A stretch of 64,000 bases of DNA from Ralstonia sp. TCR112 (GTDB lineage Bacteria > Pseudomonadota > Gammaproteobacteria > Burkholderiales > Burkholderiaceae): positions 1 to 64,000 of the forward strand of contig NZ_VOSS01000022.1 of NCBI RefSeq assembly GCF_007997035.1, read 5' to 3'. The stretch's first letter is position 1; the number at the start of each line of letters is the position of its first letter. Below the pieces are notes generated by a model, which was not told where the DNA came from, did not search any database, and worked only from the letters and a program-made list of their open reading frames with translations. Of this stretch, positions 1 to 64,000 are shown piece after piece. Made by a program: the position numbers and the translations under genes.

Positions 1-107
1 GCCTTGGCTGGGACTTTCGAGGCATCGAACCTTGGCGGGAAAACTCTTACTTTGGATTCGGGCGCACAAACCTGTGCGTCGAAATAATTCAATGTGAGGA
101 GTTTTAA

Positions 108-776
108 ATGGACAACGGACTTATCGGGTCGGTTATCAATGCGCTGCCGATCGACAAGATGATCTCTGCGCCGCTGCAGGCCATGATCGCAGCGCAAACC
201 TCGGCGGCAAAATCCTATGCGGATTTTCTGTTGCAGGTCTGTATTCAGAACGGCAAAGCCGTTGCGGTGCAATTTGACTACGACGAAACCATCGTCGACG
301 AGAAGGGCGTGTCGCAGGGCACGATCCAGAAGACGATGCGCATTCCGCTGCTGTGCGCGGTCGTGCATCCGGTGATCGCCATCGAGGAAGGCACGATCGA
401 CTTCGAGTTGGAGATTTCGCAGTCGGAGAAATCGTCGTCCACCACCGAGGCGGAAGGGTCGTTCCAGGCCAAGCTGGGCTGGGGCCCGTTCAGCGTGTCG
501 GTGTCGGGCCGCGCTTCGCACAAGTCGGAGCAGACACGCAGCACCGATACGCGCGCCAAGTACTCCTTCCACACCCAGGTCAAGCGCCAGAACCCGCCGG
601 AAGCGCTGATGCGCGTGATGGAGTTCTTGACTGACGCGGCAACCAAGCCGGTGGTCGTCAAGGGCAAGGAGAACGACGTCAAGCCGCTGCCGGCCACGCC
701 GACCGACGGCACGATGATCGGCGAAAAGGTGCCGGCTGGCGGCAATGCGCCGGCCCCGGCTCCGGCAAATCCGTAA
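108..776 (+). CDS. DUF2589 domain protein (first copy)
   Basis: A 222-residue protein that I assign to the DUF2589 family, whose function is not known. The N-terminal third (about residues 1-45) looks like an amphipathic helix rich in Ala/Met/Gln; residues 50-165 are beta-prone, with a segment around residues 105-140 rich in Ser/Glu/Lys; the C-terminus is a Pro/Ala tail. No signal peptide or membrane segment is seen. A clear GAGGAG ribosome site lies 6 bases before the ATG. A GCGCACA/TGTGCGT hairpin at about 63-80 sits in the leader. The next gene carries a related C-terminal motif (PPEALMRVMEF here, PPEAVMRVIDE there), so the two are probably paralogous partners. Family call is from recognition; function is open. 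Confidence 0.75.
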   Translation: MDNGLIGSVINALPIDKMISAPLQAMIAAQTSAAKSYADFLLQVCIQNGKAVAVQFDYDETIVDEKGVSQGTIQKTMRIPLLCAVVHPVIAIEEGTIDFELEISQSEKSSSTTEAEGSFQAKLGWGPFSVSVSGRASHKSEQTRSTDTRAKYSFHTQVKRQNPPEALMRVMEFLTDAATKPVVVKGKENDVKPLPATPTDGTMIGEKVPAGGNAPAPAPANP

Positions 777-885
777 GCCCCCACGGCGGTGGACACCGGC
801 CGGCCTCCCCACGGCCGGTGTCCTGATCGGTGCGCGCCCGCCGCGCGCCGCCCATTGATCTCATCGATCCGACCGACCCGACACC

Positions 886-1650
886 ATGTTCAATCTCTTC
901 AGCCGCCGCGGGCGTGACGATGGCCGTGCGTCGTCAGCGCCCGCCACACCGCCAGCGCCCGCCGCCAGCGCGCCACCCACGCCACCTGTCTCTTCCGATG
1001 CCGCACCGTTTCCCGAGACGGCGTCCGATGCGTCTCCGCCGCCGCCACCGGGTTCGTCTCCGCCTGGCGGGCGCAACGGCGGGGGAAGCAACAGCAATAG
1101 CCACGGTCATCCGGGCTTGAATGGCCTGACGCTGGACGACATCACGCGCGGCATGCAGCACGCCGCAGCCTCCGCCAACCAGATGCTCGCGCAGCAGTAC
1201 ACCACGCTGCTCGACCAGTTTTTCGACGCCGACGAGAGCGGCACGCTGGTCGCCCGCGAGGTGGAGCTCGCGCTCGACAGTCAGCACCGGCTGGCGCTGC
1301 CGCTGGTATCGCTGGCGATGCCGCGCGGTCTCGCACTCGACGAAATGACGGTGAACATGACCGTGCGCAGCGACCTCGCCGAGGCCTTGCCCCTGCACGG
1401 CGCGGCCGCCGGCGGTGTTGGCCGGTTCTACGTTTCGCTTGCGCCGCATTCCCAGCGTGAGATCGGCCGCGACAGCGAGCACATCGACATCGAAATGAAG
1501 TTCACCGCGCTGCAGCCGCCGGAAGCCGTGATGCGCGTGATCGACGAATACACGAATCGGCTGGTGCCAAGGCCCCTGCAGCCCAATGCCGCGGGTTCCG
1601 ACGGCCCCGGCACCACCAGCACGCCCCAGGAGAAAAGCGATGAGCACTGA
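886..1650 (+). CDS. DUF2589-related protein (second copy)
   Basis: A 254-residue protein. Residues 1-80 are a low-complexity Pro/Ala/Ser/Gly region that looks like a disordered linker; the remainder resembles the preceding DUF2589 protein, with a helix about residues 85-115, a beta-rich core, and the shared ending PPEAVMRVIDE. It has no signal peptide. No good ribosome site precedes the ATG. Its last 11 bases overlap the start of the lysozyme gene, which suggests translational coupling and a shared operon. Function is unknown; the coupling to a peptidoglycan-cutting enzyme is the only clue. Confidence 0.65.
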   Translation: MFNLFSRRGRDDGRASSAPATPPAPAASAPPTPPVSSDAAPFPETASDASPPPPPGSSPPGGRNGGGSNSNSHGHPGLNGLTLDDITRGMQHAAASANQMLAQQYTTLLDQFFDADESGTLVAREVELALDSQHRLALPLVSLAMPRGLALDEMTVNMTVRSDLAEALPLHGAAAGGVGRFYVSLAPHSQREIGRDSEHIDIEMKFTALQPPEAVMRVIDEYTNRLVPRPLQPNAAGSDGPGTTSTPQEKSDEH

Positions 1651-2092
1651 GCACAACCCGCGCACCACAGGCGAGCGAGGCCTCGCGCTGATCAAGGAAT
1701 CGGAAGGGCTGCGTCTGTCGACGTATCTGGATGCGGTCGGCAAACCGACCATCGGCTACGGCCACCTGATTCGGCCCGGCGAGACCTTCAACGGGCCGAT
1801 CTCTCAGCAACAGGCCGAAGCGCTGCTGCGCAAGGACCTGGCCGACACCGAGCAGGGCATTGCCAAGGCCGTGCGCGTGTCGATCACGCAAGGGCAGTTC
1901 GACGCCCTGGCGTCATTCGTCTTCAACCTGGGGGCGGGGCGGCTGCGCTCGTCGACGCTGCTGCGCAAGCTCAACGCGGGCGACTACGCCGGCGCAGCCA
2001 ACCAGTTCCTGCTGTGGGACAAGGCCGGCGGCAAGCCGCTCAAAGGGCTGACGAAGCGTCGTCAGGCCGAACGCAAGCTGTTCCTGTCCTGA
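1640..2092 (+). CDS. GH24 phage-type lysozyme (endolysin family)
   Basis: A 150-residue glycoside hydrolase family 24 muramidase, full length for the T4/lambdoid endolysin type, which cuts the MurNAc-GlcNAc bond of peptidoglycan. The family's catalytic triad is visible: Glu22 in KESEG, Asp31 in YLDAVG and Thr37 in PTIGYGH. There is no signal peptide or SAR-type N-terminal anchor, so export would need a holin or another route. The start at 1640 is chosen because it gives the normal N-terminus; a longer reading from 1586 lies inside the upstream gene. No holin, spanin or phage structural gene is nearby, so this is not an obvious lysis cassette; it is coupled to two DUF2589 genes and followed by an exported protein gene. 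Confidence 0.9.
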   Translation: MSTEHNPRTTGERGLALIKESEGLRLSTYLDAVGKPTIGYGHLIRPGETFNGPISQQQAEALLRKDLADTEQGIAKAVRVSITQGQFDALASFVFNLGAGRLRSSTLLRKLNAGDYAGAANQFLLWDKAGGKPLKGLTKRRQAERKLFLS

Positions 2093-2133
2093 TTCATCAC
2101 CACGTTACTTCAACGTTCAACGGAGAAGCTCGC

Positions 2134-2643
2134 ATGCATACCGAACCGATGTCCGTGATTCCCACCACCCGTCCGCGCCGCTTGCATCGCGTGCTGACAT
2201 GGCTTGCCGCCGCTGCCGTCGCGATTGGCATGTCCTACGCCCGCGCAGCCGACGCCGGAGCCTCTACGTGTACGGCCGAGGTGCAGCGCATCCGCGTCGA
2301 ACTCGGAAGCCAGGATCTTCCGACGTTCAACGATCAAGCCGGGCGCTACCTGGCCGACACGCTGAATCAGCTCTACGCCTACGGCACGCTGCCCAACCGT
2401 TACGTGCCGGACCGCCAAGCCAACTGGGAGCCGGGCGCGAATCGCCCCGTCATGATGCAGAAGCGCAGCATCGGTGGTGACTGGTGGGCGCAGACCGGCC
2501 TGCTGCAGGCGGATATCGACGATGGCCTTTCGAAGCGTGGCCCGCTGCGGCTCGTCTATGCGCAGGACGGCAAGCCGCAGTACGTCACGACCACCGCCGC
2601 CAATGCACCGCAGATCCCGACGCAGCGTTGCGCGGGCAAGTGA
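2134..2643 (+). CDS. Small exported protein of unknown function
   Basis: A 169-residue protein with a Sec signal peptide: basic residues at 14-19 (RPRRLHR), a hydrophobic stretch at about 20-35, and a likely cleavage after ARA-A near residue 39. The mature protein has two cysteines, one near its start and one four residues from its end (RCAGK), which could form a disulfide in the periplasm. A GGAGAAG ribosome site lies 5 bases before the ATG, 41 bases after the lysozyme stop. I do not recognise a family. Its position directly after a muramidase gene would fit a periplasmic lysozyme inhibitor or immunity protein, but that is inference from context only. Confidence 0.7.
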   Translation: MHTEPMSVIPTTRPRRLHRVLTWLAAAAVAIGMSYARAADAGASTCTAEVQRIRVELGSQDLPTFNDQAGRYLADTLNQLYAYGTLPNRYVPDRQANWEPGANRPVMMQKRSIGGDWWAQTGLLQADIDDGLSKRGPLRLVYAQDGKPQYVTTTAANAPQIPTQRCAGK

Positions 2644-2658
2644 GCGCGCGCGGCCGCG

Positions 2659-3105
2659 TCAGGCTTTTGCCTGGCGCGCCATTTCGACGCCCTTGTTGGC
2701 CAGCGCATCGGCGCGCTCGTTGCCGGGGTGGCCGGCATGGCCCTTGACCCAATGCCAGCTCACCTCATGTCCAGCGACGAGTTCATCCAGCGTGCGCCAG
2801 AGGTCGTCGTTTTTGACCGGCTTCTTGTCGGCCGTCTTCCAGCCGCGCGCCTTCCAGCCGGCCAGCCATTCGCTGATGCCTTTCTGGACGTACTGCGAAT
2901 CGGTATAAACCTGCACCCGGCATGGCCGCTTCAGCGCGCGAAACGCTTCGATCACGGCCATCAATTCCATGCGGTTGTTGGTGGTCAGCGCTTCGCCGCC
3001 AAAGAGTTCTTTTTCGTGGCTGCCCGAGACGAGCACGGTGCCCCAGCCGCCGAGGCCGGGGTTGCCCTTGCACGCGCCATCGGAATAAACGGTGACTTCC
3101 TGCAT
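2659..3105 (-). CDS. rnhA: Ribonuclease HI
   Basis: A 148-residue RNase HI, the normal size, which cuts the RNA strand of RNA-DNA hybrids (R-loops, Okazaki primers) with two metal ions. The acidic active site is present: Asp9 in [11 protein letters not shown], Glu47 in NNRMELMA, Asp69 in YTDSQYV and the C-terminal Asp in NERADALAN; the HWVKGHAGH loop supplies the catalytic His. It lies downstream of the YafS-like methyltransferase gene on the same strand, 39 bases apart. In enterobacteria dnaQ is the usual neighbour; here that flank holds the lysozyme islet, converging tail to tail 15 bases away. Confidence 0.97.
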
Positions 3106-3144
3106 TGAGAAACGATGGGTGATCAGTGAGTGGAACGGGCGCGC

Positions 3145-4050
3145 TCAGACGCCCGGTTTGCCGTCACGCGCGGTCGCCGATGGCGCCTTGGTCGAATGCG
3201 AGCCCGAAGGTGTCGCGACCGGGGTGCCGGCCGGCACCAGCGCCGGCGATTTGCGTGTCTTCCATGCCGGGCCGACCAGGCGCATGGTGCGCACGCGCTT
3301 GACGGCCTGCAGCATGTACACCGCGCCGAAGATCGGCCACCAGCGGTCGCCGGCCTTTTCCATGAAGGCGGTGCGCTGCAGCCATTTGTCCGAGCGATTG
3401 GGCGGGCAGTAGCAGCCGAAACGGCCGCGCACGATATCAAATCCAAGCAGCTTGAGCCAGTCCTTCAGGCGCGTGAACGCAATCATCTGGCTCTGCGCGG
3501 GCAGAAACGATTCCGTGCCCAGGCGCCGCATGCCCTGTCGCATGCCCCATAGGCTGAGCGGGTTGAAACCGGTGATGACGAGACGCCCCTCCGGCATCAG
3601 CACGCGCGCCACTTCACGCAGCACTTCGTGCGGATCGTCAGTAAATTCCAGCACGTGGGGCAAGGCGACCAGGTCGATGCTCTGCGAGGCGAAGGGCAGC
3701 TCGTCATAGCGGCAGATTACGCGGGGCGTGGCCTGGCGCTGCGGCGTGTTGGCGTCCGGATCTGCGTCGGCGGCATCGGCGGATTCTGCCGGGTTGCCGT
3801 CCATCGGGTCGAGCGTTTCGATGGGGGCCGTCGGGTCAATGTCGTCAACCACGCGGGCGATCAGCGGGATGCGGTTTTCGCGCAGTGCCCCAAAGCCGGG
3901 GTGGCCCAGCTGCAGCGCGTGATAGCCGAACATGTCGGCCACCGTGCGATCGAATTGAGCCTGCTCCCAGCGCAGGACATATTGCCCGGGCGGCGAAGCG
4001 AGCCAGTGGTGCCAATCTATAATGCGACGATCGTTAGAGGAGTCGGACAT
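3145..4050 (-). CDS. SAM-dependent methyltransferase, YafS-like
   Basis: A 301-residue class I methyltransferase-fold protein. The clearest signals are the motif around residues 130-150, [20 protein letters not shown], and [15 protein letters not shown], typical post-I and post-II motifs of Methyltransf_11 proteins; the usual GxGxG SAM loop is not obvious, as in many YafS homologues. An acidic Ala/Asp-rich insertion lies at about residues 80-110 and a basic Ser/Pro tail ends the protein. The substrate is unknown. The order gloB, methyltransferase, rnhA matches yafS in E. coli. I use the ATG at 4050; an in-frame TTG at 4116 would lie inside gloB. Its start codon overlaps that of the divergent gloB gene. 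Confidence 0.85.
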
Positions 4051-4888
4051 GGTCCAGGGTGGTGTGCCGCGTGGTGTAGCGCTTGAGGTGGAGGCGATCG
4101 CTGCGTTTGCCGACAATTATATTTGGGCACTACACGATGGCCGAGTGGCTGCTGTCGTCGATCCGGGCGACGCGCAACCGGTGCTGCGCTTCCTGAAGGA
4201 GCGCGGGCTCGCGCTCGGTGCCATTGTAATCACACATCATCATGGCGATCACGTCGGCGGGGTGCGCGAACTGCTCGCGGCGTATCCGGAGAATCCCGAA
4301 GGAGCGCCGCTGCCGGTCATCGGCCCAGCCAACGAATCGATTCCGTGCCGCACGCAGGCCGTGCGCGAAGGCGATGTCGTCACGCTCACGCAGCCGGCCG
4401 CCACCTTCCGGGTGCTCGATGTGCCCGGGCATACCAGCGGTCATGTCGCCTACGTGGGACACCTTCAGGGTAATGCCGCATCGGCGAGCCTGTTTTGTGG
4501 CGATACACTCTTCGCCACCGGTTGCGGCCGGCTTTTTGAAGGGACGCCTGCGCAGATGCGCGCGTCGCTGGCCAAGCTGGCGGCGCTGGCGCCCGATACG
4601 CGTGTCTATTGCGCGCATGAATATACGGCATCGAATGTGCGCTTTGCGCGTGCAGTCGAGCCTGGCAACGCCGACTTGGCAGCCTGGGAGGATGAGGTAA
4701 CGGCGTTGCGGGCCGAGGGCCGCTCGACTGTACCCACTACCGTTGGCCACGAGCGGGCGACCAACCCATTCATGCGATCAGATGACGCCAATGTGACGCG
4801 GGCGGTGGCACGCCATGCGGGTATCGACGCCGATGATCCGGTTGCGGTATTCGCTGCGTTGCGCGAGTGGAAGAACGATTTCCGTTGA
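4049..4888 (+). CDS. gloB: Hydroxyacylglutathione hydrolase (glyoxalase II)
   Basis: A 279-residue glyoxalase II, which hydrolyses S-D-lactoylglutathione to D-lactate and glutathione, the second step of methylglyoxal detoxification. The metallo-beta-lactamase metal site is complete: [10 protein letters not shown] near residue 60, the VPGHTSGH histidine, the bridging Asp in [17 protein letters not shown], and the late histidine in [10 protein letters not shown]. The family C-terminal glutathione-binding part ([10 protein letters not shown]) is present. AGAGGAG lies 6 bases before the ATG chosen; GTG codons at 4064 and 4088 would give the shorter N-terminus seen in E. coli. mltD follows in the same direction, as in enterobacteria. 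Confidence 0.95.
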
Positions 4889-5025
4889 GAAACCTCGGCG
4901 CGCGGCGATGACGCAGCCCATGTGATGCCTCCAGCCGGCGCCCGGCCGGGTGAACGCGGGTTGACGCGGTCGGATGCGTTTCTTACTATCTGGGGCAATT
5001 TTTAGCCCTAACCCCACAGAACTTG

Positions 5026-6576
5026 ATGCGATCCGTGCGACTTCTTGCGGCAACTGTGCTCAGTCTGCTCCTTGCGGCCTGTGCAACGGCTCCCGGGCCG
5101 AATGCCGACACGGCCAGCACCAGTGCCTCCTCCGCCACCGGCCAATCCCCCGCGCCGGTCGTCAATGTCGATCAGCAGCCCGTCGCGTCCCTGAAAGGGC
5201 CGGCCAAGGACCTCTGGGCGCGCATTCGCCAAGGTTTCTCCATGCCCGACCTGCAAAGCTCGGCCGTGGATGATCGTACCGACTGGTATGCGCAGCGCCC
5301 GGACGCCTTCCGCCGCATGGTGGATCGCTCCAACCGCTACCTGTATCACATCGTCGAAGAGCTGGAGCGGCGCAACATGCCCACCGAGCTGGCCCTGCTG
5401 CCGTTCGTGGAAAGCGCGTTCAACCCGCAGGCGGTGTCGAGCGCCAAGGCTGCCGGAATGTGGCAGTTCATCCCGAGCACCGGCCGAACCTACAACCTCA
5501 AGCAGAACGTTTTCCAGGACGAGCGCCGCGATGTGCTGGCCTCGACCGACGCTGCGCTCGACTATCTTTCCAAGCTGCACGACCAGTTTGGCGACTGGCA
5601 ACTCGCGCTGGCCGCCTACAACTGGGGTGAAGGCGCGGTGGCGCGGGCGATTGCGCGCAACCAGGCCGCGGGGCTGTCGACCGATTACGTCAACCTGAAC
5701 ATGCCCGCAGAGACGCGCATGTACGTGCCCAAGCTCCAGGCGGTGAAGAACATCATCGCCAACCCGGAGCGCTACGGCGTTACGCTGCCGGATATCCCGA
5801 ACCATCCATATTTCGTCACCGTCACCACGTCACGCGATATTGATGTGACGCTGGCGGCCAAGCTGGCGAATCTGCCGATGGATGAGTTCAAGGCACTGAA
5901 CCCGTCGTTCAACCGGCCGGTCATCCTTGGGGCGTCGAACCCGCAGATTCTTCTGCCGTACGACAACGCAGAAACGTTCCAGTACAACCTGAACACCTAT
6001 CGCGGCGGGCTTTCCAGCTGGACGGCCGTGACGGTTGGCAACCGCGAGCGTGTGGAAGCGCTCGCGGCCCGGCTCAAGGTCGACCCGGACACCATCCGTG
6101 AGATCAACCGCATTCCGAAGGGCATGCGTCTGAAGGCCGGCTCCACCGTGGTCGTACCGCGTGCCGACGGCGCCCAGGAAAACGCACCCGACATCAGCCC
6201 CGAGCTGGCCGAGAACGCCACCATGGCGGTCGAACCCGACATGCCGGATCTGAGAAAGGTGGTGGTGCGCGCGGGCAAGCGCGATACGGTTGCAGGTCTG
6301 TCGCGACGCTACGGCGTGTCGGTTGCCCAGATTCGCGCGTGGAATCAGCTTCCAGGCGACGCCATCCCCAAGGGGCACAGCGTTGTGCTGATGCTGCCGC
6401 AAGCCCGCGGTGGCAGTCGTGGCGGGCATGTGCGTGTGATGCGGGTATCGACCACAACGTCGCGCGCCACAGCGGCAACCACGCGCGTGCCGACTGCAAA
6501 GGTGGCCGGCAAGCCCGTCGTCAAGGCGAAACCGGTGGCAACCTCATCCAGTTCGGCCAAGCGCAAGAAGCGCTGA
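5026..6576 (+). CDS. mltD: Membrane-bound lytic murein transglycosylase D
   Basis: A 516-residue lipoprotein that cleaves peptidoglycan with formation of 1,6-anhydro-MurNAc. The signal peptide ends in a lipobox LAAC with the lipidated cysteine at residue 19. The SLT domain spans about residues 105-235; the catalytic glutamate is Glu129 in LLPFVESAFNP, and the motifs AAGMWQFIPSTG and LAAYNWGEG follow. Two LysM peptidoglycan-binding segments are visible at about 335-380 and 415-460. The tail is basic (SSSAKRKKR). ATG at 5026 is used rather than the TTG directly before it. A strong terminator follows. Confidence 0.95.
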   Translation: MRSVRLLAATVLSLLLAACATAPGPNADTASTSASSATGQSPAPVVNVDQQPVASLKGPAKDLWARIRQGFSMPDLQSSAVDDRTDWYAQRPDAFRRMVDRSNRYLYHIVEELERRNMPTELALLPFVESAFNPQAVSSAKAAGMWQFIPSTGRTYNLKQNVFQDERRDVLASTDAALDYLSKLHDQFGDWQLALAAYNWGEGAVARAIARNQAAGLSTDYVNLNMPAETRMYVPKLQAVKNIIANPERYGVTLPDIPNHPYFVTVTTSRDIDVTLAAKLANLPMDEFKALNPSFNRPVILGASNPQILLPYDNAETFQYNLNTYRGGLSSWTAVTVGNRERVEALAARLKVDPDTIREINRIPKGMRLKAGSTVVVPRADGAQENAPDISPELAENATMAVEPDMPDLRKVVVRAGKRDTVAGLSRRYGVSVAQIRAWNQLPGDAIPKGHSVVLMLPQARGGSRGGHVRVMRVSTTTSRATAATTRVPTAKVAGKPVVKAKPVATSSSSAKRKKR

Positions 6577-6586
6577 GGTTGGCAAG

Positions 6587-6620
6587 AAAACGGCGTCCTG
6601 CGGGGCGCCGTTTTGTTTTT
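6587..6620 (+). terminator. Rho-independent terminator after mltD
   Basis: Perfect stem AAAACGGCG (6587-6595) with CGCCGTTTT (6606-6614), a ten-base loop, then GTTTTT. It separates mltD from prpE. Confidence 0.85.
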
Positions 6621-6646
6621 GAGGACGGCGGTAAGACCTGCGTAAG

Positions 6647-6675
6647 TTGGCCGACGCACAGTAGGCGCATACAGT
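6647..6675 (+). promoter_or_regulatory. Candidate sigma70 promoter for prpE
   Basis: TTGGCC (6647-6652) and TACAGT (6670-6675) are separated by exactly 17 bases, 46 bases before the prpE ATG. Each hexamer matches the consensus at about four positions, so this is plausible but weak. Confidence 0.4.
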
Positions 6676-6721
6676 ACATCGAAGATCGAGCCGTCGCAGA
6701 CGATGGCCAGGAGACAACGTC

Positions 6722-8638
6722 ATGCCCATGTCCGCCGCGTATCGCGCGCTGTATCAGCGTTCCATTGACGACCCTGTCGGCTTTTGGGGCGAGCAGGCCC
6801 AGCGCATCGATTGGCAAACGCCGTATTCCGCCGTCCTCGACGATTCGCGCCTGCCGTTTGCCAAGTGGTTCGTGGGCGGACGCACCAACCTATGCCACAA
6901 CGCCGTCGATCGGCATCTCGCCACGCGTGGCGAACAAGCGGCGCTGGTGTATGTCTCGTCCGAAACCGGCGTGGAAACGACGTACACGTATCGCCAGCTC
7001 CATCGCGAGGTCAACCGCATGGCGGCGAGCCTGCAGGCGCTGGGCGTCAAGCGGGGCGATCGCGTGCTGATTTATCTGCCGATGATTCCCGAGGCCGCGT
7101 TCGCCATGCTGGCCTGTGCACGCATCGGCGCGATCCACTCGGTGGTGTTCGGTGGTTTTGCCTCCAACAGTCTTGCCACGCGCATCGACGACGCTACGCC
7201 TCGCGTGATCGTCAGTGCGGATGCGGGCTCGCGAGCGGGCAAGGTGGTCGAGTACAAGCCGTTGCTCGACGCTGCGATCGAGCTGGCGGGGCACAAGCCC
7301 GAGCGCGTGCTGCTCGTCGATCGCAAACTCGCGCCCATGCAGCACAACGCCCGCGATGTCGACTACGCAACGCTCGCCGCACAGCATGCCAACGCTGATG
7401 TGCCGTGCGAATGGATGGAATCCAGCGAGCCCTCGTACATCCTTTACACATCAGGTACGACCGGCAAACCGAAGGGCGTCCAGCGCGACACGGGCGGCTA
7501 CGCGGTGGCGCTGGCGGCGTCGATACCGCTGATTTTCGGCGCCCAGCCTGGCGACACGATGTTCACCGCATCCGATGTGGGCTGGGTGGTGGGGCACAGT
7601 TACATCGTCTATGCGCCGCTGCTCGCGGGCCTGACGACGGTCATGTACGAAGGCACGCCAATCCGCCCCGACGGCGCGGTCTGGTGGCGCATCGTCGAGC
7701 AATACCGCGTGAACGTGATGTTTACCGCGCCGACCGCCATTCGCGTGCTCAAGAAGCAGGATCCTGCGCTGCTGCAGCGGCATGACCTGTCGAGCCTGCG
7801 CCGCCTGTTCCTTGCCGGCGAGCCGCTGGACGAACCCACCGCCAGCTGGATCGGCGAGGCGCTACACAAGCCCATCGTCGACAACTACTGGCAGACCGAG
7901 ACGGGCTGGCCGATGCTGGCGATTCCGCAAGGGGTCGAGCCGTCCATGCAAAAGCTCGGCTCGCCGGGCTTCCCGGTCTATGGCTACAAGCTCGACATCC
8001 TGGACGAGGCCACCGGCGAGCCGTGTGCCCCGGGCGAGAAAGGCCTGCTGGCTGTTGCGGCGCCTCTGCCACCGGGCTGCATGACCACCGTCTGGGGCGA
8101 CGACGCCCGCTTCCTGCAGACGTACTGGTCGGCGTTTCCGGGTCGGCACATTTATTCGAGCTTCGACTGGGGTGTGCGCGACGAGGAGGGCTACGTGACC
8201 ATCCTGGGCCGCACCGACGACGTGATCAACGTGGCCGGCCACCGCCTCGGAACGCGCGAGATCGAAGAAAGCCTGTCGTCGCATCCCGCCATCGCCGAGG
8301 TGGCGGTGGTGGGCGTGGCCGATCAGCTCAAGGGCCAGGTGGCGATGGGGTTTGCCATCGTGCGTGACGCCTCGCGCATTGCGGATCCGGCGGGGCGCTT
8401 GGCGCTGGAGGGCGAGTTGATGCGCACGGTCGAGGCGCAGCTTGGAGCCGTGGCGCGGCCATCGCGCGTGTTTTTTGTCGGGGCGCTGCCCAAGACGCGC
8501 TCCGGAAAACTGCTGCGGCGGGCCATGCAGGCCGTCGCGGAAGGGCGGGATCCGGGCGATCTGACCACCATTGAAGACCCCACGGCGCTCGCTCAGGTGC
8601 AGGCGGCCATGCGCGGTGAGCAGGGCCACGAGAAGTGA
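6722..8638 (+). CDS. prpE: Propionate-CoA ligase
   Basis: A 638-residue member of the acetyl-CoA synthetase family, which activates propionate with ATP and CoA to propionyl-CoA through a propionyl-adenylate. Visible motifs include the P-loop YTSGTTGKPKGVQR (around residue 240), the WWQTETGW-type motif written here DNYWQTETGWPM, GRTDDVINVAGHRLGTREIEE, and the C-terminal KTRSGKLLRR with the lysine that is acetylated in this family. The N-terminal YRSSIDDPVGFW-like block (here YQRSIDDPVGFWGEQ) is typical of PrpE rather than Acs. AGGAGA lies upstream of the ATG. It stands alone here, away from the prpBCD methylcitrate genes. Confidence 0.93.
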   Translation: MPMSAAYRALYQRSIDDPVGFWGEQAQRIDWQTPYSAVLDDSRLPFAKWFVGGRTNLCHNAVDRHLATRGEQAALVYVSSETGVETTYTYRQLHREVNRMAASLQALGVKRGDRVLIYLPMIPEAAFAMLACARIGAIHSVVFGGFASNSLATRIDDATPRVIVSADAGSRAGKVVEYKPLLDAAIELAGHKPERVLLVDRKLAPMQHNARDVDYATLAAQHANADVPCEWMESSEPSYILYTSGTTGKPKGVQRDTGGYAVALAASIPLIFGAQPGDTMFTASDVGWVVGHSYIVYAPLLAGLTTVMYEGTPIRPDGAVWWRIVEQYRVNVMFTAPTAIRVLKKQDPALLQRHDLSSLRRLFLAGEPLDEPTASWIGEALHKPIVDNYWQTETGWPMLAIPQGVEPSMQKLGSPGFPVYGYKLDILDEATGEPCAPGEKGLLAVAAPLPPGCMTTVWGDDARFLQTYWSAFPGRHIYSSFDWGVRDEEGYVTILGRTDDVINVAGHRLGTREIEESLSSHPAIAEVAVVGVADQLKGQVAMGFAIVRDASRIADPAGRLALEGELMRTVEAQLGAVARPSRVFFVGALPKTRSGKLLRRAMQAVAEGRDPGDLTTIEDPTALAQVQAAMRGEQGHEK

Positions 8639-8965
8639 CGTTCCAGCCAGTCAGGAGTGGCGTTTGCTGGCATGGCGGGGCGTCACAATTCGGCGGGCAT
8701 GCGCCGTTAAGTCCTTCCTTTCATTGAGTTTTTTGCGGCGCCGGGGTATACTTGTCGGGTTTGAGTTCAGAAACCCATCACCCTAGCGCCAACCGCTTCC
8801 TACCTCCCGCCTACCGCCCCGTCTGCCTCGTTCCTCGGTGATTTCTGGTGAGTTCTGTCCCAGTCCCGACTCGACGCGCAAACGGCCGGATTCCGCGCAG
8901 CCGGAATTCCGCTTTGGCGCCAAGGTGATCAGGTCGGCACAGGGTGAATCCAGCAGGAGCTACCC
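8639..8965. other. Long carA leader region without a gene
   Basis: This 327-base gap holds the carA promoter (8724-8752) and a roughly 200-base transcribed leader. I see no open frame with a ribosome site, and no clear attenuator or uracil tract. The first 60 bases belong to the end of the prpE unit and show no strong terminator. Confidence 0.6.
8724..8752 (+). promoter_or_regulatory. Sigma70 promoter for carAB
   Basis: TTGAGT (8724-8729), 17 bases, TATACT (8747-8752): a near-consensus promoter placed about 210 bases before the carA start. Confidence 0.7.
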
Positions 8966-10102
8966 GTGTTGCCGTCTTTCCCGCCCGCCATCCTCGCGCT
9001 TGCAGACGGCACGGTCTTTCGTGGCTATTCCATCGGTGCGGCCGGTCATACGATCGGCGAAGTGGTGTTCAACACCGCGATCACCGGCTATCAGGAAATC
9101 CTCACCGATCCGAGCTACTCGCGCCAGATCGTCACGCTCACGTACCCGCATATCGGTAACGTTGGCGTGAACCGTGAGGACGTCGAAGCTACGAAAGTCC
9201 ATGCCGCCGGCCTCATCATCAAGGATCTGCCGATCCTCGCGTCGAACTTCCGCAAGGAGCACTCGCTCTCGCATTACCTGAAGGGTGAGAAGGTCGTCGC
9301 CATTGCCGGCATCGATACCCGCAAGCTGACCCGCATCCTGCGTGAGAAGGGCGCCCAGAACGGCTGCATTCTCGCCGGCGAAGACAACGTGCAGAAGGCC
9401 ATCGACCTGGCGCGCTCGTTCCCGGGCCTGTCGGGCATGGATCTGGCCAAGGTCGTGTCCGTGACCGAACCGTACGAGTGGACCCAGACCGAATGGGCGC
9501 TGGGTCGCGGCTACGGCAAGCAGGAAGCCCCGAAGTACCACGTGGTCGCATACGACTTTGGCGTCAAGTTCAACATCCTGCGCATGCTGGCCGAGCGCGG
9601 CTGCCGCGTGACGGTGGTGCCGGCGCAAACCAGCGCAGCCGACGTGCTGGCGCATAACCCGGATGGCGTCTTCCTCTCCAATGGCCCCGGCGATCCGGAA
9701 CCGTGCGACTACGCCATCGCCGCTGCCAAGGAGTTCTTGGAGCGCCGCCTGCCGACGTTCGGCATCTGCCTGGGTCACCAGATCATGGGCCTGGCTGTCG
9801 GCGGCAAGACGCTGAAGATGAAGACCGGCCACCACGGCGCCAACCACCCGGTCAAGGATCTGCAGGACGGCCGCGTGGTCATCACCTCGCAGAACCACGG
9901 TTTTGCAGTCGATCCGGAATCGCTGCCGGCCAACGCGCGCGTGACGCACGTCTCGCTGTTCGACGGCACGCTGCAGGGCTTCGAACTGACGGATCGTCCG
10001 GCATTCTGCTTCCAGGGTCACCCGGAAGCGTCGCCCGGTCCGCACGACATCGCGTATCTGTTCGACCGCTTCACTGCGGCGATGGACGCAGCGAAGCAGT
10101 AA
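8966..10102 (+). CDS. carA: Carbamoyl-phosphate synthase small subunit
   Basis: The 378-residue glutamine amidotransferase subunit, which hydrolyses glutamine and passes ammonia through a tunnel to CarB for carbamoyl phosphate, the precursor of arginine and pyrimidines. The N-terminal half carries the small-subunit domain ([18 protein letters not shown]); the class I amidotransferase domain covers about residues 190-375 with [11 protein letters not shown], the nucleophile cysteine in [11 protein letters not shown], and the His/Glu pair in [12 protein letters not shown]. The start is GTG at 8966, preceded by AGGAG with 6-base spacing. A LysE-type gene separates it from carB. Confidence 0.97.
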
Positions 10103-10123
10103 AGCAATCGAGATCGCATCGCC

Positions 10124-10798
10124 ATGAACGCTTTCATGCTCGCCCACTTCGGCATCACCGAGTTCTGGACCTTCCTGCTCGGCACGATCTTCATCGTGCT
10201 GCTGCCCGGGCCGAACTCGATGTACGTGCTGTCGGTGGCGGCCCGTCGCGGTGTGCGCGCGGGCTACCAGGGCGCGTGCGGCGTGTTCCTGGGCGATGCC
10301 ATCCTGATGGTGTTGTCGGCGGCGGGCGTGGCTTCGCTGTTGAAGGCGAGTCCGGCGCTGTTCTACGTCGTGAAGTACATCGGTGCGGCGTATCTGGCTT
10401 GGATCGGCCTGCAGATGTTGCGCGGCGCGGTGCGCAACTGGCGCGCGCGCAAGGCTGGTGAGTCCGGCGCACAAGACGCGGCCCCGGCTGATGAATCGCA
10501 CCCGTTCAAGAAGGCGCTGATCATCAGCCTGCTGAACCCGAAGGCGATCCTGTTCTTCATCTCGTTCTTCATCCAGTTCGTCGATCCGCACTACGCGCTG
10601 CCGGTGGTGTCGTTTGTCGTGCTGGGGCTGGTCTGCCAGATCTGCAGCTTCCTGTACCTGACCACCATCATCTTCGTGGGCGCGCGGCTGGCCGCGGCGT
10701 TCCGCGCGCGACGACGTTTGTCTGCCGGTATGAGCAGCGGCGTCGGCGCCATGTTTATCGGCTTTTCCGCCAAGCTGGCGACGGCCACACTGAATTAA
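10124..10798 (+). CDS. LysE/RhtB-type amino-acid exporter, LeuE-like
   Basis: A 224-residue inner-membrane protein of the LysE/RhtB exporter superfamily. The signature [11 protein letters not shown] is at about residues 27-37; about six hydrophobic segments are visible, with a hydrophilic loop at 110-128 and the second conserved block [20 protein letters not shown]. LeuE-type members export leucine and related amino acids; the true substrate here is unknown. It sits inside the car operon, 21 bases after carA and 16 before carB, so it should be co-transcribed with carbamoyl-phosphate synthesis. Confidence 0.9.
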
Positions 10799-10814
10799 TC
10801 GAATCGAGCGGGTT

Positions 10815-13800
10815 ATGCCAAAACGTACAGATATCAAAACCATCCTGATCATCGGCGCGGGTCCGATCATCATCGGCCAGGCGTGTGAATTCGATTACTC
10901 CGGCGCGCAGGCTTGCAAGGCGCTCCGTGAAGAAGGTTTCAAGGTGGTCCTGGTCAACAGCAATCCGGCCACGATCATGACCGACCCCAGCACGGCCGAC
11001 GTGACCTACATCGAGCCGATCACCTGGGAAGTCGTCGAGCGCATCATCGCCAAGGAGCGCCCCGACGCGATCCTGCCGACGATGGGCGGCCAGACCGCGC
11101 TGAACTGCGCGCTGGACCTGCATCGCCACGGCGTGCTGAAGAAGTACAACGTCGAGCTGATCGGCGCGTCGCCCGAGGCCATCGACAAGGCAGAAGACCG
11201 CCAGAAGTTCAAGGACGCGATGACCAAGATTGGTCTCGGTTCGGCCAAGTCCGGCATCGCACATTCGATGGACGAGGCCGTGGCCGTGCAGTCGCAGATC
11301 GCCAAGGAAACCGGCACGAGCGGCTACCCGATCGTGATCCGTCCGTCGTTCACGCTGGGTGGCACGGGCGGCGGCATCGCCTACAACCGTGAAGAATTCG
11401 AAGAGATCTGCAAACGCGGTCTCGACCTCTCGCCGACCAACGAGCTGCTGATCGAAGAATCGCTGCTCGGCTGGAAGGAATACGAGATGGAAGTCGTGCG
11501 CGACAAGGCCGACAACTGCATCATCGTCTGCTCGATCGAGAACCTGGATCCGATGGGCATCCACACCGGTGACTCCATCACCGTGGCCCCGGCGCAGACC
11601 CTGACCGACAAGGAATACCAAATCCTGCGTAATGCCTCGCTGGCCGTGCTGCGCGAGATCGGCGTGGATACCGGCGGCTCGAACGTGCAGTTCTCGATCA
11701 ATCCGAAGGATGGCCGGATGATCGTGATCGAGATGAACCCCCGCGTGTCGCGTTCGTCGGCGCTGGCGTCGAAGGCCACCGGTTTCCCGATCGCCAAGGT
11801 CGCTGCCAAGCTGGCCGTGGGTTACACGCTGGACGAGCTGAAGAACGAAATCACCGGCGGTGCGACCCCGGCGTCGTTCGAGCCGTCGATCGACTACGTG
11901 GTCACCAAGGTGCCGCGCTTCGCGTTCGAAAAATTCCCGCAGGCCGACAGCCACCTGACCACGCAGATGAAGTCGGTCGGTGAAGTGATGGCCATGGGCC
12001 GGACCTTCCAGGAATCGTTCCAGAAGGCGCTGCGTGGCCTGGAAGTCGGCGTGGACGGTCTGGACGAAAAGTCCACCGACCGCGACGAGATCATCGAAGA
12101 GATCGGCGAAGCCGGTCCGGACCGCATCTGGTATCTGGGCGATGCATTCCGCCTGGGCCTGTCGATCGACGAGGTCTACGCCGAGACGTCCATCGACCCG
12201 TGGTTCCTCGCGCAGATCGAAGACATCGTCAAGACGGAAGCACTGGTCAAGGCACGCACGCTGGAAAGCCTGTCGGCTGCCGAGCTGCGTCTGCTCAAGC
12301 AGAAGGGTTTCTCCGACCGTCGCCTCGCCAAGCTCACCAAGACGACCGCCAAGGCCGTGCGCGAAAAGCGTATCGCCGAGAAGGTGCGCCCCGTCTACAA
12401 ACGCGTCGACACCTGCGCCGCTGAATTCGCGACCAACACGGCGTATCTGTACTCGACGTACGAAGCCGAGCATGGCGAGTGCGAAGCCGAGCCGACCGGA
12501 AACAAGAAGATCATGGTTCTGGGCGGTGGCCCGAACCGGATCGGCCAGGGTATCGAGTTCGACTACTGCTGTGTGCACGCCGCGCTGGCACTGCGCGAAG
12601 ACGGGTACGAGACCATCATGGTCAACTGCAACCCGGAAACCGTCTCGACCGACTACGACACGTCCGATCGCCTGTACTTCGAGCCTGTGACACTGGAAGA
12701 CGTGCTCGAAATCGTCGACAAGGAAAAGCCGGTTGGCGTGATCGTGCAATACGGCGGCCAGACCCCGCTGAAGCTCGCGCTGGATCTGGAGGCCAACGGC
12801 GTGCCCATCATCGGTACGTCGCCGGACATGATCGACGCGGCCGAAGACCGTGAGCGCTTCCAGAAGCTGCTGCACGAGCTGGGCCTGCGTCAGCCGCCCA
12901 ACCGCACCGCGCGTGCCGAAGACGAAGCCCTCAAGCTGGCCGAAGAAATCGGCTACCCGCTGGTGGTGCGTCCGTCGTATGTGCTGGGTGGGCGCGCGAT
13001 GGAAATCGTGCACGAGCCGCGCGACCTCGAGCGTTACATGCGCGAAGCCGTGAAGGTGTCGAACGACAGCCCCGTGCTGCTCGACCGCTTTCTGAACGAC
13101 GCCATCGAATGCGATGTGGATTGCCTCTCCGACGGCAAGCGCGTGTTCATCGGCGGCGTGATGGAGCACATCGAGCAGGCCGGCGTGCACTCGGGCGATT
13201 CGGCTTGCTCGCTGCCGCCGTATTCGCTGTCGCAGGCGACCGTCGACGAACTGAAGCGCCAGACCGCCGCGATGGCGAAGGCGCTGAACGTGGTTGGTCT
13301 GATGAACGTGCAGTTCGCCATCCAGCAGAAGGGCGGCGAAGACATCGTCTACGTGCTGGAAGTGAACCCGCGTGCCTCCCGCACGGTGCCGTACGTTTCG
13401 AAGGCGACCGGTGTCTCGTTGGCCAAGGTTGCGGCTCGCTGCATGGCAGGGCAGTCGCTGGATTCGCAGGGCGTCGAGACGGAAGTCGTGCCGGCGTACT
13501 ACAGCGTCAAGGAAGCGGTGTTCCCGTTCAACAAGTTCCCGGGCGTTGATCCGGTGCTCGGACCGGAAATGCGCTCGACCGGCGAAGTCATGGGCGTCGG
13601 CAAGACGTTTGGCGAGGCGCTCTTCAAGAGCCAGCTCGCCGCCGGTTCGCGCCTGCCCGAGAAGGGTACCGTGCTGATGACCGTCAAGGACAGCGACAAG
13701 CCGCAAGCCGTGGAAGTGGCTCGCGCGCTGCATACGCTCGGCTACCCGATCGTGGCGACGCGCGGTACCGCCTCGGCCATCGAGGCCGCTGGCATTCCGG

Positions 13801-14060
13801 TGCGGGTGGTCAACAAGGTGAAGGACGGCCGTCCGCACATTGTCGACATGATCAAGAACAGCGAGATCGCGCTCGTCTTCACGACCGTCGACGAGACACG
13901 TGCCGCGATTGCCGACTCGCGTTCCATCCGCCAGGCTGCATTGGCGCAGCGCGTGACTTACTACACAACCATCGCTGGTGCGCGCGCCGCGGTGGAAGGT
14001 CTGAAGCACATGCAGCACCTCGATGTGTATGACCTGCAGGGCCTGCACGCCACGCTGTAA
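10815..14060 (+). CDS. carB: Carbamoyl-phosphate synthase large subunit
   Basis: The 1081-residue synthetase subunit, normal length. It is a tandem duplication: two ATP-grasp halves (about residues 1-400 and 550-935), the first phosphorylating bicarbonate and the second carbamate. Repeated motifs show this, for example [19 protein letters not shown] and [18 protein letters not shown], and the paired MGGQTALN and YGGQTPLK. The C-terminal 140 residues form the MGS-like allosteric domain. The reverse strand is open for 1103 codons, an effect of high-GC codon use rather than a gene. Confidence 0.98.
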
Positions 14061-14121
14061 GCCCATCGTCAGCGCCCGCGACGCGGCATAGCGTCGCGGT
14101 GAACCGGCCGGAGAGGAGCAG

Positions 14122-14150
14122 TTGCCGCCTCCGGACGGTTCGCCTAAACT
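14122..14150 (+). promoter_or_regulatory. Sigma70 promoter for greA
   Basis: TTGCCG (14122-14127), 17 bases, TAAACT (14145-14150). Transcription would begin near 14157, about 100 bases before the greA ATG. A GCGACGC/GCGTCGC hairpin without a uracil tract (about 14078-14099) lies upstream, after carB. Confidence 0.6.
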
Positions 14151-14174
14151 AGAGCGTCCGTGTCAAAACAACGA

Positions 14175-14235
14175 CAGCCGCCGTCAGGCGGGTGTGCGCT
14201 ACGCGCCCTCCCGCTTCGCAGCGGCTGATTTTTTT
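14175..14235 (+). terminator. Terminator-like hairpin in the greA leader
   Basis: Outer stem CAGCCGC (14175-14181) pairs with GCGGCTG (14221-14227), with an inner GCGGG/CCCGC stem, followed by A and seven Ts (14229-14235). It lies between the promoter and the ATG at 14256, so most transcripts could stop here and give a leader RNA of roughly 80 bases. E. coli greA has a similar leader terminator that yields the GraL RNAs; equivalence here is inference. Confidence 0.6.
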
Positions 14236-14255
14236 GTGATTCCGAATTACTTACG

Positions 14256-14732
14256 ATGAGCACCATTCCGATTACCAAGCGCGGTGCCGAGATGCTGAAA
14301 GAGGAGCTTCAACGTCTGAAGACCAAGGAGCGTCCGGCCGTCGTCAACGCCATCGCCGAGGCGCGAGCCCAGGGCGATCTGTCCGAAAACGCCGACTATG
14401 ATGCCGCCAAGGAGCGCCAGGGCTTCATCGAAGGCCGCATCCAGGAAATCGAAGGCAAGCTGTCTGCTGCGCAGATCATCGATCCGGCTTCGCTGGACGC
14501 CGACGGTCGCGTGGTTTTTGGCGCCACCATCGATCTGGAAGATCTGGATTCGGGCAAGCCCGTCACATACCAGATCGTCGGCGATGATGAAGCCGATCTG
14601 GAAACGGGCAAGATCTCGATCAGCTCGCCGATCGCACGCGCGTTGATCGGCAAGTTCGAAGGCGATGTCGCTACCGTGGTTGCTCCCGGTGGCGAACGCG
14701 AATACGAAGTCCTGGCCGTCAAGTACCTCTAA
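14256..14732 (+). CDS. greA: Transcription elongation factor GreA
   Basis: A 158-residue GreA, normal length. It enters the secondary channel of RNA polymerase and stimulates cleavage of backtracked RNA. The N-terminal coiled coil (residues 1-75) carries the two acidic tip residues in the stretch [10 protein letters not shown], followed by the FKBP-like C-terminal globular domain with [10 protein letters not shown] and [12 protein letters not shown]. It is followed 20 bases later by the DUF4149 gene and is preceded by a terminator-like leader. Confidence 0.97.
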
Positions 14733-14752
14733 CCAGATCCAAGGCAACCACC

Positions 14753-15220
14753 ATGCCGCAGCGCTTCTTCCAGTTGCTTGCCACGGTATGGTGCGGTTCG
14801 CTCTGGACCATCGGTTACATCGTCGCGCCGACGCTGTTTGCGATGCTAGAAGATCGCCAGTTGGCCGGCTCCATTGCCGGCCGATTGTTTCATGCGCAAG
14901 CGTGGATCGGCCTGGCGACAGGGTGTTTGCTGCTGCTGGCTGCCACGGCGCTCGTGCGCCGCGGTGAGGTCGGTTACCGGCGGCTGCGCTGGCTTGTGCT
15001 GGCGATGCTGCTATGTGTGCTGGTGGGCTATTTCGGCCTGCAGCCGTTCATGGCTTCGCTGCGCGAACAGGCCGATGCGCTTGGCGTGGCGGTGGGGGAT
15101 TCGCCTTACCGCGCACAGTTTGGCATGCTGCATGGCGTATCGAGCGTGTTCTATCTGGTGCAGAGCCTTCTGGGGGTGGCCCTGATCTGGAAGGCGGCGG
15201 GCATTCGGCAAACCGCCTGA
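14753..15220 (+). CDS. DUF4149 inner-membrane protein
   Basis: A 155-residue integral membrane protein with four hydrophobic segments at about residues 7-30, 48-65, 75-98 and 128-148. It matches the DUF4149 family by its N-terminal GSLWTIGYIVAPTLF and the conserved FG(M)LHGVSSVFYL block before the last helix. Function is not known. It lies directly after greA and ends at a bidirectional terminator, as in other Burkholderiales. Confidence 0.85.
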   Translation: MPQRFFQLLATVWCGSLWTIGYIVAPTLFAMLEDRQLAGSIAGRLFHAQAWIGLATGCLLLLAATALVRRGEVGYRRLRWLVLAMLLCVLVGYFGLQPFMASLREQADALGVAVGDSPYRAQFGMLHGVSSVFYLVQSLLGVALIWKAAGIRQTA

Positions 15221-15223
15221 GGC

Positions 15224-15256
15224 AAAAAAAGACCGGCTGAAAAGCCGGTCGTTTTC
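15224..15256. terminator. Bidirectional terminator between DUF4149 gene and yhbY
   Basis: Stem GACCGGCT (15231-15238) with AGCCGGTC (15243-15250), GAAA loop, flanked by an A7 tract on the left and GTTTTC on the right, so it can serve both converging genes. Confidence 0.85.
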
Positions 15257-15275
15257 TGTGCAGCCCCGAATTGGA

Positions 15276-15776
15276 TCAGGACAGCGCCTTCTTTTTCTGG
15301 CTGGTTTGACGCGGCTTTGCACGCTTGACGTTGCCGCCGGCCGTGACGCGTTCGTTGCCAAGGACGCTCAGCCGCACCGGCTTCGGGCGGCGCGCGCTAT
15401 TCGGGTTCGGCTTGCGCACGGTAACCGAGCGTGGACCGGCGCCCACCGTGGTCTTGCGCGGCGGCTTGAGGTCTCGCGGCTGGTTTTCCTTCAGGTACGC
15501 TGGGCCTTCGCGCCAGATCACCAGCAGCTTGCCGATGTGCTGTACGGGAGCTGCCTGCAGGCGAGCGCAGATGGTGTCATAGAGTTCGATGCGTGCTTCG
15601 CGGTCATCGCCGAAGACGCGGATCTTGATCAGCCCGTGGGCCGCCAGCGAGCGGTCGATTTCAGCCAGAACGGCCTTCGTCAGACCCTCCGCACCGATGA
15701 TGACGACCGGGTTCAACGCGTGCGCTTCGGAGCGCAGTTCCGATCGTTGGGCAGGGGTGAGGGTAAGGGCGGGCAT
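15276..15776 (-). CDS. yhbY: CRS1/YhbY-type RNA-binding protein
   Basis: A 166-residue protein. Residues 1-95 are a CRM/YhbY domain (LTPAQRSELRSEAHALNPVV, then GLTKAVLAEIDRSL and the GHIGKLLVIWR-like strand), which binds rRNA and is tied to large-subunit assembly. Residues 96-166 are a basic Pro/Arg/Lys tail that the E. coli protein lacks and that may add RNA contacts. The start at 15776 fits the family; longer frames run toward the divergent rlmE gene. The pairing with rlmE, another 50S factor, is conserved. Confidence 0.9.
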   Translation of the reverse strand: MPALTLTPAQRSELRSEAHALNPVVIIGAEGLTKAVLAEIDRSLAAHGLIKIRVFGDDREARIELYDTICARLQAAPVQHIGKLLVIWREGPAYLKENQPRDLKPPRKTTVGAGPRSVTVRKPNPNSARRPKPVRLSVLGNERVTAGGNVKRAKPRQTSQKKKALS

Positions 15777-15884
15777 AAATGAGGGCGGAATCGCGCAAAT
15801 AGACAAACGGCGCGTATTATCCGCCAAAACCAGTCCTGGCCGCCATGTTTGGCGCTACATCCGGGCGAAATTGCAACCAATTCG

Positions 15885-16550
15885 ATGGCAAAGAACAAAT
15901 TCAACCAGTCGTGGCTGCACGACCATATCAACGATCCGTACGTAAAGCTGGCGCAGCGCGAAGGCTATCGCGCACGTGCTGCTTACAAGCTCAAAGAGAT
16001 CGACGAGCAGGACAGGCTCATCAAGCCGGGTCAGGTCATCGTTGATCTGGGTGCCGCGCCCGGCAGCTGGAGCCAGTACGTACGCAACAAGCTGGCCGCC
16101 TCGCCGCGCGCCAAGGACGGCCGGATTGACGGGGCGATCGTCGCCATCGACATCCTCCCGATGGAAGCCATCGCCGACGTCACCTTCATTCAAGGTGACT
16201 TCCGCGAGGACGACGTTTTCCGGCAACTGGAAGAAATCGTGCTGGAAGCCACGGGCGGGGGCAAAGTGGACCTTGTTTTGTCCGACATGGCCCCCAATCT
16301 CTCAGGCGTGGCGTCGGCAGACGCCGCGCGCATGGAGCACATCGCCGAGCTGGCTGTCGAATTTGCCATGGCGCACCTGAAACCTGAGGGCGCGCTGCTG
16401 ATCAAATGTTTCCACGGCAGCGGCTATAGTCAGATCGTCGAGATGTTCAAGCGTCATTTCAAGATCGTGGCGCCGCGCAAGCCCAAAGCCTCCCGGGACA
16501 AATCGTCCGAGACATTCCTGTTGGGCCGCCAGCTCAAGCATCCGGGCTGA
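15885..16550 (+). CDS. rlmE: 23S rRNA 2'-O-ribose methyltransferase RlmE (FtsJ/RrmJ)
   Basis: A 221-residue FtsJ-type enzyme that methylates U2552 in the A-loop of 23S rRNA during late 50S assembly. The SAM site is [13 protein letters not shown]; the catalytic K-D-K-E set is present, with the first Lys in [12 protein letters not shown], Asp in [12 protein letters not shown], Lys in [11 protein letters not shown] and Glu in SSETFLLG. The start at 15885 gives the family N-terminus ([10 protein letters not shown]). ftsH follows 131 bases later, as in E. coli. Confidence 0.96.
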
Positions 16551-16681
16551 CGGACGATACTCAGGAAGGGGCCGTCGGCTGGCACGGTGGTCCGTCGGTC
16601 TTGCGGGCAATCAACCCGCGGCGGTGTCCGTGCATTACAATGCCAAGCATCCCGTCAAGGCATTTCTAAAGGAGTCTCGCC

Positions 16682-18568
16682 TTGAATAACAACTGGTTTC
16701 AGAAGGCGGCCATCTGGCTGGTGATTGCCTTGGTGCTGTTCACCGTCTTCAAGCAGTTCGACAAGCCGCGCACCCAAGAAGGTGTGACTTACTCGCAATT
16801 CATGGACGACGCAAAGGCCGGCAAGGTCAAGCGTGTTGAAGTCCAGGGCCGTACGTTGTTGGTCACGCCCAACGAGGGCAACAAGTATTCGATCATCTCG
16901 CCGGGCGACATCTGGATGGTCGGCGACCTGATGAAGTACGGCGTGCAGGTGACCGGCAAGGCGGAAGAAGAGCAAGGTGTGCTCCTTACCGCGCTTTACT
17001 ACCTCGGCCCCACGCTGCTGATCATCGTGTTCTGGTTCTACATGATGCGGCAGATGCAGGGCGGCGGGAAAGGCGGCGCCTTCTCGTTCGGCAAGTCCCG
17101 GGCGCGGCTGATTGATGAGAACAACAACAGCGTCACGTTTGCTGACGTGGCAGGCTGTGACGAATCGAAAGAAGAAGTCGTCGAACTGGTCGACTTCCTG
17201 AAAGATCCGCAGAAATTCCAGAAGCTCGGCGGTCGTATTCCACGCGGCGTGCTGCTGGTCGGCCCTCCGGGTACCGGTAAGACGCTGCTGGCTCGCGCCA
17301 TTGCTGGCGAAGCCAAGGTGCCGTTCTTCAGCATCTCCGGTTCGGACTTCGTTGAAATGTTCGTCGGCGTGGGCGCAGCCCGCGTGCGCGACATGTTCGA
17401 GAACGCCAAGAAGCAGGCACCCTGCATCGTCTTCATCGATGAAATCGATGCAGTGGGTCGTCATCGCGGCGCTGGCATGGGCGGCGGCAACGACGAGCGC
17501 GAGCAGACTCTGAACCAGATGCTGGTGGAGATGGACGGCTTTGAGGCCAACTCGGGCGTCATCGTGATCGCGGCCACCAACCGGGCTGACGTGCTCGACA
17601 AGGCGCTGCTGCGTCCGGGCCGCTTCGATCGTCAGGTCTACGTGGGCCTGCCCGACATCCGTGGCCGCGAGCAGATTCTCAAGGTCCACATGCGGAAGGT
17701 GCCGATCGGCAACGACGTCGATGCATCGGTGCTGGCGCGTGGCACGCCGGGCTTCTCGGGCGCCGATCTGGCCAACTTGGTTAACGAAGCAGCGCTGTTT
17801 GCTGCACGCCGTAACAAGCGTGTGGTCGACATGCAGGACTTCGAAGATGCGAAGGACAAGATCTTCATGGGTCCGGAGCGCAAGTCGGCCGTGATTCGGG
17901 AAGAGGAGCGCCGCGCTACGGCGTACCACGAGTCGGGCCACGCGGTTGTCGCCAAGCTGCTGCCGAAGGCTGATCCGGTGCACAAGGTTACGATCATGCC
18001 GCGCGGCTGGGCTGGTGGTTTGACTTGGCAGCTGCCGGAGCACGACAAGCACTACGCCTACAAGGACACGATGCTCGAAGAGGTTGCGATCCTGTTCGGT
18101 GGCCGTGCCGCAGAAGAGGTATTCCTGGGCGCGATGAGCACCGGTGCCTCAAACGACTTCGAGCGTGCCACCAAGATGGCCCGCGACATGGTGACGCGCT
18201 ATGGCATGAGCGACGCGCTCGGCACCATGGTCTACGTTGATACGGAACAGGACGGCTTCTTTGGCCGCATGGCATCGAAGACGGTGTCTGAGGCAACTCA
18301 GCAGAAGGTGGATTCGGAAATTCGCCGTATCGTTGATGAACAATACGCCTTGGCGAAGGGTCTCCTCGAAGCGAATCGCGACAAGGTCGAAGCGATGACT
18401 GCGGCGCTGCTCGAGTGGGAAACCATCGACGCCGACCAAGTCAACGACATCATGGACGGCAAGCCGCCGCGCCCCCCGCGCTACGGCTCGACCGGTGGCG
18501 GTAGCACCCCTCCGGGTGGCGGTACGCCGGCTGGCGTGAGTCCGGGCAACGTGCCTGCCACGGCATGA
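16682..18568 (+). CDS. ftsH: ATP-dependent zinc metalloprotease FtsH
   Basis: A 628-residue hexameric inner-membrane AAA protease that degrades unassembled membrane proteins and short-lived regulators such as LpxC and sigma32. Two membrane segments at residues 9-24 and 103-121 flank a periplasmic domain; Walker A is GPPGTGKT at 194-201, then [10 protein letters not shown] and the SRH ([18 protein letters not shown]). The zinc motif is HESGH at 416-420. The tail is Gly/Pro rich. The start codon is TTG at 16682, supported by AAAGGAG with 7-base spacing. Confidence 0.97.
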
Positions 18569-18608
18569 TGATGCTTCGTTAGTTTGTCGCCTCGGGGCGG
18601 CGCGGAAG

Positions 18609-18636
18609 AGCCGGTGCAAGCGCACCGGCTTTTTTG
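18609..18636 (+). terminator. Rho-independent terminator after ftsH
   Basis: Perfect nine-pair stem AGCCGGTGC/GCACCGGCT (18609-18617 with 18622-18630), AAGC loop, then six Ts and a G. Confidence 0.9.
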
Positions 18637-18702
18637 TTGGCGCTTTCTGGCGTGCCTGGCGTAGCATTCCGGTCCTGCGCAGCATTTCCGTCTATCTATA
18701 TC

Positions 18703-19578
18703 TTGTCTGCCTCCATTCCGACCACCACACACTTCCAGTGCGGACGTTTTCTTTACGCGCGTGATCGGCGCCCGCTGGTCATGGGCATTCTTAACGTTAC
18801 GCCCGACTCGTTTTCTGATGGCGGGCAGCACGCCACCCGCGATGCGGCCTTGCGCCACGCGGAGCAATTGATCGCCGAAGGCGTCGACATGATTGACATC
18901 GGTGGCGAATCGAGCCGGCCTGGTGCCGAGCCGCTGAGCCTGCAAGCGGAATTGGACCGCGTGATGCCCATCGTCGAGGCGCTGCGTGATTGCGGCAAAC
19001 CGCTGTCGATCGATACCTACAAGCCCGAGGTGATGCGCGCCACGCTGAATGCAGGTGCCGATCTGATCAACGATATCTGGGGCTTCCGCCGCCTGGGCGC
19101 CATTGAGGCAGTGGCCAAGGGCAATGCGGGCCTGTGTGTCATGCACATGCAGCGCGATCCCGAAACGATGCAGGAAGCGCCCAGCTATGCGGATTTGATG
19201 GGCGAGGTGGAGGCTTTCCTCCGCGTGCAAACGGAGGCGCTGCTGGCCGCCGGCGTGGCGCCTGAGCGTATTTCGCTTGATCCGGGATTTGGCTTTGGCA
19301 AGACGCCGGATCACAATCTCACCATGCTCAATCGCTTGGCCGAGTTCCAGCGGATCGGTCTGCCGCTGCTGGCCGGGTTGTCGCGCAAATCGACGCTGGG
19401 CGCCGTGCTGGGCGGGAAACCGCCAGCCGAACGCGTGACGGTCAGTGTGGCGGCAGCGCTGCTGGCCGTGGAGCGGGGCGCGTTCATCGTACGGGTGCAC
19501 GACGTACAGCCGACCGTGGAAGCGATCCAACTCTGGTGGGCCATGCGTCATGAGCGCGTAAATCCCCCACTGGACTGA
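18703..19578 (+). CDS. folP: Dihydropteroate synthase
   Basis: Dihydropteroate synthase of folate synthesis, joining 6-hydroxymethyl-dihydropterin pyrophosphate to p-aminobenzoate; the target of sulfonamides. The TIM-barrel motifs are clear: MGILNVTPDSFSDGG, IDIGGESSRPGAEP, SIDTYKPEVM, LINDIWGF, DPGFGFGKTPDHN and LAGLSRKSTLG. The start is uncertain: no ATG precedes the conserved region. TTG at 18703 gives 291 residues; GTG at 18652 or TTG at 18634 would extend it, but the last lies inside the ftsH terminator. glmM follows, as in E. coli. Confidence 0.92.
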   Translation: MSASIPTTTHFQCGRFLYARDRRPLVMGILNVTPDSFSDGGQHATRDAALRHAEQLIAEGVDMIDIGGESSRPGAEPLSLQAELDRVMPIVEALRDCGKPLSIDTYKPEVMRATLNAGADLINDIWGFRRLGAIEAVAKGNAGLCVMHMQRDPETMQEAPSYADLMGEVEAFLRVQTEALLAAGVAPERISLDPGFGFGKTPDHNLTMLNRLAEFQRIGLPLLAGLSRKSTLGAVLGGKPPAERVTVSVAAALLAVERGAFIVRVHDVQPTVEAIQLWWAMRHERVNPPLD

Positions 19579-19686
19579 CAGCCGCCCCAGCCTCACGCGG
19601 CTGGGGGTCAAGCGAACAGAGGATTGCCCGGCGATGGCCGGCGCCTTACAAACAAAGAAAGAAACATTCTCCAGGAGAGACTCCCA

Positions 19687-21030
19687 ATGTCCAGGAAGTA
19701 TTTCGGCACCGACGGCATCCGCGGGCGTGTCGGTGAAACCCCGATCACGCCGGATTTCGTGTTGCGCCTTGGGTATGCTGCGGGCCGAGTGCTGGCCCAC
19801 GGCGGCGAAACGCATGGTCACGGCCGTCCCACCGTGCTGATCGGCAAGGACACGCGTCTGTCGGGTTACATGCTGGAAGCCGCATTGGAAGCGGGATTTA
19901 CGGCAGCCGGCGTTGACGTGCTGATGAGCGGGCCGCTGCCCACGCCAGGCGTGGCGTACCTCACACGTGCGCTGCGGCTGTCGGCTGGTGTGGTGATTTC
20001 TGCGTCACATAATCCGTATTACGACAACGGCATCAAGTTCTTCTCGGCCACGGGCGACAAGCTGCCCGATGAAACCGAGCTGCAGATTGAGGCGGAGCTG
20101 GAAAAACCGATGGCGTATGCCGCCTCCGATGCGCTGGGCCGCGCCCGCCGTATCGAGGATGCCGCGGGCCGCTACATCGAGTTCTGCAAGAGCACGTTCC
20201 CGAGCGACCTGAACCTGTTCGGCATGAAGGTCGTGCTGGACAGCGCGCATGGCGCGGCCTACCACATCGCACCACACGTGTTCCATGAGCTGGGCGCGGA
20301 CGTGGTGTCGATCGGCAACCAGCCGAACGGTCGCAACATCAATGACGGCTATGGCGCGACGGCGCCGGGCAAGCTGGTCGAGGCCACGCGCGAGCATGGC
20401 GCCGACATCGGCCTGGCCTTCGACGGGGATGCCGACCGCCTGCAGGTGGTGGACCGCAATGGCCGCCTCTATAACGGCGACGAGCTGCTCTACGTGATGG
20501 TGCAGGCGCGCCGTGCAGCGGGCCAGACCGTGCCCGGTGCAGTTGGCACGCTGATGACGAATCTCGCCGTGGAGTTGGCGCTCAAGGCGCAGGGCGTCGA
20601 GTTTGTACGCGCCAAGGTGGGCGACCGCTACGTTCTGGAAGAACTCAAGAAGAACGGTTGGCTGCTCGGCGGCGAAGGGTCGGGTCACTTGCTTTGCCTC
20701 GACAAGCACAGCACCGGCGACGGCATCATCTCGGCGCTGCAGGTGCTTGCGGCATTGCGTCGGAGCGGTCAGACGCTGGATCAGATGCTGGACGGCGTGC
20801 GCCTGTTCCCGCAGAAGCTCATCAACGTGCGCGTTGAAAAGGGCTTTGACTGGAAATCGCATGCAGGTTTGCAGACTGCGCTGAAGGCCAGCGAGGCTGA
20901 GCTGGATGGCAAGGGGCGCGTGCTGATTCGCCCCTCGGGGACAGAGCCGGTCGTGCGCGTGATGGTGGAGGCGCAGGATGCTGAACTCGCCAACCAGCAT
21001 GCGGAGCGGCTTGCTGCGACGTTGCAGTGA
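19687..21030 (+). CDS. glmM: Phosphoglucosamine mutase
   Basis: A 447-residue alpha-D-phosphohexomutase that converts glucosamine-6-phosphate to glucosamine-1-phosphate for UDP-GlcNAc, hence peptidoglycan and LPS. The N-terminal [13 protein letters not shown], the phosphoserine loop [15 protein letters not shown] (serine about 107), the metal loop [13 protein letters not shown], the sugar-binding GEGSGH and the phosphate-binding [12 protein letters not shown] are all present. AGGAG precedes the ATG. A CCCCAGCC/GGCTGGGG hairpin without a T-run lies between folP and glmM (19585-19606). Confidence 0.97.
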
Positions 21031-21057
21031 ACTCTTGTCCAGTCAAGTGGTAAGTCC

Positions 21058-21083
21058 AAAAGCGGCCTGCGAGCCGCTTTTTC
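21058..21083 (+). terminator. Rho-independent terminator after glmM
   Basis: AAAGCGGC and GCCGCTTT pair across the loop CTGCGA, and five Ts follow the GC stem. Confidence 0.85.
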
Positions 21084-21138
21084 TATGCGCGCGTGCCGAC
21101 TTTCATGCCTTGCAGGTCAGTTATGAGAAGTTTCCGTG

Positions 21139-21194
21139 TTGTCACAGAAGTGTCATTTGAGCGGCCTAAAGTTCGGATGTCAAAAATCTGTCAT
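21139..21194 (+). promoter_or_regulatory. Two Pho boxes and -10 element before pstS
   Basis: Box 1 is TTGTCAC-AGAA-GTGTCAT (21139-21156). TAAAGT (21167-21172) starts exactly 10 bases after it, the geometry of PhoB-activated promoters where the box replaces the -35. Box 2 is ATGTCAA-AAAT-CTGTCAT (21177-21194), which would lie at or just after the start of transcription. Both boxes have the 7-4-7 direct-repeat form of the E. coli consensus. Confidence 0.85.
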
Positions 21195-21219
21195 CGCTCA
21201 ACCGCTCCTCGGAGAACTC

Positions 21220-22254
21220 ATGAAATTGGTCAAAACCGCAATCGCTGGCGTGGCTGCACTGGCTTTCGCTGGTGCCGCATTTGCTGTTGACATCACTGGC
21301 GCTGGCGCAACGTTCCCGGCACCCGTCTACAACAAGTGGGCGGCCGACTACAACAAGGCGACCCAAACCAAGGTGAACTACCAAGGCATCGGCTCGTCGG
21401 GCGGCATCAAGCAGATCACCGCCAAGACCGTCGACTTCGGCGCATCGGACATGCCGCTGAAGGACGAAGAGTTGAACAAGGATGGCCTCATCCAGTTCCC
21501 GACCGTGATCGGCGGCGTGGTGCCCGTGATCAACCTGCCGGGCGTGAAGCCGGGCGAGCTGACGCTGAACGGCCAGTTGCTGGGTGACATCTACCTGGGC
21601 AAGATCAAGAAGTGGAACGATCCGGCCATCGCCAAGCTGAACCCCAAGGCCAAGCTGCCGGACCAGGACATCCTGGTGGTGCGCCGTGCTGACGGTTCGG
21701 GCACCTCGTTCATCTTCACGAACTACCTGTCGAAGGTGAACCCGGAGTGGAAGAGCAAGGTTGGCGAAGGCACGACCGTGAACTGGCCGACCGGCACGGG
21801 CGGCAAAGGCAACGAGGGCGTGGCCGCATTCGTGCAGCGTCTGGGCGGTGCAGTTGGCTACGTTGAGTACGCCTACGCCAAGCAGAACAAGATGACGTAC
21901 GTGAATCTGCAGAACAAGGCAGGCGCCACCGTGCAACCGACCGCTGAAGCTTTCAAGGCCGCAGCTGCCGGCGCCGAGTGGAGCAAGTCGTACTACCAGA
22001 TCCTGACGGACGAGCCGGGCAAGGACGCATGGCCGATCGCCGGCGCAACCTTCATCCTGCTGCACAAGACGCAAGCCAAGCCGGAGCAGGGCGCTGAAGT
22101 CATGAAGTTCTTCGACTGGGCCTACAAGGGTGGTGATGACGCTGCCAAGAGCCTGGACTACGTGCCGCTGCCGGACGCTGTGAAGAACCAGATCCGCGCA
22201 ACCTGGAAGTCGAGCGTGAAGGATGCTTCGGGCAAGGTTGTCTACAACCAATGA
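21220..22254 (+). CDS. pstS: Phosphate ABC transporter substrate-binding protein
   Basis: A 344-residue periplasmic phosphate-binding protein. The Sec signal peptide ([21 protein letters not shown]) ends near residue 24. The mature part starts [16 protein letters not shown], and phosphate-contact motifs [17 protein letters not shown] and [11 protein letters not shown] are intact. It is the first gene of the pst operon, downstream of two Pho boxes, and should be highly induced by phosphate starvation through PhoB. GGAGAA precedes the ATG. Confidence 0.97.
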
Positions 22255-22299
22255 TCGTTGCCAGCTGCATAGCGATGCGTAAGTAGGTGCAGCACAAGG

Positions 22300-22330
22300 T
22301 GCGGAGGGGCAGTAAGAACGGCCCTCCGCA
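22300..22330 (+). other. Stem-loop between pstS and pstC
   Basis: Nine-pair perfect stem TGCGGAGGG (22300-22308) with CCCTCCGCA (22322-22330) and no following T-run. Such intercistronic stems often protect the upstream message, which would fit higher PstS than membrane-component levels; that role is inference. Confidence 0.55.
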
Positions 22331-22370
22331 TCATTCCAAAAGCTTCTTTCACGGCTGACCGGTTTCCCTC

Positions 22371-23345
22371 ATGGCCACGCTCTCTGATTCCTCCGGCGCT
22401 TCCCGTATGCGCGCACCCAGCCGCCTTGGCGATCTGGTGTTTGGCGGCCTGACCCGCCTTGCCGCAATCGTGACGCTGTTGCTCCTGGGCGGCATCATCA
22501 TTTCGCTCATCATCAGTTCCTGGCCCACGATCCAGAAATTCGGCCTGTCGTTCCTGTGGAATTCGGAGTGGGATCCGCCCTCCGACATTTATGGCGCGCT
22601 GGTGCCCGTCTACGGCACCCTGGTCACGTCGCTGATCGCGCTCATCATTGCCGTGCCTGTGAGCTTCGGCATTGCCCTGTTCTTGACCGAGCTGTCGCCG
22701 GCCTGGCTGCGCCGACCGCTCGGTACCGCCATCGAGCTGCTCGCTGCAGTGCCGTCCATCGTCTACGGCATGTGGGGCCTGCTCGTGTTTGCGCCGATCT
22801 TCGGCGAGTACTTTCAAAAGCCGCTGGCCGCGACCGTCGGCAAGATTCCCGTCATCGGGGCGCTGTTCCAGGGCGCGCCGATCGGTATCGGCCTGCTGTG
22901 CGCGGGCGTGATCCTGGCGATCATGATCATTCCGTACATCTCGGCGGTGATGCGCGACGTGTTCGAAATCACGCCGACGCTGCTCAAGGAATCCGCCTAC
23001 GGCGTGGGCTGCACGACGTGGGAAGTCATGTGGAACGTGGTCCTGCCGTACACCAAGGCGGGGGTAATCGGTGGCGTGATGCTGGGCCTGGGCCGCGCGC
23101 TGGGCGAGACCATGGCCGTGACGTTCGTGATCGGCAACACGAACCTGCTGTCCGATGCGTCGCTGTTCTCGCCGGGCAACAGCATCACCTCGGCGCTGGC
23201 CAATGAATTTGCGGAAGCGGGCCAAGGCCTGCACACCGCGGCGCTCATGGAGCTGGGCTTGATCCTGTTCGTCATCACGTTCATCGTGCTGGCGGCGTCC
23301 AAGTTGCTGCTTCTGCGCCTGCAGAAGAGCGAGGGTCAAAAGTGA
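22371..23345 (+). CDS. pstC: Phosphate ABC transporter permease PstC
   Basis: A 324-residue inner-membrane permease with six main hydrophobic segments and the EAA loop [27 protein letters not shown], which contacts PstB. The periplasmic loop near residues 65-80 ([18 protein letters not shown]) is typical of PstC. It pairs with PstA to form the channel. Its stop overlaps the GTG start of pstA by four bases. Confidence 0.96.
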
Positions 23346-24268
23346 ACCAACGCGATCTGCCTGACGCTATGAGACCCAATACCATGCGTACGTCTTCCAT
23401 TCCTGCGGTCCGCGCCGACTCTGAAAAGATCAAGGCACGCCTGCAGGCCCGCCGCCGCAATGTCAATGGGATTGCGCTGGCACTGTCGCTCGCCGCCATG
23501 GCTTTCGGCCTGGTGTGGCTGGCGTGGATCCTGTGGACCACGCTTTCGCTGGGCGTGGGCGGCCTGTCGATGTCGCTCTTCACGGAGATGACGCCGCCGC
23601 CCAACACGCCGGGAGGCGGTCTCGCCAACGCCATCGCAGGGTCGTTCCTGCTGGTCGGCATGGCCACGCTGATCGGCACGCCGCTGGGCATCCTGGCCGG
23701 CATCTATCTGGCCGAGTACGGCAAGACGTCGATGCTGGCGAGCGCTACCCGTTTCATCAACGACATCCTGCTGTCGGCCCCGTCGATCGTGATTGGCCTG
23801 TTCGTGTACGCCGTCGTGGTGGCACGCGTGCAGCACTTCTCGGGTATTGCGGGTGTGCTTGCACTCGCGCTGCTGCAGATTCCGATCGTGGTGCGCACCA
23901 CCGAGAACATGCTGAACCTGGTGCCCAACGCGATGCGTGAAGCCGCCATGGCGCTCGGCACGCCCAAGTGGAAGATGATCCTGTCGATCACGCTCAAGGC
24001 GTCGTATGCCGGCGTGATTACCGGTGTGCTGCTGGCCGTGGCCCGCATTGCAGGCGAAACCGCGCCGCTGCTCTTCACCGCCCTGAACAACCAGTTCTGG
24101 AGCCTGGATCTGAATCAGCCGGTGGCCACGCTGCCGACCGTCATCTTCAAGTTTGCGATGAGCCCGTTCCCCGAGTGGCAGCAATTGGCTTGGGCCGGGG
24201 TGTTCCTGATTACGCTGGGTGTGCTGGGGCTGAACGTCCTCGCGCGTGCCTTGTTCACCAAGAAATGA
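23342..24268 (+). CDS. pstA: Phosphate ABC transporter permease PstA
   Basis: A 308-residue permease, partner of PstC, with six hydrophobic segments and the EAA motif [25 protein letters not shown]. Family marks include [16 protein letters not shown] and [15 protein letters not shown]. The GTG at 23342 overlaps the pstC stop (GTGA); ATG codons at 23369 and 23384 are possible alternatives because the first 30 residues are not conserved. Confidence 0.95.
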
Positions 24269-25056
24269 CCATGACTGCTACGTCCCTCGAAGTGCGCACG
24301 CAAAGCCCGAAGATCGATGTTCGCGACCTGAACTTCTACTACGGCAAGTTCCACGCGCTGAAGAACATCTCGCTGCAGATTCCCGAGAAGCAGGTGACGG
24401 CGTTCATCGGCCCGTCGGGCTGCGGCAAGTCTACGCTGCTGCGTACGTTCAACAAGATGTACGCGCTGTATCCGGAGCAGCGTGCCGAAGGCCAGATCAA
24501 CATGGACGGCGAGAACCTGCTGACCTCGCGCATGGACATCGCGCTGCTCCGTGCCAAGGTCGGCATGGTGTTCCAGAAGCCGACGCCGTTCCCGATGTCG
24601 ATCTACGACAACATTGCCTTTGGCGTGAAGCTGTTCGAGCGCCTGTCGCGCTCTGAGATGGACGATCGCGTGGAATGGGCGCTGACCAAGGCCGCGCTGT
24701 GGAACGAAGTGAAGGACAAGCTCAACCAGTCCGGCTACGGCCTGTCGGGCGGCCAGCAGCAGCGTCTGTGCATCGCGCGCGGCATTGCCATCCGCCCCGA
24801 AGTGCTGCTGCTGGACGAGCCGTGTTCGGCGCTGGACCCGATCTCCACCGGCAAGATCGAAGAGCTGATCGCTGAACTGAAGGACGACTACACGGTTGTC
24901 ATCGTCACGCATAACATGCAGCAGGCGGCGCGCTGCTCCGACTACACGGCGTACATGTACCTGGGCGAGCTGATCGAGTTCGGCGATACCGAAAAGATCT
25001 TCATCAAGCCCCAGCGCAAAGAAACGGAAGACTACATTACCGGCCGCTTCGGCTGA
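24265..25056 (+). CDS. pstB: Phosphate ABC transporter ATPase PstB
   Basis: A 263-residue ABC ATPase that powers phosphate import. Walker [11 protein letters not shown]-loop [11 protein letters not shown], signature [14 protein letters not shown], Walker [13 protein letters not shown] and switch His in VTHNMQQA are present. The ATG at 24265 overlaps the pstA stop (ATGA). Together with PhoU it also holds PhoR inactive when phosphate is plentiful. Confidence 0.97.
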
Positions 25057-25096
25057 CCTGCAACAACGCTGAAGCTGAAGCGACAAGGAGAAATCG

Positions 25097-25810
25097 ATGT
25101 CTGAGAAACATCTGTCATCGCAGTTTGATACCGACCTGACCTCCATCAGCACCAAGGTGCTGCAGATGGGCGGCTTGGTGGAAGCACAGATTGCCCGCGC
25201 GATGCGCGCGCTGGCCAACTTCGACACCGCGATGTGCGATCAGGTGCTCGCAGTGGAGCAGGAGATCAATGCGCTCGAAATCGAGATCGACGGCGACTGC
25301 AACAACATCATTGCGCGCCGCCAGCCGACCGCCCGCGACTTGCGTCTGGTCATGGCCATCTCGAAGACGATCACCAATCTGGAGCGCGCCGGCGACGAGG
25401 CCGCGAAGATTGCGAAGCGCACCAAGCGCCTCATGCAAGACCCGTCGGCTCACGCGCTGAACTACGCCGGTGTCGAACGCTCGGGCGAGATGGCTGCGAC
25501 CATCCTGCGCCACGCGCTGGATGCTTTCGCGCGCCTGGACACCGCCGCCGCCGTGTCGATCCTGCAGGAAGACAAGGCCATCGATGAGGAATTCCGCGGC
25601 TTCATGCGCGAGCTCATCACCTACATGATGGAGAACCCGCGCACGATTTCGGTGGCGCTGGATCTGCTGTTCATTGCCAAGGCGATCGAACGTATCGGCG
25701 ACCATGCCAAGAACATCGCCGAGTTTATTATCTACATCGTCAAGGGAACCGACGTCCGGCATGCCGGGCGCGAAGCACTGGAGCGCGAGATCCAGGGCCA
25801 GGGCGAATAA
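25097..25810 (+). CDS. phoU: Phosphate signalling protein PhoU
   Basis: A 237-residue protein made of two homologous three-helix bundles. The repeated metal-binding motifs are visible: RDLRLVMAISKTITNLERAGDEAAKIAKR in the first half and AIERIGDHAKNIAEFIIY in the second. It links the Pst transporter to PhoR and keeps the regulon off in high phosphate. AAGGAG lies 6 bases before the ATG. phoB begins 24 bases after its stop. Confidence 0.96.
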   Translation: MSEKHLSSQFDTDLTSISTKVLQMGGLVEAQIARAMRALANFDTAMCDQVLAVEQEINALEIEIDGDCNNIIARRQPTARDLRLVMAISKTITNLERAGDEAAKIAKRTKRLMQDPSAHALNYAGVERSGEMAATILRHALDAFARLDTAAAVSILQEDKAIDEEFRGFMRELITYMMENPRTISVALDLLFIAKAIERIGDHAKNIAEFIIYIVKGTDVRHAGREALEREIQGQGE

Positions 25811-25834
25811 GCAGGCAGGATTGGAGACGTGAGT

Positions 25835-26548
25835 ATGCCGAGCAGTATTCTGGTGGTGGAAGATGAACCGGCGATCGCTGAGCTGATCGCCGTCAACCTG
25901 CAGCACGCAGGGCACTACCCGATCCGCGCGTACAACGCCGAGCAGGCGCTGTCGCTGATGAGCGATGTGTTGCCCGACCTTGTCCTGCTCGATTGGATGC
26001 TGCCGGGCAAGTCGGGCGTGATGTTCGCCAAGGAGCTGCGCGCCAACGAGCGCACGCGGCAAATCCCGATCATCATGCTGACGGCCCGCAGCGAAGAGCA
26101 GGACAAGATCATGGGTCTGGACAGCGGTGCGGACGATTACGTCACCAAGCCGTTCTCGCCCAAGGAATTGCTGGCGCGGATCAAGGCCGTGCTGCGCCGC
26201 CGCGCGCCGCAGCTGACCGACGACGTGGTGGCCATCAACGGCCTGAAGCTGGACCCGGCCACGCACCGTGTGACGGCCACGAACGTTGAGGCAGAAAATC
26301 CGATCAAGCTGGATCTGGGCCCGACGGAGTTCCGCCTGCTGCATTTCCTGATGACGCATCCGGAGCGCGTGCACAGCCGCTCGCAACTGCTCGATCAGGT
26401 GTGGGGCGACCACGTGTTCGTGGAAGAGCGCACGGTGGACGTGCACATCAAGCGCCTGCGCGCAGCGCTCGCTCCCGGCGGCTACAGCAACATGATCGAA
26501 ACCGTGCGCGGCAGCGGCTACCGCCTGGCCCGCAATCCGGGGCAATAA
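25835..26548 (+). CDS. phoB: Phosphate regulon response regulator PhoB
   Basis: A 237-residue OmpR/PhoB-type regulator. The receiver domain (1-125) has the acidic pair EDE, the phospho-acceptor Asp in LVLLDWMLPGKSG, Thr in IIMLTARSEE and Lys in YVTKPFSPKE. The winged-helix DNA-binding domain (135-237) has FRLLHFLMTHPERVHSRSQLLDQVWG and RTVDVHIKRLR. I choose ATG at 25835 because TTGGAG lies 8 bases upstream; the GTG at 25829 is too close to it. It should bind the Pho boxes at pstS and olsB. Confidence 0.96.
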   Translation: MPSSILVVEDEPAIAELIAVNLQHAGHYPIRAYNAEQALSLMSDVLPDLVLLDWMLPGKSGVMFAKELRANERTRQIPIIMLTARSEEQDKIMGLDSGADDYVTKPFSPKELLARIKAVLRRRAPQLTDDVVAINGLKLDPATHRVTATNVEAENPIKLDLGPTEFRLLHFLMTHPERVHSRSQLLDQVWGDHVFVEERTVDVHIKRLRAALAPGGYSNMIETVRGSGYRLARNPGQ

Positions 26549-26634
26549 CGCATCCGTCAGACAGACGCGCGCGCGAGGCTTTTTTCAATCGCGCGTTCAC
26601 ACGCCCGTCGCGGTCCAGCGCTTAGAATGCCTTC

Positions 26635-27963
26635 ATGAACGTCTTCTGGACCCGCTTTGCCGTCTTTGCCGTCCTCATGGGCATCGTCACGGCATGCCTG
26701 TACCTCTTCGTCGCTCCTGTCGTTGCGCTGGGCGTGCTCAGCGCAATGCTGCTTGCGATGCTGCTTTATTACATCTACCAGATCCAGCGCCTGTGGCGCG
26801 TGCTGGATTCGCCGGCCTATGGCGAGATCCCCAGCGCGCTCGGCCTGTGGGGCGAGGTCTATTACCGCCTGCATCGGCTGATGAAAGGCTGGCGCACCCA
26901 GGTGCTGCAGGTCGAGCAACAGCACAGCCGTTTCATCCAGGCCATTCAGGCATCGCCCAACGGCGTGCTGATGCTTGACGGTGAAGACCAGATCGAATGG
27001 TGCAACGCGGTAGCTGAAGAGCACTTCGGCCTGTCCGCCAAGCGTGACCTGCGCCAACGCATTACCCACCTGATCCGCCGACCGGAGTTCGTGCGCTACC
27101 TGGCGCGCGGCGAGTTCGAGGAGCCGCTCACCATGCATGACGTGGGCCCGCACAAGCAAAGCATCGTTTCCGCCCAGATCTTGCCGTATGGCGAAGACCG
27201 CAAGCTGCTGGTGTCGCAGGACATCACCAAGCTGGAGAACACCGAAGCGATGCGCCGCGATTTCGTGGCCAACGTCTCGCACGAGCTGAAGACGCCGCTG
27301 ACGGTGCTCTCGGGCTTTCTCGAGACGGTGCGCGACCTTCCGTTGCCCGAAGAAGACAAGCGGCGTTACCTGGACATGATGCATACGCAGGCCATGCGCA
27401 TGCAGCACCTGGTGGAAGACTTGCTGGCGCTCGCCACGCTGGAAGGCAACTCCGAACCGCCATCGCTGGCGCCGGTGCCGATGCAGCGCATGATGCTGCA
27501 GCTCCAGCACGACATCGAAGCGCTGTCTGCGGGCCGGCACACGGTCAGCATGACGTGCGACCCGGCCGTGAGCGTGTGCGGCGCCGAGCTAGAACTGCTT
27601 TCCGCGTTCAGCAACCTCGCGTCCAACGCGGTGCGCTACACGCCGGATGGCGGCAGTATCCGCCTCGATTGGGGCGTGCGCGACGGCCACGCGGTGTACT
27701 CCGTTACCGACACGGGGATCGGCATTGCACCCGAGCATATTCCGCGTTTGACCGAGCGTTTCTATCGCGTGGACCGCAGCCGTTCACGCGACACCGGCGG
27801 CACCGGGCTGGGCCTGGCCATTGTGAAGCACGTGCTGTCGCGTCACGGCGGAGAGCTGCAGGTGACCAGCGAGCATGGCAAGGGGAGCACGTTCCGCGCC
27901 GTGTTTCCGCCGGAGCGCACGGTCGTGCGCAGCGCCACCGTGACCGACGAGCGCGTTGCCTGA
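26635..27963 (+). CDS. phoR: Phosphate regulon sensor kinase PhoR
   Basis: A 442-residue histidine kinase with two N-terminal membrane segments (about 5-25 and 28-48) and almost no periplasmic loop, as usual for PhoR, which senses the Pst-PhoU state. A PAS domain covers about 95-195; the phosphorylated His is in FVANVSHELKTPLTVLSGFLE near residue 223. The N-box (NLASNAVRYTPDGG), G1 (TDTGIGIAPEHI) and G2 (GGTGLGLAIVKH) of the ATPase domain are intact. It lies 86 bases after phoB. Confidence 0.95.
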   Translation: MNVFWTRFAVFAVLMGIVTACLYLFVAPVVALGVLSAMLLAMLLYYIYQIQRLWRVLDSPAYGEIPSALGLWGEVYYRLHRLMKGWRTQVLQVEQQHSRFIQAIQASPNGVLMLDGEDQIEWCNAVAEEHFGLSAKRDLRQRITHLIRRPEFVRYLARGEFEEPLTMHDVGPHKQSIVSAQILPYGEDRKLLVSQDITKLENTEAMRRDFVANVSHELKTPLTVLSGFLETVRDLPLPEEDKRRYLDMMHTQAMRMQHLVEDLLALATLEGNSEPPSLAPVPMQRMMLQLQHDIEALSAGRHTVSMTCDPAVSVCGAELELLSAFSNLASNAVRYTPDGGSIRLDWGVRDGHAVYSVTDTGIGIAPEHIPRLTERFYRVDRSRSRDTGGTGLGLAIVKHVLSRHGGELQVTSEHGKGSTFRAVFPPERTVVRSATVTDERVA

Positions 27964-27994
27964 CTCGAACTTCTTCCCGCCACTGAGCCAATGA

Positions 27995-28022
27995 AAAACG
28001 CACGCTGTTGAGCGTGCGTTTT
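27995..28022. terminator. Bidirectional terminator between phoR and ppk
   Basis: Perfect 12-pair stem AAAACGCACGCT/AGCGTGCGTTTT with a GTTG loop; the A and T ends make it usable on both strands for the converging phoR and ppk genes. Confidence 0.9.
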
Positions 28023-28044
28023 CGTTTGCCTCCCGGTTGGTGGA

Positions 28045-30216
28045 TCAGCCTGCCGATATCTCCACCGGGGCGCGCACCGTGGGTTCCGCCGCCGTTGCCG
28101 CCGCTACTGCGGCAGCCGTCTCGGCCGCTGCAGCAGCTTGCGGCGAGAAGTGGTTCAGCAGTTCCAGCTGGCTTACGCGCACGTGCTTGCCGCGCGTCTG
28201 GCGCTGTACGTAGCGGCCGTCCTGCTGCATGACCCATGCCGATGCGTTGTCGCGCAGATGCACCTGCAGGCTTTCCCTGATGACGCGCGCCTTGAGCTTG
28301 CGATCGAGCACGGGAAAGGCCACTTCCACACGGCGGAACAAGTTGCGATCCATCCAGTCGGCGCTGGAGAGATAGACGACTTCCTCGCCGCCGGCATGGA
28401 AGTAGTAGACGCGGTGATGCTCCAGGAAGCGCCCGACGATGGAGCGCACGCTGATGTTCTCCGACAGCCCCGGCACGCCCGGCTTGAGCGCGCACACCCC
28501 GCGCACGATTAAATCGACCTTCACACCCGCACGCGACGCCTTGTACAGCTCGTCGATGATGGCCGGCTCCAGCAGCGCGTTCATCTTGCCAATGATGCGC
28601 GCACGTTTGCCCGCACGAGCGGCACGCGCCTCGGCTCGGATGTGCTCGATCAGGTTGTCGTGCATCGTAAACGGCGAGTGCCACAGATGATGCAGCTTGA
28701 CCTGCGCGCCCGTGCCCGTCAGCAGCTGGAACACGTGATGCACGTCTTCGCAGATCTGCTCGTTGGCCGTCATCAGGCCGAAGTCGGTGTAGAGGCGGGC
28801 GGTCTTGGGGTGGTAGTTGCCCGTGCCGAGGTGTGCGTAGCGGCGCAGCTTGACGGTCTTGCCCTTGCCGGACACCTCGCGGCGCACCACCAGCAGCATC
28901 TTCGCGTGGCACTTGTGGCCGACCACGCCATACACGACATGTGCGCCGGCCGATTCCAACTGGTCCGCCCAGTTGATGTTCGTCTCTTCGTCAAACCGCG
29001 CGAGCAGTTCGACGACGACGGTCACTTCCTTGCCGTTGTGCGCCGCCTTGATGAGCGCTTCCATCACCGTGGATTCGTTGCCCGTACGGTAGACGGTCTG
29101 CTTGATGGCGACCACATCGGGGTCGCGCGCAGCCTGCTGTAGCAGCTCCAGCACGGGCGTGAAGCTTTCGTACGGATGGTGCAGCAGGATGTCGCCCTGG
29201 CGAATGGCGTCGAACACGTTCGAGCTGTTGGCGATCTGCTTGACGGTGGCCGGCACGTGCGGTGGGTACTTCAGCACCGGCTTGTCGACCATATCGGGCA
29301 CCTGCAGCAGGCGCACGAGATTCACCGGGCCCTTGACGCGATAGCAGTCCGTTTCCGTCAGGCCGAACTCCTGCAACAGACGTACTGCCAATGCCGGCGA
29401 TGTGTCGTGCGCGATTTCCAGGCGCACTGCATCGCCGAAGTGCCGCGTCGACAGTTCGCCCTGCAGCGCTTCGCGCAAGTCCGTGATTTCATCTTCCGAC
29501 ACGAACAGGTCGGAGTTGCGCGTCACGCGGAACTGGTAGCAGCCATGTACGTCGATCTGCGGGAACAGCTCATGCACAAAGCCTTGCATGAACGACGACA
29601 GCAGCACGAACCCATACGGGTAGCCCGACAGCTCCGGCGGCATCTGCACAAGCCGGGGCAGGGCGCGCGGCGCCTGCACGATCGCCAGTTCAGCCTCACG
29701 GCCGAAGGCATCCTTGCCCGACAGCTCGATGATGAAGTTCAGGCTCTTGTTCAGCACGCGCGGGAAGGGGTGAGCCGGGTCCAGCGCCATCGGCGTCAGG
29801 ATGGGCACCAGTTCCCGTTGGAAGAAGCTGCGGCACCAGGCGCGCTGGGCTTCGTTCCAGTTGGTGGTCATGTGGAAGAAGACGCCTTCCTTCTCCAGCA
29901 GGGGCAGGATCTCGTCCTGCAACATGGCATACTGTTGCGCGACCAGTTGCCGCACCCGCTCCGAAACCACGCCAAATGCCTGCTGCACCGACAAGCCGTC
30001 GGGCGTGACCGACGAAGGGTTGTCGCGCATCTGCTCCTTCAATCCGGCAATGCGGATCTCAAAGAACTCATCGAGATTGCTCGACACGATGCAGATGAAT
30101 TTCAGCCGCTCCATCAGCGGGACACCCGGATCAGCGGCTTGGGCGAGCACACGGGCGTTGAATTCCAGGATGCCCAGTTCGCGATTGAGCAGATCGCCCG
30201 CGGGCAATGTCGACAT
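28045..30216 (-). CDS. ppk: Polyphosphate kinase 1
   Basis: A 723-residue (from the ATG at 30216) polyphosphate kinase that polymerises the gamma-phosphate of ATP into polyphosphate. The N-terminal domain starts LLNRELGILEFNARVLAQA; the two catalytic C-terminal domains contain the autophosphorylated His in a YAHLGTGNYHPKTARLYTD stretch and the second His in FHAGGEEVVYLSSADW. ATG at 30255 would add 13 residues that have no counterpart in E. coli and would lie on top of the operator region. The C-terminus is Ala/Ala/Thr-rich. It is divergent from ppx, not in an operon with it. Confidence 0.95.
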   Translation of the reverse strand: MSTLPAGDLLNRELGILEFNARVLAQAADPGVPLMERLKFICIVSSNLDEFFEIRIAGLKEQMRDNPSSVTPDGLSVQQAFGVVSERVRQLVAQQYAMLQDEILPLLEKEGVFFHMTTNWNEAQRAWCRSFFQRELVPILTPMALDPAHPFPRVLNKSLNFIIELSGKDAFGREAELAIVQAPRALPRLVQMPPELSGYPYGFVLLSSFMQGFVHELFPQIDVHGCYQFRVTRNSDLFVSEDEITDLREALQGELSTRHFGDAVRLEIAHDTSPALAVRLLQEFGLTETDCYRVKGPVNLVRLLQVPDMVDKPVLKYPPHVPATVKQIANSSNVFDAIRQGDILLHHPYESFTPVLELLQQAARDPDVVAIKQTVYRTGNESTVMEALIKAAHNGKEVTVVVELLARFDEETNINWADQLESAGAHVVYGVVGHKCHAKMLLVVRREVSGKGKTVKLRRYAHLGTGNYHPKTARLYTDFGLMTANEQICEDVHHVFQLLTGTGAQVKLHHLWHSPFTMHDNLIEHIRAEARAARAGKRARIIGKMNALLEPAIIDELYKASRAGVKVDLIVRGVCALKPGVPGLSENISVRSIVGRFLEHHRVYYFHAGGEEVVYLSSADWMDRNLFRRVEVAFPVLDRKLKARVIRESLQVHLRDNASAWVMQQDGRYVQRQTRGKHVRVSQLELLNHFSPQAAAAAETAAAVAAATAAEPTVRAPVEISAG

Positions 30217-30261
30217 GTTGCGTTCAGACGGATGACGATCCGGCCACTTTTTCATAGTTCA

Positions 30262-30320
30262 GTGTCAAATTTGTGACACATCGGATTTGTCACGTTCGGG
30301 ACACAATAAAGACATATTTT
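30262..30320. promoter_or_regulatory. Candidate Pho boxes between ppk and ppx
   Basis: For ppx: TTGTCAC-GTTC-GGGACAC (30287-30304), then 10 bases to TATTTT (30315-30320). For ppk, on the minus strand: GTGTCAC-AAAT-TTGACAC (30279 down to 30262). In each case one half matches the Pho consensus well and the other only about three or four of seven, so PhoB control is suggested, not shown. Confidence 0.4.
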
Positions 30321-30387
30321 GTTGCGCATTGTTTCGATCGACAATACTCCGCGCCCCCCTGATTTTGCTCCTCTCCCGTTTTCATTC

Positions 30388-31926
30388 ATGAGTCCCACCC
30401 CCCGTCTGCTGGCTGCTGTCGACATGGGCTCCAACAGCTTCCGGCTGATGATCGGCCGCGTTGACGAAACCCTCGGTGCCAACGGTGCCAGCAGTACCCA
30501 GATCTTCCAGGTCGATGCATTGCGCGAACCGGTGCGTTTGGCCGCCGGGCTTACGCAAGATAAATACCTGGATCAGCCCGCACGCCGGCGCGGCGTCGAT
30601 GCATTGCGCCGCTTTGGCGACCGCTTGCGTGATTTCCCGCCCGAGCATGTCCGCGCCGTGGCCACCAACACCTTGCGCGTGGCCAAGAATGCGCAGGAAT
30701 TCCTGATCGAGGCGGAAGCCGCGCTGGGGTTTCCCATCGAAGTGATTGCGGGCCGCGAAGAGGCACGGCTGATCTATCTCGGTGCATCGCATGACGCACC
30801 GGCGTGCCAGGGCAATCGGCTTGTCGTCGACATCGGCGGCGGCTCTACGGAGTTCATCATCGGCAACGGCTACAAGCCCAAGCTGATGGAGTCGCTGTAC
30901 ATCGGCTGCGTTTCGCACAGCCGGCATTTCTTTCCAAACGGCAACGTTGACGAATACGCGATGAAGCAGGCCGAGCTTGCCGCGCGTCGCGAGATCCAGG
31001 TGCTCGTGCAGCAGTACCGCACGGCTGGCTGGAATCAGGCCGTCGGGTCATCGGGTACGGCACGTGCGCTGGCCGAGCTGATCGAGCTGAACGGCTTCAA
31101 TGACAAGAGCAACGAACACGGCATCACCCGCGAAGGGCTGGAGCGCCTGAAGCGCGCCCTCGTCAAGTCGGAGAACACCAACCGTCTGAAGCTCAACGGA
31201 CTGAAGGCGGACCGGATTCCGGTGCTGCCGGGCGGCCTGTCGATCATGCTCGGCGTGTTTGCCGAACTTGATGTCGACCGAATGGACGTGACCGATGGCG
31301 CCTTGCGCCTGGGCGTGCTGTATGACCTGCTTGGCCGTACGCATCACGAAGACATGCGCACGGTGACGATCGAACAGTTCATGCGCCGTTACAACGTCGA
31401 CCGCGCGCAGGCGAGCCGCGTCCGCGATGCGGCGACGGCGCTGCTGTCGCAGTTTCCCGATCCGCCCGATGAGCGCCGCGAAGACAATCTCGCGTTGCTG
31501 GGTTGGGCCGCCAACCTGCACGAGATCGGCATGAGCATCTCGCACAGCGGATATCACAAGCACTCGGCGTACATCGCCAGCCATGCCGATATGCCGGGCT
31601 TTTCAAAGACCGATCAGGCGCGCCTCGCGACGCTGCTGCTGGGCCATGCCGGCAAGCTGGGCAAGCTCTCTGGCGGCGGCAAGTTTCTCGATTGGCGGAT
31701 GCTGTTCAGCCTGCGTCTGGCATTTGTGCTGTGCCGCCGGCGGGGAGCCATCCAGCTGCCGGCCTTGCGCGTGCGCCACAGCGAAGGGGAACTCAACGAA
31801 GGCGGTTTCGAAGTCGAGCTGCCGAAGAGCTGGATCGAGCAGAACCCGCTGGTCGAATACAGCCTGATGAAGGAAGCCGACGAGTGGCAGCGCATCGGCC
31901 GCCGCTACAAGGTGGTGTACGTGTAA
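30388..31926 (+). CDS. ppx: Exopolyphosphatase (Ppx/GppA family)
   Basis: A 512-residue Ppx/GppA phosphatase that removes terminal phosphate from polyphosphate. The ASKHA ATPase-fold motifs are AAVDMGSNSFRLMIG at the N-terminus and VVDIGGGSTEFIIG near residue 150; the second half is an HD-like helical domain (NLHEIGMSISHSGYHKHSAYIA). The start at 30388 matches the family; the longer frame begins with an unsupported TTG in the promoter. Length and domain order fit Ppx better than the shorter GppA. Confidence 0.92.
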   Translation: MSPTPRLLAAVDMGSNSFRLMIGRVDETLGANGASSTQIFQVDALREPVRLAAGLTQDKYLDQPARRRGVDALRRFGDRLRDFPPEHVRAVATNTLRVAKNAQEFLIEAEAALGFPIEVIAGREEARLIYLGASHDAPACQGNRLVVDIGGGSTEFIIGNGYKPKLMESLYIGCVSHSRHFFPNGNVDEYAMKQAELAARREIQVLVQQYRTAGWNQAVGSSGTARALAELIELNGFNDKSNEHGITREGLERLKRALVKSENTNRLKLNGLKADRIPVLPGGLSIMLGVFAELDVDRMDVTDGALRLGVLYDLLGRTHHEDMRTVTIEQFMRRYNVDRAQASRVRDAATALLSQFPDPPDERREDNLALLGWAANLHEIGMSISHSGYHKHSAYIASHADMPGFSKTDQARLATLLLGHAGKLGKLSGGGKFLDWRMLFSLRLAFVLCRRRGAIQLPALRVRHSEGELNEGGFEVELPKSWIEQNPLVEYSLMKEADEWQRIGRRYKVVYV

Positions 31927-31947
31927 AGCGTCTCGCCGCATCCAAAG

Positions 31948-31980
31948 CAAAACGGCCCGGAGCGACCCGGGCGTTTTCTT
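31948..31980. terminator. Terminator between ppx and olsB
   Basis: AAAACGGCCCGG pairs with CCGGGCGTTTT around AGCGA with one bulged G; Ts follow on the plus strand and As flank the other side, so it can serve both converging genes. Confidence 0.7.
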
Positions 31981-32005
31981 TTGCGGCGAGCTGTTCGGCG
32001 TGATA

Positions 32006-32839
32006 TCAGCCGCGCAGGAAGTGGCGTGCGTAGCGCGGGTTGATGTCCGACAGACGCAGCAGCGTGAGGAAGTCGGCGACGTTGAAGTCAGGGTCCCATG
32101 CCGGTGCGCCGCAGATACGGGCGCCCAGGCGCAGATAACCCTTCACGAGCGCAGGCGGCTCGACTTCCAGATCCTGGTTCAGTTCATCCACCGGCAGCGC
32201 TACGCGCGGGAATGCGTGGTATTCGATCGGCGCGAGGGAGCCATCGTCAACGAAGCTGCGATACAGGCTTGCAGCAAAGTGACCGCCGTCGCCCATCGAC
32301 ACGCTTGCGCAGCCCAGCATCGATTCGAAGCCGTGGCGCTGCATGTATTCGCCCAGACCGGCCCACAGCGCCATGATGACGCTGCCCGAACGGTAGTCGC
32401 GGTGCACGCACGAGCGGCCGAGTTCCACCATCTTCGGGCGCAGGTGCGCCAGGCGCACGAGGTCGAATTCGGATTCGGAGTACAGGCAACCGATCTGCTT
32501 GGCGGCGTCCGGACGCAGCACGCGATAGGTGCCGACCACGCGCAGCGTCTTCTGGTCGCGCACGATCAGGTGGTCGCACACGGCGTCGAACATGTCGACG
32601 TCGAGTTCGGTGTGGGCCGAGGGCAGGCGGGCGCCCATTTCTTCGGCAAACACCTTGTAGCGCAGGCGCTGTGCTTCCGTTACTTCATCCTGATGGCGCG
32701 CCCACGAAACGGCCAGAACAGGCTTGTCACGCGCCGGAACAGCTTCGGGTGAGCGAGGAAGGCCCCTCCGAGCGTTGCCCAGATTCAGGCTCGGCAGTGC
32801 GTCGATCAACGGCTGGGTGGGCGTGGGCAGGTCTCGCAT
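32006..32839 (-). CDS. olsB: OlsB-type ornithine N-acyltransferase (GNAT fold)
   Basis: A 277-residue protein of the hemolysin/OlsB acyltransferase family. OlsB transfers a 3-hydroxyacyl group from acyl-ACP to ornithine, giving lyso-ornithine lipid, a phosphorus-free membrane lipid precursor. Typical blocks are RLRYKVFAEEMGARL, FDAVCDHLIVRD, VGTYRVLRP, ELGRSCVHRDYRSG and the MLGCASVS segment. The start at 32839 follows a GGGGA box. A PhoB-type promoter lies 32-76 bases upstream, fitting production under phosphate starvation as known for olsB in rhizobia. No olsA is in the window, so ornithine specificity is inferred. Confidence 0.8.
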   Translation of the reverse strand: MRDLPTPTQPLIDALPSLNLGNARRGLPRSPEAVPARDKPVLAVSWARHQDEVTEAQRLRYKVFAEEMGARLPSAHTELDVDMFDAVCDHLIVRDQKTLRVVGTYRVLRPDAAKQIGCLYSESEFDLVRLAHLRPKMVELGRSCVHRDYRSGSVIMALWAGLGEYMQRHGFESMLGCASVSMGDGGHFAASLYRSFVDDGSLAPIEYHAFPRVALPVDELNQDLEVEPPALVKGYLRLGARICGAPAWDPDFNVADFLTLLRLSDINPRYARHFLRG

Positions 32840-32870
32840 TCGTGCATCCCCAAGGGTGGATTTCGGGGCG

Positions 32871-32915
32871 ATTCTAGAGACGCTGCATGACAGATCCGCG
32901 ACAAAAGCGTGTCAA
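32871..32915 (-). promoter_or_regulatory. Pho-box promoter of olsB
   Basis: Read on the minus strand: TTGACAC-GCTT-TTGTCGC-GGAT-CTGTCAT (32915 to 32887), three 7-mers spaced 11 bases, the last a perfect Pho half-site, then 10 bases to a near-consensus -10 TAGAAT (32876-32871). The olsB ATG is 31 bases further on. Confidence 0.8.
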
Positions 32916-32967
32916 TCGTGACCATTGCGTGAATTTTGCGTGGCGATCTTGTGACCAGGGTGATGTG

Positions 32968-33441
32968 TCACACGAGATCCGGATTCACCACCGCCCGCAG
33001 CACCGTCTGCGCTTCGTCTTCGCGCATGCGGCGGCAGAGCCACCACACACCGGCTTTCTTCACGCTCCAGTCCAACTCCGTGCCCGCGATGAGCAGGCTG
33101 GCGAGGCGGCCGAGCCAAGGCTGATGGCCAACGAGCAGCAGGTTCGTATTCGACGGCCAGTCCAGTGCATCGAGGATCGCGCCGACATCCGCCCCGGGCG
33201 CAAGTGCGGTCAGCGTCTGGAAATGCTGGGTGAGGGCGCGGGCGGTCTGCTGCGTGCGCACGGCCGGGCTGGCGAGTACGAGTGTGTCGTCCGGTAGGCG
33301 AGGGCGCAGCCAATCGGCCATCTTCTCGGCCTGCTTGTGGCCACGCTTGGTGAGCTCTCGCTGGAGATCGGTGCTGCGCTGAATGCGCAGCGATGCGGCC
33401 ACGTCTTCGGCTTCAGCGTGGCGCCACAGGATAAGGTTCAT
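32968..33441 (-). CDS. sixA: Phosphohistidine phosphatase SixA
   Basis: A 157-residue histidine phosphatase with the short SixA form. The catalytic RHG-type motif is LILWRHAEAED near the N-terminus; the second His is in LLLVGHQPWLGRLASLL, and SPAVRTQQTARAL carries the phosphate-binding Arg. E. coli SixA removes phosphate from phosphohistidine in phosphorelay or nitrogen-PTS proteins. Start 33441 gives the family N-terminus; ATG at 33459 adds six residues. Its position beside the phosphate genes is usual in Burkholderiales. Confidence 0.9.
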   Translation of the reverse strand: MNLILWRHAEAEDVAASLRIQRSTDLQRELTKRGHKQAEKMADWLRPRLPDDTLVLASPAVRTQQTARALTQHFQTLTALAPGADVGAILDALDWPSNTNLLLVGHQPWLGRLASLLIAGTELDWSVKKAGVWWLCRRMREDEAQTVLRAVVNPDLV

Positions 33442-33511
33442 GGGGAAGGTTGGCGGCATTGCGTGATGCGGATGCTGTCTTTATAGCATCGTCGGATGAC
33501 GCCACGCGCTC

Positions 33512-33548
33512 CAAACAAAAACGGCCTACGTGGTCAACGTAAGCCGTT
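33512..33548 (-). terminator. Terminator after tRNA-Pro
   Basis: On the minus strand AACGGCTTACGT pairs with ACGTAGGCCGTT (one mismatch) and is followed by TTTTGTTTGG, just downstream of the tRNA-Pro 3' end. Confidence 0.7.
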
Positions 33549-33566
33549 CTGTTTGCTGCTTAATTC

Positions 33567-33643
33567 TGGTCGGGGCGGCAGGATTTGAACCCGCGGTCTT
33601 CCGGTCCCAAACCGGACGCGTTACCAGACTACGCTACGCCCCG
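33567..33643 (-). tRNA. tRNA-Pro (anticodon TGG)
   Basis: A 77-base cloverleaf with encoded CCA. The acceptor is CGGGGCG/CGCCCCG, the T-arm reads GGTTCAAATCC, and the anticodon stem CCGG/CCGG holds the loop TTTGGGA, giving anticodon TGG for CCA-type proline codons. Confidence 0.95.
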
Positions 33644-33678
33644 AAGACCGCGATTGTACCGCTTTCGCAACACGCCGG

Positions 33679-34500
33679 TCAAATCAGAGTTCGGGCGATC
33701 ATCCCAAGCGCCACGACGCCCGCAAACGCGGCAAAGCCTTGCTGCAGCGCCGGCCCTGCCAAATGCTGCGCAAAGCGCCGGCCCACCAGCATGCCGGTCA
33801 ACGCGCCGGCCGCAAACGGCAGCGCGATATGCCAATCAACATGCCCGCCGATGGCCGAGGCGACCACGCCGCCCGTGGATACCAGCGCAATGACCGCCAA
33901 CGAGGTGGCGACGATGGTTTGCATCGGCAGATCGGTCGCGCGGCGCAATGCGGGCACGATGACAAAGCCGCCGCCCACGCCCAGCAACCCCGACAGGAAG
34001 CCTGCGCCCACGCCGGACGCCGCCAATGCGCGCGCGCACGGCAACGTCCACACAAGTTTGGCAGTGGTGGTGTCGAGGTGACAGGGCGGTGCGGTTCGCC
34101 TGGGCTGCGGGTCAGTGGATGGCGCTGCGCGCGCCTGCCGGAACATGCGCAGCGCCACGTAGGCGAGCACCACGGCAAACAGCAGCGTGAGCGGTGTGTT
34201 CGGCACGCGGTGCGCAACCCAGATGCCGAACGGCGAGATCACCACGCCGCACAGCGCCATCAACCCGGCAGCCTTGTAGCGCACCTTGCCTTCCCGCAAG
34301 CCGAGCATCGCGCCCAGCCCCGCGGATAGCCCCACTGCCAGCAGCGCAATCGGCGCGGCTTCCGGCACCGACAGATGCAATCCAAAAATCAGCAGCGGTA
34401 CCGCGACAATGGCGCCACCCGCGCCCGTGAGCGCGAGGATCAGCCCCACCACCGAGCCCAATCCCGCGCTGATGATCCACCCCGCTTCGATGGGCGACAT
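33679..34500 (-). CDS. TauE/SafE-family sulfite or sulfur-compound exporter
   Basis: A 273-residue membrane protein with two homologous halves and about eight hydrophobic segments. The repeats are seen as GLILALTGAGGAIVAVPLL near the N-terminus and FLSGLLGVGGGFVIVPAL in the second half, the TauE/SafE pattern. A hydrophilic loop with a Thr/Pro/Arg stretch divides them at about residues 120-145. It is 2 bases downstream of the BigR-type repressor gene, so it belongs to that operon, which suggests export of sulfite or thiosulfate made during sulfide detoxification. Confidence 0.88.
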   Translation of the reverse strand: MSPIEAGWIISAGLGSVVGLILALTGAGGAIVAVPLLIFGLHLSVPEAAPIALLAVGLSAGLGAMLGLREGKVRYKAAGLMALCGVVISPFGIWVAHRVPNTPLTLLFAVVLAYVALRMFRQARAAPSTDPQPRRTAPPCHLDTTTAKLVWTLPCARALAASGVGAGFLSGLLGVGGGFVIVPALRRATDLPMQTIVATSLAVIALVSTGGVVASAIGGHVDWHIALPFAAGALTGMLVGRRFAQHLAGPALQQGFAAFAGVVALGMIARTLI

Positions 34501-34502
34501 GG

Positions 34503-34868
34503 TCAGTGTCCCGCCATCTTTTTCAAGACCTTGCCGCAGTACAGCTCCGAGAGCGTCTGCATGATCTGGATGACCTCGAAGCTGGCGAGCCGGTAGTAGA
34601 TGTATTTGCCTTCGCGGCGCGTGGTGACGAGGCCCTCGTCGCGCAGCACGCCCAGCTGCTGCGAGAGGCTGGGTTGGTGCAGACCGACCAGCGCTTCGAG
34701 CTCGCCGACATTGCGCTCGCCCTGCGTCAGTTGGCAAAGCAGCAGCAGGCGGTCTTCGTGGGCCATGGCCTTGAGCACGGCACACGCCTGCGACGCCGAA
34801 GCGCGCAGCATGGAAATGGCCGCCTCAGGCAGCGGCACAGCGTCGGGAGTGGCAGCGGAATGGCTCAT
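34503..34868 (-). CDS. bigR: ArsR-family persulfide sensor, BigR/SqrR-like
   Basis: A 121-residue winged-helix repressor. The recognition region is LHQPSLSQQLGVLRDEGLVTTRREGKYIYYRL. Cys45 (in LLLLCQL) and Cys111 (in ELYCGKVL) sit where the two sensing cysteines of BigR (42 and 108) are, so it should release DNA when these form a disulfide or polysulfide link. A further Cys29 is present. The ArsR metal motif ELCVCDL is absent (GERNVGELEAL instead), against a metal sensor. It is divergent from the broken dioxygenase gene, with a matching operator between. Confidence 0.85.
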   Translation of the reverse strand: MSHSAATPDAVPLPEAAISMLRASASQACAVLKAMAHEDRLLLLCQLTQGERNVGELEALVGLHQPSLSQQLGVLRDEGLVTTRREGKYIYYRLASFEVIQIMQTLSELYCGKVLKKMAGH

Positions 34869-34907
34869 CGGGGCGTGGTGCGGAGTTCTATTCGCGTCGT
34901 TCGGCTA

Positions 34908-34949
34908 TTGGCAGACAGAATGTCAGGCGATATTCTATAAAAATATAGA
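34908..34949 (+). promoter_or_regulatory. Promoter and BigR-type operator
   Basis: TTGGCA (34908-34913), 17 bases, TATTCT (34931-34936) makes a good promoter for the dioxygenase gene. A perfect inverted repeat TCTATA-AAAA-TATAGA (34934-34949) covers its -10 and start point, a classic repressor position; AT-rich dyads of this sort are bound by BigR. Confidence 0.7.
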
Positions 34950-34968
34950 TTGTTCGGGAAAGCCCGCC

Positions 34969-35828
34969 ATGCACGCCCAGATCGAATCCTTCTTCGACCC
35001 CGATACCTGCACCATGACGTACGTGGTGCACGCCGGCCCCGGCACGCCGTGTGCCGTGATCGACTCGGTACTCGACTACGACCCGAAATCGGGCCGCACG
35101 ACGACGCGATCGGCCGACCGCGTTGCGGCATTCATCGAGGCGCAGGACTTGCGCATCGAATGGTTGCTGGAGACGCACGCGCACGCCGATCACCTCTCGG
35201 CCGCGCCGTATCTGCGTGGGCGTTTCGGCGGGCGCATCGCCATTGGCGAGCGCATTCGCGTCGTGCAGGGCGTGTTCAAGCCGATCTTCAATCTCGAACC
35301 CGCGTTCCTGCTCGATGGCTCGCAGTTCGACCACCTGTTCGCGCCGGACGAGGTGTTCCATATCGGCCAACTGGAAGCCAAGGCGCTGGCTGTGCCGGGC
35401 CACACGCCGGCAGACATGGCGTATCAGGTGGGCGATGCGGTGTTTGTGGGCGACACGCTGTTCATGCCCGATGTGGGCACGCGCGGTGTGACTTTCCGGG
35501 TGGGAATGCCGGCACGCTGTACCAGTCGATTCGCCGTCTGCTGGATTTGCCGCCGGAGACGCGCCTCTACATGTGCCACGACTATCCGCCCGCTGGCCGC
35601 GAAGCCGTGTGCCAAACCACAGTGGCCGAGCAGCGTCGCGCCAACATCCACGTGCGCGACGGTGTGACCGAGGCCGAGTTCGTCGAGATGCGCACGAAGC
35701 GCGATGCCACGCTCAGCATGCCCACGCTGATGCTGCCGGCCATCCAGGTGAACATTCGCGCGGGCATGTTGCCCCCGGCGGAGCCGAACGGCGTGCAGTA
35801 CCTCAAGATTCCGTTGAACGCGCTGTAA
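34969..35828 (+). pseudogene. Persulfide dioxygenase (Blh/ETHE1-like), frameshifted
   Basis: A metallo-beta-lactamase-fold sulfur dioxygenase that would oxidise glutathione persulfide to sulfite. The first frame gives about 170 good residues: FFDPDTCTMTYVVHAG, the metal site ETHAHADHLSAA, VPGHTPADMAY and FVGDTLFMPDVGT. After GATGTGGGCACG the frame is lost; the correct continuation ARCDFPGGNAGTLYQSIRRL resumes one base off and runs to 35828 through MCHDYPPAG. One G appears to be missing around 35480-35482 (ACGCGCGG where ACGGCGCGG is expected). Either a real null mutation or a sequencing error in a GC run; the rest shows no decay, which favours a recent event or an error. Confidence 0.85.
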
Positions 35829-35831
35829 CGC

Positions 35832-36728
35832 TCAAGGTGCAAGTAGCGCGGCCCGCGCCGCCGTCAGCACCTCGCGGCTGAGTTCGTCGAGCAGCGCGGA
35901 GGCCGCCCGCGCGTGCTGCCAATACAGCGGAACGTCCAACGGCGTATCCGGCACCAGCTCGACCAGCGAACCGTCTTCAAGATGCTGCGCAATCAGCGCA
36001 TGCGGATGCAGCCCCCAGCCCATGCCCGCCACGGCCGCAGTCACAAACGCCTGTGACGAGGGCAGCAGATGGCGCGGCAATTCCACATGCCGATGGCACA
36101 GGCGCCGCGCCCACGTGGCCTGCAACGCATCCTTGGTGTTGAACACGAGGCAGGGCGCCTTCGCCAGTTCACCTGCACCGACACCGTCCGCGAAATATTG
36201 TTGAACGAAAGCAGGGCTGGCCGCAGCCAGATAACGCATGGCGCCAAGAGGACGGCTGTTGCAGCCCGTGGCCGGCCGCGCGGTGGCGGTAACGGCTGCC
36301 AGCACGGCACCGCTGCGCAGCCACTCGCTGGTGTGATCCTGGTCGTCCACGGCGACCTCCATCAACACCGGGTGGGCCGCAGCGAATGTGGCGATGGCCG
36401 GCGCGAGCCACGTCGCCAGGCTGTCGGCATTCACGGCAATGGGCAGCGCAACGCGCGCGACGCCTTCCGGCGCCAGCGTTGGCAGCGCGCCTTGCAGTTC
36501 CTGTTCGAGCAGCCGCACGCGATCGACGTGCTGGCAAAGCCGCCGGCCGGTTTCGGTCGGGCGGCACGGCTGGTCGCGCACGACCAGCGCGCAGCCCACG
36601 CGTTCTTCCAGTAGCCGGATGCGCTGCGAAATGGCCGACGGCGTGACGTGCAGGGCGCGGGCTGCCCGCTCGAAGCTGCCTTCTCGGATGACGGCGGCCA
36701 ACGCTGCCAGGGCGGAATAATCCAGCAC
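35832..36728 (-). CDS. argP: LysR-type regulator ArgP/LysG
   Basis: A 298-residue LysR regulator. The N-terminal HTH is YSALAALAAVIREGSFERAARALHVTPSAISQRIRLLEERVG, which closely follows ArgP (IciA). The rest is the periplasmic-binding-like effector domain; ArgP/LysG bind lysine or arginine and activate the exporter gene. The start is GTG at 36728. It is divergent from the argO/lysE-like gene, sharing a perfect inverted repeat, and its stop lies 3 bases from that of the converging dioxygenase pseudogene. Confidence 0.92.
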   Translation of the reverse strand: MLDYSALAALAAVIREGSFERAARALHVTPSAISQRIRLLEERVGCALVVRDQPCRPTETGRRLCQHVDRVRLLEQELQGALPTLAPEGVARVALPIAVNADSLATWLAPAIATFAAAHPVLMEVAVDDQDHTSEWLRSGAVLAAVTATARPATGCNSRPLGAMRYLAAASPAFVQQYFADGVGAGELAKAPCLVFNTKDALQATWARRLCHRHVELPRHLLPSSQAFVTAAVAGMGWGLHPHALIAQHLEDGSLVELVPDTPLDVPLYWQHARAASALLDELSREVLTAARAALLAP

Positions 36729-36746
36729 GTAAATTAGAGAAACTGA

Positions 36747-36782
36747 ATTGAATGAAGAAAAGATAGTTTGTCTTCATTCAAT
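36747..36782. promoter_or_regulatory. 12-bp inverted repeat, likely ArgP operator
   Basis: ATTGAATGAAGA (36747-36758) and TCTTCATTCAAT (36771-36782) are perfect reverse complements around a 12-base A/T-rich spacer. The dyad lies in the 74-base gap between argP and the exporter gene and ends 20 bases before the exporter ATG. Confidence 0.7.
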
Positions 36783-36802
36783 CGGGCCGGCAAGCTGCGC
36801 GC

Positions 36803-37444
36803 ATGACGACCTCGATTGCAACTTCCTCTTCCGTCTTCCTGCAGGGCTTGGCCCTGAGCTTCGGCCTGATCGTGGCCATCGGCGCGCAGAACGCGTTCGT
36901 GCTGCGTCAGGGCCTGCGCCGTGAGCATGTGGGCAGCGTCGTGCTGTTCTGTGCGATGGCCGATGCGGTGCTGATCCTGGTGGGCGTGCTGGGTATGGCG
37001 CAGGCGTTGGGCGAACGACCCAGCGTCGCGCGATTTCTGGCCTTGGCGGGCGCCGCGTTCCTGTTGCTGTATGGCGTGCAGGCGCTGCGGCGGGCGCGGC
37101 ATTCCAACCAGTTACGGGCGTCCGCAGGCGGAGACGGTCTCAGCCGGCGCGCGGCGCTGGCGCAGGCGGCGGCCTTTACGCTGCTCAATCCGCACGTCTA
37201 TCTGGATACGGTGCTGCTCGTGGGCAGCATTGGCGCGCAGCAAGCCTCGGCATTGCGGGGCTGGTTTGTGGCGGGCGCAGGGTCGGCCAGCCTCTTCTGG
37301 TTTGTGTCGCTGGGCTTTGGCGCGCGCTGGCTCGCACCATGGTTTGCCCGGCCGAAGGCGTGGCAGGTGTTGGATGGGTTGATTGGCGTGACGATGCTGG
37401 TGCTGTCTGCCTTGCTGCTGCGTCACGCCCTGGGCGGTTTTTGA
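36803..37444 (+). CDS. argO: LysE/ArgO-type basic amino-acid exporter
   Basis: A 213-residue exporter with about six hydrophobic segments. The family signature is GLIVAIGAQNAFVLRQGLRREHV, and the second block is FTLLNPHVYLDTVLLVGSIGAQ, both characteristic of LysE/ArgO (export of lysine or arginine) rather than RhtB. Coupled with the divergent ArgP gene, it should be switched on when basic amino acids accumulate. argO versus lysE cannot be told from sequence alone. Confidence 0.9.
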   Translation: MTTSIATSSSVFLQGLALSFGLIVAIGAQNAFVLRQGLRREHVGSVVLFCAMADAVLILVGVLGMAQALGERPSVARFLALAGAAFLLLYGVQALRRARHSNQLRASAGGDGLSRRAALAQAAAFTLLNPHVYLDTVLLVGSIGAQQASALRGWFVAGAGSASLFWFVSLGFGARWLAPWFARPKAWQVLDGLIGVTMLVLSALLLRHALGGF

Positions 37445-37481
37445 TTCGGTTCCGTGCCCGCTTCGTGCCGGCTCGTGCCCG

Positions 37482-37712
37482 TTATGCCACCGCCGCCAGC
37501 ATCCCCTTGCGGCGCGCCCGCAGCACGCCCAACGACTTCAACAACGCATGCCCCTGCAGCGTGACGCGCGGCTCGCTCACGCCGGGGCTTGGGCGTTCCA
37601 GCGTGATGAGCTGGAGCGCCAGCAGCGTTTCCATATCGAGCGTATCCAGATCCCGTGGGTGCGAGTCGCCGCAGAGCAGAACCAGCGTCGCAATTTCGTG
37701 TGGGCTCAGCAT
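37482..37712 (-). CDS. Small protein of unknown function
   Basis: A 76-residue soluble protein. I do not recognise a family. Predicted helices at residues 3-15, 20-37 and 50-65 with a basic end (RARRKGML) resemble a small winged-helix fold, but no motif confirms DNA binding. GGAG lies 6 bases before the ATG, and the composition is normal for the genome. It stands alone between argO and the avidin-like gene. Confidence 0.6.
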   Translation of the reverse strand: MLSPHEIATLVLLCGDSHPRDLDTLDMETLLALQLITLERPSPGVSEPRVTLQGHALLKSLGVLRARRKGMLAAVA

Positions 37713-38012
37713 CGTTGTCTCCAGCGTGTTTTGTAAGGGACGGTGCTTGTTTCGTCGCGCGGATGGCCTTTGTACAAAGCCGTGCGTAAGCGTTACTGCA
37801 TGGCCTGCACCGGGGGCGCGAACGGTCGCTCTGCGATGTGCTGTCAGGCGATCTGAAGTGCGTTTCCTTTGGTCTCGATGCCGGCGTTTGCGACATCGCG
37901 CGCGGGGGAGGACGCAATTGCCATTCCCGACTCAGCACTGCGGTGCTGGCAGAGCGGTATGTGTCCTGCTGGCCGACATACGTTCAGCACGAGAAAGATG
38001 CGAGGAGGCGAA
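37713..38012. other. Gap upstream of the avidin-like gene
   Basis: These 300 bases hold no convincing gene. A 12-base perfect palindrome CTTTGTACAAAG lies at 37768-37779 and could be a regulator site for either flanking gene. An open frame leads into the avidin-like gene but its extension is not protein-like. Confidence 0.5.
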
Positions 38013-38363
38013 ATGGCAACCTGGACGGGCAGTTGGCGGAACCAGTACGGCTCCGTCGTGACATTGAAAGAAGAGGGCGAGCGGCTGTCCGGCACATTCC
38101 GCACGGCGCTGCACGACAGCGGCTTCTTTGGGCGGGATTACGACGTGGTCGGAACCTGCCACGGCGATTGCATCGCATTCGCCTTTGCCGGTGCGACGCC
38201 CAAGGGCGACATGGTGTGCGCGTTCACCGGCGTGCTGCGTGCAGGCAAGTTGGAGACGGTGTGGCACGTCGTGTCGGACCAAGCCGCAGATGGCGAGGGC
38301 AAGCGCGCGTGGCCGCACTCGGTCATGACCAACGCCGACACGTTCGAGCGTGTCTCGGAATAG
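38013..38363 (+). CDS. Avidin/streptavidin-family biotin-binding protein
   Basis: A 116-residue single-domain protein that aligns by eye to streptavidin. WTGSWRNQYGSVVTL matches the first strand including the biotin-contact Asn and Ser; LSGTF is the second-strand block; ETVWHVVS holds the Trp equivalent to streptavidin Trp108; RAWPHSV the Trp120 equivalent; and MTNADTFERV the final Asp-containing strand. The Trp79 position seems replaced (IAFAFAG). No signal peptide is seen, unlike most avidins, so it may be cytoplasmic. Two internal Cys are near residues 48-52 (GTCHGDC). GAGGAGG precedes the ATG. Confidence 0.82.
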   Translation: MATWTGSWRNQYGSVVTLKEEGERLSGTFRTALHDSGFFGRDYDVVGTCHGDCIAFAFAGATPKGDMVCAFTGVLRAGKLETVWHVVSDQAADGEGKRAWPHSVMTNADTFERVSE

Positions 38364-38372
38364 GCTGCGGCG

Positions 38373-38831
38373 TCAGCCGCGCTTTCTTGTGGCGCGCACC
38401 TGCGGTTCGGCGGCAGGTTGTTCCAGCGGCCGGAGGTTCATCTTGTCGAACACGCGGCGGGCGCGGTCGGCGCAGTCTTCGCCGTCGGGCTCGTGGTCCA
38501 CTTCGCGGATGAGCGCAAGCAGGTCGCGCTTGTTTTGCGCCAGGCGCTGTTCAAGCACATCGATTTCCGCGACCTTGCTGCGCAGCGCTTGCAGCAGGTC
38601 CTCGCGTGGCCACGCGCCTTGGTGTCCGGGCAAGAGCGCGCGAATCTCTTCCAGCGAGAACCCCGCGCTTTGCGCGCGCAGGATGATCTGCAGCCGCGTC
38701 ACCGATTCCGGCGCGTACTCCCGATAGCCATTGGATTGGCGCTCCGCCGGCTGCAACAGGCCGCTGGCTTCATAAAACCGGATGCGGGAGGCGGCCACGC
38801 CGCTCAGGCGGGCCAGTTCACCAATCTTCAT
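38373..38831 (-). CDS. MerR-family transcription regulator
   Basis: A 152-residue MerR regulator. The N-terminal HTH-wing is MKIGELARLSGVAASRIRFYEASGLL and SNGYREYAPESVTRLQII; a dimerisation coiled coil covers about 80-120 (LRSKVAEIDVLEQRLAQNKRDLL). Effector-domain cysteines typical of metal sensors are absent apart from one in GEDCADRARR. Start 38831 has GGAG upstream. It is divergent from an Old Yellow Enzyme gene, so it probably senses electrophiles or redox stress; that is inference. Confidence 0.9.
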   Translation of the reverse strand: MKIGELARLSGVAASRIRFYEASGLLQPAERQSNGYREYAPESVTRLQIILRAQSAGFSLEEIRALLPGHQGAWPREDLLQALRSKVAEIDVLEQRLAQNKRDLLALIREVDHEPDGEDCADRARRVFDKMNLRPLEQPAAEPQVRATRKRG

Positions 38832-38848
38832 GTGCGTGCTCCGCAGGC

Positions 38849-38879
38849 TTGACATTCAAGTTGACTTTAAGCTTAGGGT
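38849..38879 (+). promoter_or_regulatory. MerR-type promoter with 19-base spacer
   Basis: TTGACA (38849-38854) and TAGGGT (38874-38879) are 19 bases apart, the long spacing that MerR proteins correct by twisting DNA. An imperfect dyad TTCAAGTT/GACTTTAA fills the spacer. It reads toward the oxidoreductase gene. Confidence 0.65.
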
Positions 38880-38919
38880 TCAGGTGTCGTCAAATGTCAA
38901 ATCCCTCGCGGATGCCACC

Positions 38920-40155
38920 ATGAAGCTCTTCACGCCCCTCGTTCTGCCCAACGGCGCGGTGATTCCAAACCGCCTGGCCAAAGCCGCCATGGAAGAAAAC
39001 ATGGCCGATGCCGATCACGCGCCTTCCGACGCGTTGCTGCGTCTGTATGAGGCCTGGGCCGCAGGCGGTGCCGGCCTGATCCTGACCGGCAATGTGATGG
39101 TCGACCACCGCGCCATGACCGGCCCCAACGGCGTCGTGCTGGAAGACGGCGCGCATCTCGAGCGCTTTCGCCGCTGGGCCCAGGCGGCGCGCGCGCATGG
39201 TGCGCATGCGTGGGTGCAGATCAACCATCCGGGGCGCCAGATGCCGGCATCGCTCGGGCAGCCGACGGTGGCGCCTTCGGCAGTTCCGCTGGCGCTGGGC
39301 GCGCTGTCCAAGCAGTTTCCGGTGCCGCGCGAGATGACCGAGGCGGATATCCGCGAGGTCCAGCAGCGCTTCACGCGTAGCGCGCAACTGGCCGAGCAGA
39401 GCGGCTTTACCGGCGTGCAGATCCACGCCGCGCATGGCTATCTGCTGAGCCAGTTTCTGTCGCCCATTTCCAACCGTCGGCAGGACCAGTGGGGCGGCCC
39501 GATCGAGAATCGCGCGCGCCTGCTGCTCGATATCGTGCGCAGCGTGCGCGCCGCCGTGTCGCCGGAGTTTGTGGTGGCGGTCAAGCTGAACTCGGCCGAT
39601 TTCCAGCGCGGCGGCTTCAGTCCGGACGATGCGAAGCAGGTCGTCGAGCTGCTCAATCCGCTGGGCGTCGACCTCGTTGAACTCTCCGGCGGCAGCTACG
39701 AAGTGCCGGCCATGCAAGGGCAGGCGCGCGATGGCCGCACACTCGCCCGCGAAGCGTATTTCCTGGAATTCGCCCGCGACATTGCCGGCATTGCCCGCAT
39801 GCCGCTGATGGTCACGGGCGGCATCCGGCGCCGGGCCGTGGCGGAGCAGGTGGTCGACAGCGGTGTCGATATGGTCGGCATTGCGACGGCGTTGTCCATC
39901 GATCCGAACCTGCCGCGCGACTGGGCGGGCGGCAAGAACAGCGCGCCGGTGCTGCAGCCCATCACGTGGAAGAGCAAGGCGCTGGGCGCACTCGCCAACA
40001 TGGCTGTCGTCAAGTTTCAGCTCGGCCGGTTGAGCAAGGGGCGCACGACGGCCCCTGGCGTGTCGCCCCTGCGGGCGCTGATCGAGCAGCAGCTGGCCGC
40101 GGCCTGCCAGTCGCGGCGCTATCGCCGGTGGGCGGCGCAACGTCAGGCGCGCTAG
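38920..40155 (+). CDS. NADH:flavin oxidoreductase, Old Yellow Enzyme family
   Basis: A 411-residue FMN-dependent TIM-barrel oxidoreductase. Motifs include LPNGAVIPNRLAKAAMEENMA at the start, WVQINHPGRQ, the substrate-binding pair in GVQIHAAHGYLLSQFLSP, NRRQDQWGGPIENRARLL and the FMN phosphate region MVTGGIRRR. OYE-like reductases reduce activated alkenes and some nitro compounds. A C-terminal 50-residue basic extension follows the barrel. The divergent MerR gene with a 19-spacer promoter points to induction by electrophiles. Confidence 0.9.
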   Translation: MKLFTPLVLPNGAVIPNRLAKAAMEENMADADHAPSDALLRLYEAWAAGGAGLILTGNVMVDHRAMTGPNGVVLEDGAHLERFRRWAQAARAHGAHAWVQINHPGRQMPASLGQPTVAPSAVPLALGALSKQFPVPREMTEADIREVQQRFTRSAQLAEQSGFTGVQIHAAHGYLLSQFLSPISNRRQDQWGGPIENRARLLLDIVRSVRAAVSPEFVVAVKLNSADFQRGGFSPDDAKQVVELLNPLGVDLVELSGGSYEVPAMQGQARDGRTLAREAYFLEFARDIAGIARMPLMVTGGIRRRAVAEQVVDSGVDMVGIATALSIDPNLPRDWAGGKNSAPVLQPITWKSKALGALANMAVVKFQLGRLSKGRTTAPGVSPLRALIEQQLAAACQSRRYRRWAAQRQAR

Positions 40156-40245
40156 CCGTATTTTCTGAGCGGACGGGCGCGCCCTTACCGGCGCGCCGCG
40201 TCTCTTGTAGATTCATGTTTTGCCTGACCGATCGGAAAGCACGAC

Positions 40246-41079
40246 ATGAAACACGTCACTCTGCCCAACGGCGAACGCGTCCCTGCACTCGGCATGGGCA
40301 CCTGGAACATGGGCGACAACCGCGCCACCCGTGCCGAAGAAATCGCCACGCTGCGCCTGGGCCTCGACCTGGGTTTGCGCCTGATCGACACGGCCGAGAT
40401 GTACGGCGAAGGCCTCTCCGAATCATTGATTGGCGAGGCCATTGACGGACGGCGCGATGAGGTCTTTCTCGTCAGCAAGGTCTATCCGCACAACGCCAAC
40501 CGGCGCGGTATCGCCGCGGCGTGCGAGCGCAGCCTGCGCCGCCTCGGCACCGACCGGCTCGATTTGTACCTGCTGCACTGGCGTGGCGATGTGCCGTTCG
40601 AAGACACCTTGGAAGGCCTGCAGGCCCTGCAGCGCGACGGCAAGATCCGCCAGTACGGCGTGAGCAATCTTGACCTGTCCGATATGGAGGAGTGGTGGGA
40701 CGCGCCCGGCGGCGATCAGACCGCCGTCAACCAGCTGCTCTACAACCTCAGCCGGCGCGGCATCGAATGGGATGTGTTGCCCTGGCTGCGCGAGCGCCGT
40801 GTGCCGGTGATGGCCTATTCGCCCATTGAGCAGGCGCGGCTCGTTCGGCATCCGAAGCTGGTGCGCTTTGCGCAGGAGTCCGGCATGACGCCGGCACAGG
40901 TGGCGCTCGCGTGGCTGTTGGCGAATGACGACATCATCGCGATTCCCAAGACCGGCCACCGTGACCGCTTGCGCGAGAACATCGGGGCGCTGTCGCACAC
41001 GCTCACGGCTGAGCAGCTTGCGACGCTGGACAGCATCTTCCCGCCGCCCAAGGGGCCGCGCGCGCTCGAGATGCTCTGA
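40246..41079 (+). CDS. Aldo/keto reductase
   Basis: A 277-residue NADPH-dependent aldo/keto reductase, TIM barrel. The catalytic tetrad is visible: Asp and Tyr in LIDTAEMYGEG, Lys in FLVSKVYP and His in YLLHWRG. The cofactor phosphate site follows IPKTGHRDRLREN. The arrangement resembles the YeaE/YdbC type; substrate unknown. It is 90 bases after the OYE gene in the same direction and could be co-regulated as a carbonyl detoxifier. Confidence 0.92.
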   Translation: MKHVTLPNGERVPALGMGTWNMGDNRATRAEEIATLRLGLDLGLRLIDTAEMYGEGLSESLIGEAIDGRRDEVFLVSKVYPHNANRRGIAAACERSLRRLGTDRLDLYLLHWRGDVPFEDTLEGLQALQRDGKIRQYGVSNLDLSDMEEWWDAPGGDQTAVNQLLYNLSRRGIEWDVLPWLRERRVPVMAYSPIEQARLVRHPKLVRFAQESGMTPAQVALAWLLANDDIIAIPKTGHRDRLRENIGALSHTLTAEQLATLDSIFPPPKGPRALEML

Positions 41080-41100
41080 GCGGCCAAGCGCGCTAAGCGC

Positions 41101-41520
41101 TCAGCGCGACTTCGCCAGGTAGCGCGCGTGGTCGACGTAACCGATCAGATAGACGCGGGCCTTCTCGCGGGTGTCTTTGGTGACGCGGTCGGCGGCCTTG
41201 CGCGCGCCGGACGAAGACATCGACGCGCTGAGATGGTCGCGGAAACCGTCGTGCATGGTGCGCAGGTCGCCTTCGCAGGCGTCGAGCGCGGCGGCGACCA
41301 CGGACTTCGTCTGCGTGGTGCCCGGCACGCCGCTATCGGCTTGGCGCTGCACGCACGCCATGTAGTTGGCGCGCAGCACCTGCCAGCCGTTGTCTGCGCT
41401 GGCGTCAGTGGCGGCCGCGGCGGCGGTGGTCGAATCAACGGGCTGCTGTTGAGGGTGCGATGCGCACGCACCGAGCAAGGCTAGCAGGACAAGAGACGAG
41501 CAAGTCAGGGCTTTTTCCAT
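41101..41520 (-). CDS. Small lipoprotein of unknown function
   Basis: A 139-residue protein with a lipoprotein signal: MEKALTCSSLVLLALLGAC, lipobox LGAC with the lipidated Cys at 19. The mature part is Ala/Gln/Asp rich and then helical (residues 45-139) with two further cysteines that could pair in the periplasm. I do not recognise a family. The start at 41520 is chosen because it gives the signal peptide. It converges with the aldo/keto reductase gene 21 bases away. Confidence 0.75.
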   Translation of the reverse strand: MEKALTCSSLVLLALLGACASHPQQQPVDSTTAAAAATDASADNGWQVLRANYMACVQRQADSGVPGTTQTKSVVAAALDACEGDLRTMHDGFRDHLSASMSSSGARKAADRVTKDTREKARVYLIGYVDHARYLAKSR

Positions 41521-41751
41521 GGCATGGAATGTACTGCAGGGCCTCGCTGCTTGCGCTACGCGAAGTCGACCGGGATGCACGCCGTAACATTTGGAAACGA
41601 AAAAGGGCGCTGACGAAACGCCCCTGGCTCAACCCGCCGCACGACCGATTTCAGAAGACCCTGCCTGGGCGTATTTCGCTGCGCCGATGCATCGGCCGCA
41701 GCCACCGCCGCGATTCGGCGCACCACGCGCCGACAGCAAAGCGCGACGCGC

Positions 41752-42010
41752 GAGGCAAAAAGCTCGGGCTGTCGAGCAAAAAGCCTCGTGGGTCGAGCTC
41801 TGAGCCTCAACCGTCGAGCAAAAAGCTCGGCACGCCGAGCAAAAAGCTCGACACACGGAGCAAAAAGCTCGGCACGCGGAGTAAAAAGCTCGGCGCGCGG
41901 AGTAAAAAGCTCGACACGCCGAGCAAAAAGCTCGGCGCGCCAAGCAATTAGCTCCACACGTCGAGAAAAAAGCCTCAAACGTCGAGCTTCGATCTCGGTG
42001 AGCCGAGCTC
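41752..42010. repeat. 21-bp tandem repeat with phased A-tracts
   Basis: About twelve imperfect 21-base units of the form GAGCAAAAAGCTCGGCACGCC. A5 tracts begin at 41757, 41778, 41820, 41841, 41862, 41883, 41904, 41925 and 41967, always in steps of 21 or 42, about two helical turns. Most units are a small hairpin (CGAGC or GAGC, AAAAA loop, GCTC/GCTCG). The ends are degenerate. Because 21 is a multiple of three all frames stay open, but the heptad peptides they encode lack a start signal or a recognisable fold. It fills the gap between the aceE-like gene's 3' end and the lipoprotein gene's 5' end. Confidence 0.85.
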
Positions 42011-42033
42011 AATGCTTCGCGAGTGCAGATTGT

Positions 42034-44733
42034 TCAGCGCATCCACGGCGCGTCGGCCATGGTCGCGTGTTTGCCGTAGCGTGCAGCCGCCTCACGCACC
42101 ACGGCGTGATCCAGTTCACCGTCGTCGGCGAGCGCCTTCAGTGCGGCGATGACGATGGACGCGCGGTCCACTTCGAAGAACGCGCGCAGCGCCCTGCGGG
42201 AATCGCTGCGGCCGAAGCCGTCGGTGCCGAGCGTGACGTAGCGGCGCGGCACATGTGCACGGATCAGCTCCGGCACGGCGCGCACATAGTCGGTGGCCGC
42301 GACGACGGGGCCGCGTGATGCGCGCAAGACGGTCTCTACGTACGAAGGCGCGGCTTCTTCGCCCAGGCGGGCGACGCGCTCCGCAGCGATGGCCTCGCGG
42401 TGCAGCTCGGAAAAGCTCGTGACGCTCCAGGTGGCCGCGTCGATGTTCCAGTCGTCCTGGAGCATCTGCGCGGCGGCCATGACTTCGCCCAGGATGGCGC
42501 CGGAGCCGAGCAACTGCACGCGCGCGGTCGGCAGACGTTGCGGCGTCAGCGGATACATCCCTTTGAGAATGCCCTCGCGCACGTCACGATCCGGCATCGA
42601 CGGCTGCGCGTAGTTCTCGTTCGTCACCGTGAGGTAGTAGAACGTGTCCTCCTGGCGCTCCAGCATTGCGCGCATGCCTTCGTCGAGGATGACGGCCACC
42701 TCGTAGGCAAAGGCCGGGTCCCACGCGCGGCAGTTCGGCACGGTGGATGCGGCAAGATGGCTCGCGCCGTCCTGATGCTGCAGGCCTTCTCCGCCGAGCG
42801 TTGTCTTGCCCGCCGTGGCACCGATCAGGAAGCCGCGCGCGCGCTGGTCTGCCGCTGCCCAGATGAGATCGCCGATGCGCTGGAAGCCGAACATCGAGTA
42901 GTAGATGTAGAACGGCAGCATCGGCAGATCGTGCGTGCTGTAGGCGGTGGCGGCGGCAATCCACGACGAGATGGCGCCGGCCTCCGAGATGCCTTCCTCG
43001 AGGATCTGCCCGCCCGTGTCTTCGCGGTAATACAGCATCGAACCCAGATCTTCCGGTTCGTATTGCTGGCCCAGCGGCGAATAGATGCCGACCTGGCGGA
43101 ACATGCTCGCCATGCCGAAGGTGCGCGCCTCGTCCGCCACCACCGGCACCATGCGCGGGCCCAGCGTGTCGTCTTTCAGGAGGTTGCCGAACATGCGCAC
43201 GATCGCCATCGTGGTCGACATCTCGCGGCCTTCGGCTTGCAGTGCGAATTGTCCCCAGGATGGCAACGCAGGCACGGTCAGCGCCTGCGTTGCCGCCTTC
43301 CGCCGTCTGGGCAGATAGCCTCCGAGGGCAGCCCGGCGCGCATGCAGGTATTGCATCTCCGGGCTGTTTGGCGCTGGCTTGTAAAACTTCAATTGCTCGA
43401 CGTCGGTGTCCGACAGCGGCAGGCCGAAGCGATCGCGAAACGCCTTGAGCTGATCGACATCGAGCTTCTTCTGCTGGTGCGTCGTCATCCGACCTTGCCC
43501 AACGCTGCCCATGCCAAAGCCTTTCATCGTCTTGGCGAGGATCACGGTGGGCTGGCCCTTGTGCTGCAGCGCGCGGGCGTAGGCGGAGTGGAGCTTGCGC
43601 ACGTCGTGGCCGCCGCGGCGCAGGCGGTCGATGTCTTCGTTGGTGAAATGCGAGACGAGCGCGGCAAGCTCGGGGTTCTGGCCGAAGAAGCGCTCCCGGT
43701 TGTAGGCGCCGTCGTTGGCGGAGAAAGTCTGGAACTGGCCGTCGACGGTCTGCGCGAATGCCCGCAGCAAGGCCCCCGAATGGTCGCGGGCGAAGAGGGC
43801 ATCCCAGTCCGAGCCCCACAGTACCTTGATGACGTTCCAGCCCGCACCGGTGAACTGCGCTTCGAGTTCGTCGACGATGCGGCCGTTGCCGCGCACGGGG
43901 CCGTCGAGCCGCTGGAGGTTGCAGTTGATGACGAACACGATGTTGTCGAGCCGCTCGCGCGCCGCCAGCGACAGCGCTCCGATCGATTCCGGCTCGTCCA
44001 TTTCGCCGTCGCCAAAGAAGCCCCACACCTTGCGTTCTGCGGTCTGCAGCAACCCGCGGTTGTGCAGGTAGCGCATGAAGCGCGCCTGGTAGATCGCATT
44101 GATCGGCCCGATGCCCATCGACCCGGTCGGGAACTGCCAGAACTCGGGCATCAACCACGGATGCGGATACGAGCACAGCCCCGGACCGGTGATTTCGCGC
44201 CGATAGTGTTCGAGCTGCGTTTCACTCAGGAAGCCTTCGAGATACGCACGTGCGTAGACGCCAGGCGATGCGTGCGGTTGGAAGTAGACGAGATCGCCGC
44301 CGTGCGCCGCGTTGTCTGCTCGGAAGAAATGATTGAAGCCGACTTCGAACAGATCGGCGGCCGATGCGTAGCTGGCGATGTGCCCGCCCAGCTCGCCGTA
44401 GGCCTGGTTGGCGCGCACGACCATGGCGAGCGCGTTCCAGCGCAGCGCGGCGGCCAGTCGCTCTTCGGTATCGACATCACCGGGATACGGCGGCTGCGCC
44501 TCAACGGGGATCGTGTTGGCGTAGGGCGTAATGCGGGCAAGGGCGGTGCCGACGCCGAGCTTTGCGGCGCGCTCCGCCAAGCGGTCGAACAGGAACTGCG
44601 CGCGCGCGGTGCCGGCATGCTGGACGACGGCCTCCAGCGCGTCGAGCCATTCGGCGGTTTCCCCTGGGTCGCTGTCTTCGATGCGGTGCGCGAGGGAGCG
44701 CATCGACGCGGCGCCTGTCGATAAATCCGTCAT
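42034..44733 (-). CDS. Homodimeric 2-oxo acid dehydrogenase E1 (AceE/MdeB-like)
   Basis: An 899-residue thiamine-diphosphate E1 of the homodimeric AceE type, full length. The TPP motif GFFGDGEMDEPES followed by NIVFVINCNLQRLDGPVRGN is intact, as is the EGISEAGAISSW region of the second TPP-fold domain. No E2 or E3 gene is near, so it would borrow those subunits. It lies beside ACC deaminase, whose product is 2-oxobutyrate. In Pseudomonas putida, mdeB, a similar E1 beside methionine gamma-lyase and an Lrp gene, acts on 2-oxobutyrate; that role is the best guess here, but pyruvate is possible. Confidence 0.9.
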   Translation of the reverse strand: MTDLSTGAASMRSLAHRIEDSDPGETAEWLDALEAVVQHAGTARAQFLFDRLAERAAKLGVGTALARITPYANTIPVEAQPPYPGDVDTEERLAAALRWNALAMVVRANQAYGELGGHIASYASAADLFEVGFNHFFRADNAAHGGDLVYFQPHASPGVYARAYLEGFLSETQLEHYRREITGPGLCSYPHPWLMPEFWQFPTGSMGIGPINAIYQARFMRYLHNRGLLQTAERKVWGFFGDGEMDEPESIGALSLAARERLDNIVFVINCNLQRLDGPVRGNGRIVDELEAQFTGAGWNVIKVLWGSDWDALFARDHSGALLRAFAQTVDGQFQTFSANDGAYNRERFFGQNPELAALVSHFTNEDIDRLRRGGHDVRKLHSAYARALQHKGQPTVILAKTMKGFGMGSVGQGRMTTHQQKKLDVDQLKAFRDRFGLPLSDTDVEQLKFYKPAPNSPEMQYLHARRAALGGYLPRRRKAATQALTVPALPSWGQFALQAEGREMSTTMAIVRMFGNLLKDDTLGPRMVPVVADEARTFGMASMFRQVGIYSPLGQQYEPEDLGSMLYYREDTGGQILEEGISEAGAISSWIAAATAYSTHDLPMLPFYIYYSMFGFQRIGDLIWAAADQRARGFLIGATAGKTTLGGEGLQHQDGASHLAASTVPNCRAWDPAFAYEVAVILDEGMRAMLERQEDTFYYLTVTNENYAQPSMPDRDVREGILKGMYPLTPQRLPTARVQLLGSGAILGEVMAAAQMLQDDWNIDAATWSVTSFSELHREAIAAERVARLGEEAAPSYVETVLRASRGPVVAATDYVRAVPELIRAHVPRRYVTLGTDGFGRSDSRRALRAFFEVDRASIVIAALKALADDGELDHAVVREAAARYGKHATMADAPWMR

Positions 44734-44824
44734 GACGGGTCCTGCCTGAAGGAAGGATGGGAAGGCGGGCCGTGATCATGCGATGCACGCCCGCGCCCGG
44801 ATGCGCCGCCGCGGCGGCGCCGCA

Positions 44825-45841
44825 TCAACCGTTGCGGAAGATGAAGCTGTATGCGTTGAGCGCCGGCACGCCGCCCAGGTGGGCGTAGAGCACGCGCGAG
44901 CCCTCGGGAAATTCACCGTTGCGCACCATGTCGATCATGCCGTGCATGGATTTCCCTTCGTACACCGGGTCGGTCAGCATGGCTTCCTGGCGTGCGCACA
45001 GGCGAATGGCTTCGAGCGTGCCTTCATTGGGCAGGCCGTATTCCGGGCCGCCATAGCGCGTGTCGAGCACCACGTCCTTCTCTGTGATGTTTCGGCCGAG
45101 GTCGACCAGTTCGGCGGTGTGCTGTGCGATGCGGAGGATCTGCGCGCGCGTCTGTTCCGGCTTGGCCGAGGCGTCGATGCCGATCACCTTGTCGGCCCGG
45201 CCATCCGCTGCAAAGCCGACGACCATGCCGGCTTGCGTACTGCCCGTGACCGAGCAGACGACGATGTAGTCGAACTTGAAGCCCAGCTGCGCTTCCTGCT
45301 GCCGCACTTCTTCGGCAAAACCGACAAAGCCCAAGCCGCCGAGCGGGTGTTCGGAGCAGCCGGCCGGAATCGGGAACGGCTTGCCGCCGCGCTTGCGCAC
45401 GTCTTCCATGGCCTGTTCCCAGCTGGGCCGGATGCCGATGTCGAAGCCTGCGGCATCGAGGCGCACGTCGGCGCCCATGATGCGCGACATCTCGATATTG
45501 CCGACGCGGTCGTACACGGCGTCGGAGTAGTTCACCCAGTTTTCCTGCACCAGCACGCACTTCAGGCCGAGGTGCGCGGCCACGGCGGCCACCTGGCGCG
45601 TCTGGTTCGACTGAATCCCGCCAATGGACACCAGCGTGTCGTACCCGCCCTCCAGCGCTTCCGGGATCAGGTATTCGAGCTTGCGCGTCTTGTTGCCGCC
45701 GAAGGCCAGGCCGCTGTTGCAGTCTTCGCGCTTGGCAAACAGCTCCACCTTGCCACCCAGGTGCGCGCTCAATCGTTTCAGCGGCTGGATGGGCGTCGGG
45801 CCGAACGTCAGGGGATAACGGGGAAATCGCTGCAGGTTCAT
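44825..45841 (-). CDS. acdS: 1-aminocyclopropane-1-carboxylate deaminase
   Basis: A 338-residue PLP enzyme of the tryptophan synthase-beta fold that opens ACC, the plant ethylene precursor, to 2-oxobutyrate and ammonia. The PLP lysine is Lys51 in [12 protein letters not shown]; the nucleophile block [11 protein letters not shown] follows. Residues that separate true ACC deaminases from D-cysteine desulfhydrases are present: Tyr294 and Glu295 in VYEGKSM and Leu322 in YAHLGGVP. Divergent from an Lrp gene as in other acdR-acdS pairs; the E1 gene follows 91 bases downstream. Confidence 0.95.
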
Positions 45842-45986
45842 GAGGTGGCTCCTTCAGTGCCGCAAATGGCGGGATGTCGGAAACCAATGGTACGCAGAAC
45901 GCCGCGAAATGAGGTTGCAAAGATCGTCTACTATCCAGAACGGAGCGGGCCGTATATCAGATGAAGAATCTCTTTATTTCTTGAAA

Positions 45987-46508
45987 ATGAAAAAGAGCGA
46001 AACAAAATTGCAGGAAGATTCTGACGCGTCGGCAGCTTCGGCGCGCCACGCCTTGGATCGCACCGATCGCGCGATTCTCCGGGCGCTCCAGCGCGATGCG
46101 TCCATCTCCAACGTGGCCCTGGCAGCCAAGGTGAACCTCAGCCCGCCGGCCTGCCTGCGCCGCGTGGAACGGCTCAAGGAGCTGGGGCTGATCAAGGGGA
46201 TTGTTGCGCTGCTGGATCCGCGTGCGCTGGATCTGGGGTCGCTGGTGATGATCGGCGTCGTGCTGGATCGCTCGACGCCGGAATCGTTCACCGCATTCGA
46301 GAAGGCGGTGCAGAAGGTGCCCGGCTGCCTGGAGTGCCACGTCGTGACGGGCGAATTCGATTACTTCATGCTCGTGCGCACGAAAGACAACGAAGGCTAC
46401 AACCGGCTCCATGCCGAACAGCTGCTGTATCTGCCGGGCGTGCGGCAGATCCGGACGTTCATGGTGCTCAAGCAGGTGCTGTCGACGACGGAACTGCCGG
46501 TGGCGTAG
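45987..46508 (+). CDS. acdR: Lrp/AsnC regulator of ACC deaminase (AcdR)
   Basis: A 173-residue Lrp/AsnC protein. The HTH is ALDRTDRAILRALQRDASISNVALAAKVNLSPPACLRRVERLKELGLI, and the C-terminal RAM effector domain follows (CLECHVVTGEFDYFMLVRTKD). A charged, Ser/Ala-rich N-terminal extension of about 25 residues precedes the HTH. The ATG at 45987 has only a weak ribosome site. Divergent from acdS across 145 bases; AcdR homologues activate acdS when bound with effector. Confidence 0.88.
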   Translation: MKKSETKLQEDSDASAASARHALDRTDRAILRALQRDASISNVALAAKVNLSPPACLRRVERLKELGLIKGIVALLDPRALDLGSLVMIGVVLDRSTPESFTAFEKAVQKVPGCLECHVVTGEFDYFMLVRTKDNEGYNRLHAEQLLYLPGVRQIRTFMVLKQVLSTTELPVA

Positions 46509-46524
46509 CCGAGCGGGCGGAGGC

Positions 46525-48003
46525 TCAGCCCTTGCGCTGTTCCATCAGACGGTTCCACAGCATGCCGGCCCGGTTGCCGCTTCTGCAATACGCGAGGATG
46601 GGCTTGGGCAGCGTGTCGACCAATGCGCCGAATGCAGCAACGTCTGCATCGCCAATGCCGTTCGGCTCGACGGGCAGGTAGCGCGCTTCCAGGCCAAGTT
46701 CACGCGCAGCAGCGGCAATGTCCTCGAAGGCGGGCTGGTCGCTGCTTTCGCCATCCGGGCGGTTGCAGATGACCGAGCGGAAGCCTGCATTGCGGATGGC
46801 CTTCAGATCGGCCGGCATGATTTGCCGCGATGCAGTCAACCCGCTCGATGCCGTGGCGCGGCACTGCTCGATCGCGCGCTGGAAGCATGCAGCGGCAAAG
46901 TCGACATCTTGCTCGGTCGCAAAGCGGCCCAGGCTGATGCGGACGGTGCGGCCTGCGGCATCGGCATCCAGGCCGATGGCCGTCAGCACGTGCGAGGGCG
47001 TGCCCGCGGCAGAGTTGCACGCCGAGGTGGACGACACGGCGAGGTCGTCGCCCAGCATCATCGGCATGAAGCCGGGCGCGTTGACCGTGAGGCTGAGGGT
47101 GTGCGGAATGCGTCGTGCCACATCGGCGTTCTGCACCACGTCGCCGAGAGCGAGCACCGCTGTCTTCAGCCGCTGGCTCAGCGCAGCAATGCGGGCGGTT
47201 TCGTGCTCCAGTTCTGCCGCAGCCAATTCGCACGCCACGCCCATCCCGACAATCTGATGCGTCGCCAGCGTGCCCGAGCGCAAACCACGCTCGTGGCCGC
47301 CGCCGTGGATTTGCGGCGCAATGCGCGAGGCGATGTCGCGGCGGACATACAGTGCGCCGATTCCCTTGGGGCCATAGACCTTGTGCGCGGACATCGAGAG
47401 CATGTCGATGCCGAGCGCGCGCACATCGATCGGCGTCTTGCCGAGTGCCTGTGCGGCGTCGACGTGGAACAGCGCGCCGGCGGCATGCACGATTTGCGCG
47501 ATCGCGCCAACGTCGGTCAGCGTGCCCAGCTCGTTGTTCACCAGCATGAGCGAGACGAGCCCGGTGTCGGGCGTCATGGCAGTGGCGACGGCTTCAGGCG
47601 TCATTTCGCCGTCGCGAGTCGGCGAGAGATACGTCACCGAACAGCCGCGCGTCGACAGGTTCGCCATCGTGTCGAGAATGGCCTTGTGTTCGATGCGGCT
47701 GGTGATGAGGTGGCGCTTGCCGGTGGCGGCGTCTGCGTAGCCCTTCAGCGCGAGGTTGTTGGATTCGGTGGCGCCCGACGTCCAGATGATCTCGTCGGCA
47801 TCGGCGCCGATGAGCGCGGCGACTTGCTCGCGCGCTTGCTCGACCTTGTTTCGCGCGACGCGGCCGGTCGCATGCGAACTCGACGCCGGGTTGCCGAAGG
47901 CGCCTTCCATGCCAAGGCAGGCGGTCATGGCTGCAATCACGCGCGGGTCGGCCGGCGTGGTGGCTGCGTAGTCGAGATAGTGCAGGGTGTTGCTGTCGCT
48001 CAT
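46525..48003 (-). CDS. Cysteine desulfurase fused to DUF442 rhodanese-like domain
   Basis: A 492-residue fusion. Residues 1-380 are an IscS/NifS-type cysteine desulfurase: YLDYAATTP, FGNPASSSHATG, the PLP lysine in SMSAHKVYGPKGIGALYV, and the persulfide cysteine in SSTSACNSAAGTPSHVL. Residues about 395-492 are a DUF442/TIGR01244-type domain (MPADLKAIRNAGFRSVICNR) ending in a phosphatase/rhodanese-like loop YCRSGNRAG. The desulfurase could pass its persulfide sulfur to the CRSGNR cysteine within one chain. It is not in an isc or suf operon. Its divergent neighbour is an Lrp regulator, suggesting cysteine-dependent control. Confidence 0.88.
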   Translation of the reverse strand: MSDSNTLHYLDYAATTPADPRVIAAMTACLGMEGAFGNPASSSHATGRVARNKVEQAREQVAALIGADADEIIWTSGATESNNLALKGYADAATGKRHLITSRIEHKAILDTMANLSTRGCSVTYLSPTRDGEMTPEAVATAMTPDTGLVSLMLVNNELGTLTDVGAIAQIVHAAGALFHVDAAQALGKTPIDVRALGIDMLSMSAHKVYGPKGIGALYVRRDIASRIAPQIHGGGHERGLRSGTLATHQIVGMGVACELAAAELEHETARIAALSQRLKTAVLALGDVVQNADVARRIPHTLSLTVNAPGFMPMMLGDDLAVSSTSACNSAAGTPSHVLTAIGLDADAAGRTVRISLGRFATEQDVDFAAACFQRAIEQCRATASSGLTASRQIMPADLKAIRNAGFRSVICNRPDGESSDQPAFEDIAAAARELGLEARYLPVEPNGIGDADVAAFGALVDTLPKPILAYCRSGNRAGMLWNRLMEQRKG

Positions 48004-48100
48004 TTCGTTTCTGTGCTGCGGTGGAGGCAGCGAAAATGATACGGCGGACAGCCCAGAAAAATAATTCAAAGTTTCCTGGGAAAACCTCGATGTGACGGGA

Positions 48101-48148
48101 AATATTCCCTAAAATTCGGCATCTATAGAAATAACTTCCTATGCCGAA
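48101..48148. promoter_or_regulatory. Dyads upstream of the second Lrp gene
   Basis: GGGAA-ATA-TTCCC lies at about 48097-48109, and TTCGGCAT (48115-48122) pairs perfectly with ATGCCGAA (48141-48148), which abuts the Lrp ATG at 48149. The second repeat brackets a possible -10 (TATAGA). No ribosome site is seen before the ATG. Lrp proteins usually bind such weak dyads near their own start; specific binding is inference. Confidence 0.5.
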
Positions 48149-48619
48149 ATGGACGCCATTGACCGCGAACTACTGAGGCTGTTGCAGGCCGATGCGACGC
48201 TGCCCATCGCAGAGCTAGCGCAGCGCGTGAATCTCTCGCAAACGCCGTGCTGGAAGCGGGTGCAGCGGCTCAAGGACACGGGCGTCATCCGCGCCCAGGT
48301 GGCGCTGTGCGACGCGCGCAAGCTGGGCGTCGGCACCACGGTGTTCGTGGCCGTCCGCACCGATCAACACACCGAGAAATGGGCGCAGCGTTTCACGCAG
48401 GTGGTGCGCGATATGCCCGAAGTGGTGGAGGTCTACCGCATGAGCGGCGAGATGGACTATCTGCTGCGCGTTGCGGTAGCCGGCATCGAAGACTACGACC
48501 GCGTGTACAAGCACCTCATCAAGTCCGTGCCGCTGTCGGATGTGAGTTCATCGTTTTCGATGGAGCAGATCAAGTATTCGACAGCGCTGCCGGTGCGGGA
48601 TGGGGGGCAGGGGGAGTGA
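48149..48619 (+). CDS. Lrp/AsnC-family regulator
   Basis: A 156-residue Lrp/AsnC protein. The N-terminal HTH is MDAIDRELLRLLQADATLPIAELAQRVNLSQTPCWKRVQRLKDTGVI; the RAM domain contains VVEVYRMSGEMDYLLRVAV. It most resembles the cysteine-responsive DecR/CyuR branch, in keeping with its divergent cysteine desulfurase gene; the effector is inferred from context. The tail is Gly/Glu rich. Confidence 0.9.
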   Translation: MDAIDRELLRLLQADATLPIAELAQRVNLSQTPCWKRVQRLKDTGVIRAQVALCDARKLGVGTTVFVAVRTDQHTEKWAQRFTQVVRDMPEVVEVYRMSGEMDYLLRVAVAGIEDYDRVYKHLIKSVPLSDVSSSFSMEQIKYSTALPVRDGGQGE

Positions 48620-48674
48620 GGGCTGGGGTGGCGCGCCTGACAGGTGGCTGTATCGCGGCTGAACGTGGGGCTCT

Positions 48675-48794
48675 TCAGTGCTCCCGCATCCAGCGTTCAA
48701 CAAGCTCCGCCGGAATCGCCTGAAACACCTCATCAAAGCGCTTGCCGGTCAGTCGTTCGGCTTGCTTGAGCAGAAGCGCCACAGGGCTGCTCGG
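48675..48794 (-). pseudogene. Possible 3' remnant of an unidentified gene
   Basis: The minus strand encodes a protein-like C-terminus ending LVERWMREH, about 40 residues, with a leading helix PVALLLKQAERLTGKRFDE. Upstream it loses sense where the tssB-like fragment begins, so it may be the end of a gene cut at that junction. I do not recognise the family, and the alternative is a chance reading frame. Confidence 0.3.
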
Positions 48795-48797
48795 CTC

Positions 48798-48962
48798 ATG
48801 GGCCTCAAACCAAAAGCGATGAAGCCGCGCGTAGCGTTTGCCGTGAACAACACGCTCACGGGCGAAGGCCAATTGATGGTCGACATGACCTTCGAGAGCA
48901 TCGAAGACTTCTCGCCCGCTGCCGTGGCCGGCAAGGTCGATGCGCTCAAGCAACTGCTCGAT
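48798..48962 (+). pseudogene. Internal fragment of type VI sheath gene tssB
   Basis: About 55 residues match the middle of TssB/VipA, the small sheath subunit: KPRVAFAVNNTLTGEGQLMV then FESIEDFSPAAVAGKVDALKQLLD. The TssB start and end are missing: the usual N-terminal sheath-binding region and the C-terminal LLTYMDGK-type region. The frame is then lost at the join with tssM-like sequence. It cannot make a working TssB. Confidence 0.75.
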
Positions 48963-49662
48963 CGGGCAGATGAATGCGGTCATCGGCGAGAGCTGCCGCA
49001 GCGCCATCGACGGCAAATACCCCTTCACGCCGACGTCGAACCAGGACGTGGACACAGAAGACTTTGCGCGTGTCTTCGCCAGCGGCGGTGTGCTGGATGA
49101 CTTTTTCCAGAAGGTCTTGGCGCCGCATGTGGACACCACCATTTCGCCATGGCGCTACAAACTGACTGCTCCGGATGTACCTCCGGTTGCCGGCCCCAGC
49201 CTTGTTCCGTTCCAACGCGCCAGGGAAATCCGCGAGATGTTTTTTCGCGACCCTGGTGCCAAGAAGATGGCGTGGAAAGTCGATTTGAAGGTGGTCGAAC
49301 TGGACCCGGAAATCGTAGAGCTGACGATGGACTTCGACGGCCAGAGCCAACGCTACGTCCACGGCCCAGTGATTCCGCTCAAGGTGACGTGGCCGGGGCC
49401 GCGTGGCGGGCAGGGCGTGGAAATCGCGGCCAACCCGCGTGTTCGGCCCGAGACGTCCTCGCTCATCGCCAACGGCCCGTGGGCCATGATGCGCGTGATT
49501 GCCAAGGGCAAGCTGGACAACTCGGCGTCGCCCAGCCACTTTGTGGCTGAGTACGATTTCGACGGGCGTAAGGCAAAACTTGATGTCAACACCGGCAGTC
49601 AGGCCAATCCGTGGACGACTGGGTTGCTGCAGGGCTTTCAGTGTCCGGGGAGGTCGGGGTGA
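48963..49662 (+). pseudogene. 3' fragment of type VI secretion gene tssM
   Basis: About 230 residues correspond to the C-terminal domain of TssM (IcmF/VasK), from CRSAIDGKYPFTP through FARVFASGGVLDDFFQKVLAPHVD, EIREMFFRDPGAKKMAWK and FDGRKAKLDVNTGSQANPW. The large N-terminal membrane and GTPase regions are absent. It begins in a different frame from the tssB piece, so the two were joined by a deletion or recombination near 48960-48975. The stop overlaps the tssL start (TGATG), as in intact tssM-tssL pairs. Confidence 0.8.
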
Positions 49663-50870
49663 TGGATCACCGGTCACAGTCGAAGAACCACATCCTTCGC
49701 CTCGCCCAACCGCTGTTTTGGTTGCTGGCTGAGCTGTCGCCTGAGCTGGAGTCGGCGGCGCGGCTGGATGCCCTCCGATCGGAGGCCCGCACACGGTTGA
49801 GGACCTTCAAGAAGGCCTCCCTGGCAGCAGCAATCCATGCCGACAGCATCGAGGCGGTGCATTACTGCTTTTGCGCCGCCATCGACCAAGCTGGGAGCCA
49901 AGTGCGCGGTCGCACGAACAGCCTGCGTGGCGTCTGGCTCCAACATGGATTGCTCGCGGAGTTCTACTACGAAAACGCCTGCGGTCAACACTGCCGTGGA
50001 TGGATCGAAAAACTCCAGCAAACACCGAACGCCAGCGCAAACGCGCTGGAAGTGATTGCCGAGCTGACGGAGCGCGGCCTTCGTGATGAGCGCGGCTTGC
50101 CATTACCGAAGATCGCGCTGCCAGCGCGCCGCCAGCTCGCATCCACGACGGCGGACATTCCCCACATCACCCATGAACGTTGGATACCGGAATGGCCCGG
50201 GCCCGTCAACAAACCTCTACCTGAAGTGGTGTTTCTGCGAGAAGCGCCTCCGGAACGGTCTTGGCTGCCTATAGTTGTTGTCGTCATCGGGCTCATCGTG
50301 ACAGGGATCGTGCTCGGCATGACGTTTATGCTCCGCCGCCAGCATCAACACAATCAAGCGCTGGTTGCGAAGGTGGAGGCACTGTCCGCGCAATTAGCCA
50401 AGCAGCGTGAGACGTTGGCGGATCGCATTGCGCGCGCGTTGGCCCAGGAGACCGGGACGGCCCCGGTCGGCATCAGCACAAAAGAGGATCGGATCTATCT
50501 CGCCTTCAATAGCGACGAAGGTTTCGCCTCCGGGCGAGCCGACCTTATGCCGATGCTCGCGCGTCAGCTCGACCGGCTCGCTACTGCGCTTGCGGACACG
50601 CGCGGCAAGATTACCGTTCTTGGGCATACCGACGATGCCCCCGGACCGCGCGATCGCATGGAGTCGAACCTCGCGCTGTCAACCGCACGCGCCGCGGGGG
50701 TCGCGCGGCATTTGCAAGAGCGCGGGATCGCTTCGGACCGCTTGTCCATCATTGGCCGTGGCGTGAAAGATCCCGTTGGAGATAATCGCACCGTCGCGGG
50801 TAGGGCGTTGAACCGACGCGTGGAGATCGTTCTTGAAAGCGCGCCGACTTCGCAGCCAACAAGCCCTTAG
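49662..50870 (+). CDS. tssL: Type VI secretion protein TssL with OmpA-like domain
   Basis: A 402-residue protein. Residues 1-180 are a divergent DotU/TssL cytoplasmic domain (AQPLFWLLAEL near the N-terminus, CFCAAIDQAGSQV, LLAEFYYENACGQHCRGWIEKL); a membrane segment lies at about 205-228 (WLPIVVVVIGLIVTGIV); a coiled coil follows; residues 275-395 are an OmpA peptidoglycan-binding domain (ITVLGHTDDAPGPR, NLALSTARAAGVARHL, NRRVEIVLE). TssL helps anchor the baseplate membrane complex. The reading frame is intact, but with tssM and tssB broken and no other T6SS genes here it is probably non-functional alone. Confidence 0.8.
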   Translation: MDHRSQSKNHILRLAQPLFWLLAELSPELESAARLDALRSEARTRLRTFKKASLAAAIHADSIEAVHYCFCAAIDQAGSQVRGRTNSLRGVWLQHGLLAEFYYENACGQHCRGWIEKLQQTPNASANALEVIAELTERGLRDERGLPLPKIALPARRQLASTTADIPHITHERWIPEWPGPVNKPLPEVVFLREAPPERSWLPIVVVVIGLIVTGIVLGMTFMLRRQHQHNQALVAKVEALSAQLAKQRETLADRIARALAQETGTAPVGISTKEDRIYLAFNSDEGFASGRADLMPMLARQLDRLATALADTRGKITVLGHTDDAPGPRDRMESNLALSTARAAGVARHLQERGIASDRLSIIGRGVKDPVGDNRTVAGRALNRRVEIVLESAPTSQPTSP

Positions 50871-50895
50871 CGATAGCTGGCAAGGAGACTAATCT

Positions 50896-50997
50896 GTGGG
50901 GCGAGCAGGGGGAGCAGTGGCGTTGATGGTCAAGCGAGATCGTGGAAAACGTGCCAAGGATGAACTTTGGTCACACTTTCCCGCGCTCACTTGTTAA
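50896..50997 (+). CDS. Short open frame after tssL
   Basis: A 33-residue frame starting GTG at 50896 with AAGGAG 8 bases upstream and ending at TAA 50995-50997. It is basic in the middle (VKRDRGKRAKDE). It could be the start of a type VI gene truncated before the tRNA, or chance; I recognise nothing in it. The rest of the 50871-51046 gap shows nothing. Confidence 0.25.
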   Translation: MGRAGGAVALMVKRDRGKRAKDELWSHFPALTC

Positions 50998-51046
50998 ACC
51001 GCCGCAGTGACGCTTAACGCAGCTGCTTCATCCACAAAGGTGTTTT

Positions 51047-51123
51047 TGGCCTGCCCAGAGGGATTCGAACCCCCGACCGTCGGCTTAGAAGGCCGATGCT
51101 CTATCCAACTGAGCTATGGGCAG
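51047..51123 (-). tRNA. tRNA-Arg (anticodon TCT)
   Basis: A 77-base cloverleaf with encoded CCA. Acceptor CTGCCCA/TGGGCAG, D-arm AGCTCAGTTGGATAGAGCA, T-loop GGTTCGAATCC, and anticodon stem TCGGC/GCCGA with loop CTTCTAA, anticodon TCT for AGA. It borders the type VI remnant. Confidence 0.95.
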
Positions 51124-51219
51124 ATATGCAGATGTGCAGGGCCGCCCAGGCATACCAAAAACGTGCGGCCTCCGGTGCCTGGGAGGCCGCGATTCTAACA
51201 GATGGGATGTTGCGCCGCG

Positions 51220-51417
51220 CTAATGCTGGGGCGGGATTTCCGGCGGTAGCTCCCCGGGTGGCAGTTCGATTGGAGGCGTTTGTGGTTCGGGGTCGTGCAC
51301 CGGGTCGTGGGCCGGTTCATCGGGCGGCGGCATTTCCGGCGGCGGGTGCGGGGGCTGTTCGGGCGGCTGCGGTGGCGTGATGTGGGCGCGCTTGGTCAGA
51401 TCGGGCGAAGCGGGCAT
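51220..51417 (-). CDS. Small proline-rich protein
   Basis: A 65-residue protein beginning MPASPDLTKRAHITPPQPPEQ, with nearly half Pro/Glu/Asp and repeats such as PPPEMPPP and PPGELPPEIPP. It has no signal peptide or membrane helix and should be disordered. The ATG at 51417 is chosen because the low-complexity coding bias begins there; upstream codons of the longer frame look random. Function unknown. Confidence 0.5.
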   Translation of the reverse strand: MPASPDLTKRAHITPPQPPEQPPHPPPEMPPPDEPAHDPVHDPEPQTPPIELPPGELPPEIPPQH

Positions 51418-51789
51418 GGGCTGCCTCCATACATGGGTCGAATTCGGGGTTTGCCCTAATCGAGCCCGCAAGCGTCGTTCCTGCGCATCATCCGAAAGGT
51501 CATATACCCAAAATGCGTACCCCCCAATTGGGGGGATTTTTGGTACATTTCGTGGCGTCGGGTAGTGCCACACAACAATAACGTTCCATTCGAAATTCCG
51601 CGCAATGACGCGGAACACCGTGCCTACGCACGCCAAACGGGCGTGACGAAGCCTTTTCGGTTCCGACCAGACGGGAAATGAGGGAGTCTTGTTTGGGCAG
51701 CCATGGAGCGATCCATGGGGCTGCTGCGTTTTGCCATGGCTGCAGGGGGCCGGGCGATGCGCTAGCCATGGGGCAGGGAGGAAATCAGA
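51418..51789. other. Gap with palindromes and no clear gene
   Basis: This 372-base AT-richer stretch contains a perfect 16-base palindrome, six Cs, AATT, six Gs (51520-51535), followed by ATTTTTGG like a terminator. A second hairpin GCAGCCATGGA/TCCATGGGGCTGC lies at about 51700-51727, with a third GCCATGGCTGC copy at about 51732-51742. Open frames here are not protein-like. The AGGGAGG box at its right end serves the next gene. Confidence 0.5.
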
Positions 51790-51993
51790 ATGAGCACACG
51801 TCACGCACGACGCCCGGCAGGGTCGTCACGCACCTCTTACATCCGTAGCGCCCAGAGCGGGCGCATCGGCGATCGTTCCAACGCCGGCGATCATCGCCTG
51901 CCGCCCAGCGGCGTGCCGCGCATGCTGCTGTGGCTGCTGGCCGCGACGGTCCTCTTCGCGGTGGCGAATTACACGCTGAAGCTGTTCGGCTGA
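51790..51993 (+). CDS. Small single-pass membrane protein
   Basis: A 67-residue protein with a basic, Ser/Arg-rich N-terminal half (RHARRPAGSSRTSYIR) and one C-terminal membrane helix (MLLWLLAATVLFAVANYTL) ending in LFG. The basic N-terminus predicts a cytoplasmic side. Ribosome site GGGAGG is near the ATG. No family recognised; it lies between the palindrome region and a converging oxidoreductase gene. Confidence 0.6.
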   Translation: MSTRHARRPAGSSRTSYIRSAQSGRIGDRSNAGDHRLPPSGVPRMLLWLLAATVLFAVANYTLKLFG

Positions 51994-52013
51994 CGCAAGG
52001 CCGGCTCGCCGCT

Positions 52014-53426
52014 TTACAGCACCTTCCCCGGATTCATCAGGCCGCGCGGGTCCAGCGCCTGCTTGATCGCGCGCATCGCCGCCAGTTCAACCGGGCTCTT
52101 GTAGCGCGCGTTGTCTTCGCGCTTGAGCTGGCCGATGCCGTGTTCGGCTGAGATCGAGCCGCCGTGCGCATGCACGCTGTCGTGCACGATGCGGTTGACG
52201 CCGTCCTGGTTGGCGAGGAACGCGTCGTGCGCATGGCCTTCCGGCGGCGACACGTTGTAGTGCAGGTTGCCATCGCCAAGGTGGCCGAACGTCACCATGC
52301 GGATGTCGGGGTAGGCGGCGGCCAGCGCGCGGTCGGTGACGTCAATGAAGTCGGCAATGCGCGAGATGGGCACGGCGATATCGTGCTTGATGTTCTTGCC
52401 TTCATCGGCCTGGGCCAACGGAATATGTTCGCGCAGGCTCCAGAAGTCGCGCGACTGGGCCACCGATTCCGCTACCGCCGCATCGTCGATCACGCCCCGC
52501 GCGAGCGCTTCCTCCATGAGCGTTTCGAACAGCCTGCGCGCGTGTTCTTCGCTTTCCAGATCGGACAATTCCAGCAGCACGTATTGGGGATATGCCTGCG
52601 TGAACGGCACGCGCAACTGCGGGTAATGCTTGCGCACCAGTTCCAGGCAAAACGCCGACATCAGCTCGAAGCCCGTCAGCAGCGTCCCTGCGTGGCCTTG
52701 CGCCAGCGATAGAAACTCAAGCGCCTGACGCGGCGATTGCAGCGCCGCCAGTGCCGTCACCTTGGCGCGCGGTTGCGGAAACAGCTTCAGCATCGCGCCG
52801 GTGATGATGCCGAGCGTGCCTTCCGCGCCGATCAGCAGGTCACGCAGGTCGTAGCCGGTGTTGTCCTTGCGCAGGCCGCGCAGGCCGTTCCACAGTTCGC
52901 CGTTGGGCAGGACCGCTTCGATGCCCAGGCAAAGCTCGCGCGCATTGCCGTAGCGCAGGACGGCGGTGCCGCCGGCGTTGGTGGCAAGGTTGCCGCCGAT
53001 CGTGCAACTGCCCTCCGCAGCGAGGCTCAGCGGGAAGAGGCGGTCGGCATCGGCGGCGGCCTGCTGCACGTTGGCAAGGATGCAGCCGGCATCCACGGTG
53101 ATGGTGTTGTTGATCGGATCGACGGCGCGCACGCGCTGCATGCGCTGCAACGAGATCACCACCGCGCTGCCTTCCATGTCGGGCGTGGCGCCGCCGCACA
53201 AGCCGGTGTTGCCGCCTTGCGGAACCATCGGCACGCCATGTTCGCCGCACAGGCGCACGAGCGCAGCCACCTCGTCAGCGCTGGCGGGGCGCAATACTGC
53301 GCGTGCACGGCCCGAGAAACGCTTGCGCCAATCGGTGAGGTAAGGCGCCTGGTCTTCCGGTGCGGTCAGGACGTGCGTTGCACCGATGGCATCAACGCAG
53401 GCTTGCAAGAAGGCATCGTGAGTCAT
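52014..53426 (-). CDS. FAD-linked oxidase, GlcD/D-2-hydroxyglutarate dehydrogenase type
   Basis: A 470-residue flavoprotein of the FAD-binding type 4 family that oxidises D-2-hydroxy acids. The N-terminal FAD domain has VPQGGNTGLCGGATPD, CTIGGNLATNAGGTAVLRYGNARE and LIGAEGTLGIITGAMLKLFP; the C-terminal domain ends with the family block GSISAEHGIGQLKREDNARYKSP, and carries the metal-binding histidines in TFGHLGDGNLHYNV. Such enzymes act on D-lactate, D-2-hydroxyglutarate or glycolate; the exact substrate cannot be read here. DUF2069 and wrbA genes precede it on the same strand. Confidence 0.9.
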   Translation of the reverse strand: MTHDAFLQACVDAIGATHVLTAPEDQAPYLTDWRKRFSGRARAVLRPASADEVAALVRLCGEHGVPMVPQGGNTGLCGGATPDMEGSAVVISLQRMQRVRAVDPINNTITVDAGCILANVQQAAADADRLFPLSLAAEGSCTIGGNLATNAGGTAVLRYGNARELCLGIEAVLPNGELWNGLRGLRKDNTGYDLRDLLIGAEGTLGIITGAMLKLFPQPRAKVTALAALQSPRQALEFLSLAQGHAGTLLTGFELMSAFCLELVRKHYPQLRVPFTQAYPQYVLLELSDLESEEHARRLFETLMEEALARGVIDDAAVAESVAQSRDFWSLREHIPLAQADEGKNIKHDIAVPISRIADFIDVTDRALAAAYPDIRMVTFGHLGDGNLHYNVSPPEGHAHDAFLANQDGVNRIVHDSVHAHGGSISAEHGIGQLKREDNARYKSPVELAAMRAIKQALDPRGLMNPGKVL

Positions 53427-53432
53427 GGCGGG

Positions 53433-54481
<1,049 letters not shown>

Positions 54482-54483
54482 TC

Positions 54484-55815
54484 ATGCTTTTTGACACCCG
54501 TGCGCTTCGCAAATGGAATGCCGCCAAGCTGCGTGCGCTGGCGCGTTACGCCTTGCGCCGCGCCGGCGAAGACCGCCTGCCACAAGTGGCCGGCAGCCTG
54601 ACCTTCACGACGGTGCTGTCGCTAGTCCCGATCCTGACGGTGGCGTTTGCGCTGTTCACGGCATTCCCGATGTTCAAGAGCTTCCGGGCGGACATCGAAG
54701 GCTACATGTTCAGCAACCTCGTGCCGGGCAGCATCAGCCGGCCGATCCTGACGTATCTCAACCAGTTCTCCAGCAACGCCAAGGGGCTGACGGCAGCGGG
54801 CCTGATCGGCCTGGTGGTGACGTCGGTGATGACAATGCTCACCGTCGAAAACGCATTGAACGCCATCTGGCGCGTGCGTCATCGCCGGCCGCTGGCCCAG
54901 CGCGTTCTGGTGTTCTGGGCGCTGATGACGTTCGCGCCGGTGCTGATTGGCGCGAGCCTGTCGGTCAGTTCGTACCTCGTGTCGATCTCGGCGGGCTATG
55001 TGCACAAGCTGCCGTTCGGCCTCGGCGTGATCGTGAGCTTGATCCCGATTCTGCTGTCGGCGATTGCGTTTGCGATGCTTTACGTGTTCGTGCCGAATAC
55101 CAACGTGGAGCGGCGCGATGCGTTCATTGCTGGCCTGATTGCGGCCGGGGCATTCGAAATCGCCAAGCGCGTCTTTGGCGCTTACGTCGCCCACATCCCG
55201 ACTTACACGGCCGTCTATGGCGCGTTTGCCACGCTGCCGATCTTCCTGACGTGGATCTACGTGAGCTGGCTGGTGACCCTGCTTGGCGCGACCATCGCGT
55301 CGACGCTGCCGATCATCCGCCAGGGCTATTGGCAGCGGCGTACATTTCCGGGCAGCGAGTTCTTTGATGCGCTCGGTGTCCTGTTGCTGCTGTATCGCGC
55401 ACGCGAACAGGCGCCGCGTACGGTGGCCGAACGCGATATCGGCCGGCGCCTGCAATTGGAAGCCGATTACCTCGTCGACCTGCTGACCAAGCTGAAGGCG
55501 CTGCACCTGATCGGCAAGCTGCAGCAGGATCGCGGTGAGGCTCACTGGGCGTTGCTGTGCGATGCGCACACGACCACGCTGCGGCCGCTTTATGAAAAGC
55601 TGGTGCTGAATTTGCCGCGCTTGCCGCGCACCGCGCTGGCTCGCCATCTGGGTGACACGCACGCGCTGGTTAGCCAGTTGCAGAATCCCTCGCTCGATGC
55701 CACGCTCGAGAGCATTTTCACGACTGGCGAGCGCGGCGTGGCGGCGGCCGTGCAGGCTGCTGCGGCACCGGTGCCGGCTTCTGCAATGCCCGCCGCTGCC
55801 AACGCCAGCGCCTGA
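54484..55815 (+). CDS. YihY/BrkB-family membrane protein
   Basis: A 443-residue protein. Residues 20-290 are the YihY/BrkB domain with about six membrane segments (SLTFTTVLSLVPILTVAFALF, GLIGLVVTSVMTMLTVENALN, WALMTFAPVLIGASLSVSS, and the PTYTAVYGAFATLPIFLTWIYVSW block). Residues 300-410 look like a soluble winged-helix-type domain, and the tail is Ala/Pro rich. Once annotated as ribonuclease BN, which is wrong; function is not settled. It converges with the DUF962 gene, stop to stop 4 bases apart. Confidence 0.9.
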   Translation: MLFDTRALRKWNAAKLRALARYALRRAGEDRLPQVAGSLTFTTVLSLVPILTVAFALFTAFPMFKSFRADIEGYMFSNLVPGSISRPILTYLNQFSSNAKGLTAAGLIGLVVTSVMTMLTVENALNAIWRVRHRRPLAQRVLVFWALMTFAPVLIGASLSVSSYLVSISAGYVHKLPFGLGVIVSLIPILLSAIAFAMLYVFVPNTNVERRDAFIAGLIAAGAFEIAKRVFGAYVAHIPTYTAVYGAFATLPIFLTWIYVSWLVTLLGATIASTLPIIRQGYWQRRTFPGSEFFDALGVLLLLYRAREQAPRTVAERDIGRRLQLEADYLVDLLTKLKALHLIGKLQQDRGEAHWALLCDAHTTTLRPLYEKLVLNLPRLPRTALARHLGDTHALVSQLQNPSLDATLESIFTTGERGVAAAVQAAAAPVPASAMPAAANASA

Positions 55816-55819
55816 TGTT

Positions 55820-56137
55820 TCAGAACGGTATCTTGCCCGTCCAGATGTCGCGGTACATCACCCAGTCGCCCATCAGGCTGTAGAAGGGGTGGCGGAAGGT
55901 GGCGGGCCGGTTCTTCTCGAACCCGAAGTGCCCGACCCACGCGAACGCGTAACCGCTCACGGCCGCCCCCAGCAACCACCACAGGTTGCCCGTGAAGACC
56001 AGCAGAAGCAGGCATGCCAGCGCCACCGTCGAGCCGGCAAAATGCAGGCGTCGGCAGGTGCGGTCCTGGTGCTCGCTCAAGTAGTACGGATAGAACTCGG
56101 CGAAGTTGCTGAAGTGGCGGGTGTCGGTGGTGGCCAT
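55820..56137 (-). CDS. DUF962/Mpo1-like membrane protein
   Basis: A 105-residue protein of the Mpo1-like (DUF962) family: FAEFYPYYLSEHQDRTCRRLHFAGS at the N-terminus, two membrane hairpins, and the conserved HFGFEKNRPATFRHPFYSLMGDWVM. The His-rich set (YLSEH, RLHF, WVGHF, FRHP) matches yeast Mpo1, an Fe-dependent dioxygenase acting on 2-hydroxy fatty acids; activity here is inferred only from family. It follows the alpha/beta hydrolase gene on the minus strand after 21 bases. Confidence 0.9.
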   Translation of the reverse strand: MATTDTRHFSNFAEFYPYYLSEHQDRTCRRLHFAGSTVALACLLLLVFTGNLWWLLGAAVSGYAFAWVGHFGFEKNRPATFRHPFYSLMGDWVMYRDIWTGKIPF

Positions 56138-56158
56138 GATGCGTCTCCAGGAGGCGAC

Positions 56159-56989
56159 TTATGCGGCGACCGGGTCTCGTTCGCGCGCAAACGCAATCAG
56201 CACGTCGAGTGTGCCGTCGGGGCATTCTCCCATGATCGCGTGCCCGCCCGGCAGGCCCACGACGCGGCTGCCGGCCAGTCCGGCCGCGACCTGACGGCCC
56301 GCTTTCGCTGGGGTCATCTGGTCTTTCTCACCGACGATCACGAGTGACGGGCACTTCACCGCGGCCATGGCTTCGGCGCCGCGCGCATAGGCGTTGCAGG
56401 CGGCAAAGTCTGTGTGGAAGACGGGTGCGTCGGTACCGCGCGCGACACGCTCCATCAACCGCTGGCTGCCACCGTGCATCCAGAAGCCCGGGCCCGGCGA
56501 TGACGGCTTGTTCGCCAGACTGGAATGCGACCAGGCATTCACCATGTCGATGGCGGCCGGTGTGTTGTTGAGCGCGGCGTCGAGCAGCGCATCCGACACC
56601 TTCATCGGCCAGGCCGTCGCGACCAGCGCGATGCGGCGAACGCGATTCGCGTACCTCGACGCGCACTCCAGTGCAATCAGCGAACCCATGCTGTGCCCGA
56701 CCACAATCACCGGCTGCGTGACGCCCGCTGTGTGCACCAGCGCCATCACCCAATCGGCCATGGCTTCCACCGTCTGCAGCGGGGCGCCGGCGCTGCGGCC
56801 GTGCCCGGGCAAATCGACCGCCAGCACGCTGAAACCGTGGTGCGCAAACCAGCGCGTCTGCAGGCCCCAGACGGAGTGGTCATTCTGCGCGCCATGCACA
56901 AATACGACGCACGGCAATTCGGCGTTGAACGGCTTGCCGCCGGTGTAGGCGTAGGCGTAGGCGCGCTCGCCTTGTACGGTCCATTCCAT
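56159..56989 (-). CDS. Alpha/beta hydrolase
   Basis: A 276-residue alpha/beta-fold hydrolase. The oxyanion region is VVFVHGAQNDHSVWG, the nucleophile Ser is in VVGHSMGSLIALE (near residue 107), Asp in VIVGEKDQMTP and His in GGHAIMGECPDG. Substrate unknown; the lid region contains a Trp/Ser-rich segment. Its start overlaps the metY stop by one base (TGATG), so the two are co-translated, and a thioester or lactone linked to sulfur amino-acid metabolism is conceivable. Confidence 0.92.
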   Translation of the reverse strand: MEWTVQGERAYAYAYTGGKPFNAELPCVVFVHGAQNDHSVWGLQTRWFAHHGFSVLAVDLPGHGRSAGAPLQTVEAMADWVMALVHTAGVTQPVIVVGHSMGSLIALECASRYANRVRRIALVATAWPMKVSDALLDAALNNTPAAIDMVNAWSHSSLANKPSSPGPGFWMHGGSQRLMERVARGTDAPVFHTDFAACNAYARGAEAMAAVKCPSLVIVGEKDQMTPAKAGRQVAAGLAGSRVVGLPGGHAIMGECPDGTLDVLIAFARERDPVAA

Positions 56990-58320
56990 CAGCGGGCTCC
57001 GGTTGTGTTGGCGGCTTTGCCGGGCGCGGCGGACATCGCGCGCTCGGCGGCTTTCAGGCCGCGTTTGAGATCGTCGATCAGGTCGTCGGCGTCTTCCAGG
57101 CCGATGGAAAGGCGGATCGTGCCTTCGCTGATGCCGGCTGCAGCCAGCGCGTCGGCGTCCATACGGAAGTGCGTCGTCGATGCGGGGTGGATGACCAGCG
57201 AGCGTGCATCGCCCACGTTGGCAAGGTGCGAGAACAGGCCGAGCGATTCAATGAACTGCTGGCCGGCGCGCCGATCGCCGCGCAGATCAAAGCTGAACAC
57301 GGCACCGCAACCCCGCGGCAGCAGGCGCCTGGCCAACGCGTGATCGGGGTGCGATTCCAGCTCCGGATAGGCGACCGACGCCACCATCGGATGGCTTGCC
57401 AGGAAGGCGACGACGCGGCGGGCGTTGTCCACGTGCCGCGCCATGCGCAGCGGCAGGGTCTCGATGCCTTGCAGCAGTTGCCATGCGGCCATCGGGTTCA
57501 TGCAGGCACCAAAGTCGCGCAGGCCTTCGCGGCGAGCGCGCAACAGGAAGGGCGCGACGGTGCTCTCCTCGGCAAACACCATGTCGTGGAAACCGGCGTA
57601 CGGCTCCGTCAGCTCGGGGTGCTTGCCGGCGGCGACGTAGTCGAACGTGCCGCCGTCGACAAGCACGCCGCCGATGGTCGTGCCATGCCCGCCCAGGAAC
57701 TTGGTGGCCGAGTGATAGACGAGATCTGCGCCGTGCGCGAACGGCTGCAGCAGCCAAGGCGTGGTGAAGGTCGAATCGACCAGCAGCGGCACGCCTGCGT
57801 CATGCGCAATCGAAGCGATGGTCGGAATGTCCAGCACATCCAGCCCCGGGTTGCCGAGCGTCTCGCCAAACAGCAGCCGGGTGTTCGGGCGGATGGCAGC
57901 GCGCCAGCCATCGATGTCGCCGGGCTTGACGAAGGTCGTCTCGATACCGAAGCGGCGCAGCGTGTAGTGCAGCAGGTTGTGCGAGCCGCCATACAGCGCC
58001 GAAGAGGCGACGATGTGCGAGCCGGCACCCATCAGCGTGACGATGGCCAGATGCAGCGCCGCCTGCCCCGAAGCGGTGGCGATGGACCCTACGCCGTTTT
58101 CCAGCGCCGCCATGCGCTCTTCGAACACGGCGACGGTCGGGTTGGAGATGCGCGAGTAGACGTGGCCCGCGCGTTCCATATTGAACAATGACGCCGCATG
58201 TTCGCTGTCGCGGAACACAAAGGACGTGCTCAGGTGAATGGGCGTGGCGCGCGCGCCGGTGGCCGGGTCGGGCGCGGCGCCGGCATGCAGGGCCAGCGTG
58301 TCGAAGCGGGCTTTGGACAT
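56989..58320 (-). CDS. metY: O-acetylhomoserine sulfhydrylase (MetY)
   Basis: A 443-residue PLP enzyme of the Cys/Met metabolism family, the long form typical of O-acetylhomoserine aminocarboxypropyltransferase, which makes homocysteine from O-acetylhomoserine and sulfide. The N-terminus reads FDTLALHAGAAPDPATGARATPIHLSTSFVFRD; the PLP lysine is in DLVYHSATKFLGGHGTTIGG, and the C-terminal SLVIHPASTTHFRM and SIGLEDADDLI motifs are intact. ATG at 58320 is used; the longer frame enters the divergent CBS gene leader. It fits direct sulfhydrylation in Burkholderiales. Confidence 0.93.
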   Translation of the reverse strand: MSKARFDTLALHAGAAPDPATGARATPIHLSTSFVFRDSEHAASLFNMERAGHVYSRISNPTVAVFEERMAALENGVGSIATASGQAALHLAIVTLMGAGSHIVASSALYGGSHNLLHYTLRRFGIETTFVKPGDIDGWRAAIRPNTRLLFGETLGNPGLDVLDIPTIASIAHDAGVPLLVDSTFTTPWLLQPFAHGADLVYHSATKFLGGHGTTIGGVLVDGGTFDYVAAGKHPELTEPYAGFHDMVFAEESTVAPFLLRARREGLRDFGACMNPMAAWQLLQGIETLPLRMARHVDNARRVVAFLASHPMVASVAYPELESHPDHALARRLLPRGCGAVFSFDLRGDRRAGQQFIESLGLFSHLANVGDARSLVIHPASTTHFRMDADALAAAGISEGTIRLSIGLEDADDLIDDLKRGLKAAERAMSAAPGKAANTTGAR

Positions 58321-58560
58321 GGATTCAGGCACCCGGAAAGGGCGCGGGAACAGGTTTGGACCGGGCATGCTAGCACTGCTGCCTGTTGCAGCGCATTCCG
58401 GGCAAACGCCGAGCCGGCGCGGTTTCTGACAGGTTTTTTCTGCGCTGCATGCTTGTCGAAGCGATCCGGTTTGGGCTAGGATCGAAGCACAACCATAACC
58501 ACAACCCGCGCGCGGTCGCTCCCCCGGCAGACCGGCACCCCGAACTCTGGGAGACGCAAT

Positions 58561-59016
58561 ATGAAAGTCAGCGACATTCTCCACGTGAAGGGCAACACGC
58601 TCTACACCGTGGCGCCTGAAACGAAGCTCCAGGTGGCCGTGCAGACGATGGCGGAAAAAGACATCGGCTCGCTTGTGGTCATGGAGTACGGTGAGCTGGT
58701 CGGCATGCTGACCTTCCGGGAAATCATCAAGGTCGTCGCCAAAAACCACGGTTCCGTGGGCGACGGCACGACCATCCGCAAGGTGATGGACGATCATCCC
58801 GTCACCTGCACGCCTGAAACCGAAGTCAACGAAGTGCGCCGCATCATGCTGGAGCACCATGTGCGCTACCTGCCGGTGCTCGACAGCCGCACGCTGATGG
58901 GCGTGATTTCCTTCTACGACGTGGCCAAGGCCGTGCTGGAAGACCAAAGTTTCGAGAACAAGATGCTCAAGGCGTACATTCGCGACTGGCCCGAAGAAAA
59001 GGCCAACGAAGACTGA
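58561..59016 (+). CDS. CBS-domain protein
   Basis: A 151-residue protein made of two CBS motifs (about residues 8-60 and 75-128; VAPETKLQVAVQTMAEKDIGSLVVME and CTPETEVNEVRRIMLEHHVRYLPVLD), forming one Bateman module that usually binds adenosyl nucleotides. No catalytic domain is attached. GGGAGA precedes the ATG. Divergent from metY across 240 bases, in which I see no gene; role unknown. Confidence 0.92.
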   Translation: MKVSDILHVKGNTLYTVAPETKLQVAVQTMAEKDIGSLVVMEYGELVGMLTFREIIKVVAKNHGSVGDGTTIRKVMDDHPVTCTPETEVNEVRRIMLEHHVRYLPVLDSRTLMGVISFYDVAKAVLEDQSFENKMLKAYIRDWPEEKANED

Positions 59017-59044
59017 TCTGCGCGATCTCCTTACCGCACTCCTG

Positions 59045-59077
59045 AAACCCGCCCGCCGTTGCGAGCGGGTTTTTTGT
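59045..59077 (+). terminator. Terminator after the CBS gene
   Basis: AAACCCGC (59045-59052) pairs with GCGGGTTT (59065-59072), followed by four Ts and GTTG. Confidence 0.85.
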
Positions 59078-59099
59078 TGAACCCCGAAACCGCCTGCCG

Positions 59100-61007
59100 A
59101 TGAGCCAATCGAGCCAGTTTTCCCTGCTGAAGCAGCGTCGCTTTGCACCGTTCTTCTGGACCCAGTTTCTGGGCGCGATGAACGACAACGTCTTTAAGGT
59201 GGCGTTTTCGTCGTTGGTCACCTACCACGCTGCGTTGTTCGGCAATGCGGACCCGGCTTCAGCGGCATTCCTGATTTCTGCGATCTTCATCGCGCCGTTT
59301 GTGCTGCTGTCTGCCACCAGCGGGCAGATTGCCGACCGCATGGACAAGGCGCGGCTGATCCGTCTGGTGAAGACGTTGGAAATCGCCATCATGGCGATCG
59401 GCTGTGCGGGTTTCGCGCTGCGCCATGTTGAACTGCTGTACCTGTGCACGTTCTTGATGGGCGTGCACTCGACGCTGTTTGGGCCTGTGAAGTACGCCTA
59501 TCTGCCGCAGCACCTGCAGTCGGCGGAGCTGGTCGGCGGTAACGGGCTGGTGGAAATGGGCACCTTCGTTGCCATCCTGATCGGCACCATTGGCGGCGGC
59601 GAACTGGCCAATTACACCCGCAACGGCGAGCTGATCGGCCCGCTGTTCACCGGTATTGCGTGCATTGTCATTGCCGTGGCCGGGTGGCTGACGGCGCGTG
59701 GTGTGCCGGTGTCGCCGGCGTCGCAGCCGGACCTGCGCATCAACTGGAACCCCATTTCCGAGACCTGGCGGAACCTGAAGCTGGCGAGCAACCAGCGCGC
59801 GGTCTTCCTGAGCCTGCTGGGCATCTCATGGCTGTGGTTTGTGGGGGCGACGTTCCTGACGTCGTTCTTTGCCTTCGCGCGCAACGTGCTCGGCGGCGAT
59901 CAGAATGTCGTGACGCTGCTGCTGGCCGTGTTTTCGGTCGGCATCGGCTTGGGCTCGGTGCTCTGCGAAAAGCTCTCGGGCCGCACGGTGGAGATCGGCC
60001 TGGTGCCGTTTGGCTCGATCGGCATGACGGTGTTTGCGGTCGACCTGTACTTTGCTTCGCATGTCGAGGCATTGGTCGCGCACGACGTGCTGACGGGCAT
60101 TTCAGGCTTCCTGCAAAACCACCGCCATTGGCGCGTGCTGGCCGATCTGTTCCTGCTGGCGATGTTCGGCGGTTTCTACAGCGTGCCGTTGTACGCGTTG
60201 ATCCAGAGCCGCTGCGAGCCGACGCACCGCGCGCGCATCATTGCCGCCAACAACATCCTGAACGCGCTGTTCATGATTGCTTCTGCCGTGCTGGCGATGG
60301 TGCTCACGCGTGCCGGGTTCACGATCCCGCAGCTGTTTCTGGTCACCGGCATCCTCAACGCCGTGGTGGCGATCTACATCTACACGCTGGTGCCCGAATT
60401 CCTGATCCGGTTCGTGATGTGGCTGTTGATCCATACCGTTTACCGCGTGAAGGTGGAGGGCTCGGAGCAGATTCCCGATGAAGGCCCATGCCTGCTGGTC
60501 TGCAACCACGTCAGCTTTGTCGATGCCGTGGTGGTGGGTGCGTTCGTGCGCCGCCCCGTGCGTTTTGTGATGGATCACCGCATCTTCAAGGTGCCGCTGC
60601 TCTCGTGGTTCTTCCGCACGGTCAAGGCGATTCCGATTGCGCCGATGCATGAAGACCCGGAGATGCTCAAGCGCGCCTACGACACGATTGCCGCCGCGCT
60701 GGCAGAAGGCGAGGTCGTCTGCATCTTCCCCGAAGGCAAGATCACTGCCACGGGCGAGATGAACCCGTTCAAGGACGGCATGCGCCGCATCATCGAACGC
60801 ACGCCCGTACCGGTGGTGCCGATGGCGCTACGTGGCCTCTGGGGCAGCTTTTTCTCGCGCAAGGGCGGGGCGGCGATGTCGCGCCCGTTCCGTCGCGGCT
60901 TCCTCAACAAGCTGGAGCTGTGCATCGGCACGCCCGTGCCGGCGCACGCCGTGTCGCCGGAAACGATGCAGGCCGCCGTGCTGGCGCTGCGCGGCGAGCG
61001 GCTCTAG
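59100..61007 (+). CDS. LplT-like transporter fused to PlsC-type acyltransferase
   Basis: A 635-residue fusion. Residues 1-420 are a 12-segment MFS domain like LplT, the lysophospholipid flippase (RRFAPFFWTQFLGAMNDNVFK, FGPVKYAYLPQ); residues 440-635 are a 1-acylglycerol-3-phosphate acyltransferase-type domain with NHVSFVD and FPEGKITATGEM. E. coli Aas joins acyltransferase to an acyl-ACP synthetase and uses separate LplT; here the synthetase part is missing and the flippase is attached instead. Likely role: flip lysophospholipid inward and re-acylate it. The final acyl donor is open. Confidence 0.9.
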   Translation: MSQSSQFSLLKQRRFAPFFWTQFLGAMNDNVFKVAFSSLVTYHAALFGNADPASAAFLISAIFIAPFVLLSATSGQIADRMDKARLIRLVKTLEIAIMAIGCAGFALRHVELLYLCTFLMGVHSTLFGPVKYAYLPQHLQSAELVGGNGLVEMGTFVAILIGTIGGGELANYTRNGELIGPLFTGIACIVIAVAGWLTARGVPVSPASQPDLRINWNPISETWRNLKLASNQRAVFLSLLGISWLWFVGATFLTSFFAFARNVLGGDQNVVTLLLAVFSVGIGLGSVLCEKLSGRTVEIGLVPFGSIGMTVFAVDLYFASHVEALVAHDVLTGISGFLQNHRHWRVLADLFLLAMFGGFYSVPLYALIQSRCEPTHRARIIAANNILNALFMIASAVLAMVLTRAGFTIPQLFLVTGILNAVVAIYIYTLVPEFLIRFVMWLLIHTVYRVKVEGSEQIPDEGPCLLVCNHVSFVDAVVVGAFVRRPVRFVMDHRIFKVPLLSWFFRTVKAIPIAPMHEDPEMLKRAYDTIAAALAEGEVVCIFPEGKITATGEMNPFKDGMRRIIERTPVPVVPMALRGLWGSFFSRKGGAAMSRPFRRGFLNKLELCIGTPVPAHAVSPETMQAAVLALRGERL

Positions 61008-61101
61008 CGCGTGGCGGGCCTCCGGACTTCGATACACTGCCGGTCGGCCCGCAATCGGCCTTCATGCATTTTTCTGACCTCCAACTCTCCCGTTACCTGC
61101 C

Positions 61102-61515
61102 ATGAAACACGTTTCCCCGCTGCTGTGTGCTTCGTTGCTTGCCCTGGCTGCCGTTAGCGCGCAAGCCGCATCGCCGGCTTCCGAGACGCTGCCCTCCGGT
61201 GTGATCGTCCAGACGCTGACCAAGGGCACCGGCCCGTCGCCCAAGGCCAGCGACACGGTCAAGGTGCACTACCGCGGCACACTGACTGACGGCAAGGAAT
61301 TCGACAGCTCCTACAAGCGCGGCCAGCCGATTTCGTTTCCGCTCAATCGCGTGATTCCGTGCTGGACCGAAGGCGTACAAAAGATGCAGGTGGGCGGCAA
61401 GGCCAAGCTGACCTGCCCGGCGGCCACCGCTTACGGCGAGCGCGGCGTTCCGGGCACCATTCCGCCCAATTCGACGCTGAACTTCGAGGTCGAGCTGCTG
61501 GGTATCGGCGGCTGA
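61102..61515 (+). CDS. FKBP-type peptidyl-prolyl isomerase, exported
   Basis: A 137-residue protein with a Sec signal (LLCASLLALAAVSAQA, cleavage near residue 22) and one FKBP domain: VKVHYRGTLTDGKEFDSSY, the hydrophobic GQPISFPLNRVIPCWTEGVQKM, CPAATAYGERGVPGTIPPNSTLNFEVELL. It should be a periplasmic peptidyl-prolyl isomerase/chaperone. Ribosome site weak. aroC follows 85 bases later; a GCGCCGCG/CGCGGCGC hairpin without T-run lies between them. Confidence 0.93.
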   Translation: MKHVSPLLCASLLALAAVSAQAASPASETLPSGVIVQTLTKGTGPSPKASDTVKVHYRGTLTDGKEFDSSYKRGQPISFPLNRVIPCWTEGVQKMQVGGKAKLTCPAATAYGERGVPGTIPPNSTLNFEVELLGIGG

Positions 61516-61600
61516 CCAAAGGACCGATAGATCGGCCTTACAATAGCGTTTTCCTGATGTTTCGCGCCGCGGCCGTCGCGGCGCCTTCCTGAGCACGATC

Positions 61601-62701
61601 ATGTCTGGCAATACCCTGGGCCTGCTGTTTTCCGTCACCACCTTCGGCGAGTCGCATGGCCCGGCCATTGGCGCTGTCATCGACGGCTGCCCGCCCGGCA
61701 TGACGCTGTCGGCAGAAGACATTCAGCCCGATCTGGACCGCCGCAAGCCCGGCACCTCGCGCCACGTTACGCAGCGCAAGGAGGAGGACCTCGTCGAGAT
61801 CCTCTCCGGCGTGTACGAAGGCAAGACGACGGGCACCCCGATCTGCCTGCTGATCCGCAATACCGACCAGCGCAGCAAGGATTACAGCAACATCGCCGAG
61901 ACCTTCCGTCCCGGCCACGCCGATTACACCTACTGGCACAAATACGGCATCCGCGATCCGCGCGGCGGCGGCCGTTCTTCCGCACGCTTGACGGCGCCGA
62001 CGGTGGCTGCAGGCGCCGTCGCCAAGAAGTGGCTGCGCGAGAAGTTCGGCGTTGAAATCCACGGCTTCATGTCGCAACTCGGCGATATCCACATCCCGTT
62101 CATGGACTGGAACGAAGTGCCGAACAACCCGTTCTTCGCGCCGAATGCCGAGATCGTTCCCGAGCTGGAAACCTACATGGATGCACTGCGCAAGGACGGC
62201 GATTCCGTCGGCGCGCGCATTGAAGTGGTGGCCACGGGCGTGCCCGTCGGTTGGGGGGAGCCGCTGTTCGACCGCCTGGACGCCGACATCGCCCACGCCA
62301 TGATGGGCCTGAATGCGGTGAAGGGCGTTGAGATCGGCGCAGGCTTCCACGCGGTCAGCCAGCGCGGCTCCGAGCATGGCGACGAACTGACGCCGGAGGG
62401 CTTCGTCGGCAACAACGCGGGCGGCATCCTGGGCGGGATTTCGACGGGCCAGGACATCTCGGTGTCGCTGGCGATCAAGCCGACGTCGAGCATCCGTACG
62501 CCGCGCCGTTCGATCGACAAGGCGGGTGATCCGGCGGTGGTAGAAACGTTCGGACGCCATGACCCGTGCGTCGGCATTCGTGCTACGCCGATCGCCGAGG
62601 CGCTGCTGGCACTCGTGCTGATTGACCATGCGCTGCGCCATCGTGCGCAATGCGGCGACGTGTCGGTCGAGACGCCGGCGATTTCGGCAAAAGCTCCCTG
62701 A
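61601..62701 (+). CDS. aroC: Chorismate synthase
   Basis: A 366-residue chorismate synthase, normal length, which removes phosphate from EPSP to form chorismate using reduced FMN. Motifs include [20 protein letters not shown] at the start, [27 protein letters not shown], and the second FMN/substrate His block [11 protein letters not shown]-like (here [18 protein letters not shown]). The Arg and His residues of the active site are visible in these blocks. A bidirectional terminator follows. Confidence 0.97.
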
Positions 62702-62716
62702 ATCGATTCGCTCAGG

Positions 62717-62753
62717 CAACAAAAAAGACGGCTTGAAGCCGTCTTTTTTGTTG
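62717..62753. terminator. Bidirectional terminator between aroC and etfD
   Basis: A 37-base near-perfect palindrome: GACGGCTT-G-AAGCCGTC flanked by A6 and T6, then GTTG, serving both converging genes. Confidence 0.92.
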
Positions 62754-62769
62754 GGCGGTCGCCCGCTGC

Positions 62770-63999
62770 TTACATGCCGACGTAGTTCGGTCCGCCACCG
62801 CCTTCCGGCGTGACCCACACGATGTTCTGCGTCGGGTCCTTGATGTCGCAGGTCTTGCAGTGCACGCAGTTCTGCGCGTTGATCTGCAGGCGCTCGGTGC
62901 CTTCGTCGTTCTTGACGAATTCGTACACGCCTGCGGGGCAGTAGCGCTGCTCGGGGCCGGCAAACTGGGCCAGGTTGATGCGCGTCGGAACGGTCGGATC
63001 CTTCAGCGTCAGGTGCGCCGGCTGATTCTCTTCGTGGTTCGTGTTCGAAATGAACACCGACGACAGGCGGTCGAACGTGATCTTGCCGTCCGGCTTCGGA
63101 TACTCGATCTTCGGGCATTCCGATGCCGGCTTGAGCGACTGGTTGTCCGACTTCGTGCCGTGCAGCGTCCAGGGCGGGTTGCTCACGCCAATCTTGGGCA
63201 GCAGCCACTGTTCGATGCCGGTCATGATCTTGCCCAGCGTCGGGCTCTTCTTGAACCACAGCTTGAAATTGCGCGACTGGTCCAGCTCTTCCTTCAGCCA
63301 GCTCTGTTCGAAGGCGGCGGGGTAGGCGGACAGCTCGTCAGAGGAACGGCCGGCCGTCACGGCTTCGAACACGGCTTCACCGCACATCATGCCGCTCTTG
63401 ATGGCCGCGTGGCTGCCCTTGATGCGCGCCGCGTTCAGGTAGCCAGCATCGCAACCGACCAGTGCACCACCCGGGAACACCGTTTTCGGCAGCGCTTGCG
63501 GCGTGCCGTTGTTGATGGCGCGCGCGCCGTAGCCGATGCGCTTGCCGCCTTCGATGTGCGCGCGGATGGCCGGGTGAGCCTTCCAGCGCTGCATCTCTTC
63601 GAAGGGGCTCATCCACGGGTTCTTGTAGTCCAGCCCGATCACGAAGCCGAGCGTGACCTTGTTGTCTTCCAGGTGATACAGGAAGCCGCCGCCGAAGGTG
63701 TCGTCTTCCATCGGCCAGCCAGCGGTGTGCACCACGAGGCCTGGCTTGGCCTTGGCCGGGTCGATTTCCCAGAGTTCCTTGATGCCGATGGCGAAGGTCT
63801 GCGGGTCTTTGCCGGCGTTGAGCTTGAATTTCTCCAGCAATTGGCGGCCCAGATGGCCGCGCGCGCCTTCCGCGAAGATGGTGTACTTGCCGAGGAGCTC
63901 CATGCCGAGTTGGAAGTTCTCGGTGGGCTCGCCGTCCTTGCCGATGCCCATGTTGCCGGTGGCAACGCCGCGCACGGCGCCCTTGTCGTCATACAGCAC
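62770..63999 (-). CDS. etfD: Electron-transfer flavoprotein-ubiquinone oxidoreductase (5' end cut)
   Basis: The C-terminal 409 residues of ETF-QO, cut by the window edge (start lies beyond 64000). The enzyme passes electrons from reduced ETF to ubiquinone in fatty-acid and amino-acid breakdown. The FAD-binding remainder includes EGARGHLGRQL and the membrane-binding QSRNFKLWFKKSP; the [4Fe-4S] site is at the end, CPAGVYEF and NAQNCVHCKTCDIKDPTQNIVWV, with the last residues GGPNYVGM. A 16-base gap separates its stop from the terminator. Confidence 0.95.
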   Translation of the reverse strand: MLYDDKGAVRGVATGNMGIGKDGEPTENFQLGMELLGKYTIFAEGARGHLGRQLLEKFKLNAGKDPQTFAIGIKELWEIDPAKAKPGLVVHTAGWPMEDDTFGGGFLYHLEDNKVTLGFVIGLDYKNPWMSPFEEMQRWKAHPAIRAHIEGGKRIGYGARAINNGTPQALPKTVFPGGALVGCDAGYLNAARIKGSHAAIKSGMMCGEAVFEAVTAGRSSDELSAYPAAFEQSWLKEELDQSRNFKLWFKKSPTLGKIMTGIEQWLLPKIGVSNPPWTLHGTKSDNQSLKPASECPKIEYPKPDGKITFDRLSSVFISNTNHEENQPAHLTLKDPTVPTRINLAQFAGPEQRYCPAGVYEFVKNDEGTERLQINAQNCVHCKTCDIKDPTQNIVWVTPEGGGGPNYVGM

Positions 64000-64000
64000 T

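Follow-up and report, generated by a model that had tools for sequence, protein, structure and literature searches.

The 21-bp array found in the analysed stretch (the window, 64,000 nucleotides of Ralstonia sp. TCR112) is one copy of a dispersed, apparently non-coding and extragenic family of tandem palindromes, and this conclusion is well supported. The family is real and is defined at the DNA level, its common features are dyad symmetry and a 21-bp pitch, and its function lies between phased protein docking and a neutral palindromic minisatellite. The existence of a dispersed family, beyond the single copy that was first described, changes the question that is asked. The features of the window to which we refer are the following:

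41732..42025, no strand assigned: 21-bp array of 14 units, the first one weak
41816..41933, plus strand: A5 core, six A5 units of the type GAG[C/T]-AAAAA-GCTC; the copy number differs among species here
41942..42025, no strand assigned: degenerate edge units adjoining the dehydrogenase gene, with the centres AATTA, AAAAA, TTCGA and TCAAT
42034..44733, minus strand: TIGR03186-type dehydrogenase gene, 899 residues, named mdeB in plasmid records
41101..41520, minus strand: lipoprotein-like open reading frame, its N-terminus read by eye, with no NCBIfam match
41603..41625, minus strand: terminator-like stem with a T-run between the array and the lipoprotein-like frame, a consensus match only

A good unit of the array consists of a 13-bp interrupted palindrome, GAGC-N5-GCTC, and an 8-bp linker. 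Tandem Repeats Finder detects periods of 21, 42 and 63 at 41755-41987 (scores of 79, 173 and 213, respectively), and a sequence-agnostic finder gives 13 units starting at 41753 with all 12 steps equal to 21 bp. Together with the reading unit by unit, this confirms the tandem 21-bp array that was reported in an earlier note on this DNA. The note had counted about twelve A5 units spaced by 21 or 42 bp. The spacing is seen in the individual units, and A5 tracts are found in nine of them; the others have TCTGA or AATTA centres and the outer units are degenerate. It had also described nearly every unit as GAGC-AAAAA-GCTC. The phased palindromes are present, but 'nearly every' goes too far, with GAGCAAAAAGCTC exact in four units and within one mismatch in six. 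In the genome of the window the A5 motif has 15 exact copies, every one inside an array, as are 8 of its 15 one-mismatch copies; the reversed pattern, used as a control in the same genome, gives no exact matches and 2+4 at one mismatch. Because every exact copy lies in an array, the A5 motif is not an ordinary single operator. A chance origin of the array is ruled out by the repeat finder, by the reversed-pattern counts and by the shuffle and column-permuted curvature controls. Tandem Repeats Finder also reports another tandem repeat in the window, at positions 33746-33811, with a period of 28 bp and 2.4 copies.

The array is located 16 bp away from the stop codon of the dehydrogenase gene. 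Its setting between the 3' end of an aceE-like gene and a lipoprotein gene, as first described, is confirmed, with the correction that TIGR03186 ('alpha-ketoglutarate dehydrogenase', 1736 bits) fits the gene better than aceE does (1423 bits). Next to it lie genes for ACC deaminase and for an Lrp-type regulator (42034-46508 of the window). The product of ACC deaminase is 2-oxobutyrate, and because the neighbouring enzyme yields this compound, 2-oxobutyrate may be the true substrate of the dehydrogenase.

At least eight (about eight) array places, with roughly 5-17 units each, were found on several contigs of the genome of the window; some of these arrays are at contig ends and therefore two places may be halves of one array. 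The family search used a covariance model built from 58 three-unit segments with a cut-off of E<=1e-4, and the per-genome array counts obtained from it are lower bounds. By this model 15 of the 16 Ralstonia genomes carry arrays, G012 alone being without a match, which bears out the presence of the unit in other Ralstonia. An exact two-unit pattern matches 24 of 398 genomes of the taxonomic family, including 11 of the 16 inside the genus; each of the 13 genomes outside it has one pair, none with an A5 or TCNGA centre. Once stricter filters are added to the covariance model, matches are found in 2 of the 369 genomes searched in the class, one of them the window's own. Contigs C92, C102, C229 and C259 of the draft genome G000 start or stop in or near arrays, and arrays may act as assembly breakers in this draft.

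The arrays have about 5-29 units and are located between genes, often shortly after a stop codon. In most of the arrays that were read, A5 units alternate with GAGC-TCNGA-GCTC units at 42 bp, and the window array, which is nearly all A5, is atypical in the family. Of 137 A5 units, 136 have A in the middle; in 137 units selected as TCN(GA, AA or GG) the centre base is A in 34, C in 41, G in 9 and T in 53. Despite the divergence of the linkers, 612 of 617 unit-to-unit steps are 21 bp as counted by a finder that penalised other steps; without the penalty the steps are multiples of 7 with five exceptions, which mirrors the inner heptamer GAGCTCN. A variant array of the type GAGTTCAGAACCC, also with a 21-bp pitch, is present in another Ralstonia genome (L208 of G013). 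Based on rough, codon-score gene calls, 2 of 38 Ralstonia arrays overlap a called gene, 24 of the 37 facing gene 3' ends are at most 126 bp from the array, and the median distance to the array is 200 bp for facing 5' ends vs 91 bp for 3' ends. The 33 gaps used comprise 17 tandem, 10 convergent and 6 divergent ones, as compared with 49, 28 and 23% of the intergenic bases; the gap classes are thus occupied about in proportion to their length.

The number of units differs between species. At three orthologous loci we found 10-14 units (the dehydrogenase locus), 5-23 and 5-16, so the copy-number variation considered in the earlier note is borne out in the comparison between species. At the dehydrogenase locus G005 has the two flanking genes and no array; in G014 (L021) the array and the far flank are kept and all that is left of the dehydrogenase gene is an 84-bp match. 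A second locus was read in nine further genomes (G013 was left out). It has arrays with changed units in G004, G007 and G009, a short remnant in G010 and no clear array in G012; the array is absent in G005 and G011, and none is seen in G002 or, near a contig end, in G003. That some orthologous sites have lost it speaks against the array being essential. Orthologous pairs differ at 9.8% of sites in the arms, 13.9% in the centres, 21.9% in the linkers and 15.0% in the flanks, figures in which the pairs are non-independent and the arm value can be lowered by homogenisation. Alignment gaps of 21 and its multiples within arrays are clearest at the dehydrogenase locus. Many gaps are short and not multiples of 21, mostly at less alignable loci, and there we read them as alignment ambiguity.

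The dyad symmetry can also be followed through the changes in the two arms. At one orthologous locus, the arms of the 21-bp array are different in G004 and G007, for example GCGTTCAGAACGC, and the change affects both sides. In alignment A1, whose members were picked for GAGC..GCTC and are biased by this choice, no arm covariation was seen (90.8% paired vs 90.7% in shuffled). A sequence-agnostic set was also analyzed, comprising 57 arrays in which orthologous arrays were counted apart, some loci stand as two pieces and one array (L269) is from outside the genus; the finder behind it favours complementarity when choosing the phase. Among the TCNGA-type units of this set, pair 4-10 is complementary in 219 of 274 vs 173.8+-5.7 (none of 2000 within-array shuffles as high; 21 informative arrays), where duplication within arrays inflates the counts, and with one vote per array the result is 32 of 40 vs 26.4 (p=0.0035). 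Pair 2-12 is marginal in these units (p=0.048) and pairs 1-13 and 3-11 show no covariation. No arm pair covaries in the A5-type units (pair 4-10, p=0.11), the slid-partner controls are flat, and covariation is absent from 14 Xanthomonadaceae arrays (p=0.19) and 27 Oscillatoria arrays (p=0.93).

Similar arrays were looked for across phyla by scanning GTDB r220 contigs with a three-unit pattern. The arms and the pitch are fixed by the pattern, and independent evidence comes only from the centres, the alternation and the linkers. The scan gave at least 116 stretches. Among those listed, up to 45 have A5-like, TCNGA or mixed centres, a number that is an upper bound as the A5-like class includes some possibly coding stretches and coding was judged by eye; the rest of the 116 are 5 plain heptamer repeats and 66 others. 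The plain GAGCTCN heptamer tandem repeats (L071, L108, L132, L151 and L152) are picked up by the pattern since three heptamers make up 21 bp. Of the 12 genomes behind loci chosen from the scan, 10 have matches to model R1, namely Lysobacter sp. Root494 and MMG2, L. soli, Luteimonas cucumeris, Stenotrophomonas pictorum, two Oscillatoria (with 59 and 127 matches), one Bacteroidales, one Verrucomicrobiales and one proteobacterial MAG; no match was obtained in L. enzymogenes or Roseofilum. Several Lysobacter arrays show the A5/TCNGA alternation, which is not imposed by the search pattern. Oscillatoria princeps RMCB-10 and PCC 10802 have dozens of TCNGA-only arrays (L063, L068, L080, L111 and L135 among them) with the linker GAACGATG or, on the complement side, CATCGTTC. 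A5-only arrays of 14-15 units with a 21-bp pitch are found in a Bacteroidales MAG (L142) and a Verrucomicrobiales MAG (L154). It could be suggested that all of these belong to a widely shared class of two-turn palindromes that has moved among distantly related bacteria (Ralstonia, relatives of Lysobacter, Oscillatoria and perhaps also Bacteroidales and Verrucomicrobiales), and that a putative dimeric DNA-binding factor would read the arrays to organise or mark the chromosome between genes, a proposal that we consider unlikely.

Carriage by phages was rejected: viral contigs gave 2 matches, and the ~180 bases around each are unlike the family arrays. No plasmid match covering an array was found among the matches listed (the best 15 of 34 and the best 15 of 37; 0 records in another search), and the low-complexity filter of BLAST may hide arrays in such searches. 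The A5-bearing strand seemed to switch mid-chromosome. It follows the replichore in 6 of 8 arrays of the G015 chromosome (C2) and in 3 of 4 of the G008 chromosome (C1), which is not significant; the assignment places dnaA at the contig start and takes the sign change of the GC skew at ~1.45-1.63 Mb, and several of these arrays are orthologous. A tie between the A5 strand and the polarity of replication is suggestive at most.

Several explanations can be offered for such arrays. One, proposed in the earlier note, is an intrinsically curved DNA platform for a nucleoid protein. Curvature was predicted with two wedge models, full and AA-only. The window array is predicted to be curved, as that note had expected, beyond shuffles and also beyond controls that keep the period: the bend is 86.6 degrees per 63 bp vs 38.1+-15.3 in column-permuted controls by the full model and 71.4 vs 29.3+-13.7 by the AA-only model (0/60 as high in both), and it exceeds dinucleotide shuffles (0/200 as high) and unit-shuffled controls (0/60 as high). 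The column-permuted control is the fair one because a two-turn repeat accumulates some bend by itself; in the full model the A-tract-poor TCNGA arrays L055 and L111 and the alternating arrays all exceed plain shuffles. Against column-permuted controls, however, the fractions as high are 0.40 and 0.35 for L055 and L111 in the full model and 0.82 and 0.92 in the AA-only model, and alternating arrays are intermediate (0.02-0.10). L055 and L111 keep the pitch and the palindrome and bend no more than a permuted 21-bp repeat; curvature was rejected on these arrays as the feature that the family shares, neither curvature nor A-tracts are supported as the point of the element, and a curved platform is quite unlikely. 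Another hypothesis places the function in RNA, as tandem hairpins in the 3' untranslated part of a transcript or as stacked intrinsic terminators, and a processed transcript tail had been suggested before. Both strands indeed fold better than shuffles (z of -9.4 and -8.2), and there are 6 terminator-like matches vs 1.5+-1.3 expected, 5 of them within the window array and all of these on the dehydrogenase strand. Yet both strands fold well because any palindrome array must, and the linkers preceding T5 are no more self-complementary (1.35 vs 1.26 pairs, p=0.32). In 20 arrays oriented by the nearest gene 3' end, the sense strand has 96 G-U vs 99 A-C arm mismatches (more G-U in 8 arrays, fewer in 9) and carries A5, not T5, in 15. 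The wobble-compatible changes favour neither strand and therefore the constraint looks to be on the DNA and not on RNA, which speaks against the transcript tail. A search of Rfam with positions 41000-42600 of the window gave five matches at E<=1, none near the gathering score, the best being a plant-type miRNA model (E 0.003, 30.6 of 114 bits), and an RNA element is very unlikely. It can also be noted that 21 bp are seven codons, which would fit a coding heptapeptide repeat such as SKKLxxx/SSELxxx. Among 41 arrays the GCN frame is open in 34 and the SKKL/SSEL frame in 23, and the third codon position of the GCN frame is the most variable on average (0.99 vs 0.73 and 0.81 bits). Against this, no frame is open throughout the 41 arrays; two of the seven GCN third positions (positions 11 and 2 of the unit) rank with the best conserved, being nearly invariant with 0.07 and 0.23 bits; the SKKL/SSEL frame has no third-position excess; the A5 centre is A in all units but one, although AAA and AAG are synonymous in the SKKL frame; and the open reading frame of the window that runs through the array has no NCBIfam match. 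Judged by these reading frames, the array probably does not code for protein, and a heptapeptide repeat is extremely improbable.

The explanation that we tentatively put forward, at somewhat less than an even chance, is a BIME-like array of extragenic palindromes with gain and loss of units, in which the phased units might dock a dimeric DNA-binding protein; we infer the docking, as we would any benefit to the cell. Such an element would act as DNA, rather than as RNA or protein. Units would be gained and lost via slippage or unequal exchange, largely in 21-bp steps, and the dyad symmetry may be maintained through selection or through hairpin-templated correction. With a pitch of two turns all the dyads would point to the same side of the helix, an arrangement that would favour dimeric factors bound next to one another, and A-tract bending would be an add-on in some arrays. 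In favour of this reading count the arrays in 15 of 16 Ralstonia genomes, the 21-bp steps kept while the linkers diverge, the covariation of pair 4-10 and the arms changed on both sides in G004 and G007, the equal wobble-compatible changes on the two strands, the lower divergence of arms than of linkers, the copy numbers and the states of G005 and G014 at the dehydrogenase locus, the confinement of exact A5 copies to arrays and the alternation seen also in Lysobacter relatives. Against it, no protein that binds the units was found, and many alignment gaps are not multiples of 21. Nearly as likely is a neutral or selfish minisatellite, in which hairpin-prone units slip, template switching preserves the arms, homogenisation spreads variants and the space behind genes is harmless. 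Mutation through template switching between imperfect inverted repeats has been reported in the literature, and the neutral minisatellite is further favoured by the copy-number variation, by the array-less sites and remnants, by the array that persists in G014 after the loss of the neighbouring gene and by the use of gap classes in proportion to their length. The arms also decay towards the ends of the arrays, with a mean score of 5.87 of 8 at the end vs about 6.8 inside; this is as expected from a neutral array and counts against docking. So does the finding of a single covarying arm pair (4-10), which is absent in two other clades. What the neutral minisatellite explains less well is the near-constant 21-bp pitch while the linkers diverge, and the similar arms, centres and alternation in distant clades, for which pure drift needs transfer.

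If the arrays bind protein, an as yet unseen chromosome-organising factor would have in them a ready-made set of sites across the genus. If instead they are neutral, the orthologous loci, where arrays may be full, changed, decayed or absent, would make them well suited to a natural test of how the symmetry of palindromes is preserved by slippage and template switching. The arrays are also possible typing loci.

In the open-licence literature no description of this 21-bp palindrome unit was found, and the arrays can be compared with several known systems. CRISPR consists of near-identical repeats with unique spacers between them; here the linkers are 8 bp and related to each other, and the absence of a CRISPR match stands as first stated. 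Intrinsically curved DNA is made of phased A-tracts, and the window copy resembles it with A5 every two or four turns, but A-tract-free members keep the rest of the design. Like minisatellites (VNTRs), the arrays have tandem units whose number differs between genomes; unlike them, the units are palindromic, one unit is common to many arrays per genome and similar units occur in distant clades. Triplex repeats form a further group (PMC4666352, accessible in part). PARCELs, as presented in the accessible part of their description, are coding tandem repeats of 25 residues (75 nt) with dyad symmetry and a patchy distribution across distant microbes (PMC2996958). To that extent the likeness is in the tandem repeats, the dyad symmetry and the patchiness over distant microbes, and the difference is in a unit of 21 bp that is apparently non-coding, with no frame open in all 41 arrays. 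The REP/BIME elements are, by the accessible parts of two papers, dispersed extragenic palindromes with regular spacing, composite arrays and alternating unit types; REP usually has more than 100 copies per genome, and the RAYT gene is flanked by cognate repeats (PMC2817692; PMC3686654). A RAYT gene flanked by array units was not found, with no units within ~1.5 kb of the six Y1_Tnp genes examined, one of them from Oscillatoria. Y1_Tnp itself occurs once in each of five Ralstonia genomes, including the array-less G012, and six times in Oscillatoria princeps, and two array-bearing Lysobacter genomes have none. Membership in REP/BIME was rejected on this RAYT test, in agreement with the earlier note, which had seen no fit to REP. 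As far as these sources go, the family arrays share with REP/BIME their being dispersed, extragenic, palindromic and regularly spaced with alternating units, and differ from them in the fixed two-turn pitch and the 13-bp units.
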